A stretch of 48,500 bases of DNA. Origin: a virus. Positions 1 to 48,500 of the stretch are shown here, piece by piece. The stretch spans positions 1-48,500 of IMG/VR virus record IMGVR_UViG_3300008050_000073; one strand, given 5' to 3'. The notes under the pieces were generated by a model. It did not search any database. It saw nothing but the letters and a program-made list of their open reading frames with translations, and was not told the origin of the DNA. The translations under genes were made by a program, and so were the position numbers. Numbering within the stretch: the first letter of the stretch is position 1; the number at the start of each line of letters is the position of its first letter.

Positions 1-75
1 ATCTTCGTCTAAATAATCTTCGTCTAAAGATCCTTCACCCAAATAGTCTTCGTCCAGGTAGTCTTCATCTAGACT
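1..75 (-). repeat. Tandem 15-base repeat encoding an acidic pentapeptide
   Basis: Five consecutive 15-base units are visible at the window edge. On the coding strand they encode variants of Ser/Tyr-Leu-Asp-Glu-Asp, with one unit reading Tyr-Leu-Gly-Glu-Gly. The array may continue beyond position 1. It lies in the acidic C-terminal part of the scaffold-like protein. Confidence 0.8.
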
Positions 76-609
76 CTGTTCTCCAAGTGCGGGGGCGCCG
101 ACGCTTGAATAATCTGCTTCGCCCCAAAGATCTTCTTCGTATAAGTCTTCTGCCATCAAATCTTCCAAAAGGCCTTCAGTAAGTTCAACTTCTTCTTTGT
201 TTTCTGTGTCTTCATTCAACTTTTCTATTTGTTCTAGTAAGGCATCAAGAGGAATTTCAATTTCTGCGTCAATTGCGCCAAGTTTCTGAGTTGCTGCCTT
301 GGGGATATGTTCCATAACAGAACTTTCTTCTACTTTTTCTCCCATGGCCATATCGTCAGTTGGGGCGCCTATATCCATACCAAGTCCGCCAGCAAGAGGG
401 TCTGCTCCTGCTGCTCCTGGTGCAGGAGGGGCCCCTGCCATCATTGGATCCGCTGCAAGCGGATCAGGCATGTCTTGTTCTAGTAAAGATTCTACAGCTC
501 CCTTGATCTGCCTTGAATATTTTTCTAAAACCATTGATTCAGCATTTTTGACTGCAGCTTCACGAAGAGCATCCGCATCAATTATTGCTTGTTCTAACAT
601 GTTGGACAT
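1..609 (-). CDS. Acidic prohead scaffold/core protein (gp22-like), C-terminus outside window
   Basis: The frame is open from an ATG at 609 to the window edge (203 codons), so the C-terminus is missing. The start is supported by an AGGAGT ribosome site a few bases upstream. The N-terminal ~45 residues look helical and charged. A Pro/Ala/Gly/Met-rich stretch follows (about 48-90), then a very acidic tail ending in five pentapeptide repeats of the form [Y/S]-L-[D/G]-E-[D/G]. Sites matching the T4 prohead-protease consensus (L/I-x-E before A or G) are visible at LRE|A (residues 15-18) and LTE|G. T4 gp22 is an acidic core protein cut into small peptides by gp21. The place at the end of a head operon containing a gp21 homologue fits this role. 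The assignment is by composition, sites and position, not strong sequence similarity. A structural protein of another kind remains possible. Confidence 0.6.
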   Translation of the reverse strand, partial: MSNMLEQAIIDADALREAAVKNAESMVLEKYSRQIKGAVESLLEQDMPDPLAADPMMAGAPPAPGAAGADPLAGGLGMDIGAPTDDMAMGEKVEESSVMEHIPKAATQKLGAIDAEIEIPLDALLEQIEKLNEDTENKEEVELTEGLLEDLMAEDLYEEDLWGEADYSSVGAPALGEQSLDEDYLDEDYLGEGSLDEDYLDED

Positions 610-627
610 TTATTGACTCCTGATAGA

Positions 628-647
628 CTATTTGTCAAAATAAATAG
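628..647 (-). promoter_or_regulatory. CTATTTAT motif and hairpin before the scaffold gene
   Basis: The 63-base gap before the scaffold-like gene holds a 6-base inverted repeat (CTATTT 628-633, AAATAG 642-647, 8-base loop). On the coding strand it includes CTATTTAT (647-640), the motif that recurs upstream of several other genes here. It lies about 31-38 bases before the ATG at 609. It could be a late promoter, a weak hairpin, or both. No experimental support. Confidence 0.35.
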
Positions 648-673
648 TATGTTGGATATTAAAGTGACTCATT

Positions 674-3526
674 TTAAGTTGAACAAACTCCAGTGACATG
701 ATACCTGATATCGTTTAATTGAGCATAGATACATGTAATGTCAACGTAGTCACCGTTAACGGCGCCGGCAATAATAGTTAAAGTTTGATCATCGGTGTGT
801 ACAATGTTAGCGGGTGCGCCTTCATCTGCAACTGAAACAATCCTAGAAATAAAAGTATCATTAGTGCCCGCGCCGGAAGCTGTCTCAATTGTGACTGCCT
901 CATCGGTGACACCGACGTCGCGGCTGGTGCCTGTCGCGGTTTCATCGTTAACTATTACTCTTATATGCCAACCTTGAAGCGCTTTAAGTGTCGCCGCGTT
1001 GGTGGTGGTTGGCAGCGTAATTGCAAATGCTGCACCGGTGGTGCTAACAAGAATAGTTGCTCCATAATAGCCCTGCCAAGTACTAGTCAAATCGAGAGCA
1101 GAAGCAGCTCGGTGCACTGGTTTCTTGTAACCAAAGCCCCCCTCGCTGTTCCAGTCGTAACTGTATGCCGTAACGATACCGGCGCCTGGACCTCCACCAT
1201 ATGACAGGAAAGCTAAATCCATATCATCAACATTGGCGCCGAGACCGAGGAGGTCGGGCACTCCATGAGTAGCGGTACCTTGGACGGCCAGGCCGGATGA
1301 AAGGGTGAGAGCGCCGCTGTCGGTGATCCTCATGTGCTCAGTCGAAGTCGTATCATCGTCGTCATCAATGACGGATGTACCGAACACAAGGTCGCCACCT
1401 TTATCGCCGTCGCCATGATCTTCTGCAGCGTACGCAGCAATAAATACGGAAGCTTCTGTAATCGTGCTAGGCACATTGCCGTCTGTTGAATCAAAACCGA
1501 TGCCGCCGAGCAAATTAGTGTCTGCAGTTGAACTATCCGCACGAACGATCATTAAGCCATCGTCGCCGTCGACGCCAGTATGATCAATCTGCAGTTTGTT
1601 TGAAGGCGATGTCGTTCCGATGCCGACGTTATCGCCCAAAATAGCCATCTTGGTGTTTCCGCCAGTTTTAAATAAAAATCTGTCGGAGCCGTGATCGTAG
1701 TCGATTTGTCCCTCATCGTTGTCAGTGGGCGACCCAAAAATAATAGAACCACCATAAGCACCGGGAGATTGAAAATGTATCTTTGGCTTTTCATTGGACT
1801 CTAGAGTTAAAATAGCGCCGTCCGTGGTGGCGATAGCTCCAGCAGAGCCGTTTTGAAGGTGTAGTGATGTTTCTGGGCTAGCCGTTCCGATACCGACGTT
1901 GCCACCGATGCCGACGTTGCCAACGGGAGTTAATAGAATATCAGCGCCTGATTCGATTGTGAGATCGGTGCCATCGCCAGAGATTTTTTCACCACTGTCG
2001 CCGAACTCAAGCGATTTTCCGCTAGCTATGAGGAAGGTCTCGCGGCCTCCATCAATTCTACAAATTTCGTTGCCATCAGAATCCATAAATTTGATATCTT
2101 TTTCTGCGGCGCCGTTGTAAATTTCGCAATCACCACTGTTGTTGGTGAATTTTATGAATTGTGTTCCAGCGTCTTTCAGGATAACATCGTTTGCAGCCGC
2201 ATCAAGAATAATGTCACCAGATGCATCAAGTAAAATATCACCGGTGCCATCAAGCGTAATCCCTGCCACAGCAGCGAGGGCTGCGGCGCCGTTGACGTCA
2301 ACTGTAAGAGTGGCAAACTTTGATCCATCATATGACCATTTTTGTTGTGTGCTGGTTGATAGCACTTCAAGCTGAGTATCTGGATCTCCCACGCCTAGGC
2401 CGACGTTGCCCTCGACAATTAACCCGTTTGTGGGAGCGGCAGTTGATCCAGCTTGACCGGCGCCGATGGTGACGCCTCCTGCAACATCAAGCTTTGATGC
2501 CACGGTGGCTGTTCCGATGCCGACGTTGCCGGACTCATCAATACGCAATCGCTCCAAATCCGAGGTGCGAAGCGTCAAGTCCCCGGCTGTATCAGATGAG
2601 CCTCTGAAACAGCGTATACCTGTGATGGGTGAGGCGCCCTCATTGTAAAACTGTATGAGGGCAGCAATATCGCCATCGGAGGTTCTGTTGTTATCAAACC
2701 TTAGTACTGTTACTTCATCAACTTCTGTGGACTCTATCTTTACGGTTGGGTTTGATCCGGCGCTTTTTACGTGAAGAATGGTGTCGGGGGCCGCAGTGCC
2801 AATGCCAACACTGTCACCCAAAATTGTCATTTTGGTGTTCCCGCCTGTTTTAAACAGAAATCTATCTGAACCATGGTCGTAATCAATCTGCCCTTCGTCG
2901 TTATCAGTAGGAGATCCAAATATAATAGAGCCGCCATAACCACCAGGAGACTGAAAATGTATTTTAGGCTTTTCATTAGACTCCAAGGTTAAAAGTGCGC
3001 CATCGGTTGTTGCGATAGTGCCAGCAGAGCCGTTTTGGATATGAAGTGATGTTTCTGGGCTGGCCGTGCCAACGCCGACCCTATTGTTGCTAGCATCTAA
3101 ATATAAAGTGTTTGAATCAAAGTTTAGATTATTTGGGATTGTGACAGCTGATGCGCTAATAATAAGATTGTCGCCACTTGCGTCACCAATAGTTGTAGTG
3201 TCAGCTGAAATCTTGAAATCTTGTACGTGAGCATCAAGAGTTCCAGTAACATATAAGTTACCAGTAATACGAGCGTCACCCGTAACATCAAGTTCGTAAG
3301 CTGGATTTAATGTTTTGATACCAACATTATCCATAAAAGAAACAGCGTTGCCAGAACCAGACTGGAGAAATGATCCTGAAACAATGATGTGGGAACCGCT
3401 CAAGGTTAGATATGAACCGCTCAAAGTTGCCTTTGCCGCATCAGTTTCACGTGAACCACTCAAGGCTAGATAAGAACCTGATAGCGGTCCGATGTTATTT
3501 ACGTATAATCTGCTAGGGTTAGCCAT
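674..3526 (-). CDS. Large fibre-like virion protein with VGIGT repeats (950 aa)
   Basis: This 950-aa protein is rich in Gly, Ser, Thr and Asp and has the repetitive look of a trimeric fibre. The first 60 residues carry repeats of LSGSYL/LSGSH type. The body carries repeated VGIGT-x-SP motifs, typical of phage fibre and adhesin shafts. A block of about 95 residues (roughly 149-247) is repeated later in the chain (PETSLH...ILGD-x-VGIGT) with about 83 of 91 aligned residues identical. I see no C-terminal S74 intramolecular chaperone. The C-terminal ~190 residues look like a distinct beta-rich tip. The ATG at 3526 has an AAGGA ribosome site and follows the 178-aa gene by 24 bases. The gene sits inside the head operon, between the protease/scaffold genes and the gp22-like gene, so it may be a capsid fibre rather than a tail fibre. 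The exact role is unknown. Confidence 0.7.
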   Translation of the reverse strand: MANPSRLYVNNIGPLSGSYLALSGSRETDAAKATLSGSYLTLSGSHIIVSGSFLQSGSGNAVSFMDNVGIKTLNPAYELDVTGDARITGNLYVTGTLDAHVQDFKISADTTTIGDASGDNLIISASAVTIPNNLNFDSNTLYLDASNNRVGVGTASPETSLHIQNGSAGTIATTDGALLTLESNEKPKIHFQSPGGYGGSIIFGSPTDNDEGQIDYDHGSDRFLFKTGGNTKMTILGDSVGIGTAAPDTILHVKSAGSNPTVKIESTEVDEVTVLRFDNNRTSDGDIAALIQFYNEGASPITGIRCFRGSSDTAGDLTLRTSDLERLRIDESGNVGIGTATVASKLDVAGGVTIGAGQAGSTAAPTNGLIVEGNVGLGVGDPDTQLEVLSTSTQQKWSYDGSKFATLTVDVNGAAALAAVAGITLDGTGDILLDASGDIILDAAANDVILKDAGTQFIKFTNNSGDCEIYNGAAEKDIKFMDSDGNEICRIDGGRETFLIASGKSLEFGDSGEKISGDGTDLTIESGADILLTPVGNVGIGGNVGIGTASPETSLHLQNGSAGAIATTDGAILTLESNEKPKIHFQSPGAYGGSIIFGSPTDNDEGQIDYDHGSDRFLFKTGGNTKMAILGDNVGIGTTSPSNKLQIDHTGVDGDDGLMIVRADSSTADTNLLGGIGFDSTDGNVPSTITEASVFIAAYAAEDHGDGDKGGDLVFGTSVIDDDDDTTSTEHMRITDSGALTLSSGLAVQGTATHGVPDLLGLGANVDDMDLAFLSYGGGPGAGIVTAYSYDWNSEGGFGYKKPVHRAASALDLTSTWQGYYGATILVSTTGAAFAITLPTTTNAATLKALQGWHIRVIVNDETATGTSRDVGVTDEAVTIETASGAGTNDTFISRIVSVADEGAPANIVHTDDQTLTIIAGAVNGDYVDITCIYAQLNDIRYHVTGVCST
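1608..1903 (-). repeat. Internal duplication, copy 2 (fibre gene)
   Basis: Second copy of a ~95-codon segment of the fibre gene. The protein repeat is nearly identical to the copy at 2786-3082, while many third codon positions differ. Confidence 0.85.
2786..3082 (-). repeat. Internal duplication, copy 1 (fibre gene)
   Basis: First copy of the ~95-codon segment, containing the shared NGSAG, ESNEKPKIHFQSPG and SDRFLFKTGGNTKM motifs. It pairs with the copy at 1608-1903. Confidence 0.85.
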
Positions 3527-3550
3527 GTTTATTTTTCCTTTTAATCAATT

Positions 3551-4087
3551 TTAGGGGTTCCATGTTTTATCAAATGCAAGCTCGCCCGAGACCAGCACTT
3601 GTCCTTGGATCTCAGTATCAGTAAACATGGAAAGGCGTGTATCGCCAGAGACAATGGACTGTATCCCTGTTGCGATCGAAACCTGGTCGCCCGGGCCTTC
3701 ATGTATTTGGCCGGCCGTGCAGGTGTTTCCTATTACTATCGAAGCAATCGTATCTTGAAAAGATAATTTGATCCACTTACGTGGGAGGGTGTCATCAACG
3801 CAGCTACCTGAATATATAACCCAATCGTTATTCTGCCAATTTGATATTCCATCAACTGTTGTGGTTCCAGCAGTATTAACCTGCCAGTAATCTGCAACTG
3901 ATGCTGTGAGATTGGTTGTAGAGTGATAACCACCAGCAGCAGTGGTTGTAGCAAAAACAGAAGGTGAAACTGAGCCCTGCACAGAACCGTCGATGTCGGC
4001 TCCTGCACCAGTATTAGCATCAGCGTTCCAAAAACCTTGGAATCTGGCTGCTCCTAGAAAGGATATGCTACCTGTTGCTGTTGGCAT
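3551..4087 (-). CDS. Hypothetical virion protein, Gly/Thr/Ser-rich (178 aa)
   Basis: I do not recognise a family. The 178-aa protein opens with MPTATGSISFLGAARFQGFW and is rich in Gly, Ser, Thr and Ala with several aromatic residues, the composition of small beta-rich virion or fibre-associated proteins. No membrane segment or enzyme motif is visible. The ATG at 4087 is preceded by AGGAG about 10 bases upstream and by a CTACTTAT motif, so it may have its own promoter. It lies directly before the 950-aa fibre gene and may be a base, collar or cap for that fibre; this is inference from order only. Confidence 0.6.
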   Translation of the reverse strand: MPTATGSISFLGAARFQGFWNADANTGAGADIDGSVQGSVSPSVFATTTAAGGYHSTTNLTASVADYWQVNTAGTTTVDGISNWQNNDWVIYSGSCVDDTLPRKWIKLSFQDTIASIVIGNTCTAGQIHEGPGDQVSIATGIQSIVSGDTRLSMFTDTEIQGQVLVSGELAFDKTWNP

Positions 4088-4109
4088 GTTGAAAATTCTC
4101 CTGCTACAG

Positions 4110-4117
4110 ATAAGTAG
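4110..4117 (-). promoter_or_regulatory. CTACTTAT motif before the 178-aa virion gene
   Basis: On the coding strand CTACTTAT lies 23-30 bases before the ATG at 4087, in a genuine 156-base gap. It matches the recurrent CTAYTTAT element and is followed by the AGGAG ribosome site. Candidate late promoter. Confidence 0.35.
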
Positions 4118-4187
4118 ATAGTTCCAATTAAAATCGTCTTGTTAAACTTTTTTAATCAACGCCTAATATTGCTGTCTACCCTGGTGC

Positions 4188-4245
4188 CCATCCGAACGGG
4201 TTCGTGGCGATGGTACTGGTGAGGAGAGTATACCATTTTACTCTC
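4188..4245 (-). other. Two tandem hairpins in a head-operon gap
   Basis: Two inverted repeats follow the 163-aa gene. One is GAGAGTA (4224-4230) with TACTCTC (4239-4245), 8-base loop, overlapping the stop codon at 4244-4246. The other combines CCATC/GATGG (4188-4192, 4209-4213) with an inner CGAA/TTCG stem and a 4-base bulge. Neither is followed by a clear U-tract on the minus strand, so an intrinsic terminator is not well supported. An RNA processing or stabilising element is equally possible. Confidence 0.4.
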
Positions 4246-4735
4246 ATTCAGTTATGCCTGAACCAGTTAAGTGAGGCATCCTTTGAGTTGGAATATTTGT
4301 TAATTCAGCATAAACCATATACCTTAAATTACTAGTATCTCCTGTCAAATTAGAAATATATAATTTTGTGCATTTAACGCTCATGAGGCCAGTGGTTGCA
4401 AATTGGACAAGGGGCATATAATGGAAGCCTGCAATCACATCGGCGGTCGCGGCGATGTCCTGGTGGCCGGTGGGGCCGGGTACTGTAACTGCAGCTGCTG
4501 AACCGCTTTGAAAATGTACTAAAATCGGTCGATCCGCGGCGCTAACATTAGCTACAGTAATCGTTTTTGTAACATAAGGAAATTCAATCATGTGTACTTT
4601 GCCATTATCTAAATCCCAAGACCCGGTCACCCACGGCATGCCAGAAACCTGGTATGAACCTACGTTTCTTAATCCAACTCTGGGGGCGCCCCCAAATACT
4701 ACGTGATCAGTCGCTACCTTTGGATTTTCAGCCAT
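4244..4735 (-). CDS. Hypothetical virion/head-associated protein (163 aa)
   Basis: A 163-aa protein with no recognised family. It is beta-rich in appearance, with many Val, Thr and Gly residues, no membrane segment and few charged residues, which suits a small virion or decoration protein. The ATG at 4735 has TAGGAG upstream and begins nine bases after the bS21-like gene. It belongs to the same run of genes as gp21 and the small scaffold-like protein. A role as capsid decoration or as a fibre-attachment protein is only inferred from this position. Confidence 0.55.
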   Translation of the reverse strand: MAENPKVATDHVVFGGAPRVGLRNVGSYQVSGMPWVTGSWDLDNGKVHMIEFPYVTKTITVANVSAADRPILVHFQSGSAAAVTVPGPTGHQDIAATADVIAGFHYMPLVQFATTGLMSVKCTKLYISNLTGDTSNLRYMVYAELTNIPTQRMPHLTGSGITE

Positions 4736-4744
4736 TTTTTTCTC

Positions 4745-4978
4745 CTACCTTATATTTAGTTTTCTATTCCTTTCCTGCTCAGCTTTTCTGGCATTCTGGA
4801 ATTTTTTAATTTTTTCTTGTCTGCGTTTTTTTGATGGCTTGACATAGAATCTTCTATCTAAATAGTCTTCAATTATTCTTTCTTTTTTGACCTTTTTAAT
4901 AAACTTTCTTATTAAGCGATTTATATCACCGCCTACTTCTCTTATATCAACTGTTACGTTGGCGGGTCTTTTGCTCAT
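4745..4978 (-). CDS. rpsU: Phage-encoded ribosomal protein bS21 homologue
   Basis: The 77-aa product is strongly basic and matches the bS21 pattern. A short N-terminal part (MSKRPANVTVDIREVGGDIN) leads into the helical core with RLIRKFIKKVKKERIIEDYL (21-40), RRFYVKPSKKRRQEK (42-56) and a basic tail to residue 77. Cellular bS21 has the same order: a helix with R/K-rich faces, RRxFYEKPSxKRKR, then a basic tail, in about 60-75 residues. bS21 sits in the 30S subunit near the anti-Shine-Dalgarno end of 16S rRNA and helps initiation. I chose the ATG at 4978, which overlaps the previous stop as ATGA; a GTG at 4993 would add five residues. It lies within the capsid operon, between a scaffold-like gene and a virion gene. 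Viral bS21 genes are known from aquatic phages. That it enters phage-period ribosomes here is inference. Confidence 0.85.
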   Translation of the reverse strand: MSKRPANVTVDIREVGGDINRLIRKFIKKVKKERIIEDYLDRRFYVKPSKKRRQEKIKKFQNARKAEQERNRKLNIR

Positions 4979-5355
4979 ATCATTTGTTTCCACTTTTCAT
5001 CTACGATATTTAATATACCAGAGATATCAACACCAGAATCGTTAGAAGCAACACCAGCAAGTGGAGATCCAGGCTGCGAGTCCGTTATTTCCGGAACATT
5101 TTCAAAAACATCCGCTTTAACTTTTGCTGACTCATTTAAACGTCGAATTCGTTCTTGGCGATCTCGTTCGTATCGTTCTTCCAAATCTTCTTTTTCTGAG
5201 TTTTTATTCTTTTTCGTTTCCATCACGACATTTGAATTTAAACCTTTAACAACTTCAGTAATAATACCTGATAATATTCCTTCTTCTAATATTACTTCTT
5301 TAACTGTTTGTTTAATTAAGGGTTTAAGAATTTTTTTAAAATCTGCTCTTTTCAT
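4975..5355 (-). CDS. Small prohead scaffold/core-like protein (126 aa)
   Basis: A 126-aa charged protein. The N-terminal helix MKRADFKKILKPLIKQTVKE leads to VILEEGILSG, which contains L-E-E|G at residues 23-26 and fits the T4 prohead-protease consensus. A charged helical region (about 47-75, rich in Glu, Lys and Arg) follows, then a low-complexity Ser/Gly/Asp tail. It lies directly after gp21, two bases away, in the zone where T4 keeps scaffold genes. A role as core protein or scaffold processed by gp21 is the best fit, by analogy with T4 gp67/gp68/gp22, although there is no clear sequence match to these. The start ATG at 5355 has AAGAGAT upstream. Confidence 0.55.
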   Translation of the reverse strand: MKRADFKKILKPLIKQTVKEVILEEGILSGIITEVVKGLNSNVVMETKKNKNSEKEDLEERYERDRQERIRRLNESAKVKADVFENVPEITDSQPGSPLAGVASNDSGVDISGILNIVDEKWKQMI

Positions 5356-5356
5356 T

Positions 5357-5974
5357 TTAATCTCTTAATATTGAATCTAATAGTTCATCAATTTTATTAT
5401 TTTTTGATTCTCTCAAATATAAATTAACTTCTGGACTGATGTCCGTAGTCGGCGTTAAATATGCACCTGGCGTTGAAGGTTCTGACACCATATCAAAACA
5501 AATAAGTTGGAAATCATCTTCAACGATTGTTTTTCCATCTTTTTCTTTGACGGAGCCCAAGCCACGAGATGAGATACCAAGTTTGACATTGGCTTTTACA
5601 AGATCTTTGAGAATTTTGCCTGAAGGGGTATCGAGTACTTCAAATTTTCCCATTACATTCTCGCCATCCCACCACATTTTTATAGCAAGATGAGAAGCGT
5701 TCTTAAGATTGATCACGCTATCATCCGGATGGTCGAGTTCACCTAGAGATCTCCTTTCTCGAATCGCTTTTTGATAATTTTCAACTTCACGATTAAGAGT
5801 CTCTTTGCGATACACCCGTCCATTGCCATTTTTAGTGCCGGCCTTTTGACAGACGCCCACGAGGTATACTGCCCCGTCCATAGCTCTTTTTCTTTCAGCT
5901 TCGGTTAAAACATTTACTGGGCAACGACCTTCAGGGCACAGCTCAAAGTATTCTTGTAAAAGCTGTTGTGCCAT
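5357..5974 (-). CDS. 21: Prohead core protein protease (gp21-like)
   Basis: At 205 aa it is close to the length of T4 gp21 (about 212 aa). It has the expected order of motifs: a conserved N-terminal strand DGAVYLVGV with NGNGRVY, the histidine motif GELDHP (His82) and the serine motif KLGISSRGLG (Ser135/Ser136), followed by a DMVSEPSTPGAYL segment typical of this peptidase family. The enzyme is assembled inside the prohead, activates itself and then cuts scaffold and capsid proteins after L/I-x-E. A matching site, LTE|A, lies at residues 23-26 and could be its own activation site. It is preceded by the 51-aa gene and followed two bases later by the scaffold-like gene. Upstream Shine-Dalgarno is weak (GTGAGAA), suggesting translational coupling. 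Confidence 0.92.
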   Translation of the reverse strand: MAQQLLQEYFELCPEGRCPVNVLTEAERKRAMDGAVYLVGVCQKAGTKNGNGRVYRKETLNREVENYQKAIRERRSLGELDHPDDSVINLKNASHLAIKMWWDGENVMGKFEVLDTPSGKILKDLVKANVKLGISSRGLGSVKEKDGKTIVEDDFQLICFDMVSEPSTPGAYLTPTTDISPEVNLYLRESKNNKIDELLDSILRD

Positions 5975-5980
5975 TTTTTA

Positions 5981-6136
5981 TTATTTTCTCACTTTTGTTG
6001 TCAAGTTCGGGCCAATTTTACCTTTACCAGCGCCTGGGGGTGCTTGATTTGCAACTTTACCCGGATTTTTAACTCCCCATTTCATTGAATCTGCGTTGCC
6101 AGTAGACTGACTAGTCCCTTTTTCTTTCTCAGACAT
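5981..6136 (-). CDS. Small basic hypothetical protein (51 aa)
   Basis: A 51-aa frame from ATG at 6136 to TAA at 5981. It is supported by a strong AAGGAGA ribosome site seven bases before the start and by exact fit between two head genes (six bases before gp21). The product is Lys/Gly/Ser-rich and probably disordered, starting MSEKEKGTSQSTGNADSMKW and containing a PGAGKGKIGPN segment. That segment resembles no complete Walker motif. Function unknown; a small internal head or scaffold-associated peptide is possible. Confidence 0.65.
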   Translation of the reverse strand: MSEKEKGTSQSTGNADSMKWGVKNPGKVANQAPPGAGKGKIGPNLTTKVRK

Positions 6137-6168
6137 TTTTTTCTCCTTTTAAAAAGTTTATACAATTT

Positions 6169-6211
6169 GTGAGGCTCCCCCTCACGCGATATCGCTACCG
6201 TTACAGCAGCG
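6169..6211 (-). other. Hairpin-rich intergenic region before the 51-aa/gp21 genes
   Basis: The 101-base gap holds GTGAGG (6169-6174) pairing with CCTCAC (6180-6185). A second stem, CGCTAC/GCAGCG (6193-6198, 6206-6211), pairs fully only as minus-strand RNA, where the single mismatch becomes G-U. A perfect GCGATATCGC palindrome (6186-6195) overlaps both. No U-run follows directly, so it could be a processing or attenuation element as well as a terminator. Confidence 0.45.
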
Positions 6212-6237
6212 ACGGACTTGTGGAATATTACGCCGTT

Positions 6238-6552
6238 TCATTGTTCATCACCTCCATGTGTATTTCTAAATTTTAAGCCGAAATCATTCAATAACATGCT
6301 CAAGAAATAACTTGTCCCGGCTGATAACCATCCCAAAAGTAATCCGTTTATTAAATTGTATTCAAATGTAAATAGTTCTGTAAAACAGTTGATCCCCCAC
6401 AAAAAAACACCTACCCAAAATCCTAAACAAAGAGGACAATGGAACAATTCACCTAATTTACCTTTAGCTGGTCTAATCCAATCAAAAATTGAGCCGTAAA
6501 TAAGGATATACGTTAAGCCGTAAGCACACAAAACAAAATATATTAATTCCAT
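6238..6552 (-). CDS. Small membrane protein, DUF1360-like (104 aa)
   Basis: The 104-aa product has about three hydrophobic segments: residues 2-24 (IYFVLCAYGLTYILIYG), about 40-58 (CLGFWVGVFLWGIN) and about 68-90 (LINGLLLGWLSAGTSYFLSMLL). The motif FHCPLCLGFWVG, with a CxxC next to GFW, resembles the DUF1360 family of small membrane proteins. Location would be the host inner membrane. It lies between head-assembly genes, which is unexpected for a membrane protein; in T4 the head assembles on the inner membrane, so an anchoring role is conceivable but unproven. The ATG at 6552 has TAGGT upstream. Confidence 0.6.
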   Translation of the reverse strand: MELIYFVLCAYGLTYILIYGSIFDWIRPAKGKLGELFHCPLCLGFWVGVFLWGINCFTELFTFEYNLINGLLLGWLSAGTSYFLSMLLNDFGLKFRNTHGGDEQ

Positions 6553-6559
6553 GAGTTAC

Positions 6560-7084
6560 CTATATACGATAAATTGACGATATGCCATAGGCCGGCCCAT
6601 TCGGGCGCATGGAGCCTTTTCTGTCACTATGATATCTTGCAGGATCAAATTCTGTATATTCATCAACCTCTGGTTCAAGCAAATTCCTCTCCACTTCTTT
6701 TTCAAACTCTTTTTGATCTTTATAAAACGGTAAGTCCTCGTCAAAGTACTTAGATATTGCGTATAAACAGTATTGAACAGCGTCACCTTCTTTTGGGTCA
6801 GGATAAGAAGCCTCCATAGACATAAATAAATTTCCAGCTTGTACAGTATCATAATTTATGACACCATTTAAATTTAAAAACTTAAAAAGTCGAGCTTGTG
6901 TTTCATAAATTTCATCGTCTAACTCTTCTTTTGGTAAAGCAACTATTTTCTTTTGGGCCGGCAAAATCATAATATCAAGCTCTGGATGGTCAACAATTAT
7001 TATGTTTCCATCAATAGTCTTCTTTGCCTTAAGCTTGATTTTTTCAATCGAAGGCTCTTCTATGATTTTAATAACTATCGGCAT
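6560..7084 (-). CDS. Hypothetical head-operon protein (174 aa)
   Basis: A 174-aa acidic soluble protein without a recognised family. The N-terminal ~60 residues look like alternating beta strands (IVIKIIEEPSIEKIKLKAKK, then NIIIVDHPELDIMILP). The C-terminal half is helical and acidic with many Glu, Asp and Tyr residues. Its ATG at 7084 overlaps the previous stop as TAATG, showing translational coupling to the 268-aa gene. Place between portal and gp21 suggests a head assembly or completion role, but the sequence does not say which. Confidence 0.55.
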   Translation of the reverse strand: MPIVIKIIEEPSIEKIKLKAKKTIDGNIIIVDHPELDIMILPAQKKIVALPKEELDDEIYETQARLFKFLNLNGVINYDTVQAGNLFMSMEASYPDPKEGDAVQYCLYAISKYFDEDLPFYKDQKEFEKEVERNLLEPEVDEYTEFDPARYHSDRKGSMRPNGPAYGISSIYRI

Positions 7085-7890
7085 TATTTATTCATCTCGC
7101 TAGCTAGTGATTGTATTTGAAAAATTTCAAGTATTAAATCTTTATCTAATTTTCTCTGATTATAATTCGATATACGCTCTAAGAGTTTTTGTACCTTCTC
7201 TTTTGTTATATCATCTTGAGATATTATTTTTTCTTCTAACGTACTTGAAAGTCTGGAGATCTCTTCGTATAAGAGAGCTTTAAACTCCAAGCCATTATCC
7301 ATATATGATGTAATATATTTGTTTAGAAGGTCTCTTTGTGATTCGTTTAGCTTCGTTGAATATTCTTGATTAAATTTCTCAACGAAATTTTTCATAGCTA
7401 AATTATTAATTTTAGGAAACTTATTTTTATCTTTCTGTTCTACCAAAAAAGTATCTAAAAACTTTTTTTCAAGTAAAACTTGCTTTTTAGGGCTTAAATT
7501 CTCTTGTAAAAGTTGGTTGATGGTAGCTAGTTTTTTAAAAGAAGGAACAAAATTTTTCCAAACACTTCTTGTTAGAGACTTATTCATCTTATTAATCAAT
7601 TTGGTTTGTTGGTTGAAAATATCTTTTCTGTCCAGTGAACTAAATTGTTTTTTAGCTTCAATTATTAATTTTTCTAAAGTCTCCCTTGAGAATCCTTCAA
7701 CTCCTGTAAAAGAATCATATATATCTTTTTCTTTACCTAAGCTTTTTCCTTTGCCAAAGGACTCTTTAAGAAGAGAAACAATCATATTTTTTTTAGTAGT
7801 GTCTTCTCGTAAAACAGCTTTAGTTAACTCTTTGATTAATATTTCATAAATCAAAGCAGTGTTTCTTTTTTTATTATGACTAAGTTTCAT
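7084..7890 (-). CDS. Hypothetical helical head-assembly protein (268 aa)
   Basis: A 268-aa protein that is almost entirely helical and Lys/Glu/Leu-rich, starting MKLSHNKKRNTALIYEILIK. I chose the ATG at 7890, which has GGAGAAAA upstream and overlaps the portal gene stop by 11 bases; an upstream start at 7914 would lie deeper in the portal gene and has no better ribosome site. In T4 the stretch between gp20 and gp21 encodes core/scaffold proteins (gp67, gp68), and a scaffold or portal-associated role is plausible by position. The sequence itself shows only helices and no catalytic motif. Confidence 0.6.
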   Translation of the reverse strand: MKLSHNKKRNTALIYEILIKELTKAVLREDTTKKNMIVSLLKESFGKGKSLGKEKDIYDSFTGVEGFSRETLEKLIIEAKKQFSSLDRKDIFNQQTKLINKMNKSLTRSVWKNFVPSFKKLATINQLLQENLSPKKQVLLEKKFLDTFLVEQKDKNKFPKINNLAMKNFVEKFNQEYSTKLNESQRDLLNKYITSYMDNGLEFKALLYEEISRLSSTLEEKIISQDDITKEKVQKLLERISNYNQRKLDKDLILEIFQIQSLASEMNK

Positions 7891-9883
7891 CAATAGTTTT
7901 CTCCAAAGAATCAATCAGAACTTTAATTTCGTAATTTTCTTTAAATAATTTAGCTTCTTGTTCATCATAATTAGATTCTACTTCTTCCGAAAGATTATAA
8001 AGTGATTTTAAATCAGCGTATCCTTTTAAAGTATTTCTTGTAGTGCCACTACCCAGTTCTGCGCCGACCATACCAAGCATTGAGCGTCTTCGAGGACCAG
8101 ACGATTTTCTCTTATCGTGGTCGCGCGGTTTATACCAACCATGAGATTTAGACGTAGTGGTCTGTCGTCTACCATATTTGTCTCTTTTAGTATATGGCCA
8201 ATCGTCGCGATTGCCGGGTGCTTTGGCGGCGTCGCCTGGGTCTTGGCCGGCGCCGGCAAGAAGTGGACCTCCCTCTTCCTCTGGGCCTTCTGGAGCGCCG
8301 GGTGCTTCGGCGCCTAATTCTTCAGCGCCTTCTAGTTCACCTCCCATCTCGGGGCCTGCTCCTTCAAAATCTTCCATGCCCCCAAGGGCGCCGCCCATGC
8401 CTCCGCCGGCTGCTGCTGCAGCCTCAGCAACTTGTTCTAAAGCAAAATCGTGTTTTCTATCATAATATGCTTCATGCTGCATTCTTTGGAACTCCTGTTC
8501 ACTAATATTCAAAATGTTCTTGGAAACCCAGCGTCGACTGAAATATCCTTCACTTGCGGCGTCTGCAGCCTCAAATCTAGCTTTCCAATGTTCAAGCTCT
8601 TGCAGTTCTGATATCTTTGAAGGATTATTTAAAGCTAATTTATAAGACAATAAATCGTTTCCACGATAACCCATTGTGAAAAGGTGTACGATCCCTACTT
8701 TTTCAAGTTCTGATACAAGCGATCTTTGCAATCTTTGAATTGTTCTAGCGAATCTAACATCTTTTTGTGCTAATGTTGCCTTATCTTCTTCAGACCCTTC
8801 TCCTCTTGATAAATATGAAGCAGGTATTTTTAATGCACTGAAGAGTTTATCCCTTAAATATTTAACATCATCGATAGCGTCAGTATACTTGCCTCCGCCG
8901 AGATTTTCTATCTTTGTGTTTGAAGCTTGGCCTCGGACTGGAATGTAATAATCTTCTTCAATACTCAATGGGTTATAGCGTAAATCAACTCGGCCACTAT
9001 TAACGTCGACAATTTGATTTCTTTTCATCTGAGTCATAACTTTTTGCATATATTGTTCTACATCTTCTGGTGGTATGTTGCCAACATCGATATAAAATGC
9101 CCTACGGTCAGGAGAACGAACGATCCTATATGCCATCATAGCATCTTCTAACAAAGTCAATTGGCGCCAAATGCGTCGGGCAGAATCTAAAGCAGAGGTT
9201 CCGTACGGAGCAAACTTGTCATTACCTAAAATTCGAAAATGTGCCATTTGCCAATTTTCTAAAGTTAGGCCGGCAGTGTTCCACTGATACTGTATATAAT
9301 TGGGGTTCTCTTTATCTTCTCCTTCCATACGTTCAATTTCATTTGGAGGTAAGCCAATAGCATTCTTAATTCCCTCATCCTCTTCAATGTCTAGGTAAAG
9401 AAAAAAGTCTCCATACTTACACATAGAGCGGGCCCAACCATATAAATTAAACTCAATGTTTAACACATTATAATAGAGAGTTTCCAAAACTGCTTTAATT
9501 TCAGCGTTACTACAAATAATATTTAATAGTGGTGTGTATAATGACGACGTTGTCATCTCATCGGCATAAATATCCAATGAAGAAGCTATTTCCGGTGTGT
9601 ACTCCATTTGGTCAAAGTCAACATATCTATCTAACCTATTCTGATTTGAATAGTACTCCATTTGTAGGGCGCCGTAGACATCTTGATACGCAGACATCTT
9701 AAACTCTTGACCACTAGACGATCGGATGCGCGACTTGTATTTATCCAGCTGACGTCTTTTTAATTGTCTGGTATCTTGTCTTCTATATTTGACAAGAGGT
9801 CCAGATAATAATTTAGTTAACTGTCGAAAAAGCGGATTTTTAGGATTTCTGGGATTGTTTTTCTTTTGATTATTATATGCCAT
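7880..9883 (-). CDS. 20: Portal vertex protein (gp20-like)
   Basis: The 667-aa product has the T4-type portal layout. After a basic N-terminus comes YTPEIASSLDIYADEMTT (about residues 95-115), the wing/stem region with VRSPDRRAFYIDVGN and KVMTQMKRNQIVD, and LRDKLFSALKIPASYLSRGE in the clip/crown part. The portal forms the 12-subunit ring through which DNA enters. It is longer than T4 gp20 (about 524 aa) because of a C-terminal extension: a Gly/Ala/Glu/Pro low-complexity segment (about 488-555) that is GC-rich in the DNA, a basic Arg/Lys stretch, then a helical acidic tail. It follows the terminase gene by three bases, with AAAGGA before its ATG. Confidence 0.93.
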   Translation of the reverse strand: MAYNNQKKNNPRNPKNPLFRQLTKLLSGPLVKYRRQDTRQLKRRQLDKYKSRIRSSSGQEFKMSAYQDVYGALQMEYYSNQNRLDRYVDFDQMEYTPEIASSLDIYADEMTTSSLYTPLLNIICSNAEIKAVLETLYYNVLNIEFNLYGWARSMCKYGDFFLYLDIEEDEGIKNAIGLPPNEIERMEGEDKENPNYIQYQWNTAGLTLENWQMAHFRILGNDKFAPYGTSALDSARRIWRQLTLLEDAMMAYRIVRSPDRRAFYIDVGNIPPEDVEQYMQKVMTQMKRNQIVDVNSGRVDLRYNPLSIEEDYYIPVRGQASNTKIENLGGGKYTDAIDDVKYLRDKLFSALKIPASYLSRGEGSEEDKATLAQKDVRFARTIQRLQRSLVSELEKVGIVHLFTMGYRGNDLLSYKLALNNPSKISELQELEHWKARFEAADAASEGYFSRRWVSKNILNISEQEFQRMQHEAYYDRKHDFALEQVAEAAAAAGGGMGGALGGMEDFEGAGPEMGGELEGAEELGAEAPGAPEGPEEEGGPLLAGAGQDPGDAAKAPGNRDDWPYTKRDKYGRRQTTTSKSHGWYKPRDHDKRKSSGPRRRSMLGMVGAELGSGTTRNTLKGYADLKSLYNLSEEVESNYDEQEAKLFKENYEIKVLIDSLEKTIDET

Positions 9884-9886
9884 ATA

Positions 9887-11470
9887 TTATCCTTTTAACA
9901 ACCATGTAAATTCTTCATAATCTTTTCTTGTTGATTCAAGCTTGTTTTCTATCTTGATCTTTTCATATGATACCATACCTGGTATAGCTGTGTTCAATGA
10001 TCTATTTGTCGTGGATAAAGAAGAAAGAAAAGCTTTTTGGTAATCAAGATCCCTTTGGTTAATAGAATACGCTGTATCTTTTATCCAACACCCAATTGAA
10101 CATGCCATCACTAAATCATCATTATGTTTCTTCATGGCCTGGGGCCTTCCATTATGCCAAATAAAAGTTTTCATCTCATTAAATAATCTCTTTGACTTAA
10201 CTTTAATTAGTTTATTTCTAACAAACTCTTCCATTTTGGCTATGACTAATGGCCTGGTTTTTTGTGAAGTAGTAAAACCAGGTATCACACCTGAGACATC
10301 AGACATTAAAGGGTCTACATACTCATGAGTTGACTTTCTAGAAAAATATATATTTGGATATGCGTATTCTTGTAATTTATCTAAAACTGCCCAGCCAACT
10401 GTGTTGTTTTCAATAGCGATCATACAATTACCATATTCTTTCCCAACCTCATTAAGCATATTGGCGTAAATGTCAGGAGTTGGTTTGCCTTTGTATTCAG
10501 CAATTATTTCGTTGGTTTCTAGTTTAAAAATATGAAATGTAGAATAGTCTTGACCGTCGCCGCGGGCAACGTCGGCGGCTAGCATGTAGGAATTTTGAGG
10601 ATTGTATTCTTCCCAAATCCAAAAGTTTCTATCGAATCCTGTCTTATATTTCGGCTCACACAATTGTTCCCTAATCCACTCCATATCTTCTGAGTGGAAG
10701 ACAGTCTCGCCAGACATATTAAAATTACATTCAAGTTCCTGGGCTATCTGTCTGCGTGACATATTTTTAGTTTCTTTAGCAAACCATTCTTTATCTCGAT
10801 CGGGATGAACATCCCAGGGCAGAGTCATTAAATTGAAGTCGTTGGCGCCAGATTCTGCGTCGACGCAAATTTTATGAAACCAATTGCCAACACCGTTTGG
10901 AGTTGACAACGCAATGCAACGTCCACCAGTCGACAAAGTAGGGTATAAACCAGTCCACAATTCGTCCAATCCCTCAACGTGAGCAGCTTCATCTATTACG
11001 AGAAAGGAAAGAGCTTCAGAACGACCAGCATCGGAACTAGTTGACGAAGCTTTTATTTGTGAACCATTGTATAATTCGAAAGAAGTACGATTGTCAATCA
11101 CAATATCAGAAATGCGCATCCAATCTGGAAGATGCTTGTGTATTGACTTTACTTTTTTAACCAGATTTGCCGCTGTTTGAAATTTAGTTGCGATAACTAA
11201 AACATTCTTATCGCGATGAAACATCATCAGCCACGCAACATATGCAGCAGTGATTGTTGAAATACCAAGTTGTCTGGCTTTCAGTATACAGTTAAAGCGG
11301 TAATCGTTAAAGTGCTCAATTAATTCTGTTTGATAACCATAAGTCTTAAAAGGGATCAAGCCCCTTAAAGGATGAGAAATCTTGGCATAATTGTTAATAA
11401 AATATACTGGGTCTTTACCAGACTTAATAATTTCCTTTACAATCTGCTCTTTCGGGATGTTAAATCCCAT
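9887..11470 (-). CDS. 17: Terminase large subunit (gp17-like)
   Basis: The 527-aa protein carries the packaging ATPase and nuclease domains. Residues 64-72 read KARQLGIST, a deviant Walker A in which the lysine stands at the start of the loop. Walker B is LSFLVIDEAAH (155-164, Asp160-Glu161), and IALSTPNG (187-194) is the coupling motif. The RNase H-fold nuclease starts with LAADVARGDGQDYST (about 296-310, first acidic residue Asp), then IAIENNT and the late acidic motif NDDLVMA (about 450). It cuts concatemers and pumps DNA through the portal, whose gene follows three bases later. The preceding 180-aa gene ends one base upstream of the ATG, so its expression is probably coupled. Confidence 0.94.
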   Translation of the reverse strand: MGFNIPKEQIVKEIIKSGKDPVYFINNYAKISHPLRGLIPFKTYGYQTELIEHFNDYRFNCILKARQLGISTITAAYVAWLMMFHRDKNVLVIATKFQTAANLVKKVKSIHKHLPDWMRISDIVIDNRTSFELYNGSQIKASSTSSDAGRSEALSFLVIDEAAHVEGLDELWTGLYPTLSTGGRCIALSTPNGVGNWFHKICVDAESGANDFNLMTLPWDVHPDRDKEWFAKETKNMSRRQIAQELECNFNMSGETVFHSEDMEWIREQLCEPKYKTGFDRNFWIWEEYNPQNSYMLAADVARGDGQDYSTFHIFKLETNEIIAEYKGKPTPDIYANMLNEVGKEYGNCMIAIENNTVGWAVLDKLQEYAYPNIYFSRKSTHEYVDPLMSDVSGVIPGFTTSQKTRPLVIAKMEEFVRNKLIKVKSKRLFNEMKTFIWHNGRPQAMKKHNDDLVMACSIGCWIKDTAYSINQRDLDYQKAFLSSLSTTNRSLNTAIPGMVSYEKIKIENKLESTRKDYEEFTWLLKG

Positions 11471-11471
11471 T

Positions 11472-12014
11472 TTATTCTGCTCGGCGAGTCACATTCTTTG
11501 GTTTCGCAGACTTTTTGCCCCAGCCGCCTAGCTCAAGAAAACTTTTAAAATCTTTTTCTAAGTTATCTTCACTTGGCTCTAGTTTATCTTCTGCATCCAT
11601 ACCAGAAATTTTATATGCTTTCGTAGCTACGACAAAAATAAGATTATTATTTAATTTCTGGACTAGAGCGTCTACTTCTCCTTGAGCTTTAAGCCCAAGT
11701 GTATTTCCAGTAATTTGTTTATATTTTTTCTTAAGATGTTTTACGATATCTGCCATCGTTTGTTCTAATTCATTTTCGAATTTGGTAGCATAAACATCTC
11801 GCAATTTAATTTGCGATTGGTACGTACAAATCATTGTCGAACCACTGCATCTGACCTTAAAACCATCCATCATTCTGGAATTCAAAAGTGGATTTCCTTC
11901 TTCTCTTTTAAGACCGATTTTAATTACTTCGCCATTTTCATCCAAAGCTCCATCGTAGCTATCGGCCGCGGCTTGGGCGATTCCTTCTATTACTTTAAGT
12001 GTTTTTTCTGACAT
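11472..12014 (-). CDS. Hypothetical protein beside terminase, possible small terminase or virion protein (180 aa)
   Basis: A 180-aa soluble protein. The N-terminal third contains GLKREEGNPLLNSRMMDGFK, the middle is helical with KFENELEQTMADIVKHLKKK (a possible coiled coil), and the C-terminus is basic. Immediate position before the terminase large subunit is where a small subunit is often found, but I see no helix-turn-helix, so this is only a possibility. The ATG at 12014 has GGAG upstream and overlaps the preceding gene by 20 bases. Confidence 0.5.
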   Translation of the reverse strand: MSEKTLKVIEGIAQAAADSYDGALDENGEVIKIGLKREEGNPLLNSRMMDGFKVRCSGSTMICTYQSQIKLRDVYATKFENELEQTMADIVKHLKKKYKQITGNTLGLKAQGEVDALVQKLNNNLIFVVATKAYKISGMDAEDKLEPSEDNLEKDFKSFLELGGWGKKSAKPKNVTRRAE

Positions 12015-12390
12015 TCTTTGGTCTCCATCCTTGTAGCCAGCGATCTTCTCGCCCTTCTACGTATTGTACGTAGCATTTTTCGCAACATTTATGTTTGATA
12101 GTGTATATATCGTCATTAATCGTTTTAAGCCTAACCTCACATACGGGACAATTTAAAATTGCTTCTTTATTAATTAGTTTACGAGATATTAAAATACCGT
12201 CTACATTATCAAAATCAGATGTGGTTTCATTAATTTTTTGCTTTGCGACAAAGGCTTTCAATTGCTCCAAATATTCTTTTTCTTTATCTTTATCCCAAAA
12301 TTTTGCAGGATTTTGTATAGTATCTTCACCATATTTTTCTTTTATGGCTCTTTCTAGCCTTGCAATGTAATCAAAATCCTTTTTTTTCAT
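11995..12390 (-). CDS. Zinc-ribbon protein (131 aa)
   Basis: The 131-aa product begins with a helical charged region (DYIARLERAIKEKYGEDTIQ) and ends with a four-cysteine zinc ribbon: NCPVC at about residues 80-84 and KCCEKC about 20 residues later, followed by YVQYVEGREDRWLQGWRP. I remember similar proteins beside terminase genes in aquatic phages, where they carry no assigned function. A role as DNA-binding adaptor or small terminase-like partner is possible but is inference. Its ATG overlaps the previous stop as ATGA (12387-12390). Confidence 0.65.
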   Translation of the reverse strand: MKKKDFDYIARLERAIKEKYGEDTIQNPAKFWDKDKEKEYLEQLKAFVAKQKINETTSDFDNVDGILISRKLINKEAILNCPVCEVRLKTINDDIYTIKHKCCEKCYVQYVEGREDRWLQGWRPKNVRKNT

Positions 12391-12845
12391 TTCACCACTT
12401 CAACGCTAGCATAAAACACAGCCACAGATAAAACGATCCCTAAAGCGACGCCACCAATGACCCACCATTCAGTGTAATCGTCGCTCATCTCTTCTTTTAA
12501 GAGAATATTTAAATCATTAATTTGCTGTTCTCTTAGCGAAAGAGTGCTTTCATGTATTTTCCTTAAAGAGTCATATTCTACTTTAAGCAAATCAAAAGCC
12601 AATCTTTTGTTAGCTAAATCCTGTTGAAATTCTTTTCTAAGCTGTAACTCAATTTCAAATTTTAAATATTTTTGATCTACAACCATTTTTGATGCGGCAA
12701 TAGGGTCCAACAAGATGCCAGTATACGGTGCTTTCTCGTTTAAAGAAATAGAAGTAACCTTACCTTCAAGTTCTTCTGCATTTATTTCAAATGGAATTAA
12801 AATAATCAAAGCAGATACGAAACATGCTACAATTTTTTTAAACAT
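12387..12845 (-). CDS. Membrane protein with signal peptide, coiled coil and C-terminal anchor (152 aa)
   Basis: A 152-aa protein from the ATG at 12845 (AGGTGA upstream); an earlier start at 12878 would overlap the neighbouring gene and is less likely. Residues 1-24 (MFKKIVACFVSALIILIPFE, then INAEE) look like a Sec signal peptide. A charged helical coiled coil spans about residues 55-125 and a second hydrophobic segment (VIGGVALGIVLSVAVFYASV) lies near the C-terminus. This layout suggests an envelope protein with a periplasmic coiled coil. Together with the previous gene it recalls a spanin-type pair, but I see no lipobox. Function is not established. Confidence 0.55.
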   Translation of the reverse strand: MFKKIVACFVSALIILIPFEINAEELEGKVTSISLNEKAPYTGILLDPIAASKMVVDQKYLKFEIELQLRKEFQQDLANKRLAFDLLKVEYDSLRKIHESTLSLREQQINDLNILLKEEMSDDYTEWWVIGGVALGIVLSVAVFYASVEVVK

Positions 12846-12849
12846 ATGT

Positions 12850-13254
12850 TCACCTACTATTTTTAAGATATTCTGCACTAAGAATTCTAGCTATTTCTTC
12901 TGCCAGTTTATCTGGGCTATCTTTGTTTTCTTCAAGAATTTCAACAAGCTCTTTTTGTTTTTCTTCTTCGAGTTCTTCTACCTTAATATCATGTTCTTCT
13001 TCTATTTTCTCTATTTCTTTTATGTGTTCCGTGAATATCTCAGTTTTTTTCTTATCGGTTTCTTCAGTTGTTTCTTTAATGATTTGTATTTCTTTTTCAT
13101 AACTTTCCTTTTGCTTGTCAAGCATATCAAACAGTTTTTTTCTTGAACTCCTGCCAGACATCAATGAGAAAGTTAGTAATACTAGTATAACAGGCCAATA
13201 CCAATAATGTTTAAGCCAAGCCCAAACTTTTTTCCAAAAAATTGCTGTAAACAT
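12850..13254 (-). CDS. Membrane-anchored coiled-coil protein (134 aa)
   Basis: The 134-aa product from the ATG at 13254 starts MFTAIFWKKVWAWLKHYWYW and has one N-terminal membrane helix (about 15-37). It is followed by a long Glu/Lys coiled coil (about 40-125). The open frame extends upstream to 13368, but that extension lies inside the neighbouring gene and is probably not translated. The anchor plus coiled coil resembles inner-membrane spanins or other phage envelope proteins. It lies four bases after the putative cargo gene and four before the signal-peptide protein. Confidence 0.55.
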   Translation of the reverse strand: MFTAIFWKKVWAWLKHYWYWPVILVLLTFSLMSGRSSRKKLFDMLDKQKESYEKEIQIIKETTEETDKKKTEIFTEHIKEIEKIEEEHDIKVEELEEEKQKELVEILEENKDSPDKLAEEIARILSAEYLKNSR

Positions 13255-13258
13255 TACT

Positions 13259-13690
13259 TTACTCTCTTGACTTCCATGCACCTTTACCGCTATAGCCACC
13301 CTGGGCACGAGTCTGTTGTCTAAGTTCTGCTGTCTTTCTCGGATCTGGACCGCGGAATGGTGGTTCATCGCCCCCTACAGTTTGAGCTAGGCTTTGCGCT
13401 TCGTCCGCAAAGCGCTGCGCATCTTCGGGGGGCACTAGATCAAATAATTGTCTTAGCACGTCCAGAACTTCGTCAGTTGACTGCCCTCCAGCGGCTAATT
13501 GTTCTATCGGATCAAGGGGCTCATCAACTGGGTCCATCCCTCCAGGAATAACATCGCCGGGCTTAAGCTTTCCGGTCGTGTCCAGTCCAACCCGGGGCGG
13601 TGCGAAAGGTCCAATAAAATCTGCCTCTTTAAGAACCTTATTCATCTCTTCTTTGATAATTTGCTTTAATCTAGATTTTGCTATTTTCAT
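13259..13690 (-). CDS. Putative packaged head protein with N-terminal protease-type site (143 aa)
   Basis: A 143-aa protein. Its first 23 residues (MKIAKSRLKQIIKEEMNKVL then KEA) form an amphipathic basic helix ending in L-K-E|A, which matches the T4 prohead-protease consensus (L/I-x-E before A/G). In T4 such an N-terminal helix directs internal proteins into the prohead, where gp21 removes it. The rest is Pro/Gly/Asp/Gln-rich and probably disordered or loosely folded (for example PGGMDPVDEPLDP). No enzyme motif is visible. The ATG at 13690 has AAGGA upstream. Packaging is inference from the site and from the gp21 homologue in this genome. Confidence 0.55.
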   Translation of the reverse strand: MKIAKSRLKQIIKEEMNKVLKEADFIGPFAPPRVGLDTTGKLKPGDVIPGGMDPVDEPLDPIEQLAAGGQSTDEVLDVLRQLFDLVPPEDAQRFADEAQSLAQTVGGDEPPFRGPDPRKTAELRQQTRAQGGYSGKGAWKSRE

Positions 13691-13693
13691 ATT

Positions 13694-14173
13694 TTAAATA
13701 TCCTTTTTATAATTCGCCTTAGCTCTTGCAAGATCTTCATCTGCATATGGTGTTCGACCTTGGCCTGAGCCCCTGAAGCGAATTCGGTCACGAAATTCTT
13801 TTTTTGGATCCGTTTGCAAGGGCAGTGTTAACTGTCTAGAGTATTCTTTAATTCGTGTTAAGAAGTCGACGAAGGCCTCGCCTGGCTCTGAAGGAGTTTC
13901 CTTCCAATTTTCTAATGGAAAAGTCGCCGTGTACATCGGAGAGCCATCGTCCCATGCGCGACTATAATCGATTATTGGCTGGCCGCTTCCCCATCGATGT
14001 TTTGAGCTTTTCGGATCTCCAGAATTGAAGCTGAATTCTTCAATTGCTTTTTCTATCATATCCCGTGTCATGCCGTCGGACATATCATCAAGTTCTGCTT
14101 TGTCATCAGCATCTGAATCCGGGTCGCCAGCTTCGTTAAGAAACTTTCGAAAATTTTCAAACAACATTTTCAC
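13694..14173 (-). CDS. Putative packaged head protein with N-terminal protease-type site (159 aa)
   Basis: I place the start at GTG 14173, nine bases after a GGAG site; ATG 14167 would remove two residues and GTG 14197 would add eight. The N-terminus MKMLFENFRKFLNEAGDP contains L-N-E|A-G, an exact match to the favoured T4 gp21 cleavage pattern, 12-16 residues in. The mature part is acidic at first (DPDSDADDKAELDD), then mixed with aromatic residues, and its C-terminus is basic. I recognise no known fold. With the next gene it makes a pair of candidate internal head proteins. The function after delivery, if any, is unknown. Confidence 0.55.
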   Translation of the reverse strand: MKMLFENFRKFLNEAGDPDSDADDKAELDDMSDGMTRDMIEKAIEEFSFNSGDPKSSKHRWGSGQPIIDYSRAWDDGSPMYTATFPLENWKETPSEPGEAFVDFLTRIKEYSRQLTLPLQTDPKKEFRDRIRFRGSGQGRTPYADEDLARAKANYKKDI

Positions 14174-14178
14174 AGAAA

Positions 14179-14376
14179 TTAGCTCCCGTGCTTCCACCTA
14201 GCCGCAATATCAACTAATGCCTCGGAACCAATATAACACAAAGTGACTGCAACCCAGTCCTCGCTTGTCAAAGAACTGCTTGCGACCAAATAAGTTGCAG
14301 TGCCCCATGCTAAAAATTTACGAGATATAAATCGGTTTACGTGTTTATCTAACCATGCTTTTACTCTTGCCATCAT
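14179..14376 (-). CDS. Small membrane protein, holin-like (65 aa)
   Basis: The 65-aa product has a basic N-terminus (MMARVKAWLDKHVNRFISRK), a hydrophobic segment (about 22-38: LAWGTATYLVASSSL) and a second one (about 43-58: WVAVTLCYIGSEALVDIA), then a basic end. Two short membrane helices in a tiny protein with a strong ribosome site (AGGAGG five bases before the ATG) fit a class II type holin, but no lysozyme gene is adjacent. A CTATTTAT motif lies 16-23 bases before the start. Lysis function is possible, not shown. Confidence 0.5.
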   Translation of the reverse strand: MMARVKAWLDKHVNRFISRKFLAWGTATYLVASSSLTSEDWVAVTLCYIGSEALVDIAARWKHGS

Positions 14377-14391
14377 TCTGACCTCCTTTAT

Positions 14392-14399
14392 ATAAATAG
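14392..14399 (-). promoter_or_regulatory. CTATTTAT motif before the holin-like gene
   Basis: Coding-strand CTATTTAT lies between the stop of the SbcD-SbcC gene (14401) and the AGGAGG ribosome site of the 65-aa gene. It matches the recurrent element seen before other late-type genes and marks the switch from nucleic-acid to late genes. Confidence 0.4.
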
Positions 14400-14400
14400 T

Positions 14401-17400
14401 CTATTCATACACATGTGCGTAACCATTTATCTTTTCAATAAGTAGTTGCTGATCTACAACATCTTTTAAATTATCTAAATGAGATATTAATAATACTGTC
14501 TTAAACTGAACCTTGATCATTTCTAGAATTCTAATGAATCCTTCCATATTCTCAGCATCCAAAGCTGTGCCTGGCTCATCTAAAATAAAAATATCGCCCT
14601 TTGGCAGAGTCGTAACATTCAATAAGGCCAAACGAATAGCCATGGCAGCAATAGTTTTTTCTGCGCCCGAGCCCATTTCGATCGGGCGGGGCTCATGTTT
14701 CGGATGTTTAATTAATATATCTAATTTCTTTTCATCATTTTCAAAAAAGACTTCAAATTCAACAATGTTTGTTAAAATTTTAGAAATCTCATCATTAATA
14801 ACTGGTAATCGTTTTTTAATAACATCATAAGATATACCATTAGGATGCATGCATCGCATAAATAAATCAGCAACTGTGAATTCATTTTCAAGGTCATAAA
14901 AATCTTGCCTTTGCTTATCAATCTCATTGAATTTCTGCTCCAAAATTCCATTAGATTTATATAGTTCCATTAAACCCGATTTGGCATTTTTATGTTTATT
15001 TTCTAATATTTTCAACTTGGTTGAAAGGTTTTCTTTCTTCGCTAAGAGATTTTCTAGATTTTCAATTGTCTCTTTGTTCCCTTCGTATTCTTGTTCTTTT
15101 GTGTTCAGAACTTTTAAATCTGCTTCAAGACGTAAAATCTTTGTTCTGTTTCTTTCATAAGAAAGCTCTAAATTCGTTATTTTGTTCTTTTGCTTATAGT
15201 GCTTTTCGAGAATTACTTGATATTTTTCCAAGTATTCATTAATTTTACTTGGATTTAAATCCTCTATCTTTTTGGCTATTGTTTTTTTACCTAAAGTTAG
15301 TTGATTTGTGGCAATTTTAACTCTATTTGTATCCTCGATGGCCGATCTAGCATCTTTGACAAAAAAGCAGCGGTCACGAAGAGTATATGAACATGGAACG
15401 TTCTTTAGGTATTCTATTTTTTTATCATTTGTTATTTTTTCTTTTTCATACTGCAGAAGATCTTTTTCAATTTGTAGTATTTTCTGTTTATATTTTTCGA
15501 TAGTTTGTTTTTTATCACCATAAGACGCAACATCGAAATTGCTAATAAAATTTTCGATCTTCTTAGAAAATTCTTTTTCATTCTTAAGCTCCTCTTGTTT
15601 CTTGTGGTTCTCTTCCAAAATGGAAGTTAACTCTTCCTCGTTTTTCTTAATTTTCTTTTTGATATTTCTAATATCAATTATTTCTGCTGGAATAGAATCA
15701 ATTTGCTCCCTTGTCGTGTCTAAATCAAGAGACTCACAATCAATACTTTGTTCTAATTCATCAAACTTTCTATTTTTTAAAGATAATTCTGTTTCCGATC
15801 TCGCTAGATCCGTTCTGGTCTCTTTCAACTCTTGGTCATAATCTCTATCTGAAAGTCGTCGCAAGACGCCTTTGATATCTGCAGAGTCTTCTTTAATCAT
15901 TTTAAATTTTCGATCAAAAAGCTCCAAATCTAAAAATTTAGCAAGAATTTCCTTTCTTCGAGTCGACCCCTCATTAATAAAGGACAGCGAGTCTAGCTGA
16001 CTGGCCATGGAAGTCATTAAAAAGTCTTCTACTGTGCCGAAGACTTTTCTAATGTTTTTATCAGTCTCCATGCGAGTTACGCCATTAAGAGAGTGCGTCA
16101 CTTTAATCGCATTGTCCGTTACAGTAAATTCAACATCTGTTTTCGCTTCTAAGGTTTCTTTGCCTTTTAATTTTTTCTTGTATTTGGCGCTGGTCCTTTC
16201 AATTTTATAAGTCTTTGGCCCAATATCAATTTCAATGTAGCCTCGACAAGTTTCTTTATCTTGATTTATTAAATTAATCGTTTTACGATTATTTTTAGAA
16301 GTCGTGTTGTAAATTGTGTATAGTAAACTGTCAATAATGCTTGATTTTCCAGAAAAATTCTTTCCTAGAACGCCAACAATTCCATTTAAGCCACTAAAAT
16401 CAATTGTGTTAGCTTCTCCATAGTTAAACAAGTTATCCCATTCTAACTTCTTCAATTTCCAATTTATATTGCGGTGCACATCCTCTTCGCGCTCGGCGAC
16501 AGCATTGTATTTTTTATTTAATTCATATATTTTTTTAAGGATATCTTCTTCCGGCTGGAAATCGGCTAAATATTCAGAAACCAACTCTTCTTGTACGGCC
16601 AAATCTCTTAAATCTTCTTGTTTAAGAGAGTTAGTAAACTCTTCAATATTTCTTCTTTCGCCAGCTGCTCTATTTAAATAAGTTACAGCTTCTGGCTTAA
16701 AGCGAGCTTTAGCAACATCAACTGCTCGTCGAACAACATCCAGTGGTAAATTATTTTCGGAAATCAAACGCAGGCGAGCACTTTTTTGAATTTCAAGTTT
16801 GTTCGGAAGTCTGCCTTTGGGTGTCAACTTGATAGTGATAAAAGGCTTGGGATTCTTTAGTTTTATATGACTGCAAGTAAAAGCGTCTTTATCGACGATA
16901 TCCCATATTAAAACTCCCTTGTCGTTAGTTTCCCCGTGGTTCTGTTGTACCGTGGATCCCGGATAACGTACTTTTCCCTTTTTGTCAAGGGTTTGATTGG
17001 TCTTGTGTATATCTCCAAGAAAAGCATAGTCAAAATTATTAAAAATACCAATATCATTCTCACCTCTCTCCATTTTCCAACCAGTATCGGTAGTTACTCC
17101 GCTAATAGAGCCATGGTACAAAGCAATATTAATTCTACTTGTGTCGGATGAACTTTGCCAGTTATCTGTATCAAAAACTGATAAAACGTTAATAGTAAAT
17201 TTATCATCTAATATTGTTTCTCCCGAATTCTTTAATAAATATAAGTCTGGATGGTTTAACGCTTCCACAATAGGTGTTAAAGCATCTTGTCTGCTTGAAT
17301 TTCTTAAATTTCCATCATGGTTTCCTAAAATTACATACGTTGGTGCTATATCTGCTAAATTTTTTAAAAAGTTTGAGCACATTTCAACAAACTCAGGGCT

Positions 17401-17556
17401 TATTTGAGTTTTTGTATGTGCGATATCTCCACAATGGATGATATAATCAACCGATTGCTGGCGCAGCTTCTTATAAAGTCTATCAAAAACAATACGGTAC
17501 TCTTTATGATACTTTAAATTTCTAATATGAGTATCTGCTATATGTGCAAATTTCAT
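14401..17556 (-). CDS. Single-chain SbcD-SbcC (Mre11-Rad50) type nuclease-ATPase (gp47-gp46 fusion)
   Basis: This 1051-aa protein joins two normally separate subunits. Residues 1-230 are a calcineurin-like nuclease: DTH (8-10), GDIAH (43-47), GNHD (78-81), YHGS (147-150) and GDIHKTN (181-187). A linker of about 130 residues leads to an SMC-type ATPase with GKNFSGKSS Walker A (398-406), long coiled coils, a central hook with Cys722 and Cys730 (C-x7-C instead of the cellular CxxC), then MGSGAEK signature, IFILDEPGTALD Walker B and LISHLD H-loop near the C-terminus. The T4 counterparts gp47 and gp46 resect DNA ends for recombination-dependent replication. The frame is uninterrupted and the order is D then C, as in usual sbcDC operons. 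AGAGGT precedes the ATG. Confidence 0.9.
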   Translation of the reverse strand: MKFAHIADTHIRNLKYHKEYRIVFDRLYKKLRQQSVDYIIHCGDIAHTKTQISPEFVEMCSNFLKNLADIAPTYVILGNHDGNLRNSSRQDALTPIVEALNHPDLYLLKNSGETILDDKFTINVLSVFDTDNWQSSSDTSRINIALYHGSISGVTTDTGWKMERGENDIGIFNNFDYAFLGDIHKTNQTLDKKGKVRYPGSTVQQNHGETNDKGVLIWDIVDKDAFTCSHIKLKNPKPFITIKLTPKGRLPNKLEIQKSARLRLISENNLPLDVVRRAVDVAKARFKPEAVTYLNRAAGERRNIEEFTNSLKQEDLRDLAVQEELVSEYLADFQPEEDILKKIYELNKKYNAVAEREEDVHRNINWKLKKLEWDNLFNYGEANTIDFSGLNGIVGVLGKNFSGKSSIIDSLLYTIYNTTSKNNRKTINLINQDKETCRGYIEIDIGPKTYKIERTSAKYKKKLKGKETLEAKTDVEFTVTDNAIKVTHSLNGVTRMETDKNIRKVFGTVEDFLMTSMASQLDSLSFINEGSTRRKEILAKFLDLELFDRKFKMIKEDSADIKGVLRRLSDRDYDQELKETRTDLARSETELSLKNRKFDELEQSIDCESLDLDTTREQIDSIPAEIIDIRNIKKKIKKNEEELTSILEENHKKQEELKNEKEFSKKIENFISNFDVASYGDKKQTIEKYKQKILQIEKDLLQYEKEKITNDKKIEYLKNVPCSYTLRDRCFFVKDARSAIEDTNRVKIATNQLTLGKKTIAKKIEDLNPSKINEYLEKYQVILEKHYKQKNKITNLELSYERNRTKILRLEADLKVLNTKEQEYEGNKETIENLENLLAKKENLSTKLKILENKHKNAKSGLMELYKSNGILEQKFNEIDKQRQDFYDLENEFTVADLFMRCMHPNGISYDVIKKRLPVINDEISKILTNIVEFEVFFENDEKKLDILIKHPKHEPRPIEMGSGAEKTIAAMAIRLALLNVTTLPKGDIFILDEPGTALDAENMEGFIRILEMIKVQFKTVLLISHLDNLKDVVDQQLLIEKINGYAHVYE

Positions 17557-17571
17557 TAATACCTCTTACAC

Positions 17572-17605
17572 GCTATAATTTTATAGCATATAGATACTAT
17601 AACAA
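17572..17605 (-). promoter_or_regulatory. Candidate promoter and palindrome before the SbcD-SbcC gene
   Basis: The 85-base gap contains an extended -10 sequence TGCTATAAA on the coding strand (box at 17585-17580) with a weak TTGTTA upstream (17605-17600, spacing only 14). A perfect 16-base palindrome, GCTATAA-TT-TTATAGC, at 17572-17587 overlaps it and could bind a regulator or form a hairpin. A host-sigma70-type promoter for the recombination gene is plausible. Confidence 0.4.
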
Positions 17606-17641
17606 CACTTATGAAGTAATAAATCAGATTTTTTTAGTATT

Positions 17642-18595
17642 TTAACCGATTTCACCAATTGACTTTAATAAATAATTAATAGAATTAATAAAGGTTGCCT
17701 CTTGTTTTCTTTGTAAAAAAATAGATTTCGGCATCTCGCCAACATCACGGTAGGGTGCAATATCAATTTTATAGACTTCAATGTCATACCTTAAAAGTAA
17801 TTTGATGATTTCAAGTTCTTTCTTTACAGCATCGTCGTCCAAAGCAATATAAATTGGAGAGTCGTTATTGACAATTTCTTGAAAAAGTTTGTGTCCTTCT
17901 CTCAGTGTAGAGCCCAGCAGAGGTACCGCGTTGGGGCCGGACACTATAGCGTCAAACAAACCCTCAACCAAAATAAGATCTTCATCAAAGTCTAGATATA
18001 AATGATTAAAAATAATATTTTTAGATGCCGCTGGATTTAAATATTTTTTCCATTCGCTAGGAGAATAGGATCTAGCAACAAAATAATTTATTTTACCGTT
18101 CAGATTAAAAGAAGGTATAATTATCCTACCACCGAAATCGCCTTCAAAACAATATCCTATTTTCCATCTAATAATATCTGCTTTTGTTATGTCTCTGCTT
18201 TGTAGGTAATTCAAAGGATATAAAGCAGTAGATGGTAATTCCTTGTTGGCAAGAGAGATAAATTCTTTTGGCAATTTTAATTCTAATTCCTTCTTTTGTT
18301 CTTCTTTATTGAAGCTATTTAAAAGCTTATCAGCAAAATTCTCAATTTCAATCTGGCCGAAGTGTTTCTTCCACTCATTGCGATTTTGAAAGGAACTATA
18401 TCTACGAATAATTCGATATATATCACGACCAGACCAGTCACAGACCCAACACTTAAATACATTTTTCTCAATATTGATTGATAGCTTGCGCTTATGATGT
18501 TCACAACGAGGACAATAAAAAAGGTATTCGGTATTACTTTTGTAATAATCACCTAACGTATCTTTTAAAATTGTTACTTTTGTATTTCTTGACAT
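17642..18595 (-). CDS. 61: DNA primase, CHC2 zinc finger plus TOPRIM (gp61-like)
   Basis: The 317-aa protein has a CHC2-type zinc site near the N-terminus: YCPRC (Cys28, Cys31) and FKCWVC (Cys49, Cys52). The TOPRIM domain follows with LILVEGLFDAI (207-217, Glu211) and IALDDDA (250-256). It would make RNA primers for lagging-strand synthesis with a helicase partner that lies outside this window. I use the ATG at 18595, 22 bases inside the end of the resolvase gene; a TTG at 18604 would add three residues. Overlap with the resolvase suggests coupled translation. Size matches T4 gp61 (about 340 aa). Confidence 0.9.
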   Translation of the reverse strand: MSRNTKVTILKDTLGDYYKSNTEYLFYCPRCEHHKRKLSINIEKNVFKCWVCDWSGRDIYRIIRRYSSFQNRNEWKKHFGQIEIENFADKLLNSFNKEEQKKELELKLPKEFISLANKELPSTALYPLNYLQSRDITKADIIRWKIGYCFEGDFGGRIIIPSFNLNGKINYFVARSYSPSEWKKYLNPAASKNIIFNHLYLDFDEDLILVEGLFDAIVSGPNAVPLLGSTLREGHKLFQEIVNNDSPIYIALDDDAVKKELEIIKLLLRYDIEVYKIDIAPYRDVGEMPKSIFLQRKQEATFINSINYLLKSIGEIG

Positions 18596-19107
18596 TGTAC
18601 CCAACCGGCTCTAGCAATAACCCAACTATCCGCCTTATCGTAACATTGTGGCCTTGGATTTCCATGCTTAGTATATTCTATAAGAACATTTGGGACGTTG
18701 TCAACAACGTATTTTACGACAATTTCTTTTGCCTTTGAGCCTCTTGGTATTTGTATCCCACATTTTTTTCTTGCAGAAGTTGCGGCAATATATTCCGGTA
18801 TTAAATTAAATATCGAATAACACAGCCATGAAACGATGCCGTTAAAACGAGAGAGGATAGAAAGTGTCTTGGCCGACGAGAAGCCGCTCCGAAAACTCTG
18901 TAAGGATTGTTCTATGTAAACAGCGTCTATATGATACCAGTCCTCTATCTCGTATATCCTATCTTTAATAAATTGTCCCTTGTCGAACAAAGAAGGAAAA
19001 TACTTTTTATTACGCATATCCCAAGCAACGCAATAGACAACATCACCCGCCTCATTTAAGACTGTTGCGCCAGTTATACTTGTACTAATATCTAAACCAA
19101 GAATCAT
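18574..19107 (-). CDS. RuvC-like Holliday junction resolvase
   Basis: The 177-aa protein has the RNase H-fold resolvase pattern. ILGLDIST places the first acidic residue (Asp6) on the opening strand. VYIEQSL (63-69, Glu66) gives the second, and YDKADSWVIA (156-165, Asp157 and Asp160) gives the last pair. The fold and length agree with RuvC/phage resolvases, which cut four-way and branched DNA before packaging. T4 uses the unrelated endonuclease VII instead. The ATG at 19107 has no clear ribosome site; a TATAAT box sits just upstream, so the mRNA might be leaderless. It is the first gene of a resolvase-primase-SbcDC set. Confidence 0.88.
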   Translation of the reverse strand: MILGLDISTSITGATVLNEAGDVVYCVAWDMRNKKYFPSLFDKGQFIKDRIYEIEDWYHIDAVYIEQSLQSFRSGFSSAKTLSILSRFNGIVSWLCYSIFNLIPEYIAATSARKKCGIQIPRGSKAKEIVVKYVVDNVPNVLIEYTKHGNPRPQCYDKADSWVIARAGWVQCQEIQK

Positions 19108-19113
19108 ATATAA

Positions 19114-19142
19114 ATTATACTATATATCTATCTTTAATTTAA
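19114..19142 (-). promoter_or_regulatory. TATAAT promoter candidate at the resolvase start
   Basis: A perfect TATAAT (19119-19114) lies seven bases before the ATG at 19107, with a weak -35 (TTAAAT, 19142-19137) at 17-base spacing. Predicted transcription start coincides with the start codon. It is located at the border between tail genes and nucleic-acid genes, where a separate early or middle promoter would be useful. Confidence 0.5.
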
Positions 19143-20289
19143 ATGTGTAACTTCGTTCTTCTAACTTCTTAACCGGATTTGCCAGGCCGGCAATTGCAAT
19201 TAAATTTTTGTCTTCGTCGTATAAAGCAACTTTAGAAATATAAGTTACAGGCTGATAGCTGGCTGAATAATTTTCGTAGTCATTAGCTACTATATTTTTA
19301 ATATTTGTTTTATTCGGCTCAATATATAGTGCAGAAGACGTGGTCGGCGAAATAGAGGCTGTTAACAGATAAGTCACATTATTGGAAAAATTTAATTGAT
19401 TTTCTTGAGCATGAGCAAACATGGTCAAAGTATTGACGTAACTCGTACCTTTGAAATCAATAGCGTAACTAGAGGAAGGAGCTAGGGTGACAGAGCCAGT
19501 GACTCCAAAATAGTGCCAAGAAGCAGCAACGGGGTCTGGAACGGTGCCGTCAGGCTTAAGCGGCTCATATATCTCAGTATGATTGTCAAAATTTGTGCTA
19601 GATGTTAATATAATGAAGCCCTCATTATACATGACTACGCCGACGGTGTCGCCTGTTAAGGAACCAGTCGTCTGAACCATCTCTCCGTTTCTTTTAGTGT
19701 CTGTTGCCTCAGCGACTAAAGATCCACTAACATAATATTTTAATGTTACCGTGCCCTTTTTTATTTTGGAACCATAAAAGATAGAAGGAATACTGATTAT
19801 ATTTAATTTTTGCTCCTCTTTGTTACCGTGAGCAGAAGAATAAGCATAATGCATACTCAATTTAGAATTAAAATTTAAATTGTTTCTAAGTGCATACAAT
19901 ACTTTTTTCTTTTCAGTAGTAAGTTCTGTATCGTATCTGTCTATTGATATAGAAGCTGTTAGAGGATATGAGCCAGATATTACATCACCAAAAACAAAAT
20001 CATGATTAAACTCGCTTGTTGAGATAGTCTTAAAATTTGTAAAAGAACCCTCTTTTGTTATAAAAGGATATATTAGTTGATCTGTAGGTCGATGGACGTT
20101 TAATTCATATAAGTTTATACAACCATTAGGTGTATTTGAATTCATAACGTTCTGGTTTTCGTTATTATAGTATACAGAACCACTATAAATGAAAAACTCC
20201 ACTTTAGGATGTGTCTTCATCCTATTGTGAAATATATCATCTTTATCGAATTTAAAAAAGTTGCCGTATTGGGGCTTGTGAGAAGGCAT
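19120..20289 (-). CDS. Hypothetical virion protein, paralogue of neighbour (389 aa)
   Basis: A 389-aa soluble protein rich in Ser, Thr, Asn and Tyr with beta-strand pattern, typical of tail structural proteins. Its C-terminus (PVTYISKVALYDEDKNLIAI, then AGLANPVKK) matches that of the 348-aa protein encoded just upstream (PVSYLTTVGLYSADNELLAV, then AKLSEPIRK), so the two are diverged copies or share a domain. No catalytic motif is visible. It is the last gene of the tail module. Role unknown, possibly a tail or neck component. Confidence 0.65.
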   Translation of the reverse strand: MPSHKPQYGNFFKFDKDDIFHNRMKTHPKVEFFIYSGSVYYNNENQNVMNSNTPNGCINLYELNVHRPTDQLIYPFITKEGSFTNFKTISTSEFNHDFVFGDVISGSYPLTASISIDRYDTELTTEKKKVLYALRNNLNFNSKLSMHYAYSSAHGNKEEQKLNIISIPSIFYGSKIKKGTVTLKYYVSGSLVAEATDTKRNGEMVQTTGSLTGDTVGVVMYNEGFIILTSSTNFDNHTEIYEPLKPDGTVPDPVAASWHYFGVTGSVTLAPSSSYAIDFKGTSYVNTLTMFAHAQENQLNFSNNVTYLLTASISPTTSSALYIEPNKTNIKNIVANDYENYSASYQPVTYISKVALYDEDKNLIAIAGLANPVKKLEERSYTFKLKIDI

Positions 20290-20299
20290 AGGTTACTCC

Positions 20300-21346
20300 C
20301 TAGTAATCTAAGCGCACTCTCAAAGTAAGCTCCGTATTCGGGTCTTTTCTAATTGGCTCAGACAATTTAGCGACGGCCAATAACTCGTTATCTGCTGAAT
20401 ATAACCCCACTGTCGTCAAATAAGATACCGGCAAATCATTGACATTGTTCTTAACAACTAATTTGCTTTCAGAAACATAAGTTGGATTAGAACTATAATT
20501 AAATTCATTATGATTAATACGACAGAAATAAATTGTTGAGTTAAGCTCAATAGTATTATTGAAATCGATATCGTAAATACGATGTCTAAAACTGTCAGAT
20601 ATTTGTTCTATTGTAGAGCTAGTTAATGCAGCAGACGTATAATCTCCGCTAGTAAATTGGGCTTCGCCCTGGTCGTTGAGGGCACCGCCCGTATTGGAGC
20701 CTGAAAATACGGAAGAAGTTAGAACAAGAATACCAGCCTGGTAAAATAACAGACCAACACTCTTGGTATTATCCGTTGCATCAGTTGACGCAGTAAATAT
20801 TAAACCATAGTCTCCGGCTGGTGATGTTCTATATTCGTCTGCTGCATCATAGTCACCTAGAACTAGCATTGTATCTGGTGTTGCATATGTTCCGGAAGTG
20901 AGCAATCCAAATCTAAAAGAGTTCTTCTTGATTTCATCTTTTGTAAGCAATCTAGAAAAATTCATAAAGAAACAATGGTCCATTGTACCCGCTGCATCGT
21001 CAATGGTACCGTCTGAATCGAATTTTCTAATCTGGCTGCTAGTAGTATAGCCCATCAACACTTGAGCCATTTGATTATAAATATTTAATTTTTTAGAATT
21101 TTGTACATTGGTCGAGGAGCTAGCGTTTGAACTACAACCATAAGTCAAATCAAAAATATGATTTGCAGAAGAACTCAAAAAAGGATAATCATATACAGAT
21201 TCGAACATACCATGTGAAAATGTTTTGATATTATTATCTGCATAAGTTCCAGATGCGATTGTACCGGTAATTGGAATTGCCTCATGTAAAAGAGTTCTCG
21301 TATTAACCATGTCATCGTTTAATAATGTCTTAAATGTGCTTGCCAT
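20300..21346 (-). CDS. Hypothetical virion protein, paralogue of neighbour (348 aa)
   Basis: A 348-aa protein starting MASTFKTLLNDDMVNTRTLL. It has helical ends and a beta-rich Ser/Thr/Gly body and shares its C-terminal domain with the 389-aa neighbour. Other common features are a YPF/F-x-T segment early on, a mid-protein YNEGFIILTSS or YQAGILVLTSS motif, and an FSNN/YSSNPTY stretch before the C-terminal domain. The shared order of motifs supports tandem duplication. It starts three bases after the previous gene ends. Confidence 0.65.
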   Translation of the reverse strand: MASTFKTLLNDDMVNTRTLLHEAIPITGTIASGTYADNNIKTFSHGMFESVYDYPFLSSSANHIFDLTYGCSSNASSSTNVQNSKKLNIYNQMAQVLMGYTTSSQIRKFDSDGTIDDAAGTMDHCFFMNFSRLLTKDEIKKNSFRFGLLTSGTYATPDTMLVLGDYDAADEYRTSPAGDYGLIFTASTDATDNTKSVGLLFYQAGILVLTSSVFSGSNTGGALNDQGEAQFTSGDYTSAALTSSTIEQISDSFRHRIYDIDFNNTIELNSTIYFCRINHNEFNYSSNPTYVSESKLVVKNNVNDLPVSYLTTVGLYSADNELLAVAKLSEPIRKDPNTELTLRVRLDY

Positions 21347-21349
21347 AAT

Positions 21350-22408
21350 TTATAACCCTATTTTAACATATCGGACCGGTATGTCCATCCGAATTCCAGT
21401 GTTTGCCCCGACAACTCTGACCGTTGTGTCAAGGTAGAATGTTGTTTTGCCCACTACTTCATCGCGCGTATCAGTAGTCTCAAACCCAAAAATGTTGTTA
21501 GAACCGAGGGTATCCTCAGAAGAACCCAGTTGTGTGAATAAATATGTAGAACTTTGTAATTCAGCCGAAGCATGTATTCTAAGTTGGAAAGTAGTTCCAC
21601 GGGGACCAGCGAAAACCTGCGGACCGTTGGGGTGGTCGTCATCAACACCTTTTATATCAATGCTAGGGTTGTTTTTTACATAAGTAGAATCAGTTACATA
21701 GTATGAAGCGATATTATCATCATCTATAAAATTAACAGGGGCGGGAGTCTGAGATATCGGCGGTTTTATTCTACCCAAACGATAATCCAGTTCAACAATA
21801 TAAGCATTTTCAGTTAAATCTGCGTCTAGACCAACAACTGGACTAATAGCATCTGTATCTAGACCTTGGTCAATTCGAATTTCTCCGCCGTGTGCGGTGG
21901 TGCCGGCTCCGCCGAAGCCCTGGATTACAGCGCTGGTACCCCAGACGGGGGTGCCGTCCTTGGTCTTCGTGAGTGCTTTAAATGTATCCGCGTCGACAGC
22001 GACAACAAATTTAGTGTCCTGCCACGTCGCGGTTTGGCCCGCGGCGCCGGCGAACATATAAGAACGGTGGCGCTGGATAGTATCGCTCGTGTCGCCGGCA
22101 GAAATTTTATTAAGTTTTAATACCGGCATATATAAAACATTTGTTCGTGACATTGACATTAACTTCGTGTTCAAATTGGAAGTATTATTTGTAAACGCCT
22201 CTAAAATGGGTGTCTGCAAAATCGTCAAATCATAGTAAGCGCTTCCGCTAGTATGTGTTTTGTCATACAAACCATAATTTATTTCATCGTCACCCAAGGC
22301 GAATTTGCTAATTTTAAAGCTTCCATCTCCCTGAGCTAATCTCATTCTTCCAGTGTCAGTTAGAACCGCGTCTAAAATAATATCACCAGAGTTATCTAAA
22401 AAAGCCAT
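21350..22408 (-). CDS. Hypothetical virion protein with LTxxGR N-terminal domain (352 aa)
   Basis: The 352-aa product starts MAFLDNSGDIILDAVLTDTG and carries an N-terminal motif D-I-I-L-D-x-x-LTDTGRMRLAQGDGSFKISKFALGDDEI. The 326-aa protein further upstream has a matching motif (DVIDLQLTQFGRYLLSLGKF). The rest is beta-rich and ends with a VRYVKIGL strand. A tail-structure protein is the likely class by context; the specific job is unknown. The ATG at 22408 has GAGGAG upstream and a CTACTTAT motif in the 40-base gap. Confidence 0.65.
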   Translation of the reverse strand: MAFLDNSGDIILDAVLTDTGRMRLAQGDGSFKISKFALGDDEINYGLYDKTHTSGSAYYDLTILQTPILEAFTNNTSNLNTKLMSMSRTNVLYMPVLKLNKISAGDTSDTIQRHRSYMFAGAAGQTATWQDTKFVVAVDADTFKALTKTKDGTPVWGTSAVIQGFGGAGTTAHGGEIRIDQGLDTDAISPVVGLDADLTENAYIVELDYRLGRIKPPISQTPAPVNFIDDDNIASYYVTDSTYVKNNPSIDIKGVDDDHPNGPQVFAGPRGTTFQLRIHASAELQSSTYLFTQLGSSEDTLGSNNIFGFETTDTRDEVVGKTTFYLDTTVRVVGANTGIRMDIPVRYVKIGL

Positions 22409-22427
22409 ATTCTTGCTCCTCGTTATA

Positions 22428-22435
22428 ATAAGTAG
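22428..22435 (-). promoter_or_regulatory. CTACTTAT motif before the 352-aa virion gene
   Basis: Coding-strand CTACTTAT, 20-27 bases before the ATG at 22408 and followed by an A/T-rich stretch and a GAGGAG ribosome site. Another copy of the recurrent CTAYTTAT element. Confidence 0.35.
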
Positions 22436-22448
22436 TTAACAACTTTAA

Positions 22449-25322
22449 TTATGTTTTAACAGTCTTTTTTTTCTTTTTAAAAGCTAAATTGACATCAAGC
22501 TTTTTACCTGTGCTTTTTGAAGTCATCCTAACTTTAAATCTTCTTTTTGTATTTTCGCTATAGCTAGTAAACATGTAATCCACACCTTTACTATCAGTAG
22601 TATACACCTGTTGCGGCGTTGGTTTAATATAAATATACTTTTGACACTCTTTTACATATTCTTTTAATTTGGGTTTCTTAAGTCCAACGACCCTTATCAT
22701 GGGTTTTACTGCTCCATGCTCATCAATTAATTCTACTTCAAAAATCGCTGATGGGTTTGATATATGATTATGGTTATCGATAGCTCTAAAAGTATAATAA
22801 TATTTTGTATTGGGCAATATTTCTTCTTCATAGAAATTTTTGTTAACTGTTTTGTAAAGTTCAAAATCAGTATATTTTTTTGGTTTAGTTTGTATTCTGA
22901 AAATTTCAAATTTCTTAATTGGATCATCCGATCCAAATTCTACCTTACCATCTGGTGAGAATTGTGCATCTTTGATAAAGTTAAATTTTGCCTCGTCTTT
23001 TTCTTTATTAAGATAAATTGGAAAATCGCGATATCTATCGACCATTCCATTAAATAAAATCTTGATTCTATTATTGACAGCCCTATAAGGAATTATATTA
23101 ACATCTGGTGCAACAGGGGGCTTGTCCAGTATTCTAACTTCTGGCGTTGAAAAAATTAAATCCTCCATCATAACGATATTTGGTTCAATTTTAACCCGCA
23201 ATTGCGCGTTGTAAGTTTCTACACTGCCGCCATCCTTGACTCCGGTGCCGGCAAGAGGATTGCTACTTGCAAAAACGGGATCAGGTATAATGTTTATCTC
23301 TTCTATATTGCCAGGTTTATAATCTTCGGTCGGCTTCTGTTCATTACCAGCAGAATTAATCCAAATGTATCGATACAAACTACCAAATACAATTCTCTCT
23401 GCATAAACATTATATTTATAGACAGCATCGTCAGCATATTTTACCTGTGTATCCACGTATTTAACGATATCTAAATCAGAAGTATTAGGAATAATAATAT
23501 TTTGTAAATGTACAAAAGAACTTGTACCTTTGTGTTTTACTAATTTTTCTATCCTATAAAATATATCTTCCGTATAGGCTGGTTTTCCATTTATAATTTC
23601 TATATAATCTCTTCGGTGCGCTTTATATGTTTTAATTATTTTATCTAATAAAATATTGCCAAATATGGTTTTAAAAATTGCATTGCACGTGCTTATGTCG
23701 CCCATTCCAGTAGATGTTTCGCTGTGTACATAAGACAAAAAATTCTGTATATCGTCAAGATCGGAACCATCTTCCTCTGGGTATGTATAAAGTGAGTTAT
23801 CGTCTATAAATTCTTTTAATACTCTAAAAATTTTTAAAACATCTTTTTTGCTACTTTTTATTTCATTTTGTGTTGCAAGCGGTGTTGCTAGTTCTGCTAC
23901 AGATAACTGTGAATCTGCATTGATATCTTCATAAACTTTTTCCTCGTAAAAGTCATGAAAAGATTGGCCCTTATACCAACCCAGGGCGCCTGGGCCAGAG
24001 CCGACAGAGTTACCAGCTAACGAACGAAATAAGTCTTCTTTTTTAAAAGTTGTTAGGTTTATTCTATGGGTGGAGTTTTCAGCTATTATATTAGATAAAT
24101 ATTTTGTCATAAGAGTGTTTTTTATTAAATCACCTATTTCAGTCAATATTTGTGCTGTAAATTCTATTTCACTATAAAAAGGAAAATAATTTTTATATTT
24201 CTCAATTTTATCGATAAAATTTGTAACATCAGGACTAAAAGCAATATTTGTAAAAGTGGCTTCCAAAAGTGTCAACCCAAGTAACTCTAACCAAGTAACT
24301 GCGGGAGATACTTCCTCAGCCCACTCATCAAAGTAATCTTCGTAAAAAGCAGTAACATCATCTCTTTTGTAATTTATATTTGTAAATTTTTGTATTGTTT
24401 CTTTATTAATTTTTCCGTAATAAGTGGTAAGTACACTAAAGGGACGGCTGACTAGAGAAGGGCTCATATCGTTGGATCCAGAGAGCTCTTGATATATTTT
24501 ATCTAAATCAAGTTCATCGTACATTATATCCAAAAAACCGTATACAGAAGGAATCGAATTGTTAAAACCAACGGATTTTATCTTGTTCTCAAAACTCATA
24601 TTTCTGCCGCCAGTACGAGAACTTGACCCAACTCTCTCATTATAAAATGTTCTTACATCTGCAAAAAAAGCTTTGCCCGATGGCTGTTTTGAGGCCAGTT
24701 CTTTTTTGGTAAAAGGCAAAAATGTTTCATGATATAAATCAGAAAATGTATGGTTCGGGTTGGATACGATTGGCTGTAGTATCACGCCGTCAGTATCATA
24801 AAGACCTGCTTTCATTAAAAACATCCACTTTTCTAGAGTCGGGGCACGTTCAGGATGTTCCACGTATTCACTTTGGTCCTTTGGTAAATCACAGGCTATA
24901 ACAATCTTTTGTTCTGTTACCATATCACTCTGATAGGCGATAGGCGGGACGGCACCTCTTGGAAGTTTAGTAGAAGTATGCCCCACCGGGTCGCCTGATA
25001 AATCACTCGTGCTTTCAGGAGGAAAATTACACTCTATATATAGCTCTTGGCCATACCAAATTTTCGGCTTCGGCGCCCAGGTATTTATTAGTTCTCCATC
25101 ATTAGAAACAATCCAGCTCTTACCCAAAGCCATTCTTAAGATATCTTTACGAAGATCAGGGGAAGGGGCGTCGGGGCCCGTAGTGGTACCTTTCTCCAAA
25201 AATACTATTCTGCCTTTATCGTCTGGCAACGGAAAAGAATCGGCAGCCGCGGCAGATCTGCGCCCATAAGAAGCATGGTCTATCACTTTTTTCTTTTTTC
25301 CTACTAATTCAAAGTCAGCCAT
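22449..25322 (-). CDS. Large hypothetical virion protein with FN3-like domain (957 aa)
   Basis: A 957-aa protein without a named family. The N-terminal ~30 residues are basic. The middle is a long mixed region with many Tyr, Asp, Ile and Phe residues (for example YKNYFPFYSEIEFTAQILTE). Near residues 800-880 an FN3-type segment is visible (IFRIQTKPKKYTDFELYKTV, then LPNTKYYYTFRAIDNHNHIS). The C-terminus is strongly basic, ending KKKKKTVKT. FN3 domains are frequent in tail proteins as carbohydrate-contact or spacer modules. Probably a component of the tail tip or baseplate. Confidence 0.65.
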   Translation of the reverse strand: MADFELVGKKKKVIDHASYGRRSAAAADSFPLPDDKGRIVFLEKGTTTGPDAPSPDLRKDILRMALGKSWIVSNDGELINTWAPKPKIWYGQELYIECNFPPESTSDLSGDPVGHTSTKLPRGAVPPIAYQSDMVTEQKIVIACDLPKDQSEYVEHPERAPTLEKWMFLMKAGLYDTDGVILQPIVSNPNHTFSDLYHETFLPFTKKELASKQPSGKAFFADVRTFYNERVGSSSRTGGRNMSFENKIKSVGFNNSIPSVYGFLDIMYDELDLDKIYQELSGSNDMSPSLVSRPFSVLTTYYGKINKETIQKFTNINYKRDDVTAFYEDYFDEWAEEVSPAVTWLELLGLTLLEATFTNIAFSPDVTNFIDKIEKYKNYFPFYSEIEFTAQILTEIGDLIKNTLMTKYLSNIIAENSTHRINLTTFKKEDLFRSLAGNSVGSGPGALGWYKGQSFHDFYEEKVYEDINADSQLSVAELATPLATQNEIKSSKKDVLKIFRVLKEFIDDNSLYTYPEEDGSDLDDIQNFLSYVHSETSTGMGDISTCNAIFKTIFGNILLDKIIKTYKAHRRDYIEIINGKPAYTEDIFYRIEKLVKHKGTSSFVHLQNIIIPNTSDLDIVKYVDTQVKYADDAVYKYNVYAERIVFGSLYRYIWINSAGNEQKPTEDYKPGNIEEINIIPDPVFASSNPLAGTGVKDGGSVETYNAQLRVKIEPNIVMMEDLIFSTPEVRILDKPPVAPDVNIIPYRAVNNRIKILFNGMVDRYRDFPIYLNKEKDEAKFNFIKDAQFSPDGKVEFGSDDPIKKFEIFRIQTKPKKYTDFELYKTVNKNFYEEEILPNTKYYYTFRAIDNHNHISNPSAIFEVELIDEHGAVKPMIRVVGLKKPKLKEYVKECQKYIYIKPTPQQVYTTDSKGVDYMFTSYSENTKRRFKVRMTSKSTGKKLDVNLAFKKKKKTVKT

Positions 25323-25337
25323 AATATTTGCTCTCTA

Positions 25338-25349
25338 TATTTATAAATA
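25338..25349 (-). promoter_or_regulatory. TATTTATAAATA palindrome before the 957-aa gene
   Basis: A perfect 12-base palindrome in the 36-base gap. On the coding strand it contains TATAAATA, identical to the T4 late-promoter box, ending about 15 bases before the ATG at 25322. Since it is a palindrome, orientation cannot be told from the box. Good candidate for a late promoter. Confidence 0.45.
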
Positions 25350-25358
25350 AACATGCCA

Positions 25359-28300
25359 TCAGTAACTGCCGCCAGACATGTCTCCGCCTCCAGCGTCAGA
25401 GCCTCCTGGGCCGGGGGTAACATCTTGAGAAACAATAGAATCTGATGTATAGGATTCAGGAAGGACCCCCTTCGCTAAAGTTGTCCCTACTCCCTTTAGC
25501 TTTATATTAGCCTGCTGGATTAAGAAGCTGCTATTAGAAGAATCCGTGGTCGGTGCAGCCACAACGGATGACAACGTAATTATTTTTTCTGCTAAGGATT
25601 GTGGTGGAGCGGATAATGCAGCGCCATGGTGTATCATAAAATATTCATCAGCTATTGGCATATCTAATCCACCAAGCAATTTAATATCGTAATATTTTAT
25701 TCTACAAAATAATACATCAGATTCACCAAGCGATGTTATATGCGCCGGGTTGCACACTTGCCACAGATCTTTTAAAGGATGTCCAGCAGTGCCAGTGAAA
25801 ACTTCAATACGAGCCGTCATATTAAAATTAAAAAATTTAAAAGCATTAAATTTTTGATCTTTTGGATTTGAAAATAAAGTTTTTATGGCGCCAGAGGGTG
25901 ATTTGTTCGCGTAAATGGTATCCCATTGATGAAGACCCCATGTTTTAAAATTATTTGGCAGATCTATATTATAAGGTCCATAGCTGTAGACACCCGCCGG
26001 AACTTTTACGTATTTTTGATTTTTATTTGCAAGAAGTTCTTTAAGGTAGGTGAAAGTTAGGCCTAAAGCTTCTGAAAAGTTTTTCTTTTCCAAGGGGAAT
26101 TCTAAACTATCATCTGTATCTTCTGATATTGGTTTTCGTGGATCAAAAAAACTATCGTGTTTTTTGATATCATGCAAAGTTATACTCATTTCTTCCAAAA
26201 GTTTTCTGCTGACACTCTCTCTTCTCAAAGACTTTTTTTCCTGTAAAGAAGGCTTGTCGGACAAAAGAATTGGTGGTGTTGCTAAATCAATATTTCTATT
26301 ATTCTTTCTATCTGATTTATAATTTATTAAACTAATCAACATACTATCATAATTTTGATAATTTGAATATCCAGGCGAAAGTAAAGCATCGCCAGAATAA
26401 TATTTAGGTGTGCTAAATGTAGTATAAGCAGAATTGGTAAAAGATTCTTGTGTAAAATTAAATGTTTTATTCGTTTTTGCAGAATCAGATATTTTGATTG
26501 CGGATGGGGTCAAATACCCAAAAGCTTGATTTATTAAATTGCCATCTCCTGGTACAGGCGTGTTGAGATCTTCAAGGGACTTTCTCCCGAGGGAGAAAAA
26601 TTTTGCAGTTTCAAGAAGAATTCTTCTTTGATAGTACTCCGGAGTTATCCCCCTTAACCCAGAGCCAACAGAAGTAAAACCTGCTCCTACTGAAAGGTAA
26701 TCTGCGTAGACACCTTCATGTATCGTTGCATCAAAAATCTCTGTAACATTATCATATGAATGTTCTTCATATATTATATTTTTGCTTGTAGTAGCTTTAT
26801 GCCCATAAGCTTCAATAGGCAGATATGATTGGTCGGATCCTGAGCTTGTATTATTTAAATTATTACTATTTTTTTCTGTTTTTGTTGCACCAATTATGCT
26901 TTCAATTTTTGTTACCATTGTATCTAACATTTTTATACAAAAATCAATACCAGCTGGTGAACCGCTTGTAGGATTTAACATACTGACCATGTTGTTATAC
27001 CAATCATTTAAATTTACGCCCCAGTTCATGGCTTCGTGTGGATCAGACGGGCGATCTACAAAGTACATATATGTTTTTAATAGCCATCGAGAGGCGCGGG
27101 TCCATATTGGTGTTGTATTTAATTTTGTAGCAAAATTATATGTCGCGTCAACAAGAAATTCATCGTTAAAAGACTTATATGCGTCATCATAATAAGGTTT
27201 AAAATGAACTTTTGTAGCGCTCTCAGAAGAATAACTCATTTTATACGAAAAATCTTTATTAGTTTTTCTGCCAGATATCGCAAATTCATAATATTGTTCT
27301 ATCTCAAGCTTAATTTTTTTCAATTCATTTAAAAGTTTATTGACAAAAGCAAAAGTTCCATCAATAAAACTTATCTCAACACGATAACGATATAAACCAG
27401 CATCATATGAACCGACTTCATAATCAGAAAATACAAAATATCTATTTACATAAGATTCGGCCCGGGGAGACAAGTTTGTTTCTTTAATAAATGTTTGACC
27501 AGCTTTATAACTCGCTCTTGATGTTTTGTAACCATTTACATCATACATTCTTCCAATTAATCGAGATGGTTCTTCGTATATTTTACCATTCATAAACTTT
27601 TTATATGGTTGAGTTAAATTAACCGGGAGGACGCGATCGCGATATAATTTCATTTCAAGTATCTTAGACTCTTGTAAAATTTCTCTTAGCACCTCTCCTT
27701 CATCGCCTAGGCCAAATTGTTGGTAATCTGAACCCAAGATGGAGTACAGAGAAGAATTATTTTGTAATAAATTTTTAAAATTAATAAAAAACAAACCATG
27801 AGCATTATTTTTTTTATCCCTTGATAAATATAATTTTGAATATTCGTCATCATTATCAAAAATAAAATCTCTTTTCTTTTCTTTTTGAAAGGGGCTTAAA
27901 ATACCATTGATAATTCCTTCCGCTTTTTTATAATTTGGACCAGCACCTACTATAGGATCTTCTTTACCACCCGGCATTATTATAGAAGAATCTCTGAAAT
28001 CTGAAATTTTGGTATTTGGTACTTCCAAAAGTTGTAACTTAGGCTGATCCGCTGCATATCTGTGTTCACTTCCAACCATCCATCCTTTATAGGCTCCAGG
28101 GCCTGGATTGTCTAGTCCATGATAGTGAGCAGATCCTTCCCAAAGAAGCCCTCCAGGGGCTATGAAGGCTTCTCTTGTTTTGGCTAAACTACCGCCTTCA
28201 AGTATAACTTCTGTGTTAACTGTTCCTTCTAAATTTAAACTTTGAATATATGGGTCACTGTCATATGAGCCCGGGCTGGGCGCCGGCTCCCACGTGGATG

Positions 28301-28916
28301 TATCTGGGAAAAGGGTTTTCAAATTCAAATAGCTGTAGAAAACGATCCCTAGATTATGTGTAGTTGTAGAAAAAGGAATCGAAAGTTCATATGGAATAAC
28401 ATAATACCATTTTCCATTTTTATATTCTTCTCTCATTTTCCCAAAAGAGGAAACATCACTTTTTTTAAAATCACCTAGCAAAGAAGATGTCGAAATTTGA
28501 AGATTTCCTGAAAAAGCAGGAGTTGGAGAGAGGACCTCGTGATAACCCTTTTCAGGATATTTTCGTTTTATAACGTAAACATTGCCCGAATTCTTGTATT
28601 CTGGATCATTGCCAGGTTTTAATTTTTCAAGGTTAGAACTTTCTGTGATTACGTGATACTGGATATAAAGTGAATCTAAAATATTTTGAGGGCGCGCGTC
28701 TTCGCCGGGTTTGATCACGAAACCACCGGTTGACGCACTAGTTAACCAACCTGCATTGTTTAATTTTTCCCTTTCCTCATATAGTTCCAGCAAGAGAGTT
28801 GCTTTAGACATGTTTTCTGGATCCGTTGAATGGTTTTCTAGTATTACTTTCTTACAATATATATGAGGTAGTAAATCACCGACGACCGTGTCCATTATGT
28901 TGCATTCATTTGCCAT
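25359..28916 (-). CDS. Large hypothetical virion protein (1185 aa)
   Basis: An 1185-aa protein of unrecognised family with no membrane segment or catalytic motif. It is rich in Tyr, Asn, Ser and Lys. The C-terminal part looks like a separate domain, with IEVFTGTAGHPLKDLWQ and EYFMIHHGAAL, and ends in a flexible Gly/Ser/Pro tail (PGPGGSDAGGGDMSGGSY). Glycine-rich tails of this sort are common in tail tip and baseplate proteins. It follows the 326-aa gene by two bases. No domain that would name the function is visible. Confidence 0.6.
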   Translation of the reverse strand: MANECNIMDTVVGDLLPHIYCKKVILENHSTDPENMSKATLLLELYEEREKLNNAGWLTSASTGGFVIKPGEDARPQNILDSLYIQYHVITESSNLEKLKPGNDPEYKNSGNVYVIKRKYPEKGYHEVLSPTPAFSGNLQISTSSLLGDFKKSDVSSFGKMREEYKNGKWYYVIPYELSIPFSTTTHNLGIVFYSYLNLKTLFPDTSTWEPAPSPGSYDSDPYIQSLNLEGTVNTEVILEGGSLAKTREAFIAPGGLLWEGSAHYHGLDNPGPGAYKGWMVGSEHRYAADQPKLQLLEVPNTKISDFRDSSIIMPGGKEDPIVGAGPNYKKAEGIINGILSPFQKEKKRDFIFDNDDEYSKLYLSRDKKNNAHGLFFINFKNLLQNNSSLYSILGSDYQQFGLGDEGEVLREILQESKILEMKLYRDRVLPVNLTQPYKKFMNGKIYEEPSRLIGRMYDVNGYKTSRASYKAGQTFIKETNLSPRAESYVNRYFVFSDYEVGSYDAGLYRYRVEISFIDGTFAFVNKLLNELKKIKLEIEQYYEFAISGRKTNKDFSYKMSYSSESATKVHFKPYYDDAYKSFNDEFLVDATYNFATKLNTTPIWTRASRWLLKTYMYFVDRPSDPHEAMNWGVNLNDWYNNMVSMLNPTSGSPAGIDFCIKMLDTMVTKIESIIGATKTEKNSNNLNNTSSGSDQSYLPIEAYGHKATTSKNIIYEEHSYDNVTEIFDATIHEGVYADYLSVGAGFTSVGSGLRGITPEYYQRRILLETAKFFSLGRKSLEDLNTPVPGDGNLINQAFGYLTPSAIKISDSAKTNKTFNFTQESFTNSAYTTFSTPKYYSGDALLSPGYSNYQNYDSMLISLINYKSDRKNNRNIDLATPPILLSDKPSLQEKKSLRRESVSRKLLEEMSITLHDIKKHDSFFDPRKPISEDTDDSLEFPLEKKNFSEALGLTFTYLKELLANKNQKYVKVPAGVYSYGPYNIDLPNNFKTWGLHQWDTIYANKSPSGAIKTLFSNPKDQKFNAFKFFNFNMTARIEVFTGTAGHPLKDLWQVCNPAHITSLGESDVLFCRIKYYDIKLLGGLDMPIADEYFMIHHGAALSAPPQSLAEKIITLSSVVAAPTTDSSNSSFLIQQANIKLKGVGTTLAKGVLPESYTSDSIVSQDVTPGPGGSDAGGGDMSGGSY

Positions 28917-28918
28917 AT

Positions 28919-29899
28919 CTAACAGACCTCACCGGGGTAATCTGATTCATCTTCATAAATATCAAATACTTTCTTCTCTTCTTCGTTAAGAACATCTTGA
29001 CAGATCTTTGTTCTTCTGTCTGCAAAAACACCTTTCTTTGTTTGAACAGGATCATATTTACATAATATTTCATCATCAATTTCATCATCTATTAACAAAT
29101 CAAAATAATGTTGTATATGTGTAACATCAAAATCGGGCATAGATTCGTTAATAAAACCAAATTCTGATAATTCATGATGTTGTTTTGCAGTGAAATATAA
29201 TGGTCTTAAAGTTTCTATAGTAACGCCCTCTGCGACTTCTTCAATAATCTCATAAACCTCAATATCAAAATTTTTCTTTTGAAAAGGCGCATTGTCCTCA
29301 GCAACCTTTAACAAAATTGTCATGTCCTCTTCACTTGTTAAGACAGCGAAATCTGATAAGAAGTCTTCCCCTGAATCGCCTACTGCTTCATCGATATCTG
29401 TTATCTCAACCACTACCTCAGTTTCAAGCTGCGAAATTTTTAAAGTATTTTTTCCTCCTGATTTTCCTACTAAATCTATATAACTTGTCGATCCGCTCAT
29501 TTGACCTTGTAAAAATTGTAAACCCCATGCAGGTGCATAATCAGAGTTTATATCACTGGTTCCAATTGGAGTAGAAAACATATAATTTCTTATTGCAGTT
29601 GGTTGTAAGGCTTGAGAACCCGGCTTTTCTTTTCCTAAGAGAATTTTTTCATAAGCATTCTCAAATTGTTTGTCCAATGAAGAAAATGAAATTTGAGGCT
29701 GTAGTGTTGGAGTTTCTTTTATTCGAGGTTCTGAACTATTTTGTAGTTCAGTTAGTCCCGCATCTTCTACATTATAAAGTATGTCATCATCATGGAAAGA
29801 ATAAAAAACGGGCTTAAATTTACCAAGAGATAGAAGATATCGACCAAATTGAGTTAATTGTAAATCTATAACATCTTGTTTTTTATCAAAAAATTCCAC
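28919..29899 (-). CDS. Hypothetical virion protein with LTxxGR N-terminal domain (326 aa)
   Basis: The 326-aa product starts MEFFDKKQDVIDLQLTQFGR and continues YLLSLGKFKPVFYSFHDDDI, sharing a motif with the 352-aa protein (D-x-I-x-D-x-x-LT-x-x-GR-x-x-L-x-x-G-x-F). The remainder is acidic, with many Glu and Asp residues, and ends with a short Cys-containing tail. The ATG sits on the stop of the 1876-aa gene (29899), so the two are coupled. A connecting or adaptor protein in the tail is a reasonable guess. Confidence 0.6.
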   Translation of the reverse strand: MEFFDKKQDVIDLQLTQFGRYLLSLGKFKPVFYSFHDDDILYNVEDAGLTELQNSSEPRIKETPTLQPQISFSSLDKQFENAYEKILLGKEKPGSQALQPTAIRNYMFSTPIGTSDINSDYAPAWGLQFLQGQMSGSTSYIDLVGKSGGKNTLKISQLETEVVVEITDIDEAVGDSGEDFLSDFAVLTSEEDMTILLKVAEDNAPFQKKNFDIEVYEIIEEVAEGVTIETLRPLYFTAKQHHELSEFGFINESMPDFDVTHIQHYFDLLIDDEIDDEILCKYDPVQTKKGVFADRRTKICQDVLNEEEKKVFDIYEDESDYPGEVC

Positions 29900-32800
29900 T
29901 ATTTAACAACCTTTATTTTTATATCCATTTTAGCTGCCTCTATTAAAGAAAAATTATCATATGGCCAATTTATTCCATAAACTTCATTAGCAAATATATC
30001 CGAAGATGGGCTTAAATTATCTATCCGGAATCCCGCTGCTCGCGCTGAGGGGTTCTGTGCTCTATTTTCTGCCATAGTAACTACACTTCTATCTTTGTAT
30101 CTCTTATAATTAGAAACGGCGCGCTGTTTAATTTTAAAAACCATAAATTTCATTTTTTCATAATATTCTTTTGTAGTTGTAAACCCTGTTGGACTTGTTG
30201 CAGAAACCGGTCCTTTTGCAGGAATTGAAAGGTCCTTTTCGATTATACTTCTTAGCTCGCTGACCAAAGGCAATGGTGAAAGAAAATTTGCCAAATTAAA
30301 AGTTGCTAGTGTTTGTATCGGAGGTGTAGCGCCGATGATGGAGGTTATTGGTCTCGCATAACTAGGTATTAAATTAGGATCATCTACAGCATAATCGGGC
30401 CCTGGGTGAACTGTTAAATTACGAAATATTTTTTCGGCGCGGAGACTAATATCCGGCATTATGCCTTGATATATATTAATTAAATCTTGTTTGTTCAGTT
30501 GATGTGAAAAAGGCACAACAATCATTTGAAAAGGTTTGATATCTTTATTATGAATAAAATCAAATTCTGGAGGGAGTTGAAATCCTCGGGATCCCGGAAT
30601 ATCAGTATGCCCTATCAGCGATGTAATCATCTTTCCGACATCACAGTTCATAGCGTTCTGGAGCGTGGATTGATTGTCTTCTTTATGTGTAAGCCAATGT
30701 TTTGTCAATTGTTCATAATTTAATGAATCTCTTTTATAATATTTTTCAGTCAATATAGCACTCAAAATATTTTCAAAAGTCAAGCTATGAATTCCCAAGA
30801 AATGCTTACCTGGTATTATTTGTCTCGTAGTGAAGACATCCTCAAGCATTCTCATATCGCCGTCCAGTGGAGCTGGATCTGCCGACGTGGTATAGATGAA
30901 ATTTAGACTGACTGGTTCTTCAAAATAAGGAATAATAGCTATAGCCTCATGTATATCTTTTTGATTGGCCATTTTACCTATTTCAAACTTCTTAGGTACA
31001 TTTTCTATACCTAATCTATAAGATAAAGAACCTGTCATACTACCAGATGTTGTCATCTGTGATTTTTTTAAGAAAATTGAACCTGGTTCTGAAAAATCAC
31101 CTGGAATAAGATCAGTTGGCGAGGATACAGGTTCTTCTTCTAAGTTTGGGAAACTGTCTGCAATTGAAAAATAGATACCTTTTTCAGCCTTGTACCCTGG
31201 CCGTTCAGCCCAGGTAGCTAATTTTATAATTGGATCGTAAGGATCTGTTCCATATCCTCCCCACATTGATCTGCCTGTTTTTTCACTATGATATGGATTA
31301 GATACTAGGTTTAATCCGAGTTTGCGCACATTTTCATCTGTATACCCAATAGTTTCATAGTGTGCAGTATAGGAAGATGAAAAATCAAGTACCGGACAGA
31401 CCCACTTTGGCATTGCATACCATATTTTTATGGGATCCTGCTGGCTGCCTGCGCCGAAGCCCCCCAAGAAGCCGGCGAGGACGTCTTCCTGTGGCGCAGG
31501 GGGCTGACTAACATTTATTAATTCATTAAAAATATCGATGCTAGCATCAATTTTCATTCTTGTGAAAGAGGCAAGAGCGGTAGAAGCGATTGAAGGAAGT
31601 TTTGGTGTAAGGCCGCCGGTTATGTCATATTGTGCACGATAAAAAGAACTCGTTACAATTTCTTCAAAAGCTTCAGCAATCGGAAGAGCGCTGCGGCCTC
31701 CGTTGACACTAAGTATAATACGACTGCTCCCATAAAAGTAAGGGGGTGTCCAAGCTTGGTAAGCTGGATCGCTTAGATTGGCAGCATATGCTGAATGGAA
31801 ATCTGTTGGCATATGATAGCCCAGACCGTCTTTTCTTCCAACGAGTGCGCCGGCCAGCGCAGACAGGTTGGAGGGAAGTTCTGGGATGACTTCAATTGGT
31901 GGTCCATATAAATATCCACGTAAACTAGACGAAAGGGGGCCCTCGCCAAACGGTATGCTGCCAGAATAAATAAAGTTGCTCTTTCTTGGGCCCTCGCACA
32001 TTACCTGGTCAACGCCCATTTCCAATCTCAAATCCATCTGAAATTTCTTGCCCTTGGGTGCCACATTCAGAAAACGCTGTGGCTTGGACATAATAATAGG
32101 AAATTTTATGTTTAATGCCTCATCTTGTGGCGCTAAGAAAAATTCCATAGTTTCTGAAAGATAGTTATTAATAGCGCTTTCATATAATCTTAAAATTGAA
32201 TTATCAATCGTTGTGGGATCATTTTTAAGTCGAACATTTGGTTGATAATCGAGGGAAGCTGAGCCGTGCGCAGAAGCAGAGATATTGTAGTTGGCGGCGG
32301 TACCGAGCCAATCCGAAGAGCCGCCGGCTGCCATGACACTTCCAGAACCCCACAAAAAATCAGAAACTAAATAATTTGCATATGGATTTCTCTCGTTATC
32401 AGTAAAATGAAGTTTAGCTAATTTGCTCAAATCGTAAAGTGCCTCAAATGGCATTCTATAATCTGGTCTGTTTTTAAGATAGGCTGGCATGGCATTTGCA
32501 ACACCCATCATGTGATATCCACCATGACCAAAAGAGCCAGTTGAAAGAGTCAAATCAATACCGGCGCCGAATTCGCCGTAGACGTCGGGTGTGCCGAACT
32601 CGACGAAGTGGGTGAGCATGTTCTCGTTAAGAGCTATAGCGTGAGAGGCACTCATACAACTGTTATAATACTCCGGCGGTGATTTCAGGTATACAGGATA
32701 ATCGACAGCAATACCGGATTTAATTGAATTATATAACAAGCCAGGAGCAAAGAAAGGTTCTAACAAAGCCTGCATCATTGCTTGCCCTTTAGAACCTGAT

Positions 32801-35529
32801 TCTTGTGCTGTAGGTTCGCCGTTATCATTAATTGTTGAATGTACACTATAGGCGGGGGTGGCGGGGATTGTATAATGAGCTACATTAGTAACGGTATTCT
32901 TAAATGAATATCCTTCCTCTATATGGTCTTCAAAAGCTTTTTTAAAATAAGAACCGATCTGAACAGTTCTTGCCATTGGGTAAAAACCTTCGTATGGCAA
33001 CAATTTTTTGATGCCATCACACTCAAAAGAGATTTCTTTAGGTACCGTATTTTGTCTAAATCCCTTTTCATGCATTAAATAAGTAAAGTTTCTGAGATCA
33101 TCTGTATGCACAAATTTCTGATTAAAAATTACACTTCCACTAACATTTCTATAATGTTTAGAAGTATTCGTATTATCGCTAAGTCTTTCTACACCATAAA
33201 TATCATCGTATTCATAACGATTTGTTGTATGGTCGGCCTGTTCTAAATCGTCTACGGGTGAACTAGAAGTTATCTCGGCGCCGTGTAGTGTTAAAAAGCT
33301 TAACTTATGCGAAATATATCCGGCCTTTGGATCGGATGTGCTGGTTGGAACACCAAAATTTCTTTTAATTTTTATAGCTTTCGCGCCTAAAGATTGAACA
33401 TAAGATTCGTGCTCAACAAATATTCTAGTATCTTTTGCTTCTTCATAAGTTTTTATAAAGTTGTCGTAATGATCATAATGCTCAGATATCCTGAATTCGG
33501 GTAAAATCGTGTAATCGCGGGCAATATATTTAATATCATTACCAATGAAATCATTGTAAGTATCGTACATTGGATTTCGACCAATAACCAAATTAGTTAC
33601 CCACCATGGCGATTGATATGGATATGTATGACGTAAATATTGCATTGAAGCTGTTGCAGCAGTATAACCTATTGGGCCATCGCCGGTAAAGCTATCATAA
33701 GCGGCCGGCGTTGCCGCCTCGAATAGATGGCGAGACGGCACGTGTCTATAAAAGAATATTGTTGGTTTGGTGCTGTATGCTAATTCTCCAGCAGATCTGG
33801 TTACCCACGTGGGTGGAATATGGAAGGTCTGGCCGGATAAAGCGTACGAGAACCCGTTGATTATGGTCCCTATATCACTGAAACTTGAACTCTTATAAGA
33901 AGCGTTTGAAGGAAGGGACGCGCAAACCATTTGTTCTTGTAAGGCGCCTGTAATACAAGAATTCCTCCATTGTGCATGTGGTGTAAGACCAATTTGTGTG
34001 CCGTCGTTGCCCGGGGTAAAGTAATCATATTTAGTAATCGCCGCGGCGGGGTCGACGGGCGGGTCCGAGCTGCCCTTGACGTGTGGAATAATAATTCCCG
34101 AGGGAGCCATGCCATATGGGATAGCATCCAATGGCCACATACTATTAAGATTAATCTGATATGGTTGATATGAATCTAATTGAATATAGCCTTTAAGTTC
34201 TTCGATCGAAGTGCTTCGGGCCGTGGTCGCCTCGTCGGGGGAAATTTCCGATGGGTCGCCAGGGAATAGATCGTCGTGGATCACGTCGACGACCATCGAA
34301 GAAGATTGATTTGTTATAATGCCATTGGGAAGATACTTTAAATACGATCCAAACCAGGTGTCGAGTGGACCGGTGCCCATTTGGCCGATGATGGCGTCGA
34401 AATCATATGCATGTTGTACCCAATGGCCGTAGATGCCCGTAAGAGTGTCCAGTTGAGGAGTGTAGATCATACTTTGTGTAATATCTTGTGTGTTTAAAGC
34501 TTGTTCTATCGTTCGAAATCGTGAGGAAGAAGCGGTTGAATATTGGATATCTCGCCAGTAACTTCTTGTTGAACCATGATTCCGGTCATATCCGTCAGTG
34601 CCATAACCAGCAACTTCTTCATAATTTGGTTTTTCTAATTTAAATTTACGATAAGCATTAATACCACGTGGATAAATCGTTTCATGGAATACATAATCAA
34701 CTGCACTAGGCTTATAATCCCCGGGATTTCTAGCAGCATAGAATAGAGAATATACTTCTTGTTTATTTCTAGTATGGCGAGATCTCGCTCTGGGATCTGC
34801 ATTGGAAAGTTTTAAAGTATCATTTAACTTATCATTAGAAAAATAAGTCATTTGATTAAACATACTTTGTCTTGCACGAACATATATACGTTGTCCACCA
34901 ATAATATCAGTTGGAACATCATAGATAAAAGGCTTGTATTTTGATATAACTGATGGCTCATAAAATTGTTTTAAATTTTGGATGGACACACTGCCAGACC
35001 AGGCTGTGGTGTGATAACCTGGTGGTCCTTCGGGACCATAATTGTCCATATTGATCGATTTAACAATGTGTTTGGGATTCCTCGTGTCAATCGACATCGT
35101 ATTGTGCAATCTTTGATCTTTTGCAACAGGGTGTTGCCAGCCTCGATATTGTTTCCATGTTGGCCAACTATAGGGGCCGTTACGATGATGTATAAGACCA
35201 TTTAGAATATACGCGTAATCAGCATTATCAATTATCGCAACGGCATCTCGTATTGGCGATTCCTGGAGGCCTCCCAAATAGTCATTTTTCCACGAAAATC
35301 CGGACACTCCATCCTGGGATGGGTCATTAGTGGTGTTTGGATATCCTAAATAATTCTCGCTGGATGTGACTGGCTCATAAATATTTGTATTCAAGCCAAC
35401 AAAATCGTTAAAAACAATATGTTGCTCGCCGGCTCCGAGAGCCGAATAAAACCTAATGCTAGTTCCAGTGCTATTGTGTGTTCCAACTTCACTTGCGCTC
35501 AAAAAATTTAATGATCCAGTCGTTGCCAT
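29899..35529 (-). CDS. Giant hypothetical virion protein (1876 aa)
   Basis: An 1876-aa protein (roughly 210 kDa). It is rich in Tyr, Pro, Ser, His and Asn, with beta-strand pattern and little charge. A segment near residues 915-940 (LLEPFFAPGLLYNSIKSG) recalls a conserved block I associate with large aquatic-phage structural proteins. No enzyme motif was found by eye. The ATG at 35529 is preceded by AGGAAAGAGG. Position after gp25, gp6 and the 2709-aa protein places it in the baseplate or tail-fibre assembly. I do not recognise a named family. Confidence 0.6.
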   Translation of the reverse strand: MATTGSLNFLSASEVGTHNSTGTSIRFYSALGAGEQHIVFNDFVGLNTNIYEPVTSSENYLGYPNTTNDPSQDGVSGFSWKNDYLGGLQESPIRDAVAIIDNADYAYILNGLIHHRNGPYSWPTWKQYRGWQHPVAKDQRLHNTMSIDTRNPKHIVKSINMDNYGPEGPPGYHTTAWSGSVSIQNLKQFYEPSVISKYKPFIYDVPTDIIGGQRIYVRARQSMFNQMTYFSNDKLNDTLKLSNADPRARSRHTRNKQEVYSLFYAARNPGDYKPSAVDYVFHETIYPRGINAYRKFKLEKPNYEEVAGYGTDGYDRNHGSTRSYWRDIQYSTASSSRFRTIEQALNTQDITQSMIYTPQLDTLTGIYGHWVQHAYDFDAIIGQMGTGPLDTWFGSYLKYLPNGIITNQSSSMVVDVIHDDLFPGDPSEISPDEATTARSTSIEELKGYIQLDSYQPYQINLNSMWPLDAIPYGMAPSGIIIPHVKGSSDPPVDPAAAITKYDYFTPGNDGTQIGLTPHAQWRNSCITGALQEQMVCASLPSNASYKSSSFSDIGTIINGFSYALSGQTFHIPPTWVTRSAGELAYSTKPTIFFYRHVPSRHLFEAATPAAYDSFTGDGPIGYTAATASMQYLRHTYPYQSPWWVTNLVIGRNPMYDTYNDFIGNDIKYIARDYTILPEFRISEHYDHYDNFIKTYEEAKDTRIFVEHESYVQSLGAKAIKIKRNFGVPTSTSDPKAGYISHKLSFLTLHGAEITSSSPVDDLEQADHTTNRYEYDDIYGVERLSDNTNTSKHYRNVSGSVIFNQKFVHTDDLRNFTYLMHEKGFRQNTVPKEISFECDGIKKLLPYEGFYPMARTVQIGSYFKKAFEDHIEEGYSFKNTVTNVAHYTIPATPAYSVHSTINDNGEPTAQESGSKGQAMMQALLEPFFAPGLLYNSIKSGIAVDYPVYLKSPPEYYNSCMSASHAIALNENMLTHFVEFGTPDVYGEFGAGIDLTLSTGSFGHGGYHMMGVANAMPAYLKNRPDYRMPFEALYDLSKLAKLHFTDNERNPYANYLVSDFLWGSGSVMAAGGSSDWLGTAANYNISASAHGSASLDYQPNVRLKNDPTTIDNSILRLYESAINNYLSETMEFFLAPQDEALNIKFPIIMSKPQRFLNVAPKGKKFQMDLRLEMGVDQVMCEGPRKSNFIYSGSIPFGEGPLSSSLRGYLYGPPIEVIPELPSNLSALAGALVGRKDGLGYHMPTDFHSAYAANLSDPAYQAWTPPYFYGSSRIILSVNGGRSALPIAEAFEEIVTSSFYRAQYDITGGLTPKLPSIASTALASFTRMKIDASIDIFNELINVSQPPAPQEDVLAGFLGGFGAGSQQDPIKIWYAMPKWVCPVLDFSSSYTAHYETIGYTDENVRKLGLNLVSNPYHSEKTGRSMWGGYGTDPYDPIIKLATWAERPGYKAEKGIYFSIADSFPNLEEEPVSSPTDLIPGDFSEPGSIFLKKSQMTTSGSMTGSLSYRLGIENVPKKFEIGKMANQKDIHEAIAIIPYFEEPVSLNFIYTTSADPAPLDGDMRMLEDVFTTRQIIPGKHFLGIHSLTFENILSAILTEKYYKRDSLNYEQLTKHWLTHKEDNQSTLQNAMNCDVGKMITSLIGHTDIPGSRGFQLPPEFDFIHNKDIKPFQMIVVPFSHQLNKQDLINIYQGIMPDISLRAEKIFRNLTVHPGPDYAVDDPNLIPSYARPITSIIGATPPIQTLATFNLANFLSPLPLVSELRSIIEKDLSIPAKGPVSATSPTGFTTTKEYYEKMKFMVFKIKQRAVSNYKRYKDRSVVTMAENRAQNPSARAAGFRIDNLSPSSDIFANEVYGINWPYDNFSLIEAAKMDIKIKVVK

Positions 35530-35566
35530 TTTTTACCTCTTTCCTGTCATATAATTAGATTATACC

Positions 35567-38500
35567 CTAAATTATTGATCCTGTTATCCATGCATATTGT
35601 TTATCTGTTCTTGGTATCATATGTGAGATAAAAGCGTTATCATACATTTGCGTTGTCCCCAGGCAGAGTCCGGATGCAGAGTCGGGACCAGATATTACTT
35701 GGGGGTATGAGCCTCCTGGTCCTACATTTGTGCTATTCGAGCTTTTTCGGTCAACAGAGGTTATTATAAGGGCGCCGTTGGCTGTTAATATATCACCGAT
35801 ATCTCCCATCTTCCACCAAGATACTAAGTTACTATACTGAGAATGTTCTTCAAGATCTCCAGGGCCGGGTTGATGGTCCGAGACAATCCCGACACATGAA
35901 TGCCCATTGTATAATTCTAAAACTTCTGCTGCTGTTAGCTCGGTTTTCCACAAACTTACCTCGTCTATAGCGCCGTCAGCAAACTTATCAGTAGAGTCGT
36001 CCTCCTTGCCAATGTTAACAGGTGCAGAGGTATTGTGCATAGTAGCGTAATCATTTGCGCCTGTTGACTCGGCATGAATAGATGAAACTTGCTGGCCATT
36101 TATATATAATTTAATAGTTTTAGCGCCGACAGCTGCGTTGGCTGTAGCGGCTACGTGGGCCCACGCTCCCTCGATCGTAGCGATGGCGGCGGTGGTGGAG
36201 AATTCTTGTTCGTATTTAGAACTAGTTTGATCATAAACTGTCAATGACAATTTATCAGCGTCAGTGACTTCAAATCTATATTCGTAAGCTGCAGCGCTGT
36301 GGTCAGCTTTTTCAAAAATAGGAAAGTTAGTTGCATCAGTCATTTTAACCCAAGCGCTAATAGAAAATGGAAGATCTGCAGCCACAATGTCGTCAGTGCC
36401 GCCAGTAAAGTTCGGCAACGTAACGGTTCCCTTCGGCACGAAATTCAAACCCACGACATCATGGTCCTGCTTTGATGTCATTACTACATTACCAGCATCG
36501 CCATTTGTACCCTGTGTAAGAAGAAGCGTTTGATCTAGCAAGCTTCCAACAAAAGGAGGACTTCCAGATGTAATATCAATATGGTTATTGGAACTAGCAC
36601 CGTTAATAGCTGCTTCAATCATCTCTGCAAGGTCGAAGGGATCGATGATTACTGCTTCGCTAGCAGCTATAATATAGTTGATAGGGGTAACAGTGTCATC
36701 ATAAGTAGATATGCCCAAGGAGGTATCAAACGTAAATTTTACTTGTTGGCCTGCGACATCCTGTAAAATGAAGTATTCATCATCTAATCCTACCGGTTGA
36801 TTAACTTCATCGACGCCGTTGAAAAAGTTATTTGTAGAAAAACTCAACGTGGCTGTGGTGCCGTAAAAGACCTCGATGAGCCAAGGGGCTGTGTAGGTTG
36901 TCTCGACGGCTGTATTCCCTTGCGGGCCCTCGTGGTCTTGTGTGAGAATAAGCGCCCAGCTTCCGGGTGGGGCGGTGGGATCGCCAGAGAGACCAGCCAC
37001 AGCAGTAGTGGACAGAAGCTGGGGGGTACTCTGCATATAATTAATAGCTTCTTCTATTGCGACTGCTAACTCCTGTGGAGTAGTGATATCGAGAGCTGGT
37101 ATAACTACAAATCCCTGACCGGTGATGGCGTTGTGGGTGTAGGTGATGAGGGCCGCGGTGATATCAAAAGAAAATTTAAATGTGCTAGGTGAAACTGGTG
37201 CACCGTCAGTTAAAGTGAAGGTTTCGAATTGTAATCCTAGCGGCTGTATGATTGCGTCCTCTCCACCTGTGAAGTTTATAGAACCAAGTAAAGTAAGGGT
37301 GTCAGCATCCTCAACAGCATCGAGTGCGCTGAGAGCTGCAATAGGATTTCCATTTCCAATAACACCTAGCTGACCTTGCGTAAGAACAATTGTTTGTTCT
37401 AAACCTGGGTCGCCGGATCCGGGATGTGGATTTTGAACCAATATGTCAATATGATGCTGAGTTTGCGCAAATTCTATCGCGCCAACAATTGCAGAAGCTA
37501 ACAAATATGGATTATTCTGATCTCTAATACCCACACTTATATTTACAGGAGTAACTGCAGTATCCTCAGTTATAACATCATCAGTATTGTCAAACGTGAA
37601 TTTTACTTGGCGGTCGGCGTGGTCCTGTAGAGTGAACCATTCAGTATCCAGGCGGGCTAGCCAGCCAGTGGCGCCCGTGAAATATGCCTGTGGATAAGCC
37701 GGAATTTTGAAAGTGTCTGTCGTTGTAGCTGCCGCGCCGGGGATATTGGCCGGCCAATCGCCGGCGACCTCAAGAATCGCCTGGGCAGAGACCCCTGTTA
37801 TGTCAGCAGGCCAGTTGCCAGCGATAGCAAGAGTTGACGTAGCAGGTGTGCCAGCGGCAGCTGCGACGGCAAAAGAAAGTGAATCAGAATCGTTAACTTG
37901 AAGGTAACTATCCGTTCCGTTGAAGGAAGCAGCTTTATTTTCAGATAAGGGTACTGAAATAGGTACTTCAGAAGGTCTTTCGAGATTGTTCCTGTGATAT
38001 TTATGTTTTGACGCGTCGCCTTCAACTTGGTAATTAGATGAGTTTATTGCGCCGGACACTTCTGATCCGTATACTCTTGCAAAAACAGTACTTGGGCCAT
38101 GGGTACTTACACCAAACTGGCCCATGTGTGCTTGAAGTTGGGTACTGAGAACTTTTCTACCCCAATTATTTCTCCACGGCATTGCATTGTAAACAGAATA
38201 AGTTTCGTGGGCTGGATCTCGAAAGCCACGTGACATAACTTCAAAACCACCTGGAGAACTGAATTTGTTTTTAAATCTCGTTCTATTTTTTACAGATCCA
38301 GATATATAATCTTTATTAAGACAGTTGTAATCAATACGTTTCAATTCAGTTCTAACTGTACCGGGAGGTATAGACAAAACTTCTTCAATACTACCAGTAC
38401 CAATTCCTAATATCTCTGCTGTGATACTAGTAATCTCGTCAACGTGTTTAACGAACCAGGGGTCATTTGCTTCTGGGCTTACCGTGCTAATATATTCATA

Positions 38501-41500
38501 TCTATCAAGATAATTACCTGCTTTCGTTGGTGAAGAGGCTGTCATTTGAATATTGCGTATGTTTAGTGGACGTTTTGCATATTCTTCACGAGTATATATA
38601 GCTCTTGGTCTGTGATGATTATCATGCATCGCATCTATTAATCTAACACTATTTTGTTGTACACCGGAGGGAATTAGTACAATCACTCGATCAATTGCGC
38701 AATCCCCAAGATGAGTTATTCCGGCAGTATAAAGAAATCTTAAATAAAATCTTGTACCTAAAACTTCTTTACCCAAAGAAGTTGCAAGATCACTAGTATT
38801 CGCCCACCTCCAATCATCCACACCAGAAGTCTGCTGCTGACCTATAATACTGGTACTAGTAAATGGACTGGCACCTAGCCAATCCCATACTAGCGGTATA
38901 TCGGTAACTCCTGTTTGAAAAGTAGAATCTTGTGAATGTTGAACTTTTAAGTAGCCCATATGAATACCATACATGTGGTACTTAAAACGAAAAGTAATAT
39001 CGCCAGAATCAAGTTGGAGAAGATCAATTAGTGGAGTAACTAATCCAAAAGTCTGTCCTACAGAAGCCCAAGTTACGTTACAGAAAGCATAGCCAGTACC
39101 AGCTTGATCAAGTACATCTGGGCCTGTCCCAACAGATGGAGTGGAAGTATTAGTGAGAGACCAACCATACTCAGAACCTACTCCAGTACCTGTTTGCCAA
39201 TTGTCTTCCATACTAGGATCATCAGGTATGCCAGACGGACTAAGAATGGTGAAATCGTTGGTAAGAGCAACGTCGACCTGTTCAAATTGCTCATATAAAG
39301 CGTAACTAGTACTTGATAAATTACCAAAGAACTCCAACTCCCAGCCCTCAGGCCTCGTTAACTCATGGTCTAATTTGTTATTATTAGCAGAATTAACAAT
39401 AGGGTCATATCGATTTATATCAGCATGCCGATATTGCATACCACCAACATATTTTTCAGTAAATGGACCCTGCATGGGGACTTCTGGTTTAACGCCATAT
39501 TCATCATGATGAACATTTGTAAAATCAACTGGTATGATGTCTTTATGGCCTGACATGTATCCAGTATCTATAGAAGAAGAATACATGTTAAAAGGCAGTA
39601 GTAGCGTGCTCTTCGCATCAGAATATTTTATATCGTTAAGACCTGTGCCTTCTGCGTTTGAATTAACAGTTTCCTCTGCTGTCATTGTAAAAGCTTTTAC
39701 TGTATACTGCTTTTTATTTGATTCATCAGGAATTTCCTTATCGATAATATCAATTTCTTTAATTTCATGATCTCGATCGATCCAAATGTAGTCATTGTCA
39801 CTTGCCCACTTAATAACGCCTTTGTAATAATCATGTATATTATTATTTTTTGGATTTGATCCTCCCTTAAGTTCAAGTGAGATCTTCTTATCTAGATGAA
39901 CAGGAACAGAAAGACGACGTGGTTTATATTGAGAACCCTCGTATTGAGCTTTACCAATTGTTTTTAGTGTCGGGCCTTTAGCATCTAATTCAGTAATAAT
40001 TCTTTTTAATAAGATATCTTTATTATCGTTTACATTATCGACACTAGAAGATATTTCTAAAACACTTCTTTCTGCTCTCTCTTTCCACCAAAGATGATTT
40101 CTGTTCTGTGCTAGCGGAGATTCAGGTAAGGGGGCATGCCCAAATTTCCAATTATATAAAATCTCGTTAATCCCCACCAAAGAAGAAATTGGAAATTTAA
40201 CTTCCGTATCTAGAGTTGGAAATTTAGTCATATATTTATTTCTTTCTAGTATATGACTTTCAACCATGTTTCTGAGAAGTTCTACAGAATTAGAAGAAGC
40301 AGGCATTAATTGTGCTATCATTAAAGTAACAGCTTCATCAACCCATTTATAATATTCAATGAATTTATCCAAATCTGGTGTATTTTCTACTTTTTCAAAG
40401 AATAAATCAGATAATTTCTCCATGCGCTTATAATCTGATCGATAGCGGTTGACAGGATCTCCAATAAGATTGTTAAAATCGACAATTGTTGCAAAAAACC
40501 TTATCATTTCTTCAGAAATGATTTGATACATACTCTTTTCAATAGAAATAAGGTGCTGAACATAAGTTGTATCTCGTGTAAAGACTACTTCATCTTGTTG
40601 TGATAGAATTTTAATAAAATCATCACTATTAACCGTCTCCGGAAGCTTTTGTTTGGCAGCTTGTACAAATTCGACGTCTATAGCTTGATCTGCATAATTG
40701 GGATCCCTAAGAAAGAAGTCGGCGCGGCCAGAATAGTTGTGTTTTGCCACATCACTAACCCAACCATATCTTGATATACTCTTATCATAAGCTGAGCCTG
40801 AAGCGAAATCTTCAATTAAAAATTGTCCACTGGCATTTGAACCAGTTACATTGTCCAAAGTCCAGTTTAAAGCTAAAGTCTCTATTTGTGGAATAAAATC
40901 ATCAAATAATTCTACGTGGCTGGCAGCAAAATTACTATTTTTATAAGGATGTAATGTACCATATATATTAGCATCTCTTGCATGAGCACGAATTGTTTCA
41001 TTAGGCAAATAATCAAACCAAAATCTAACAGAGGATACTTTTACGTCTGAATATCTTGATATACTTCCTGTAAAGTTTTCTCTTTTAGAGCCTGCGTAAA
41101 GTCTCTTTGGGAACCCAAAAAATTTTCCTGCGTCTGTTTCACTCATAGTCCCGGTTATAACAAATTCATTCTGTAAAATATTAGATAAATAATTAACCCC
41201 ATAAAATTCATATGTATAAGCTATGTTTTCTTCTTCTAAGCTTTCGTCCACGAAACTTGCAATAGGGTATTTCGTTGGTCTAAGTCTAAATGCCAAATTC
41301 CATTTTTGGTTATCATATACTTCCATATAGGAATCTGATTTCAATGTAGCTATTATTGGTGAAACACCATCAGCCACTAAAGCGAAGCTAACGTTTCTCC
41401 TATCATTGTTTCCTTTAATCGCAACAATATTAAAATTAGTTGTATTATCTGTGTGATACGTTAAATCTGTATTTGAGTCGTATACGGCATCCATCCCCAC

Positions 41501-43696
41501 AATAGAAGAAGTCAAAGATGGGAACATCTGATAATTTGGATCACCAGCTAACGATCTTTTTGGGAACATGACTTCTGCTTCAACTGTCATGGCGGCGCCG
41601 GAAGCGTATGTGCCAAGAATACCAGGTATAAAAGATAACGAATTGGAATCGGAAGAATCGTAATACTGATAAGCAGTTGCGGTAAAAGATCCAGAATACG
41701 TTGTCTTGTTTGAGGAGTCAAATCGATTTTCTAGATCATCGAAATCAAGAAATTTCTTTTTTATAGAAGTATGAGAATAGGTGTCTTTTAACTCATATGT
41801 ATCGTTAGTCGCATAAATATTTATTTTAATTAATTCTTCATCAACGCCGTAACATCTAAGGAGATTTCTTAAAGATTTTATAGTGCCTTTTGATTTTTGA
41901 ATATATGCTAAATTATTATATATGTTTTGGTATATTGTATCTTTTACTTCATAAAGCTTATTCTCATAAAGTTTTTTCTCTCCTCTTTGAAGGTATTTTG
42001 ATAATATTGAAGCATCAGCAAATAATTCTGGCGTGTCAAATCCGCGCGAACTCAACAAATAGCTAGCAAAAGGCAGAGGTTTTTCGTAATTGTTATCATA
42101 AGGATAGTTTATATCTCTCAACCTCGGAAGACTTTCCATCTGAAGATATAAGTTGTCAAAGTAACTCGCGATGATTTGTGTTAAAAACCTTAAATGTCCC
42201 GATTCAGATTCGTCTTCTTCTAAAATCCACCCTGGTACTGACTTGTATATTGATGAACCATTTAAATGATCGTGTATTTTTCCAATAGCTATTTTTCTAT
42301 TTAAGAAAGAAGAAACTTCTGGGTGGTCTGGATATATGATTGGATCTTTAAATTCATATTCAGCAGCTTCTGAAAGGATAATAGCAGAATTTGTATTTCT
42401 TGACTCGGAAGGGTTATAATTTATGAATTTACCATTAGAAATTCTTCCAGAATAATCTAGTATTACAGAATCAGTAGAAGTTTCTCCTACTATGCCCTCA
42501 TTAAACTTATAGTAAACGCCAAGATCTACTTTATTTGTTACATCATCGTATTTTTCATTATCAGTATTGGTGCCGCCGCCTATTTGAGTTCTATAATATC
42601 TTCCAATTTGTTGTGCGTCCCTTTCTGTTTTCCAATATCTAAATTCGTCAAAAGAAGCAGAAACAATGTTACCCCAACCCTCTCCAGAATTGAGGTAGGC
42701 GCCGCCGGGGCCGGCCATGGCGCCGAGAGCCGCTACCATAGTACCCGAAGCAGCAGGATAGGGGGCATTAAGAGTAGCGACATCTTTGTGCGCGCCATTT
42801 AAATACAAATTAACTGTAGTTATTGGTAAGCCGGATACGGGTGCGGATCCTTTATTTTTAAATGTGACAGCATAGTGTTTCCACTTTCCGTCTGCAATAC
42901 TTTCTCCTGTTTCTAAAGTAAAAATTTTACCCTGGATCGCAGACCCAACAAACCCCTCTTGTGTATAAAGGACGGCCCACAGGGTGTTTTCTTGGCCGGG
43001 GATGTTACTTGTTTTAATAGAGAGATAATCAGTTGTGGCGCCTGATGCGTCTAAAGAAACATTATCAAATATAGTTTCGAGCGAACCATCCGGAGCAGTG
43101 CCATCTTTTTTCATCCAAAATTCTACAGTGACACCTTTATCCAAGTCAAGTTCTAAATTATTAGTTCTTTGACTGGCAGTATGGTATATATTTGCTTTTG
43201 ATACTCCTATTCCAGAAGGGCCGGCGGAGAAGTCGCTTTTGTAATCACCAGATGGATCTGCATGGGGGCCACCATAAAAAGAGATATATTGAGGGGCGCT
43301 ACTAGAATATTGTAAAGCAGATACAGTCGAAGTATAAGTGCTAGAACCGCTATTAAATGTAATGTACCCGTTAGTTCTGGGATATTCATGCTCAAAAATG
43401 AAAAGATCTAGATAAGTACTCTCATTTTCCCATTCAATTTTTTCTGTTAATGAACCATCATATGGATATGTTTGATACACCCTTTTAATGGAGTTTTCAT
43501 AATAAAGTTCGGCTAGCCCAAAACGAGCAAAGTTAGATGCAGTTGTGAAGTCTACATCTGGAAAGAATCTGTCCCTTCGAGTTGAATAAACATCAATATA
43601 CTTTGCAGATTCTAAATCTTTTGCTAAATCATTTTGGGATTTATTCTTAAGAAACTTTAGCGAATGGCCCTTATCAAATAAATCTTTTATACCCAT
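35567..43696 (-). CDS. Giant LamG-domain tail/baseplate protein (2709 aa)
   Basis: A 2709-aa protein (about 300 kDa). After an N-terminal region of ~180 residues comes a LamG-type jelly-roll (about 185-400; VTVEFWMKKDGT, KHYAVTFKN, NLYLNGAHKD, DEFRYWKTERDAQQ). Near 595-615 a KSKGTIKSLRNLLRCYGV motif appears, known from phage tail proteins with a KTKGT-type helix. The C-terminal quarter carries a second LamG (AASFNGTDSYLQV near 1920 and FSISAWVKM near 2440, then WAHVAATAN, IKLYINGQQV, DEVSLWKTELTAAEV). About 500 residues interrupt this second LamG: two short NWPADITG-type repeats and three tandem LTQ/FTGG-type domains. LamG folds bind sugars or polymers, so host contact is likely. Ribosome site weak (TTGGGA). 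Confidence 0.72.
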   Translation of the reverse strand: MGIKDLFDKGHSLKFLKNKSQNDLAKDLESAKYIDVYSTRRDRFFPDVDFTTASNFARFGLAELYYENSIKRVYQTYPYDGSLTEKIEWENESTYLDLFIFEHEYPRTNGYITFNSGSSTYTSTVSALQYSSSAPQYISFYGGPHADPSGDYKSDFSAGPSGIGVSKANIYHTASQRTNNLELDLDKGVTVEFWMKKDGTAPDGSLETIFDNVSLDASGATTDYLSIKTSNIPGQENTLWAVLYTQEGFVGSAIQGKIFTLETGESIADGKWKHYAVTFKNKGSAPVSGLPITTVNLYLNGAHKDVATLNAPYPAASGTMVAALGAMAGPGGAYLNSGEGWGNIVSASFDEFRYWKTERDAQQIGRYYRTQIGGGTNTDNEKYDDVTNKVDLGVYYKFNEGIVGETSTDSVILDYSGRISNGKFINYNPSESRNTNSAIILSEAAEYEFKDPIIYPDHPEVSSFLNRKIAIGKIHDHLNGSSIYKSVPGWILEEDESESGHLRFLTQIIASYFDNLYLQMESLPRLRDINYPYDNNYEKPLPFASYLLSSRGFDTPELFADASILSKYLQRGEKKLYENKLYEVKDTIYQNIYNNLAYIQKSKGTIKSLRNLLRCYGVDEELIKINIYATNDTYELKDTYSHTSIKKKFLDFDDLENRFDSSNKTTYSGSFTATAYQYYDSSDSNSLSFIPGILGTYASGAAMTVEAEVMFPKRSLAGDPNYQMFPSLTSSIVGMDAVYDSNTDLTYHTDNTTNFNIVAIKGNNDRRNVSFALVADGVSPIIATLKSDSYMEVYDNQKWNLAFRLRPTKYPIASFVDESLEEENIAYTYEFYGVNYLSNILQNEFVITGTMSETDAGKFFGFPKRLYAGSKRENFTGSISRYSDVKVSSVRFWFDYLPNETIRAHARDANIYGTLHPYKNSNFAASHVELFDDFIPQIETLALNWTLDNVTGSNASGQFLIEDFASGSAYDKSISRYGWVSDVAKHNYSGRADFFLRDPNYADQAIDVEFVQAAKQKLPETVNSDDFIKILSQQDEVVFTRDTTYVQHLISIEKSMYQIISEEMIRFFATIVDFNNLIGDPVNRYRSDYKRMEKLSDLFFEKVENTPDLDKFIEYYKWVDEAVTLMIAQLMPASSNSVELLRNMVESHILERNKYMTKFPTLDTEVKFPISSLVGINEILYNWKFGHAPLPESPLAQNRNHLWWKERAERSVLEISSSVDNVNDNKDILLKRIITELDAKGPTLKTIGKAQYEGSQYKPRRLSVPVHLDKKISLELKGGSNPKNNNIHDYYKGVIKWASDNDYIWIDRDHEIKEIDIIDKEIPDESNKKQYTVKAFTMTAEETVNSNAEGTGLNDIKYSDAKSTLLLPFNMYSSSIDTGYMSGHKDIIPVDFTNVHHDEYGVKPEVPMQGPFTEKYVGGMQYRHADINRYDPIVNSANNNKLDHELTRPEGWELEFFGNLSSTSYALYEQFEQVDVALTNDFTILSPSGIPDDPSMEDNWQTGTGVGSEYGWSLTNTSTPSVGTGPDVLDQAGTGYAFCNVTWASVGQTFGLVTPLIDLLQLDSGDITFRFKYHMYGIHMGYLKVQHSQDSTFQTGVTDIPLVWDWLGASPFTSTSIIGQQQTSGVDDWRWANTSDLATSLGKEVLGTRFYLRFLYTAGITHLGDCAIDRVIVLIPSGVQQNSVRLIDAMHDNHHRPRAIYTREEYAKRPLNIRNIQMTASSPTKAGNYLDRYEYISTVSPEANDPWFVKHVDEITSITAEILGIGTGSIEEVLSIPPGTVRTELKRIDYNCLNKDYISGSVKNRTRFKNKFSSPGGFEVMSRGFRDPAHETYSVYNAMPWRNNWGRKVLSTQLQAHMGQFGVSTHGPSTVFARVYGSEVSGAINSSNYQVEGDASKHKYHRNNLERPSEVPISVPLSENKAASFNGTDSYLQVNDSDSLSFAVAAAAGTPATSTLAIAGNWPADITGVSAQAILEVAGDWPANIPGAAATTTDTFKIPAYPQAYFTGATGWLARLDTEWFTLQDHADRQVKFTFDNTDDVITEDTAVTPVNISVGIRDQNNPYLLASAIVGAIEFAQTQHHIDILVQNPHPGSGDPGLEQTIVLTQGQLGVIGNGNPIAALSALDAVEDADTLTLLGSINFTGGEDAIIQPLGLQFETFTLTDGAPVSPSTFKFSFDITAALITYTHNAITGQGFVVIPALDITTPQELAVAIEEAINYMQSTPQLLSTTAVAGLSGDPTAPPGSWALILTQDHEGPQGNTAVETTYTAPWLIEVFYGTTATLSFSTNNFFNGVDEVNQPVGLDDEYFILQDVAGQQVKFTFDTSLGISTYDDTVTPINYIIAASEAVIIDPFDLAEMIEAAINGASSNNHIDITSGSPPFVGSLLDQTLLLTQGTNGDAGNVVMTSKQDHDVVGLNFVPKGTVTLPNFTGGTDDIVAADLPFSISAWVKMTDATNFPIFEKADHSAAAYEYRFEVTDADKLSLTVYDQTSSKYEQEFSTTAAIATIEGAWAHVAATANAAVGAKTIKLYINGQQVSSIHAESTGANDYATMHNTSAPVNIGKEDDSTDKFADGAIDEVSLWKTELTAAEVLELYNGHSCVGIVSDHQPGPGDLEEHSQYSNLVSWWKMGDIGDILTANGALIITSVDRKSSNSTNVGPGGSYPQVISGPDSASGLCLGTTQMYDNAFISHMIPRTDKQYAWITGSII
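36384..36788 (-). repeat. Inserted LTQ/FTGG domain, copy 3
   Basis: Third tandem copy inside the LamG fold: LDDEYFILQDVAGQQVKFTF at the start, an AAIN helix, LLDQTLLLTQGTNGDAGN, and LPNFTGGTDDI at the end. Confidence 0.75.
36803..37236 (-). repeat. Inserted LTQ/FTGG domain, copy 2
   Basis: Second, most diverged copy: FETFTLTDG, FKFSFD, EAIN helix, LILTQDHEGPQGN and FFNGVDEV at the end. Confidence 0.7.
37251..37653 (-). repeat. Inserted LTQ/FTGG domain, copy 1
   Basis: First copy: LDTEWFTLQDHADRQVKFTF, a helix with GAIEFAQ, TIVLTQGQLGVIGNG and INFTGGEDAI at the end. Confidence 0.75.
37740..37836 (-). repeat. Short 19-aa repeat pair at the edge of the LamG insertion
   Basis: Two imperfect units with a period of about 57 bases encode IAGNWPADITG and VAGDWPANIPG. 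They mark the upstream end of the large insertion in the second LamG domain. Confidence 0.7.
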
Positions 43697-43718
43697 GTTA
43701 CAATCCCAACTTTATATT

Positions 43719-45599
43719 TCAATTGCTCTCTACTCTGAATTTAAACATTTCTTGCTGTTCTCGCCAACCATCCGAAGAATGATAAGCAAATTTTATAGCA
43801 TACATATAGCCAGGTTCCAATAAAGTCATATCAAAATCAAAATAACTTCCAGAATTATCATAAGACAAATAAGTATGGTAAGTGGTATTTGAACTTGCCG
43901 TTGAATGATTGAAAATAGTCTCACCGTCAGCCATTCTAATGATTTCGTAAGAGGCACTAGGAATTGTAGTTCCTTGAATATCAGTAGAAGCAACGGAATA
44001 TATTGTTGGACTAAAGTTTCTTGGTCTGGTGAAGACTCTAAATTTAGCTTGCTCTTCTTTGCTATATGAAGGTTTCAAGTTGGTTATTTTTGTCGTGAAC
44101 TGATTATAATCATTAGATGTTAATACACAAGTATCATTAAAGTTCTTAACAGCAACTGAACCAGTCTTATATTCTCCGCCTATACTACCTGACCACACAT
44201 CATGCAATAAAGAGGAAGAAGAAGTTAAAAATACTTGAGCTTTGTAAATTCCTGTACTTTGTTTTGTCGCCGTGGCTGTTTTTAATACGGCGCCTGTAGG
44301 AGTATTACTTGTACTTTCATATAATTTAACTTTTAATGTCTCACTATGTGGTATGTCTTTAAGTTTTCCACGAATATAATTGTACAAATATAAATTATTT
44401 AAATTATCAGAAGCAGGAGCGATAGAACTGCTTGAATAAAAATTACCTCTATCATCTGCAACTCTAGAATCCCAACGAGCTTCTAGGGCCGGCCTTTTAA
44501 AGAAAAATTCGCTGGATCTTGCAAAAAATCGTTTTGTATAAAAGCTTTTTCGTTGGCCAGAAGTATTGGCCAGGACGCTACCACTTGCTGCTGCGGCATA
44601 TGCTTCCTGATTAGAAGTCAAGAAAACACCGAAACCATAATTTGGTTGCCCGTCTGTATCTATCCACTCTTCCACTGCTGACGTCACATCAAGCAATAAA
44701 TCTTCATCACCACTTTTAAAAGTACAAGAATAGCCAGGCATAGTTGAGCCAGCAACGTAAGCAGATGTATGATAATCGCCGCCAACTGTTACCCATTTTC
44801 CAGTCCCTCCAGAGAAATTTTGTGCTGTAAGATGAGCAACACCACTGACATCTACCGTAGTGTTACCGCTATAGCCCGTATTGTCTTGCGTCAAGGGCAG
44901 CGTCATCTGCGAATCTGCGTCACCAGCAGCCACTGCGGTTCCAGCTGTTATCGCAAGAGCAGATACATTATTGATTGCAGTCTTAATTGAATCAATCGCT
45001 TGAGTAGTATTCGAATCACCTGTAAAACCAATAGTGCCTGCAGAATTGACAGAGCCGTCAAAATCAAAAGTAAAAGTTTGAGACACTCCATTAGCGTCAG
45101 TAAGAACAAAAGTTTGAGCATCCATCGCTGCTAAATTTGCTCCACCTTGAAGCACTAAATTAGTAGTAGCGGAAGCAAAGTCATTGGTGCCATTTATCCA
45201 ATTTGAGCCATCAATGCCATCTTTCGTTTCGTCGGTATAGCCCTCCATATCCAAGCCATATCCTTCTTGCCAAGATGATGATACCGCTAATACATTTACA
45301 GTAAAGTTTTTTGGAAGTTGTTCAGAATGTCTTGCGTTAAACATCCTTAAGTAGAAATTAACGCTTCCAGATGCTGGAATCAGACCAGCTGTTCTATCAG
45401 AAGTTACACTATCAACTGGAAATTGTATCAAGACGCGAGATAATTCAGCCGAAGATGTTGTTTGTTGACCATAAATTGAGAACACTTCTAAAATATCAGA
45501 AGCTCCCATGTTTGAACCGGTCCCGCGCGTGCTTAAATTTAATTTGTAGGCATTGGTTATAGTATTGTCTGCTGACGCTTTATATCTTTTAATTGCCAT
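43719..45599 (-). CDS. DNRLRE-like baseplate/tail protein with inserted domain (626 aa)
   Basis: A 626-aa protein. The N-terminal ~180 residues have the look of a DNRLRE-type beta fold (ASADNTITNA, then RVLIQFPVDSV, LRMFNARHSEQLP and VSSSWQEGYGLDMEGYTDET). This fold is interrupted at about residues 158-268 by a domain (QTFVLTDANG, FTFDFDG, AIDSIKTAIN, LTQDNTGYSGN, NFSGGTG). It then resumes at KWVTVGGDYH with LDVTSAVEEW. The second half is beta-rich with Ser/Thr, RVFTRPRNFSP and YMYAIKFAYHSSDGWREQQE at the end. Its ATG at 45599 shares bases with the stop of the gp6-like gene (TAATG), so it is coupled to the baseplate wedge gene. Probably part of the baseplate periphery. Confidence 0.68.
   Translation of the reverse strand: MAIKRYKASADNTITNAYKLNLSTRGTGSNMGASDILEVFSIYGQQTTSSAELSRVLIQFPVDSVTSDRTAGLIPASGSVNFYLRMFNARHSEQLPKNFTVNVLAVSSSWQEGYGLDMEGYTDETKDGIDGSNWINGTNDFASATTNLVLQGGANLAAMDAQTFVLTDANGVSQTFTFDFDGSVNSAGTIGFTGDSNTTQAIDSIKTAINNVSALAITAGTAVAAGDADSQMTLPLTQDNTGYSGNTTVDVSGVAHLTAQNFSGGTGKWVTVGGDYHTSAYVAGSTMPGYSCTFKSGDEDLLLDVTSAVEEWIDTDGQPNYGFGVFLTSNQEAYAAAASGSVLANTSGQRKSFYTKRFFARSSEFFFKRPALEARWDSRVADDRGNFYSSSSIAPASDNLNNLYLYNYIRGKLKDIPHSETLKVKLYESTSNTPTGAVLKTATATKQSTGIYKAQVFLTSSSSLLHDVWSGSIGGEYKTGSVAVKNFNDTCVLTSNDYNQFTTKITNLKPSYSKEEQAKFRVFTRPRNFSPTIYSVASTDIQGTTIPSASYEIIRMADGETIFNHSTASSNTTYHTYLSYDNSGSYFDFDMTLLEPGYMYAIKFAYHSSDGWREQQEMFKFRVESN
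44798..45125 (-). repeat. Inserted LTQ/FSGG domain in the DNRLRE-like protein
   Basis: Encodes about 110 residues of the domain family also found in three copies in the 2709-aa protein: FVLTD, FTFDFDG, AI..IKTAIN, LTQDNTGYSGN, FSGGTG. It separates two halves of the DNRLRE-like fold. Confidence 0.75.
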
Positions 45600-47395
45600 T
45601 ACTTAATAGTTCCTTTAATATCAAGATTTGGATATTTTAATTCATAAACTACATTTTCAGGCGCATATAATATGCGGCCGTCGGCAGAAATGTTTTCTTC
45701 TATATCATATGAAAAATCAGAATATAAACCACCAAATTTATGTTCTACTTGAACATCTGTCACATCAACAATTTCATCAAGTTCATTTACCATATCATAA
45801 ATTTTTGTAATGTATATTGGCTGTCCAATATCAAGCTTTTGAACAAACATTCGTTGAATCGTCTTTATAGCTTCGTTAAGAGCTTCAAATTTATCTTGTT
45901 CATATGTGGTAACAGCAATAAATTTTATGCTAATATTGATTACTCTTGCATCAAGTATGTCAATAGTATCATTTATCATTTTATAATGATTTAGCCAAGT
46001 TTTAACGTTGTTCTTCAGAACTTGGTTGCAGGTTACCAGGTTTTGATCTGAATCTTCTGTAAGCAGATGCAAGTTTAGATTTCTTTTAAAAGAATCTAAA
46101 TCTCGAATAATCTTTGCTCTTTTTACTTTTCCAAATTTCGCTGGCATTCTATAAATAAGAGCTTCATAATCTTCTGCTGTTACAGCTCTGTTTTGTGTGG
46201 CAAAAACATCGTTGACTCTCTGTTTAAGTTCCATAAGGGAGGGAAGAGACACATCTCCAGTCACAGGTTCCTCGTTTGTTACTTCCAAACTATCTTTAAC
46301 AAAATTAATCTTGCCTTGGTTGGTGGCATCTTCGTTAAATATAAATAATGGACTCAATAAATTAGTAATTGAATTTGTGGCGGCGTTAGCATTTGAAGCC
46401 ACATTAGTTCTGTAAACGACTTTTAAAGCAGTATTGGCCGGCGCGACTCCAAATTTATCAGTTTCTAATAATTTAGAGGGATCGAACGAAGTATCCGTTT
46501 CATAATCCCTACCGTGCATTTTTAACACGATATTCGAAGGATGAGTTATATTATCTAGTTTTAAAGAAGATTCAGACCCATAACCAAATTTTAGAAGTGT
46601 TTGAGTAGCACGATTAAAAACAGTAAAGCGACGAGGAACAGAAGTAGCGACAAGGATGCTTGGTACTCGGTCTCTTGTACCAGGATCTTTATTAATTATT
46701 GTCCTGAAAACAGTATCTTGTGAAAGATATCCTACTTCAAAATATTCATGTCCCTCTGCATCGACCACAGAAATTATTTCTGTTATATTAGGGTTTGACA
46801 ATGGAACAGTCAAGAATCTTCTAAAATCTCCTACATTTATAGTTTCCTGCTTTATCTCGCCAGACACAACCCTCCCATAAGTTTTAATAGCAAAAGAGCT
46901 AGCGACGCCCGTGTTAGAATCGCTCGTGGCAACAACGATTTCATTATCAGAATTAGCAAAATCAACATTATCAAGTAAAGTAAAGACTTGTCCTGCCTTG
47001 GATGTAAATTTTGTGTCTTTCACTAAAATTGGTAAATAATTTAGATCTGGTCCTGAACCATTGGGATCGATGGGGGCTATAATATACAAAGCGACGATGC
47101 CAAATGAATTTGACTTAAGCGGTTGTTTATAACCAACTTGTTCTCCCAGCCGCACAACATTGTTATACTCTACAGCTGTATCTAAAAAAGATTCGTTTGT
47201 TTGGTAATCTAAATAAAAAGATAGAACGTCTCCAACATAAGCAACAGTATCTAACATTAATGAACCGAAAGAAGCTTCAGAAAAGTCTTTAAAAATATCT
47301 GGATAATATCTTTTTGTATAGTTTACTAAACCTTCTTTAATTGTATTAAAATCACGATTTGTATACCTAATAAGTTTTTTGCTGTCTTTAGCCAT
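45599..47395 (-). CDS. 6: Baseplate wedge protein (gp6-like, baseplate J family)
   Basis: The 598-aa protein begins with the conserved gp6 start: RYTNRDFNTIKEGLVNYTKR, then YYPDIFKDFSEASFGSLMLD and VAYVGDVLSFYLDYQTNESF (about residues 10-70). It then continues as a beta-rich body. The C-terminal part has the baseplate J-like segment (RAVTAEDYEALIYRMPAKFG, then KVKRAKIIRD at about 400-430). T4 gp6 (about 660 aa) forms the wedge backbone around the tail hub with gp7, gp25 and gp53. The gene follows the gp25-like gene by 29 bases, the usual order. AGGAAG precedes the ATG. Confidence 0.9.
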   Translation of the reverse strand: MAKDSKKLIRYTNRDFNTIKEGLVNYTKRYYPDIFKDFSEASFGSLMLDTVAYVGDVLSFYLDYQTNESFLDTAVEYNNVVRLGEQVGYKQPLKSNSFGIVALYIIAPIDPNGSGPDLNYLPILVKDTKFTSKAGQVFTLLDNVDFANSDNEIVVATSDSNTGVASSFAIKTYGRVVSGEIKQETINVGDFRRFLTVPLSNPNITEIISVVDAEGHEYFEVGYLSQDTVFRTIINKDPGTRDRVPSILVATSVPRRFTVFNRATQTLLKFGYGSESSLKLDNITHPSNIVLKMHGRDYETDTSFDPSKLLETDKFGVAPANTALKVVYRTNVASNANAATNSITNLLSPLFIFNEDATNQGKINFVKDSLEVTNEEPVTGDVSLPSLMELKQRVNDVFATQNRAVTAEDYEALIYRMPAKFGKVKRAKIIRDLDSFKRNLNLHLLTEDSDQNLVTCNQVLKNNVKTWLNHYKMINDTIDILDARVINISIKFIAVTTYEQDKFEALNEAIKTIQRMFVQKLDIGQPIYITKIYDMVNELDEIVDVTDVQVEHKFGGLYSDFSYDIEENISADGRILYAPENVVYELKYPNLDIKGTIK

Positions 47396-47424
47396 ATATC
47401 TGCTTCCTATAAATTAATGCTTTT

Positions 47425-47799
47425 TTAAACCAATATTAAAGTTGAATTTAAATTCATATTTGGTACTCCATATTCAATTTTAATCGATAACATATTAGGA
47501 TTATCACGATTGTTTCTTGCCGGATTAAATTCTATCTTTTTAATTTGAACAAAAGGCATATACTTTTTTACCTGTGAATATATGCGTTGTCTTATTTCGA
47601 CTATAAGACCATGGTCTGGTTCAAAAAGAAAATGTCTCAAACCAACACCAAAATCAGGCATCATCATCCTTTCACCTTGAGACGTTAACATCAAATTTTT
47701 AAAATTTTGTTTTACTTCCTCTTTGTATAATTTTATTAAAGAGTAATTTCCAGAACTATTATCTCGAAAAAGTGGCAATTTAGGACCGATTCCGTTCAT
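47425..47799 (-). CDS. 25: Baseplate wedge protein (gp25/GPW family)
   Basis: The 124-aa product matches the GPW/gp25 family (T4 gp25 is about 132 aa). It has an N-terminal helix SLIKLYKEEVKQNFKNLMLT, then SQGERMMMPDFGVGLRHFLF (about 40-60) and a C-terminal strand pair ending VPNMNLNSTLILV. gp25 connects the wedge to the central tail and shares a fold with phage tail lysozyme-like caps, without needing catalysis. The ATG at 47799 has AGGAA upstream and a CTATTTAT motif 28-35 bases before it. Confidence 0.93.
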   Translation of the reverse strand: MNGIGPKLPLFRDNSSGNYSLIKLYKEEVKQNFKNLMLTSQGERMMMPDFGVGLRHFLFEPDHGLIVEIRQRIYSQVKKYMPFVQIKKIEFNPARNNRDNPNMLSIKIEYGVPNMNLNSTLILV

Positions 47800-47826
47800 A
47801 TCAAAAAATTCCTATAACTTATAAAC

Positions 47827-47834
47827 ATAAATAG
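47827..47834 (-). promoter_or_regulatory. CTATTTAT motif before the gp25-like gene
   Basis: Coding-strand CTATTTAT lies in the 65-base gap between the edge gene and gp25, 28-35 bases before the ATG. Same element as at 640-647 and 14392-14399. Confidence 0.4.
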
Positions 47835-47864
47835 TAGCGCAAGACAAATCGTGCAAAATGAAAC

Positions 47865-48500
47865 TTATAGTTGGTCATCACAGTCTTCTTCCTCGGAAAG
47901 TTGCATATCCAGAGCTTGTCTTTCTTCATACAAATCCAAAAACATTAAAGCAAGATACACCATACCAGGAATAGTGCCTGATGGGCCGCCGAGCGGGGAT
48001 AAGCCGCCCAAGAGCGGTATAGTACATGGGACAAGAGAAGCCCAAACGGCTGGCAACGCGTAAGGAGACTGCGCGGCGCTGACGATCTTTTTTGCCTCTT
48101 TTACAGCATTATCTAATTGATCTCTTACTGAATCTAGCTCATCGCCGGCAGCTTCAGAAACATTTTTAGCAGCGATATACGTTTCCTGAGCATCAAGTAG
48201 TTCGTCCAAAATTTCCAAAAAGGCGTCCTTTTTTGCTTGTTCGGGGTCGCTTAATCCCTGCTCTGGTTGCAGATCCTCGGGCTCGTCGCCCGCCTCGGTC
48301 GTTCCGGGAGGGGGCGCCATGGTTTTTTCTAGAGGGAGTTTCCACGTGTCTGGTTCTCCTTCAAGTACAAGGCACGTTGCGCCTTCGTCACCGCAACAAG
48401 GTGCTGCGCCGTCGTCACCGCAAGATTGCCCGGGCTCGTCGGTTCCCTGGCCTTCGAGAGCTTCCTGCAGTACTGATGCCTCCGCGCCTTCTTCACCCAT
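47865..48500 (-). CDS. Acidic hypothetical protein, N-terminus at or beyond window edge
   Basis: An open frame of 211 codons reaching the window end. The first codon in view is ATG at 48500, but the true start may lie outside. The visible N-terminal part is acidic with Gly, Ala and Pro and a cysteine cluster (SCGDDGAAPCCGDEGATC). A helical acidic stretch follows (about 85-135), then a hydrophobic segment near residues 145-190 (ALPAVWASLVPCTIPLLGGL, then PSGTIPGMVYLALMFLDLYE) and an acidic end. It could be membrane-associated or part of a virion hub. No family recognised. Confidence 0.5.
   Translation of the reverse strand: MGEEGAEASVLQEALEGQGTDEPGQSCGDDGAAPCCGDEGATCLVLEGEPDTWKLPLEKTMAPPPGTTEAGDEPEDLQPEQGLSDPEQAKKDAFLEILDELLDAQETYIAAKNVSEAAGDELDSVRDQLDNAVKEAKKIVSAAQSPYALPAVWASLVPCTIPLLGGLSPLGGPSGTIPGMVYLALMFLDLYEERQALDMQLSEEEDCDDQL

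Follow-up and report, generated by a model that had tools for sequence, protein, structure and literature searches.

A ribosomal protein bS21 homologue fixed in the head-gene block of a marine T4-like phage lineage and its probable role in late phage translation

Phages are not expected to carry genes for components of the ribosome. Yet a 77-aa ORF initially annotated as a homologue of ribosomal protein bS21 lies among the head genes of a marine T4-like phage of bacteria, a fragment of which makes up the 48,500 nucleotides analyzed here (the window, the whole of IMG/VR virus record IMGVR_UViG_3300008050_000073). Is this ORF a genuine bS21, how firmly is it tied to its place, and what could the phage gain from it?

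The ORF, for which no strand had been given, is read from the minus strand (4978 to 4745) and its product is MSKRPANVTVDIREVGGDINRLIRKFIKKVKKERIIEDYLDRRFYVKPSKKRRQEKIKKFQNARKAEQERNRKLNIR. A Pfam HMM search of the window's ORFs matched it to Ribosomal_S21 (PF01165) with E=5.8e-9 and 36 bits, above the curated cut-off of 27, and a PHROG search assigned it to PHROG 21469, 'ribosomal protein S21' (E=1.4e-4). Among PDB sequences, phmmer with the ORF as single query returned 27 entries at E<=1, all of them bS21 or mitochondrial bS21, and a profile built from 32 relatives returned 36 at E<=0.01, exclusively bS21. AlphaFold2 predicts two helices, residues 19-43 and 48-76, with a pLDDT of 90. Foldseek matches of this lone model were non-significant: the three from the PDB (E of 1.6 or worse) are without exception bS21, either bacterial or mitochondrial, and of three viral ones two are named S21. 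Alignment with relatives reveals the conserved basic helix 1 and the Y/F-x-K-P-S/T anchor in the window's protein, where the rRNA-anchoring motif is retained as Y45-x-K47-P48-S49. Judged by these matches, the ORF is a genuine bS21 homologue and not a chance match, in agreement with the initial annotation.

All genes discussed around bS21 share the minus strand (Table 1). In the direction of transcription they are ordered terminase, portal, three small genes, prohead protease, a 126-aa gene, bS21, a 163-aa and a 178-aa gene, a fibre-like gene and the start of an acidic gene. The T4-type prohead protease is two genes away from bS21 with portal and terminase nearby, and in relatives gp23-type major capsid genes follow about 2-6 kb downstream, which confirms the proposed location inside a head or capsid block. 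The acidic gene is 442 aa long in L002, a nearly identical, longer contig, in which a gp23-type capsid gene comes directly after it, and similar genes stand ahead of the capsid gene in Flavobacterium phage immuto and Microcystis phage Mel-JY01. Since it directly precedes the capsid gene in L002, bS21 can be placed between gp21 and gp22/gp23.

The two immediate neighbors of bS21 had been described as scaffold-like and as a virion gene, respectively. For the upstream 126-aa gene, searches of Pfam and PHROG and a further family search gave no match to a scaffold or to any other function, and the pre-capsid position is held by the acidic 442-aa gene, which is the gp22-like one; we therefore dropped the 126-aa gene as a gp22 scaffold candidate. 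The reported four-base overlap with this gene is present and consists of the sequence ATGA, so that translational coupling of the two genes is possible. The downstream 163-aa gene had no family match in Pfam or in a further family search. Its AlphaFold2 model consists mostly of strands (pLDDT 73), and a virion protein is plausible from this beta-sandwich model, although fold matches, to jelly-roll capsid folds, are only weak with TM below 0.5.

Table 1. Features of the bS21 neighborhood and further proteins mentioned in the text (window coordinates unless a locus is named).
Feature	Position	Strand	Evidence
Terminase large subunit (gp17)	9887..11470	-	Pfam 1.7e-10, PHROG 2 5.5e-55
T4-type portal (gp20)	7880..9883	-	Portal_T4 4.3e-76
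T4 gp21-type prohead protease	5357..5974	-	Peptidase_S77 1.4e-30, PHROG 207 7.4e-58
126-aa protein, no function match in searches, directly upstream of bS21	4975..5355	-	Adjacency 93/93
ATGA overlap, stop of 126-aa gene and start of bS21	4975..4978	-	Sequence
bS21 homologue, 77 aa	4745..4978, stop included	-	Pfam PF01165, PHROG 21469, PDB profile search, AlphaFold2
163-aa beta-sandwich protein, probable virion protein, directly downstream of bS21	4244..4735	-	AlphaFold2, weak fold matches
Tail-fibre-like protein, inserted between bS21 and scaffold gene	674..3526	-	PHROG 18345 tail fiber 3.9e-13
Start of gp22-like acidic scaffold gene, cut by the window's left edge	1..609	-	Identical start in L002 12370-13698
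Proteins with recurring N-terminal peptides	13259-13690, 13694-14197; L282 2065-2559, 2559-3032, 4182-4781, 4778-5893, 18710-19261; L283 8529-9041		

How constant this arrangement is was determined on relatives that were collected via the protease gene and hence independently of bS21, with the proteases of the window and of a distant relative as queries; contigs with identical protease genes were removed before counting. In all 93 non-redundant contigs with enough sequence (58/58 and 35/35 in the two samples), bS21 comes directly after the 126-aa gene, and both are on one strand. Contigs lacking bS21 (9 and 33, respectively) all end before its expected place, and neither protease-anchored sample contains a contig with room for bS21 but without it. 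Owing to the insertion of other genes, the distance between the protease and the 126-aa gene varies and reaches about 3 kb, whereas the 126-aa gene and bS21 remain side by side. The exact ATGA overlap is not general, as in relatives the two genes are often a few bases apart, but contiguity is kept. Each of 16 relatives (16/16) carries one bS21 per record. The dN/dS of bS21, 0.028 for the window versus L003, is one of the lowest values in the head block and shows strong purifying selection. What is new here is that, throughout a marine lineage, bS21 is strictly linked to a single partner gene on the same strand. This partner is more strictly adjacent to bS21 than to the protease, and it has conserved parts of its own: an invariant N-terminal helix (K.LKP.....E......G.LS....EV..G), the motif ERQ..I..LNE and a C-terminal GVDI....W.

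The phage proteins share the predicted fold, the anchor motif and the size class with cellular bS21 (rpsU, PF01165) but are set apart by residues in helix 1. We compared 91 protease-anchored phage sequences with 55 bacterial bS21 from two phyla (31 Pseudomonadota and 24 Bacteroidota). Phages and bacteria have F26, K28, an aromatic residue at 45 (Y/F/H45), P48 and S49 in common, and identity to any sampled bacterial bS21 reaches at most about 34%. Lysine occupies position 31 in 91/91 phages and in 0/55 bacteria, which have Glu, Gln, Asp or Asn instead. Position 37 is Glu or Asp in 88 of the 91 phages and mostly Arg or Lys in bacteria. As the first 44 relatives had been fetched partly by the motif KFIKKVKK, these residues of helix 1 were counted anew in the protease-anchored samples to remove the sampling bias; I/M27 and R/K34 failed there as fixed phage differences, whereas K31 and E/D37 held. 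These two fixed swaps are likewise new here. By hand alignment, Lys31 is shared by the bS21 proteins of Mel-JY01 and of the uncultured phage LR756508. Within the N-terminal helix, Chen et al. 2022 (PMC9723584) report phage-specific divergence at F. johnsoniae Arg21, Phe23, 'Asp25' and Thr28. In a Flavobacteriaceae bS21 (L134), residues 21, 23 and 28 fit this numbering and the Asp is residue 24, and residues 21, 23, 24 and 28 align with positions 28, 30, 31 and 35 of the window's protein. Judged by position, two separate phage lineages thus seem to diverge at the same places in the helix. A quick tree grouped the window's lineage (support 0.88) with Mel-JY01 as neighbor and apart from Pseudomonadota, Bacteroidota and the Pelagibacter phage HTVC008M, which on 77 columns is weak evidence.

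A tblastn search with bS21 in 50,697 named phages yielded nothing at E<=1e-3. The nearest named phages were therefore found by terminase and capsid searches: immuto, Mel-JY01 and the 484-kb uncultured LR756508, with 44-50% identity. The cultivated Mel-JY01 (PP395634, RpsU-annotated) resembles the window in its layout of terminase, portal, protease, small gene, bS21, more genes, scaffold-like gene and capsid on one strand, and it shares Lys31 and Shine-Dalgarno (SD) sites in phage genes with the window's lineage. However, its bS21 is 28% identical to the window's and keeps the bacterial-like K27 and G34, and its small gene between protease and bS21 has no clear kinship with the 126-aa gene. In LR756508 bS21 lies immediately ahead of scaffold-like and capsid genes, whereas immuto has no bS21 at the head-block place. 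The bS21 gene of this uncultured jumbo phage is unannotated (L287 29714-29950).

The initial annotation regarded the placement of bS21 as unusual. The location is real, but it had been published: of 900 phage genomes in Chen et al. 2022 (PMC9723584), 388 have bS21 at most 10 genes from core structural genes, and the usual distance to a prohead protease or capsid gene is two to four genes. The authors also proposed a late ribosome takeover by phage bS21, backed late expression in other bS21 phages with metatranscriptomes and raised virion packaging, so that a late bS21 near head genes, the takeover idea and possible packaging were all already known. The Bacteroidetes jumbo phages of that study (clades a-e) resemble the window in carrying bS21 near terminase, portal, protease and capsid genes and in an N-terminal helix that has diverged from bacteria. 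They differ in that their bS21 runs against the head genes, compared to the same strand in 93/93 contigs here, and in that Tyr54, which contributes to masking the anti-SD, is matched by an aromatic residue in these phages but by Gln61 in the window. HTVC008M, the bS21 phage that has been studied best, is likewise T4-like with a single bS21, but its gene is flanked by cobS and a heat-shock gene, close to the clamp genes and outside the head block, and encodes a host-like SAR11 sequence that stands apart from the window's lineage. Mizuno et al. 2019 (PMC6375957) described bS21 as a common acquisition of aquatic phages and reported that the HTVC008M protein is incorporated into E. coli ribosomes, which are then nearly inactive in vitro (about 5%).

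Given its homology, anchor residues, predicted two-helix fold, purifying selection, single copy and fixed same-strand place between gp21 and gp22/gp23, we consider it reasonably probable that this is a working phage bS21 that aids late phage initiation. It would be produced together with head proteins in the late, high-output phase and would displace host bS21 from the 30S subunit beside the 3' end of the 16S rRNA, and ribosomes exchanged in this way might help initiation on phage mRNAs when virion proteins are needed in bulk. Co-expression with late genes, as initially suggested, is likely in view of the position and of the published metatranscriptomes of other bS21 phages. The T4 late promoter TATAAATA had 9 matches versus 6.8 expected, and as such octamers are not enriched, late timing has no promoter support here. 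Ribosome exchange by the window's bS21 we infer from the published behavior of the HTVC008M protein in E. coli. A preference for phage mRNAs would be a further, putative step.

The nearly inactive hybrid ribosomes of Mizuno et al. could point to an inhibitor role, or to a host mismatch, rather than to redirected initiation. The phage bS21 might mainly act as a brake or poison that, once inside the ribosome, depresses initiation on host mRNAs with no favor to phage mRNAs, and initiation could suffer from the charges by which its helix 1 departs from bacterial bS21. Still, the in vitro assay combined a heterologous host with another phage's protein, and a general inhibitor made with head proteins would harm the phage at its peak need for translation, which makes this explanation improbable in our view. 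An accessory passenger gene of host origin that ended up in the head block accidentally and hardly matters for infection would agree with the frequent acquisition of bS21 by aquatic phages (Mizuno et al. 2019) and with immuto managing without it. Retention next to the same neighbor in 93/93 contigs and the dN/dS of 0.028 leave this idea hardly credible.

Alternatively, bS21 could be a basic virion or head-assembly protein, packaged or acting with the 126-aa partner, for which a ribosomal role is optional; packaged copies could be active from the start of the following infection. The fixed head-block position would fit such a function, as would the invariable pairing with the 126-aa gene, even where genes intrude between the latter and the protease, and packaging has been raised (Chen et al. 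2022, PMC9723584). However, the residues that are retained are those common to bacterial bS21, and the bS21 of HTVC008M is encoded away from the head genes. A gp21-type cleavage site at the N-terminus (IRE|V in the window) was considered and rejected: the [IL]xE motif is not kept in the family, in which A or S is frequent at position 12, and the motif overlaps a stretch where bacterial bS21 often has V-x-E/D. The earlier idea that bS21 doubles as a basic head protein thus gained no positive support, with location alone in its favor, and we regard it as unlikely.

The residue equivalent to Tyr54 is Gln61 in the window and R, E, A, Q, N or K in relatives, and no aromatic residue occurs at this position among the 91 phage sequences. 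Strong SD sites are found at 45-47% of genes in three near-complete relatives compared to 12-16% in shuffles, and at 6% in immuto. Given these sites, the host is most simply an SD-using bacterium, and this SD-using, Tyr54-less character of the lineage, as read from the genomes, is new here. A comparison within the near-complete relative G003 suggested stronger SD sites in its head/tail stretch (24/38 versus about 64/153) but was discarded since the stretch had been picked after viewing the bins.

If the hosts were Bacteroidota, SD sites in phage genes and the missing aromatic residue could mean that a Tyr54-less phage bS21 exposes the anti-SD of an SD-blind ribosome, so that SD-bearing phage mRNAs gain over SD-less host mRNAs and the phage protein would re-tune the ribosome. 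F. johnsoniae Y54A ribosomes indeed make 3-fold more protein from strong-SD mRNA (PMC9976891), and the predicted hosts of marine Far-T4-like phages are Flavobacteriales or Bacteroidetes (PMC13037479, PMC7198788). On the other hand, SD-using bacteria lack this Tyr54 as well, and immuto, a Flavobacterium phage, has neither SD sites nor bS21; we consider this scenario very unlikely. Neither promoter type nor a phage GroEL gave a host signal. The promoter comparison (TAnnTTTG versus sigma-70) was uninformative because the Flavobacterium phage used as positive control gave no signal, and the best matches of the phage GroEL are 48% identical in both Bacteroidota and Pseudomonadota. Bacterial genomes with near relatives were also rejected as a guide to the host, as the three matches (L129-L131) are phage contigs binned into MAGs. 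In these GTDB MAGs (Flavobacteriaceae NAT231, Micavibrio NAT141 and Acidiferrobacteraceae RS826, respectively), the contigs with protease and bS21 genes give a spurious second bS21.

Some further features of these genomes were noted. The GroEL-like gene of G003 (loci L275 and L281) lies at L275 6445-7656 and is about 45% identical to bacterial GroEL; by eye only, G003 also has genes resembling Hsp20, peptide deformylase, IMP dehydrogenase and PhoH. In the window and in relatives, several otherwise different proteins begin with one of two recurring peptides, MKI(S/T)K..L.QIIKEE or (M)KKLFE.FR.FINE, which look like shared targeting or assembly signals.

In conclusion, a bS21 fixed in the head block, two helix-1 swaps that can each be reverted singly and a cultivated phage, Mel-JY01, with a matching layout make this lineage a good test case for the proposed redirection of translation by phage bS21.
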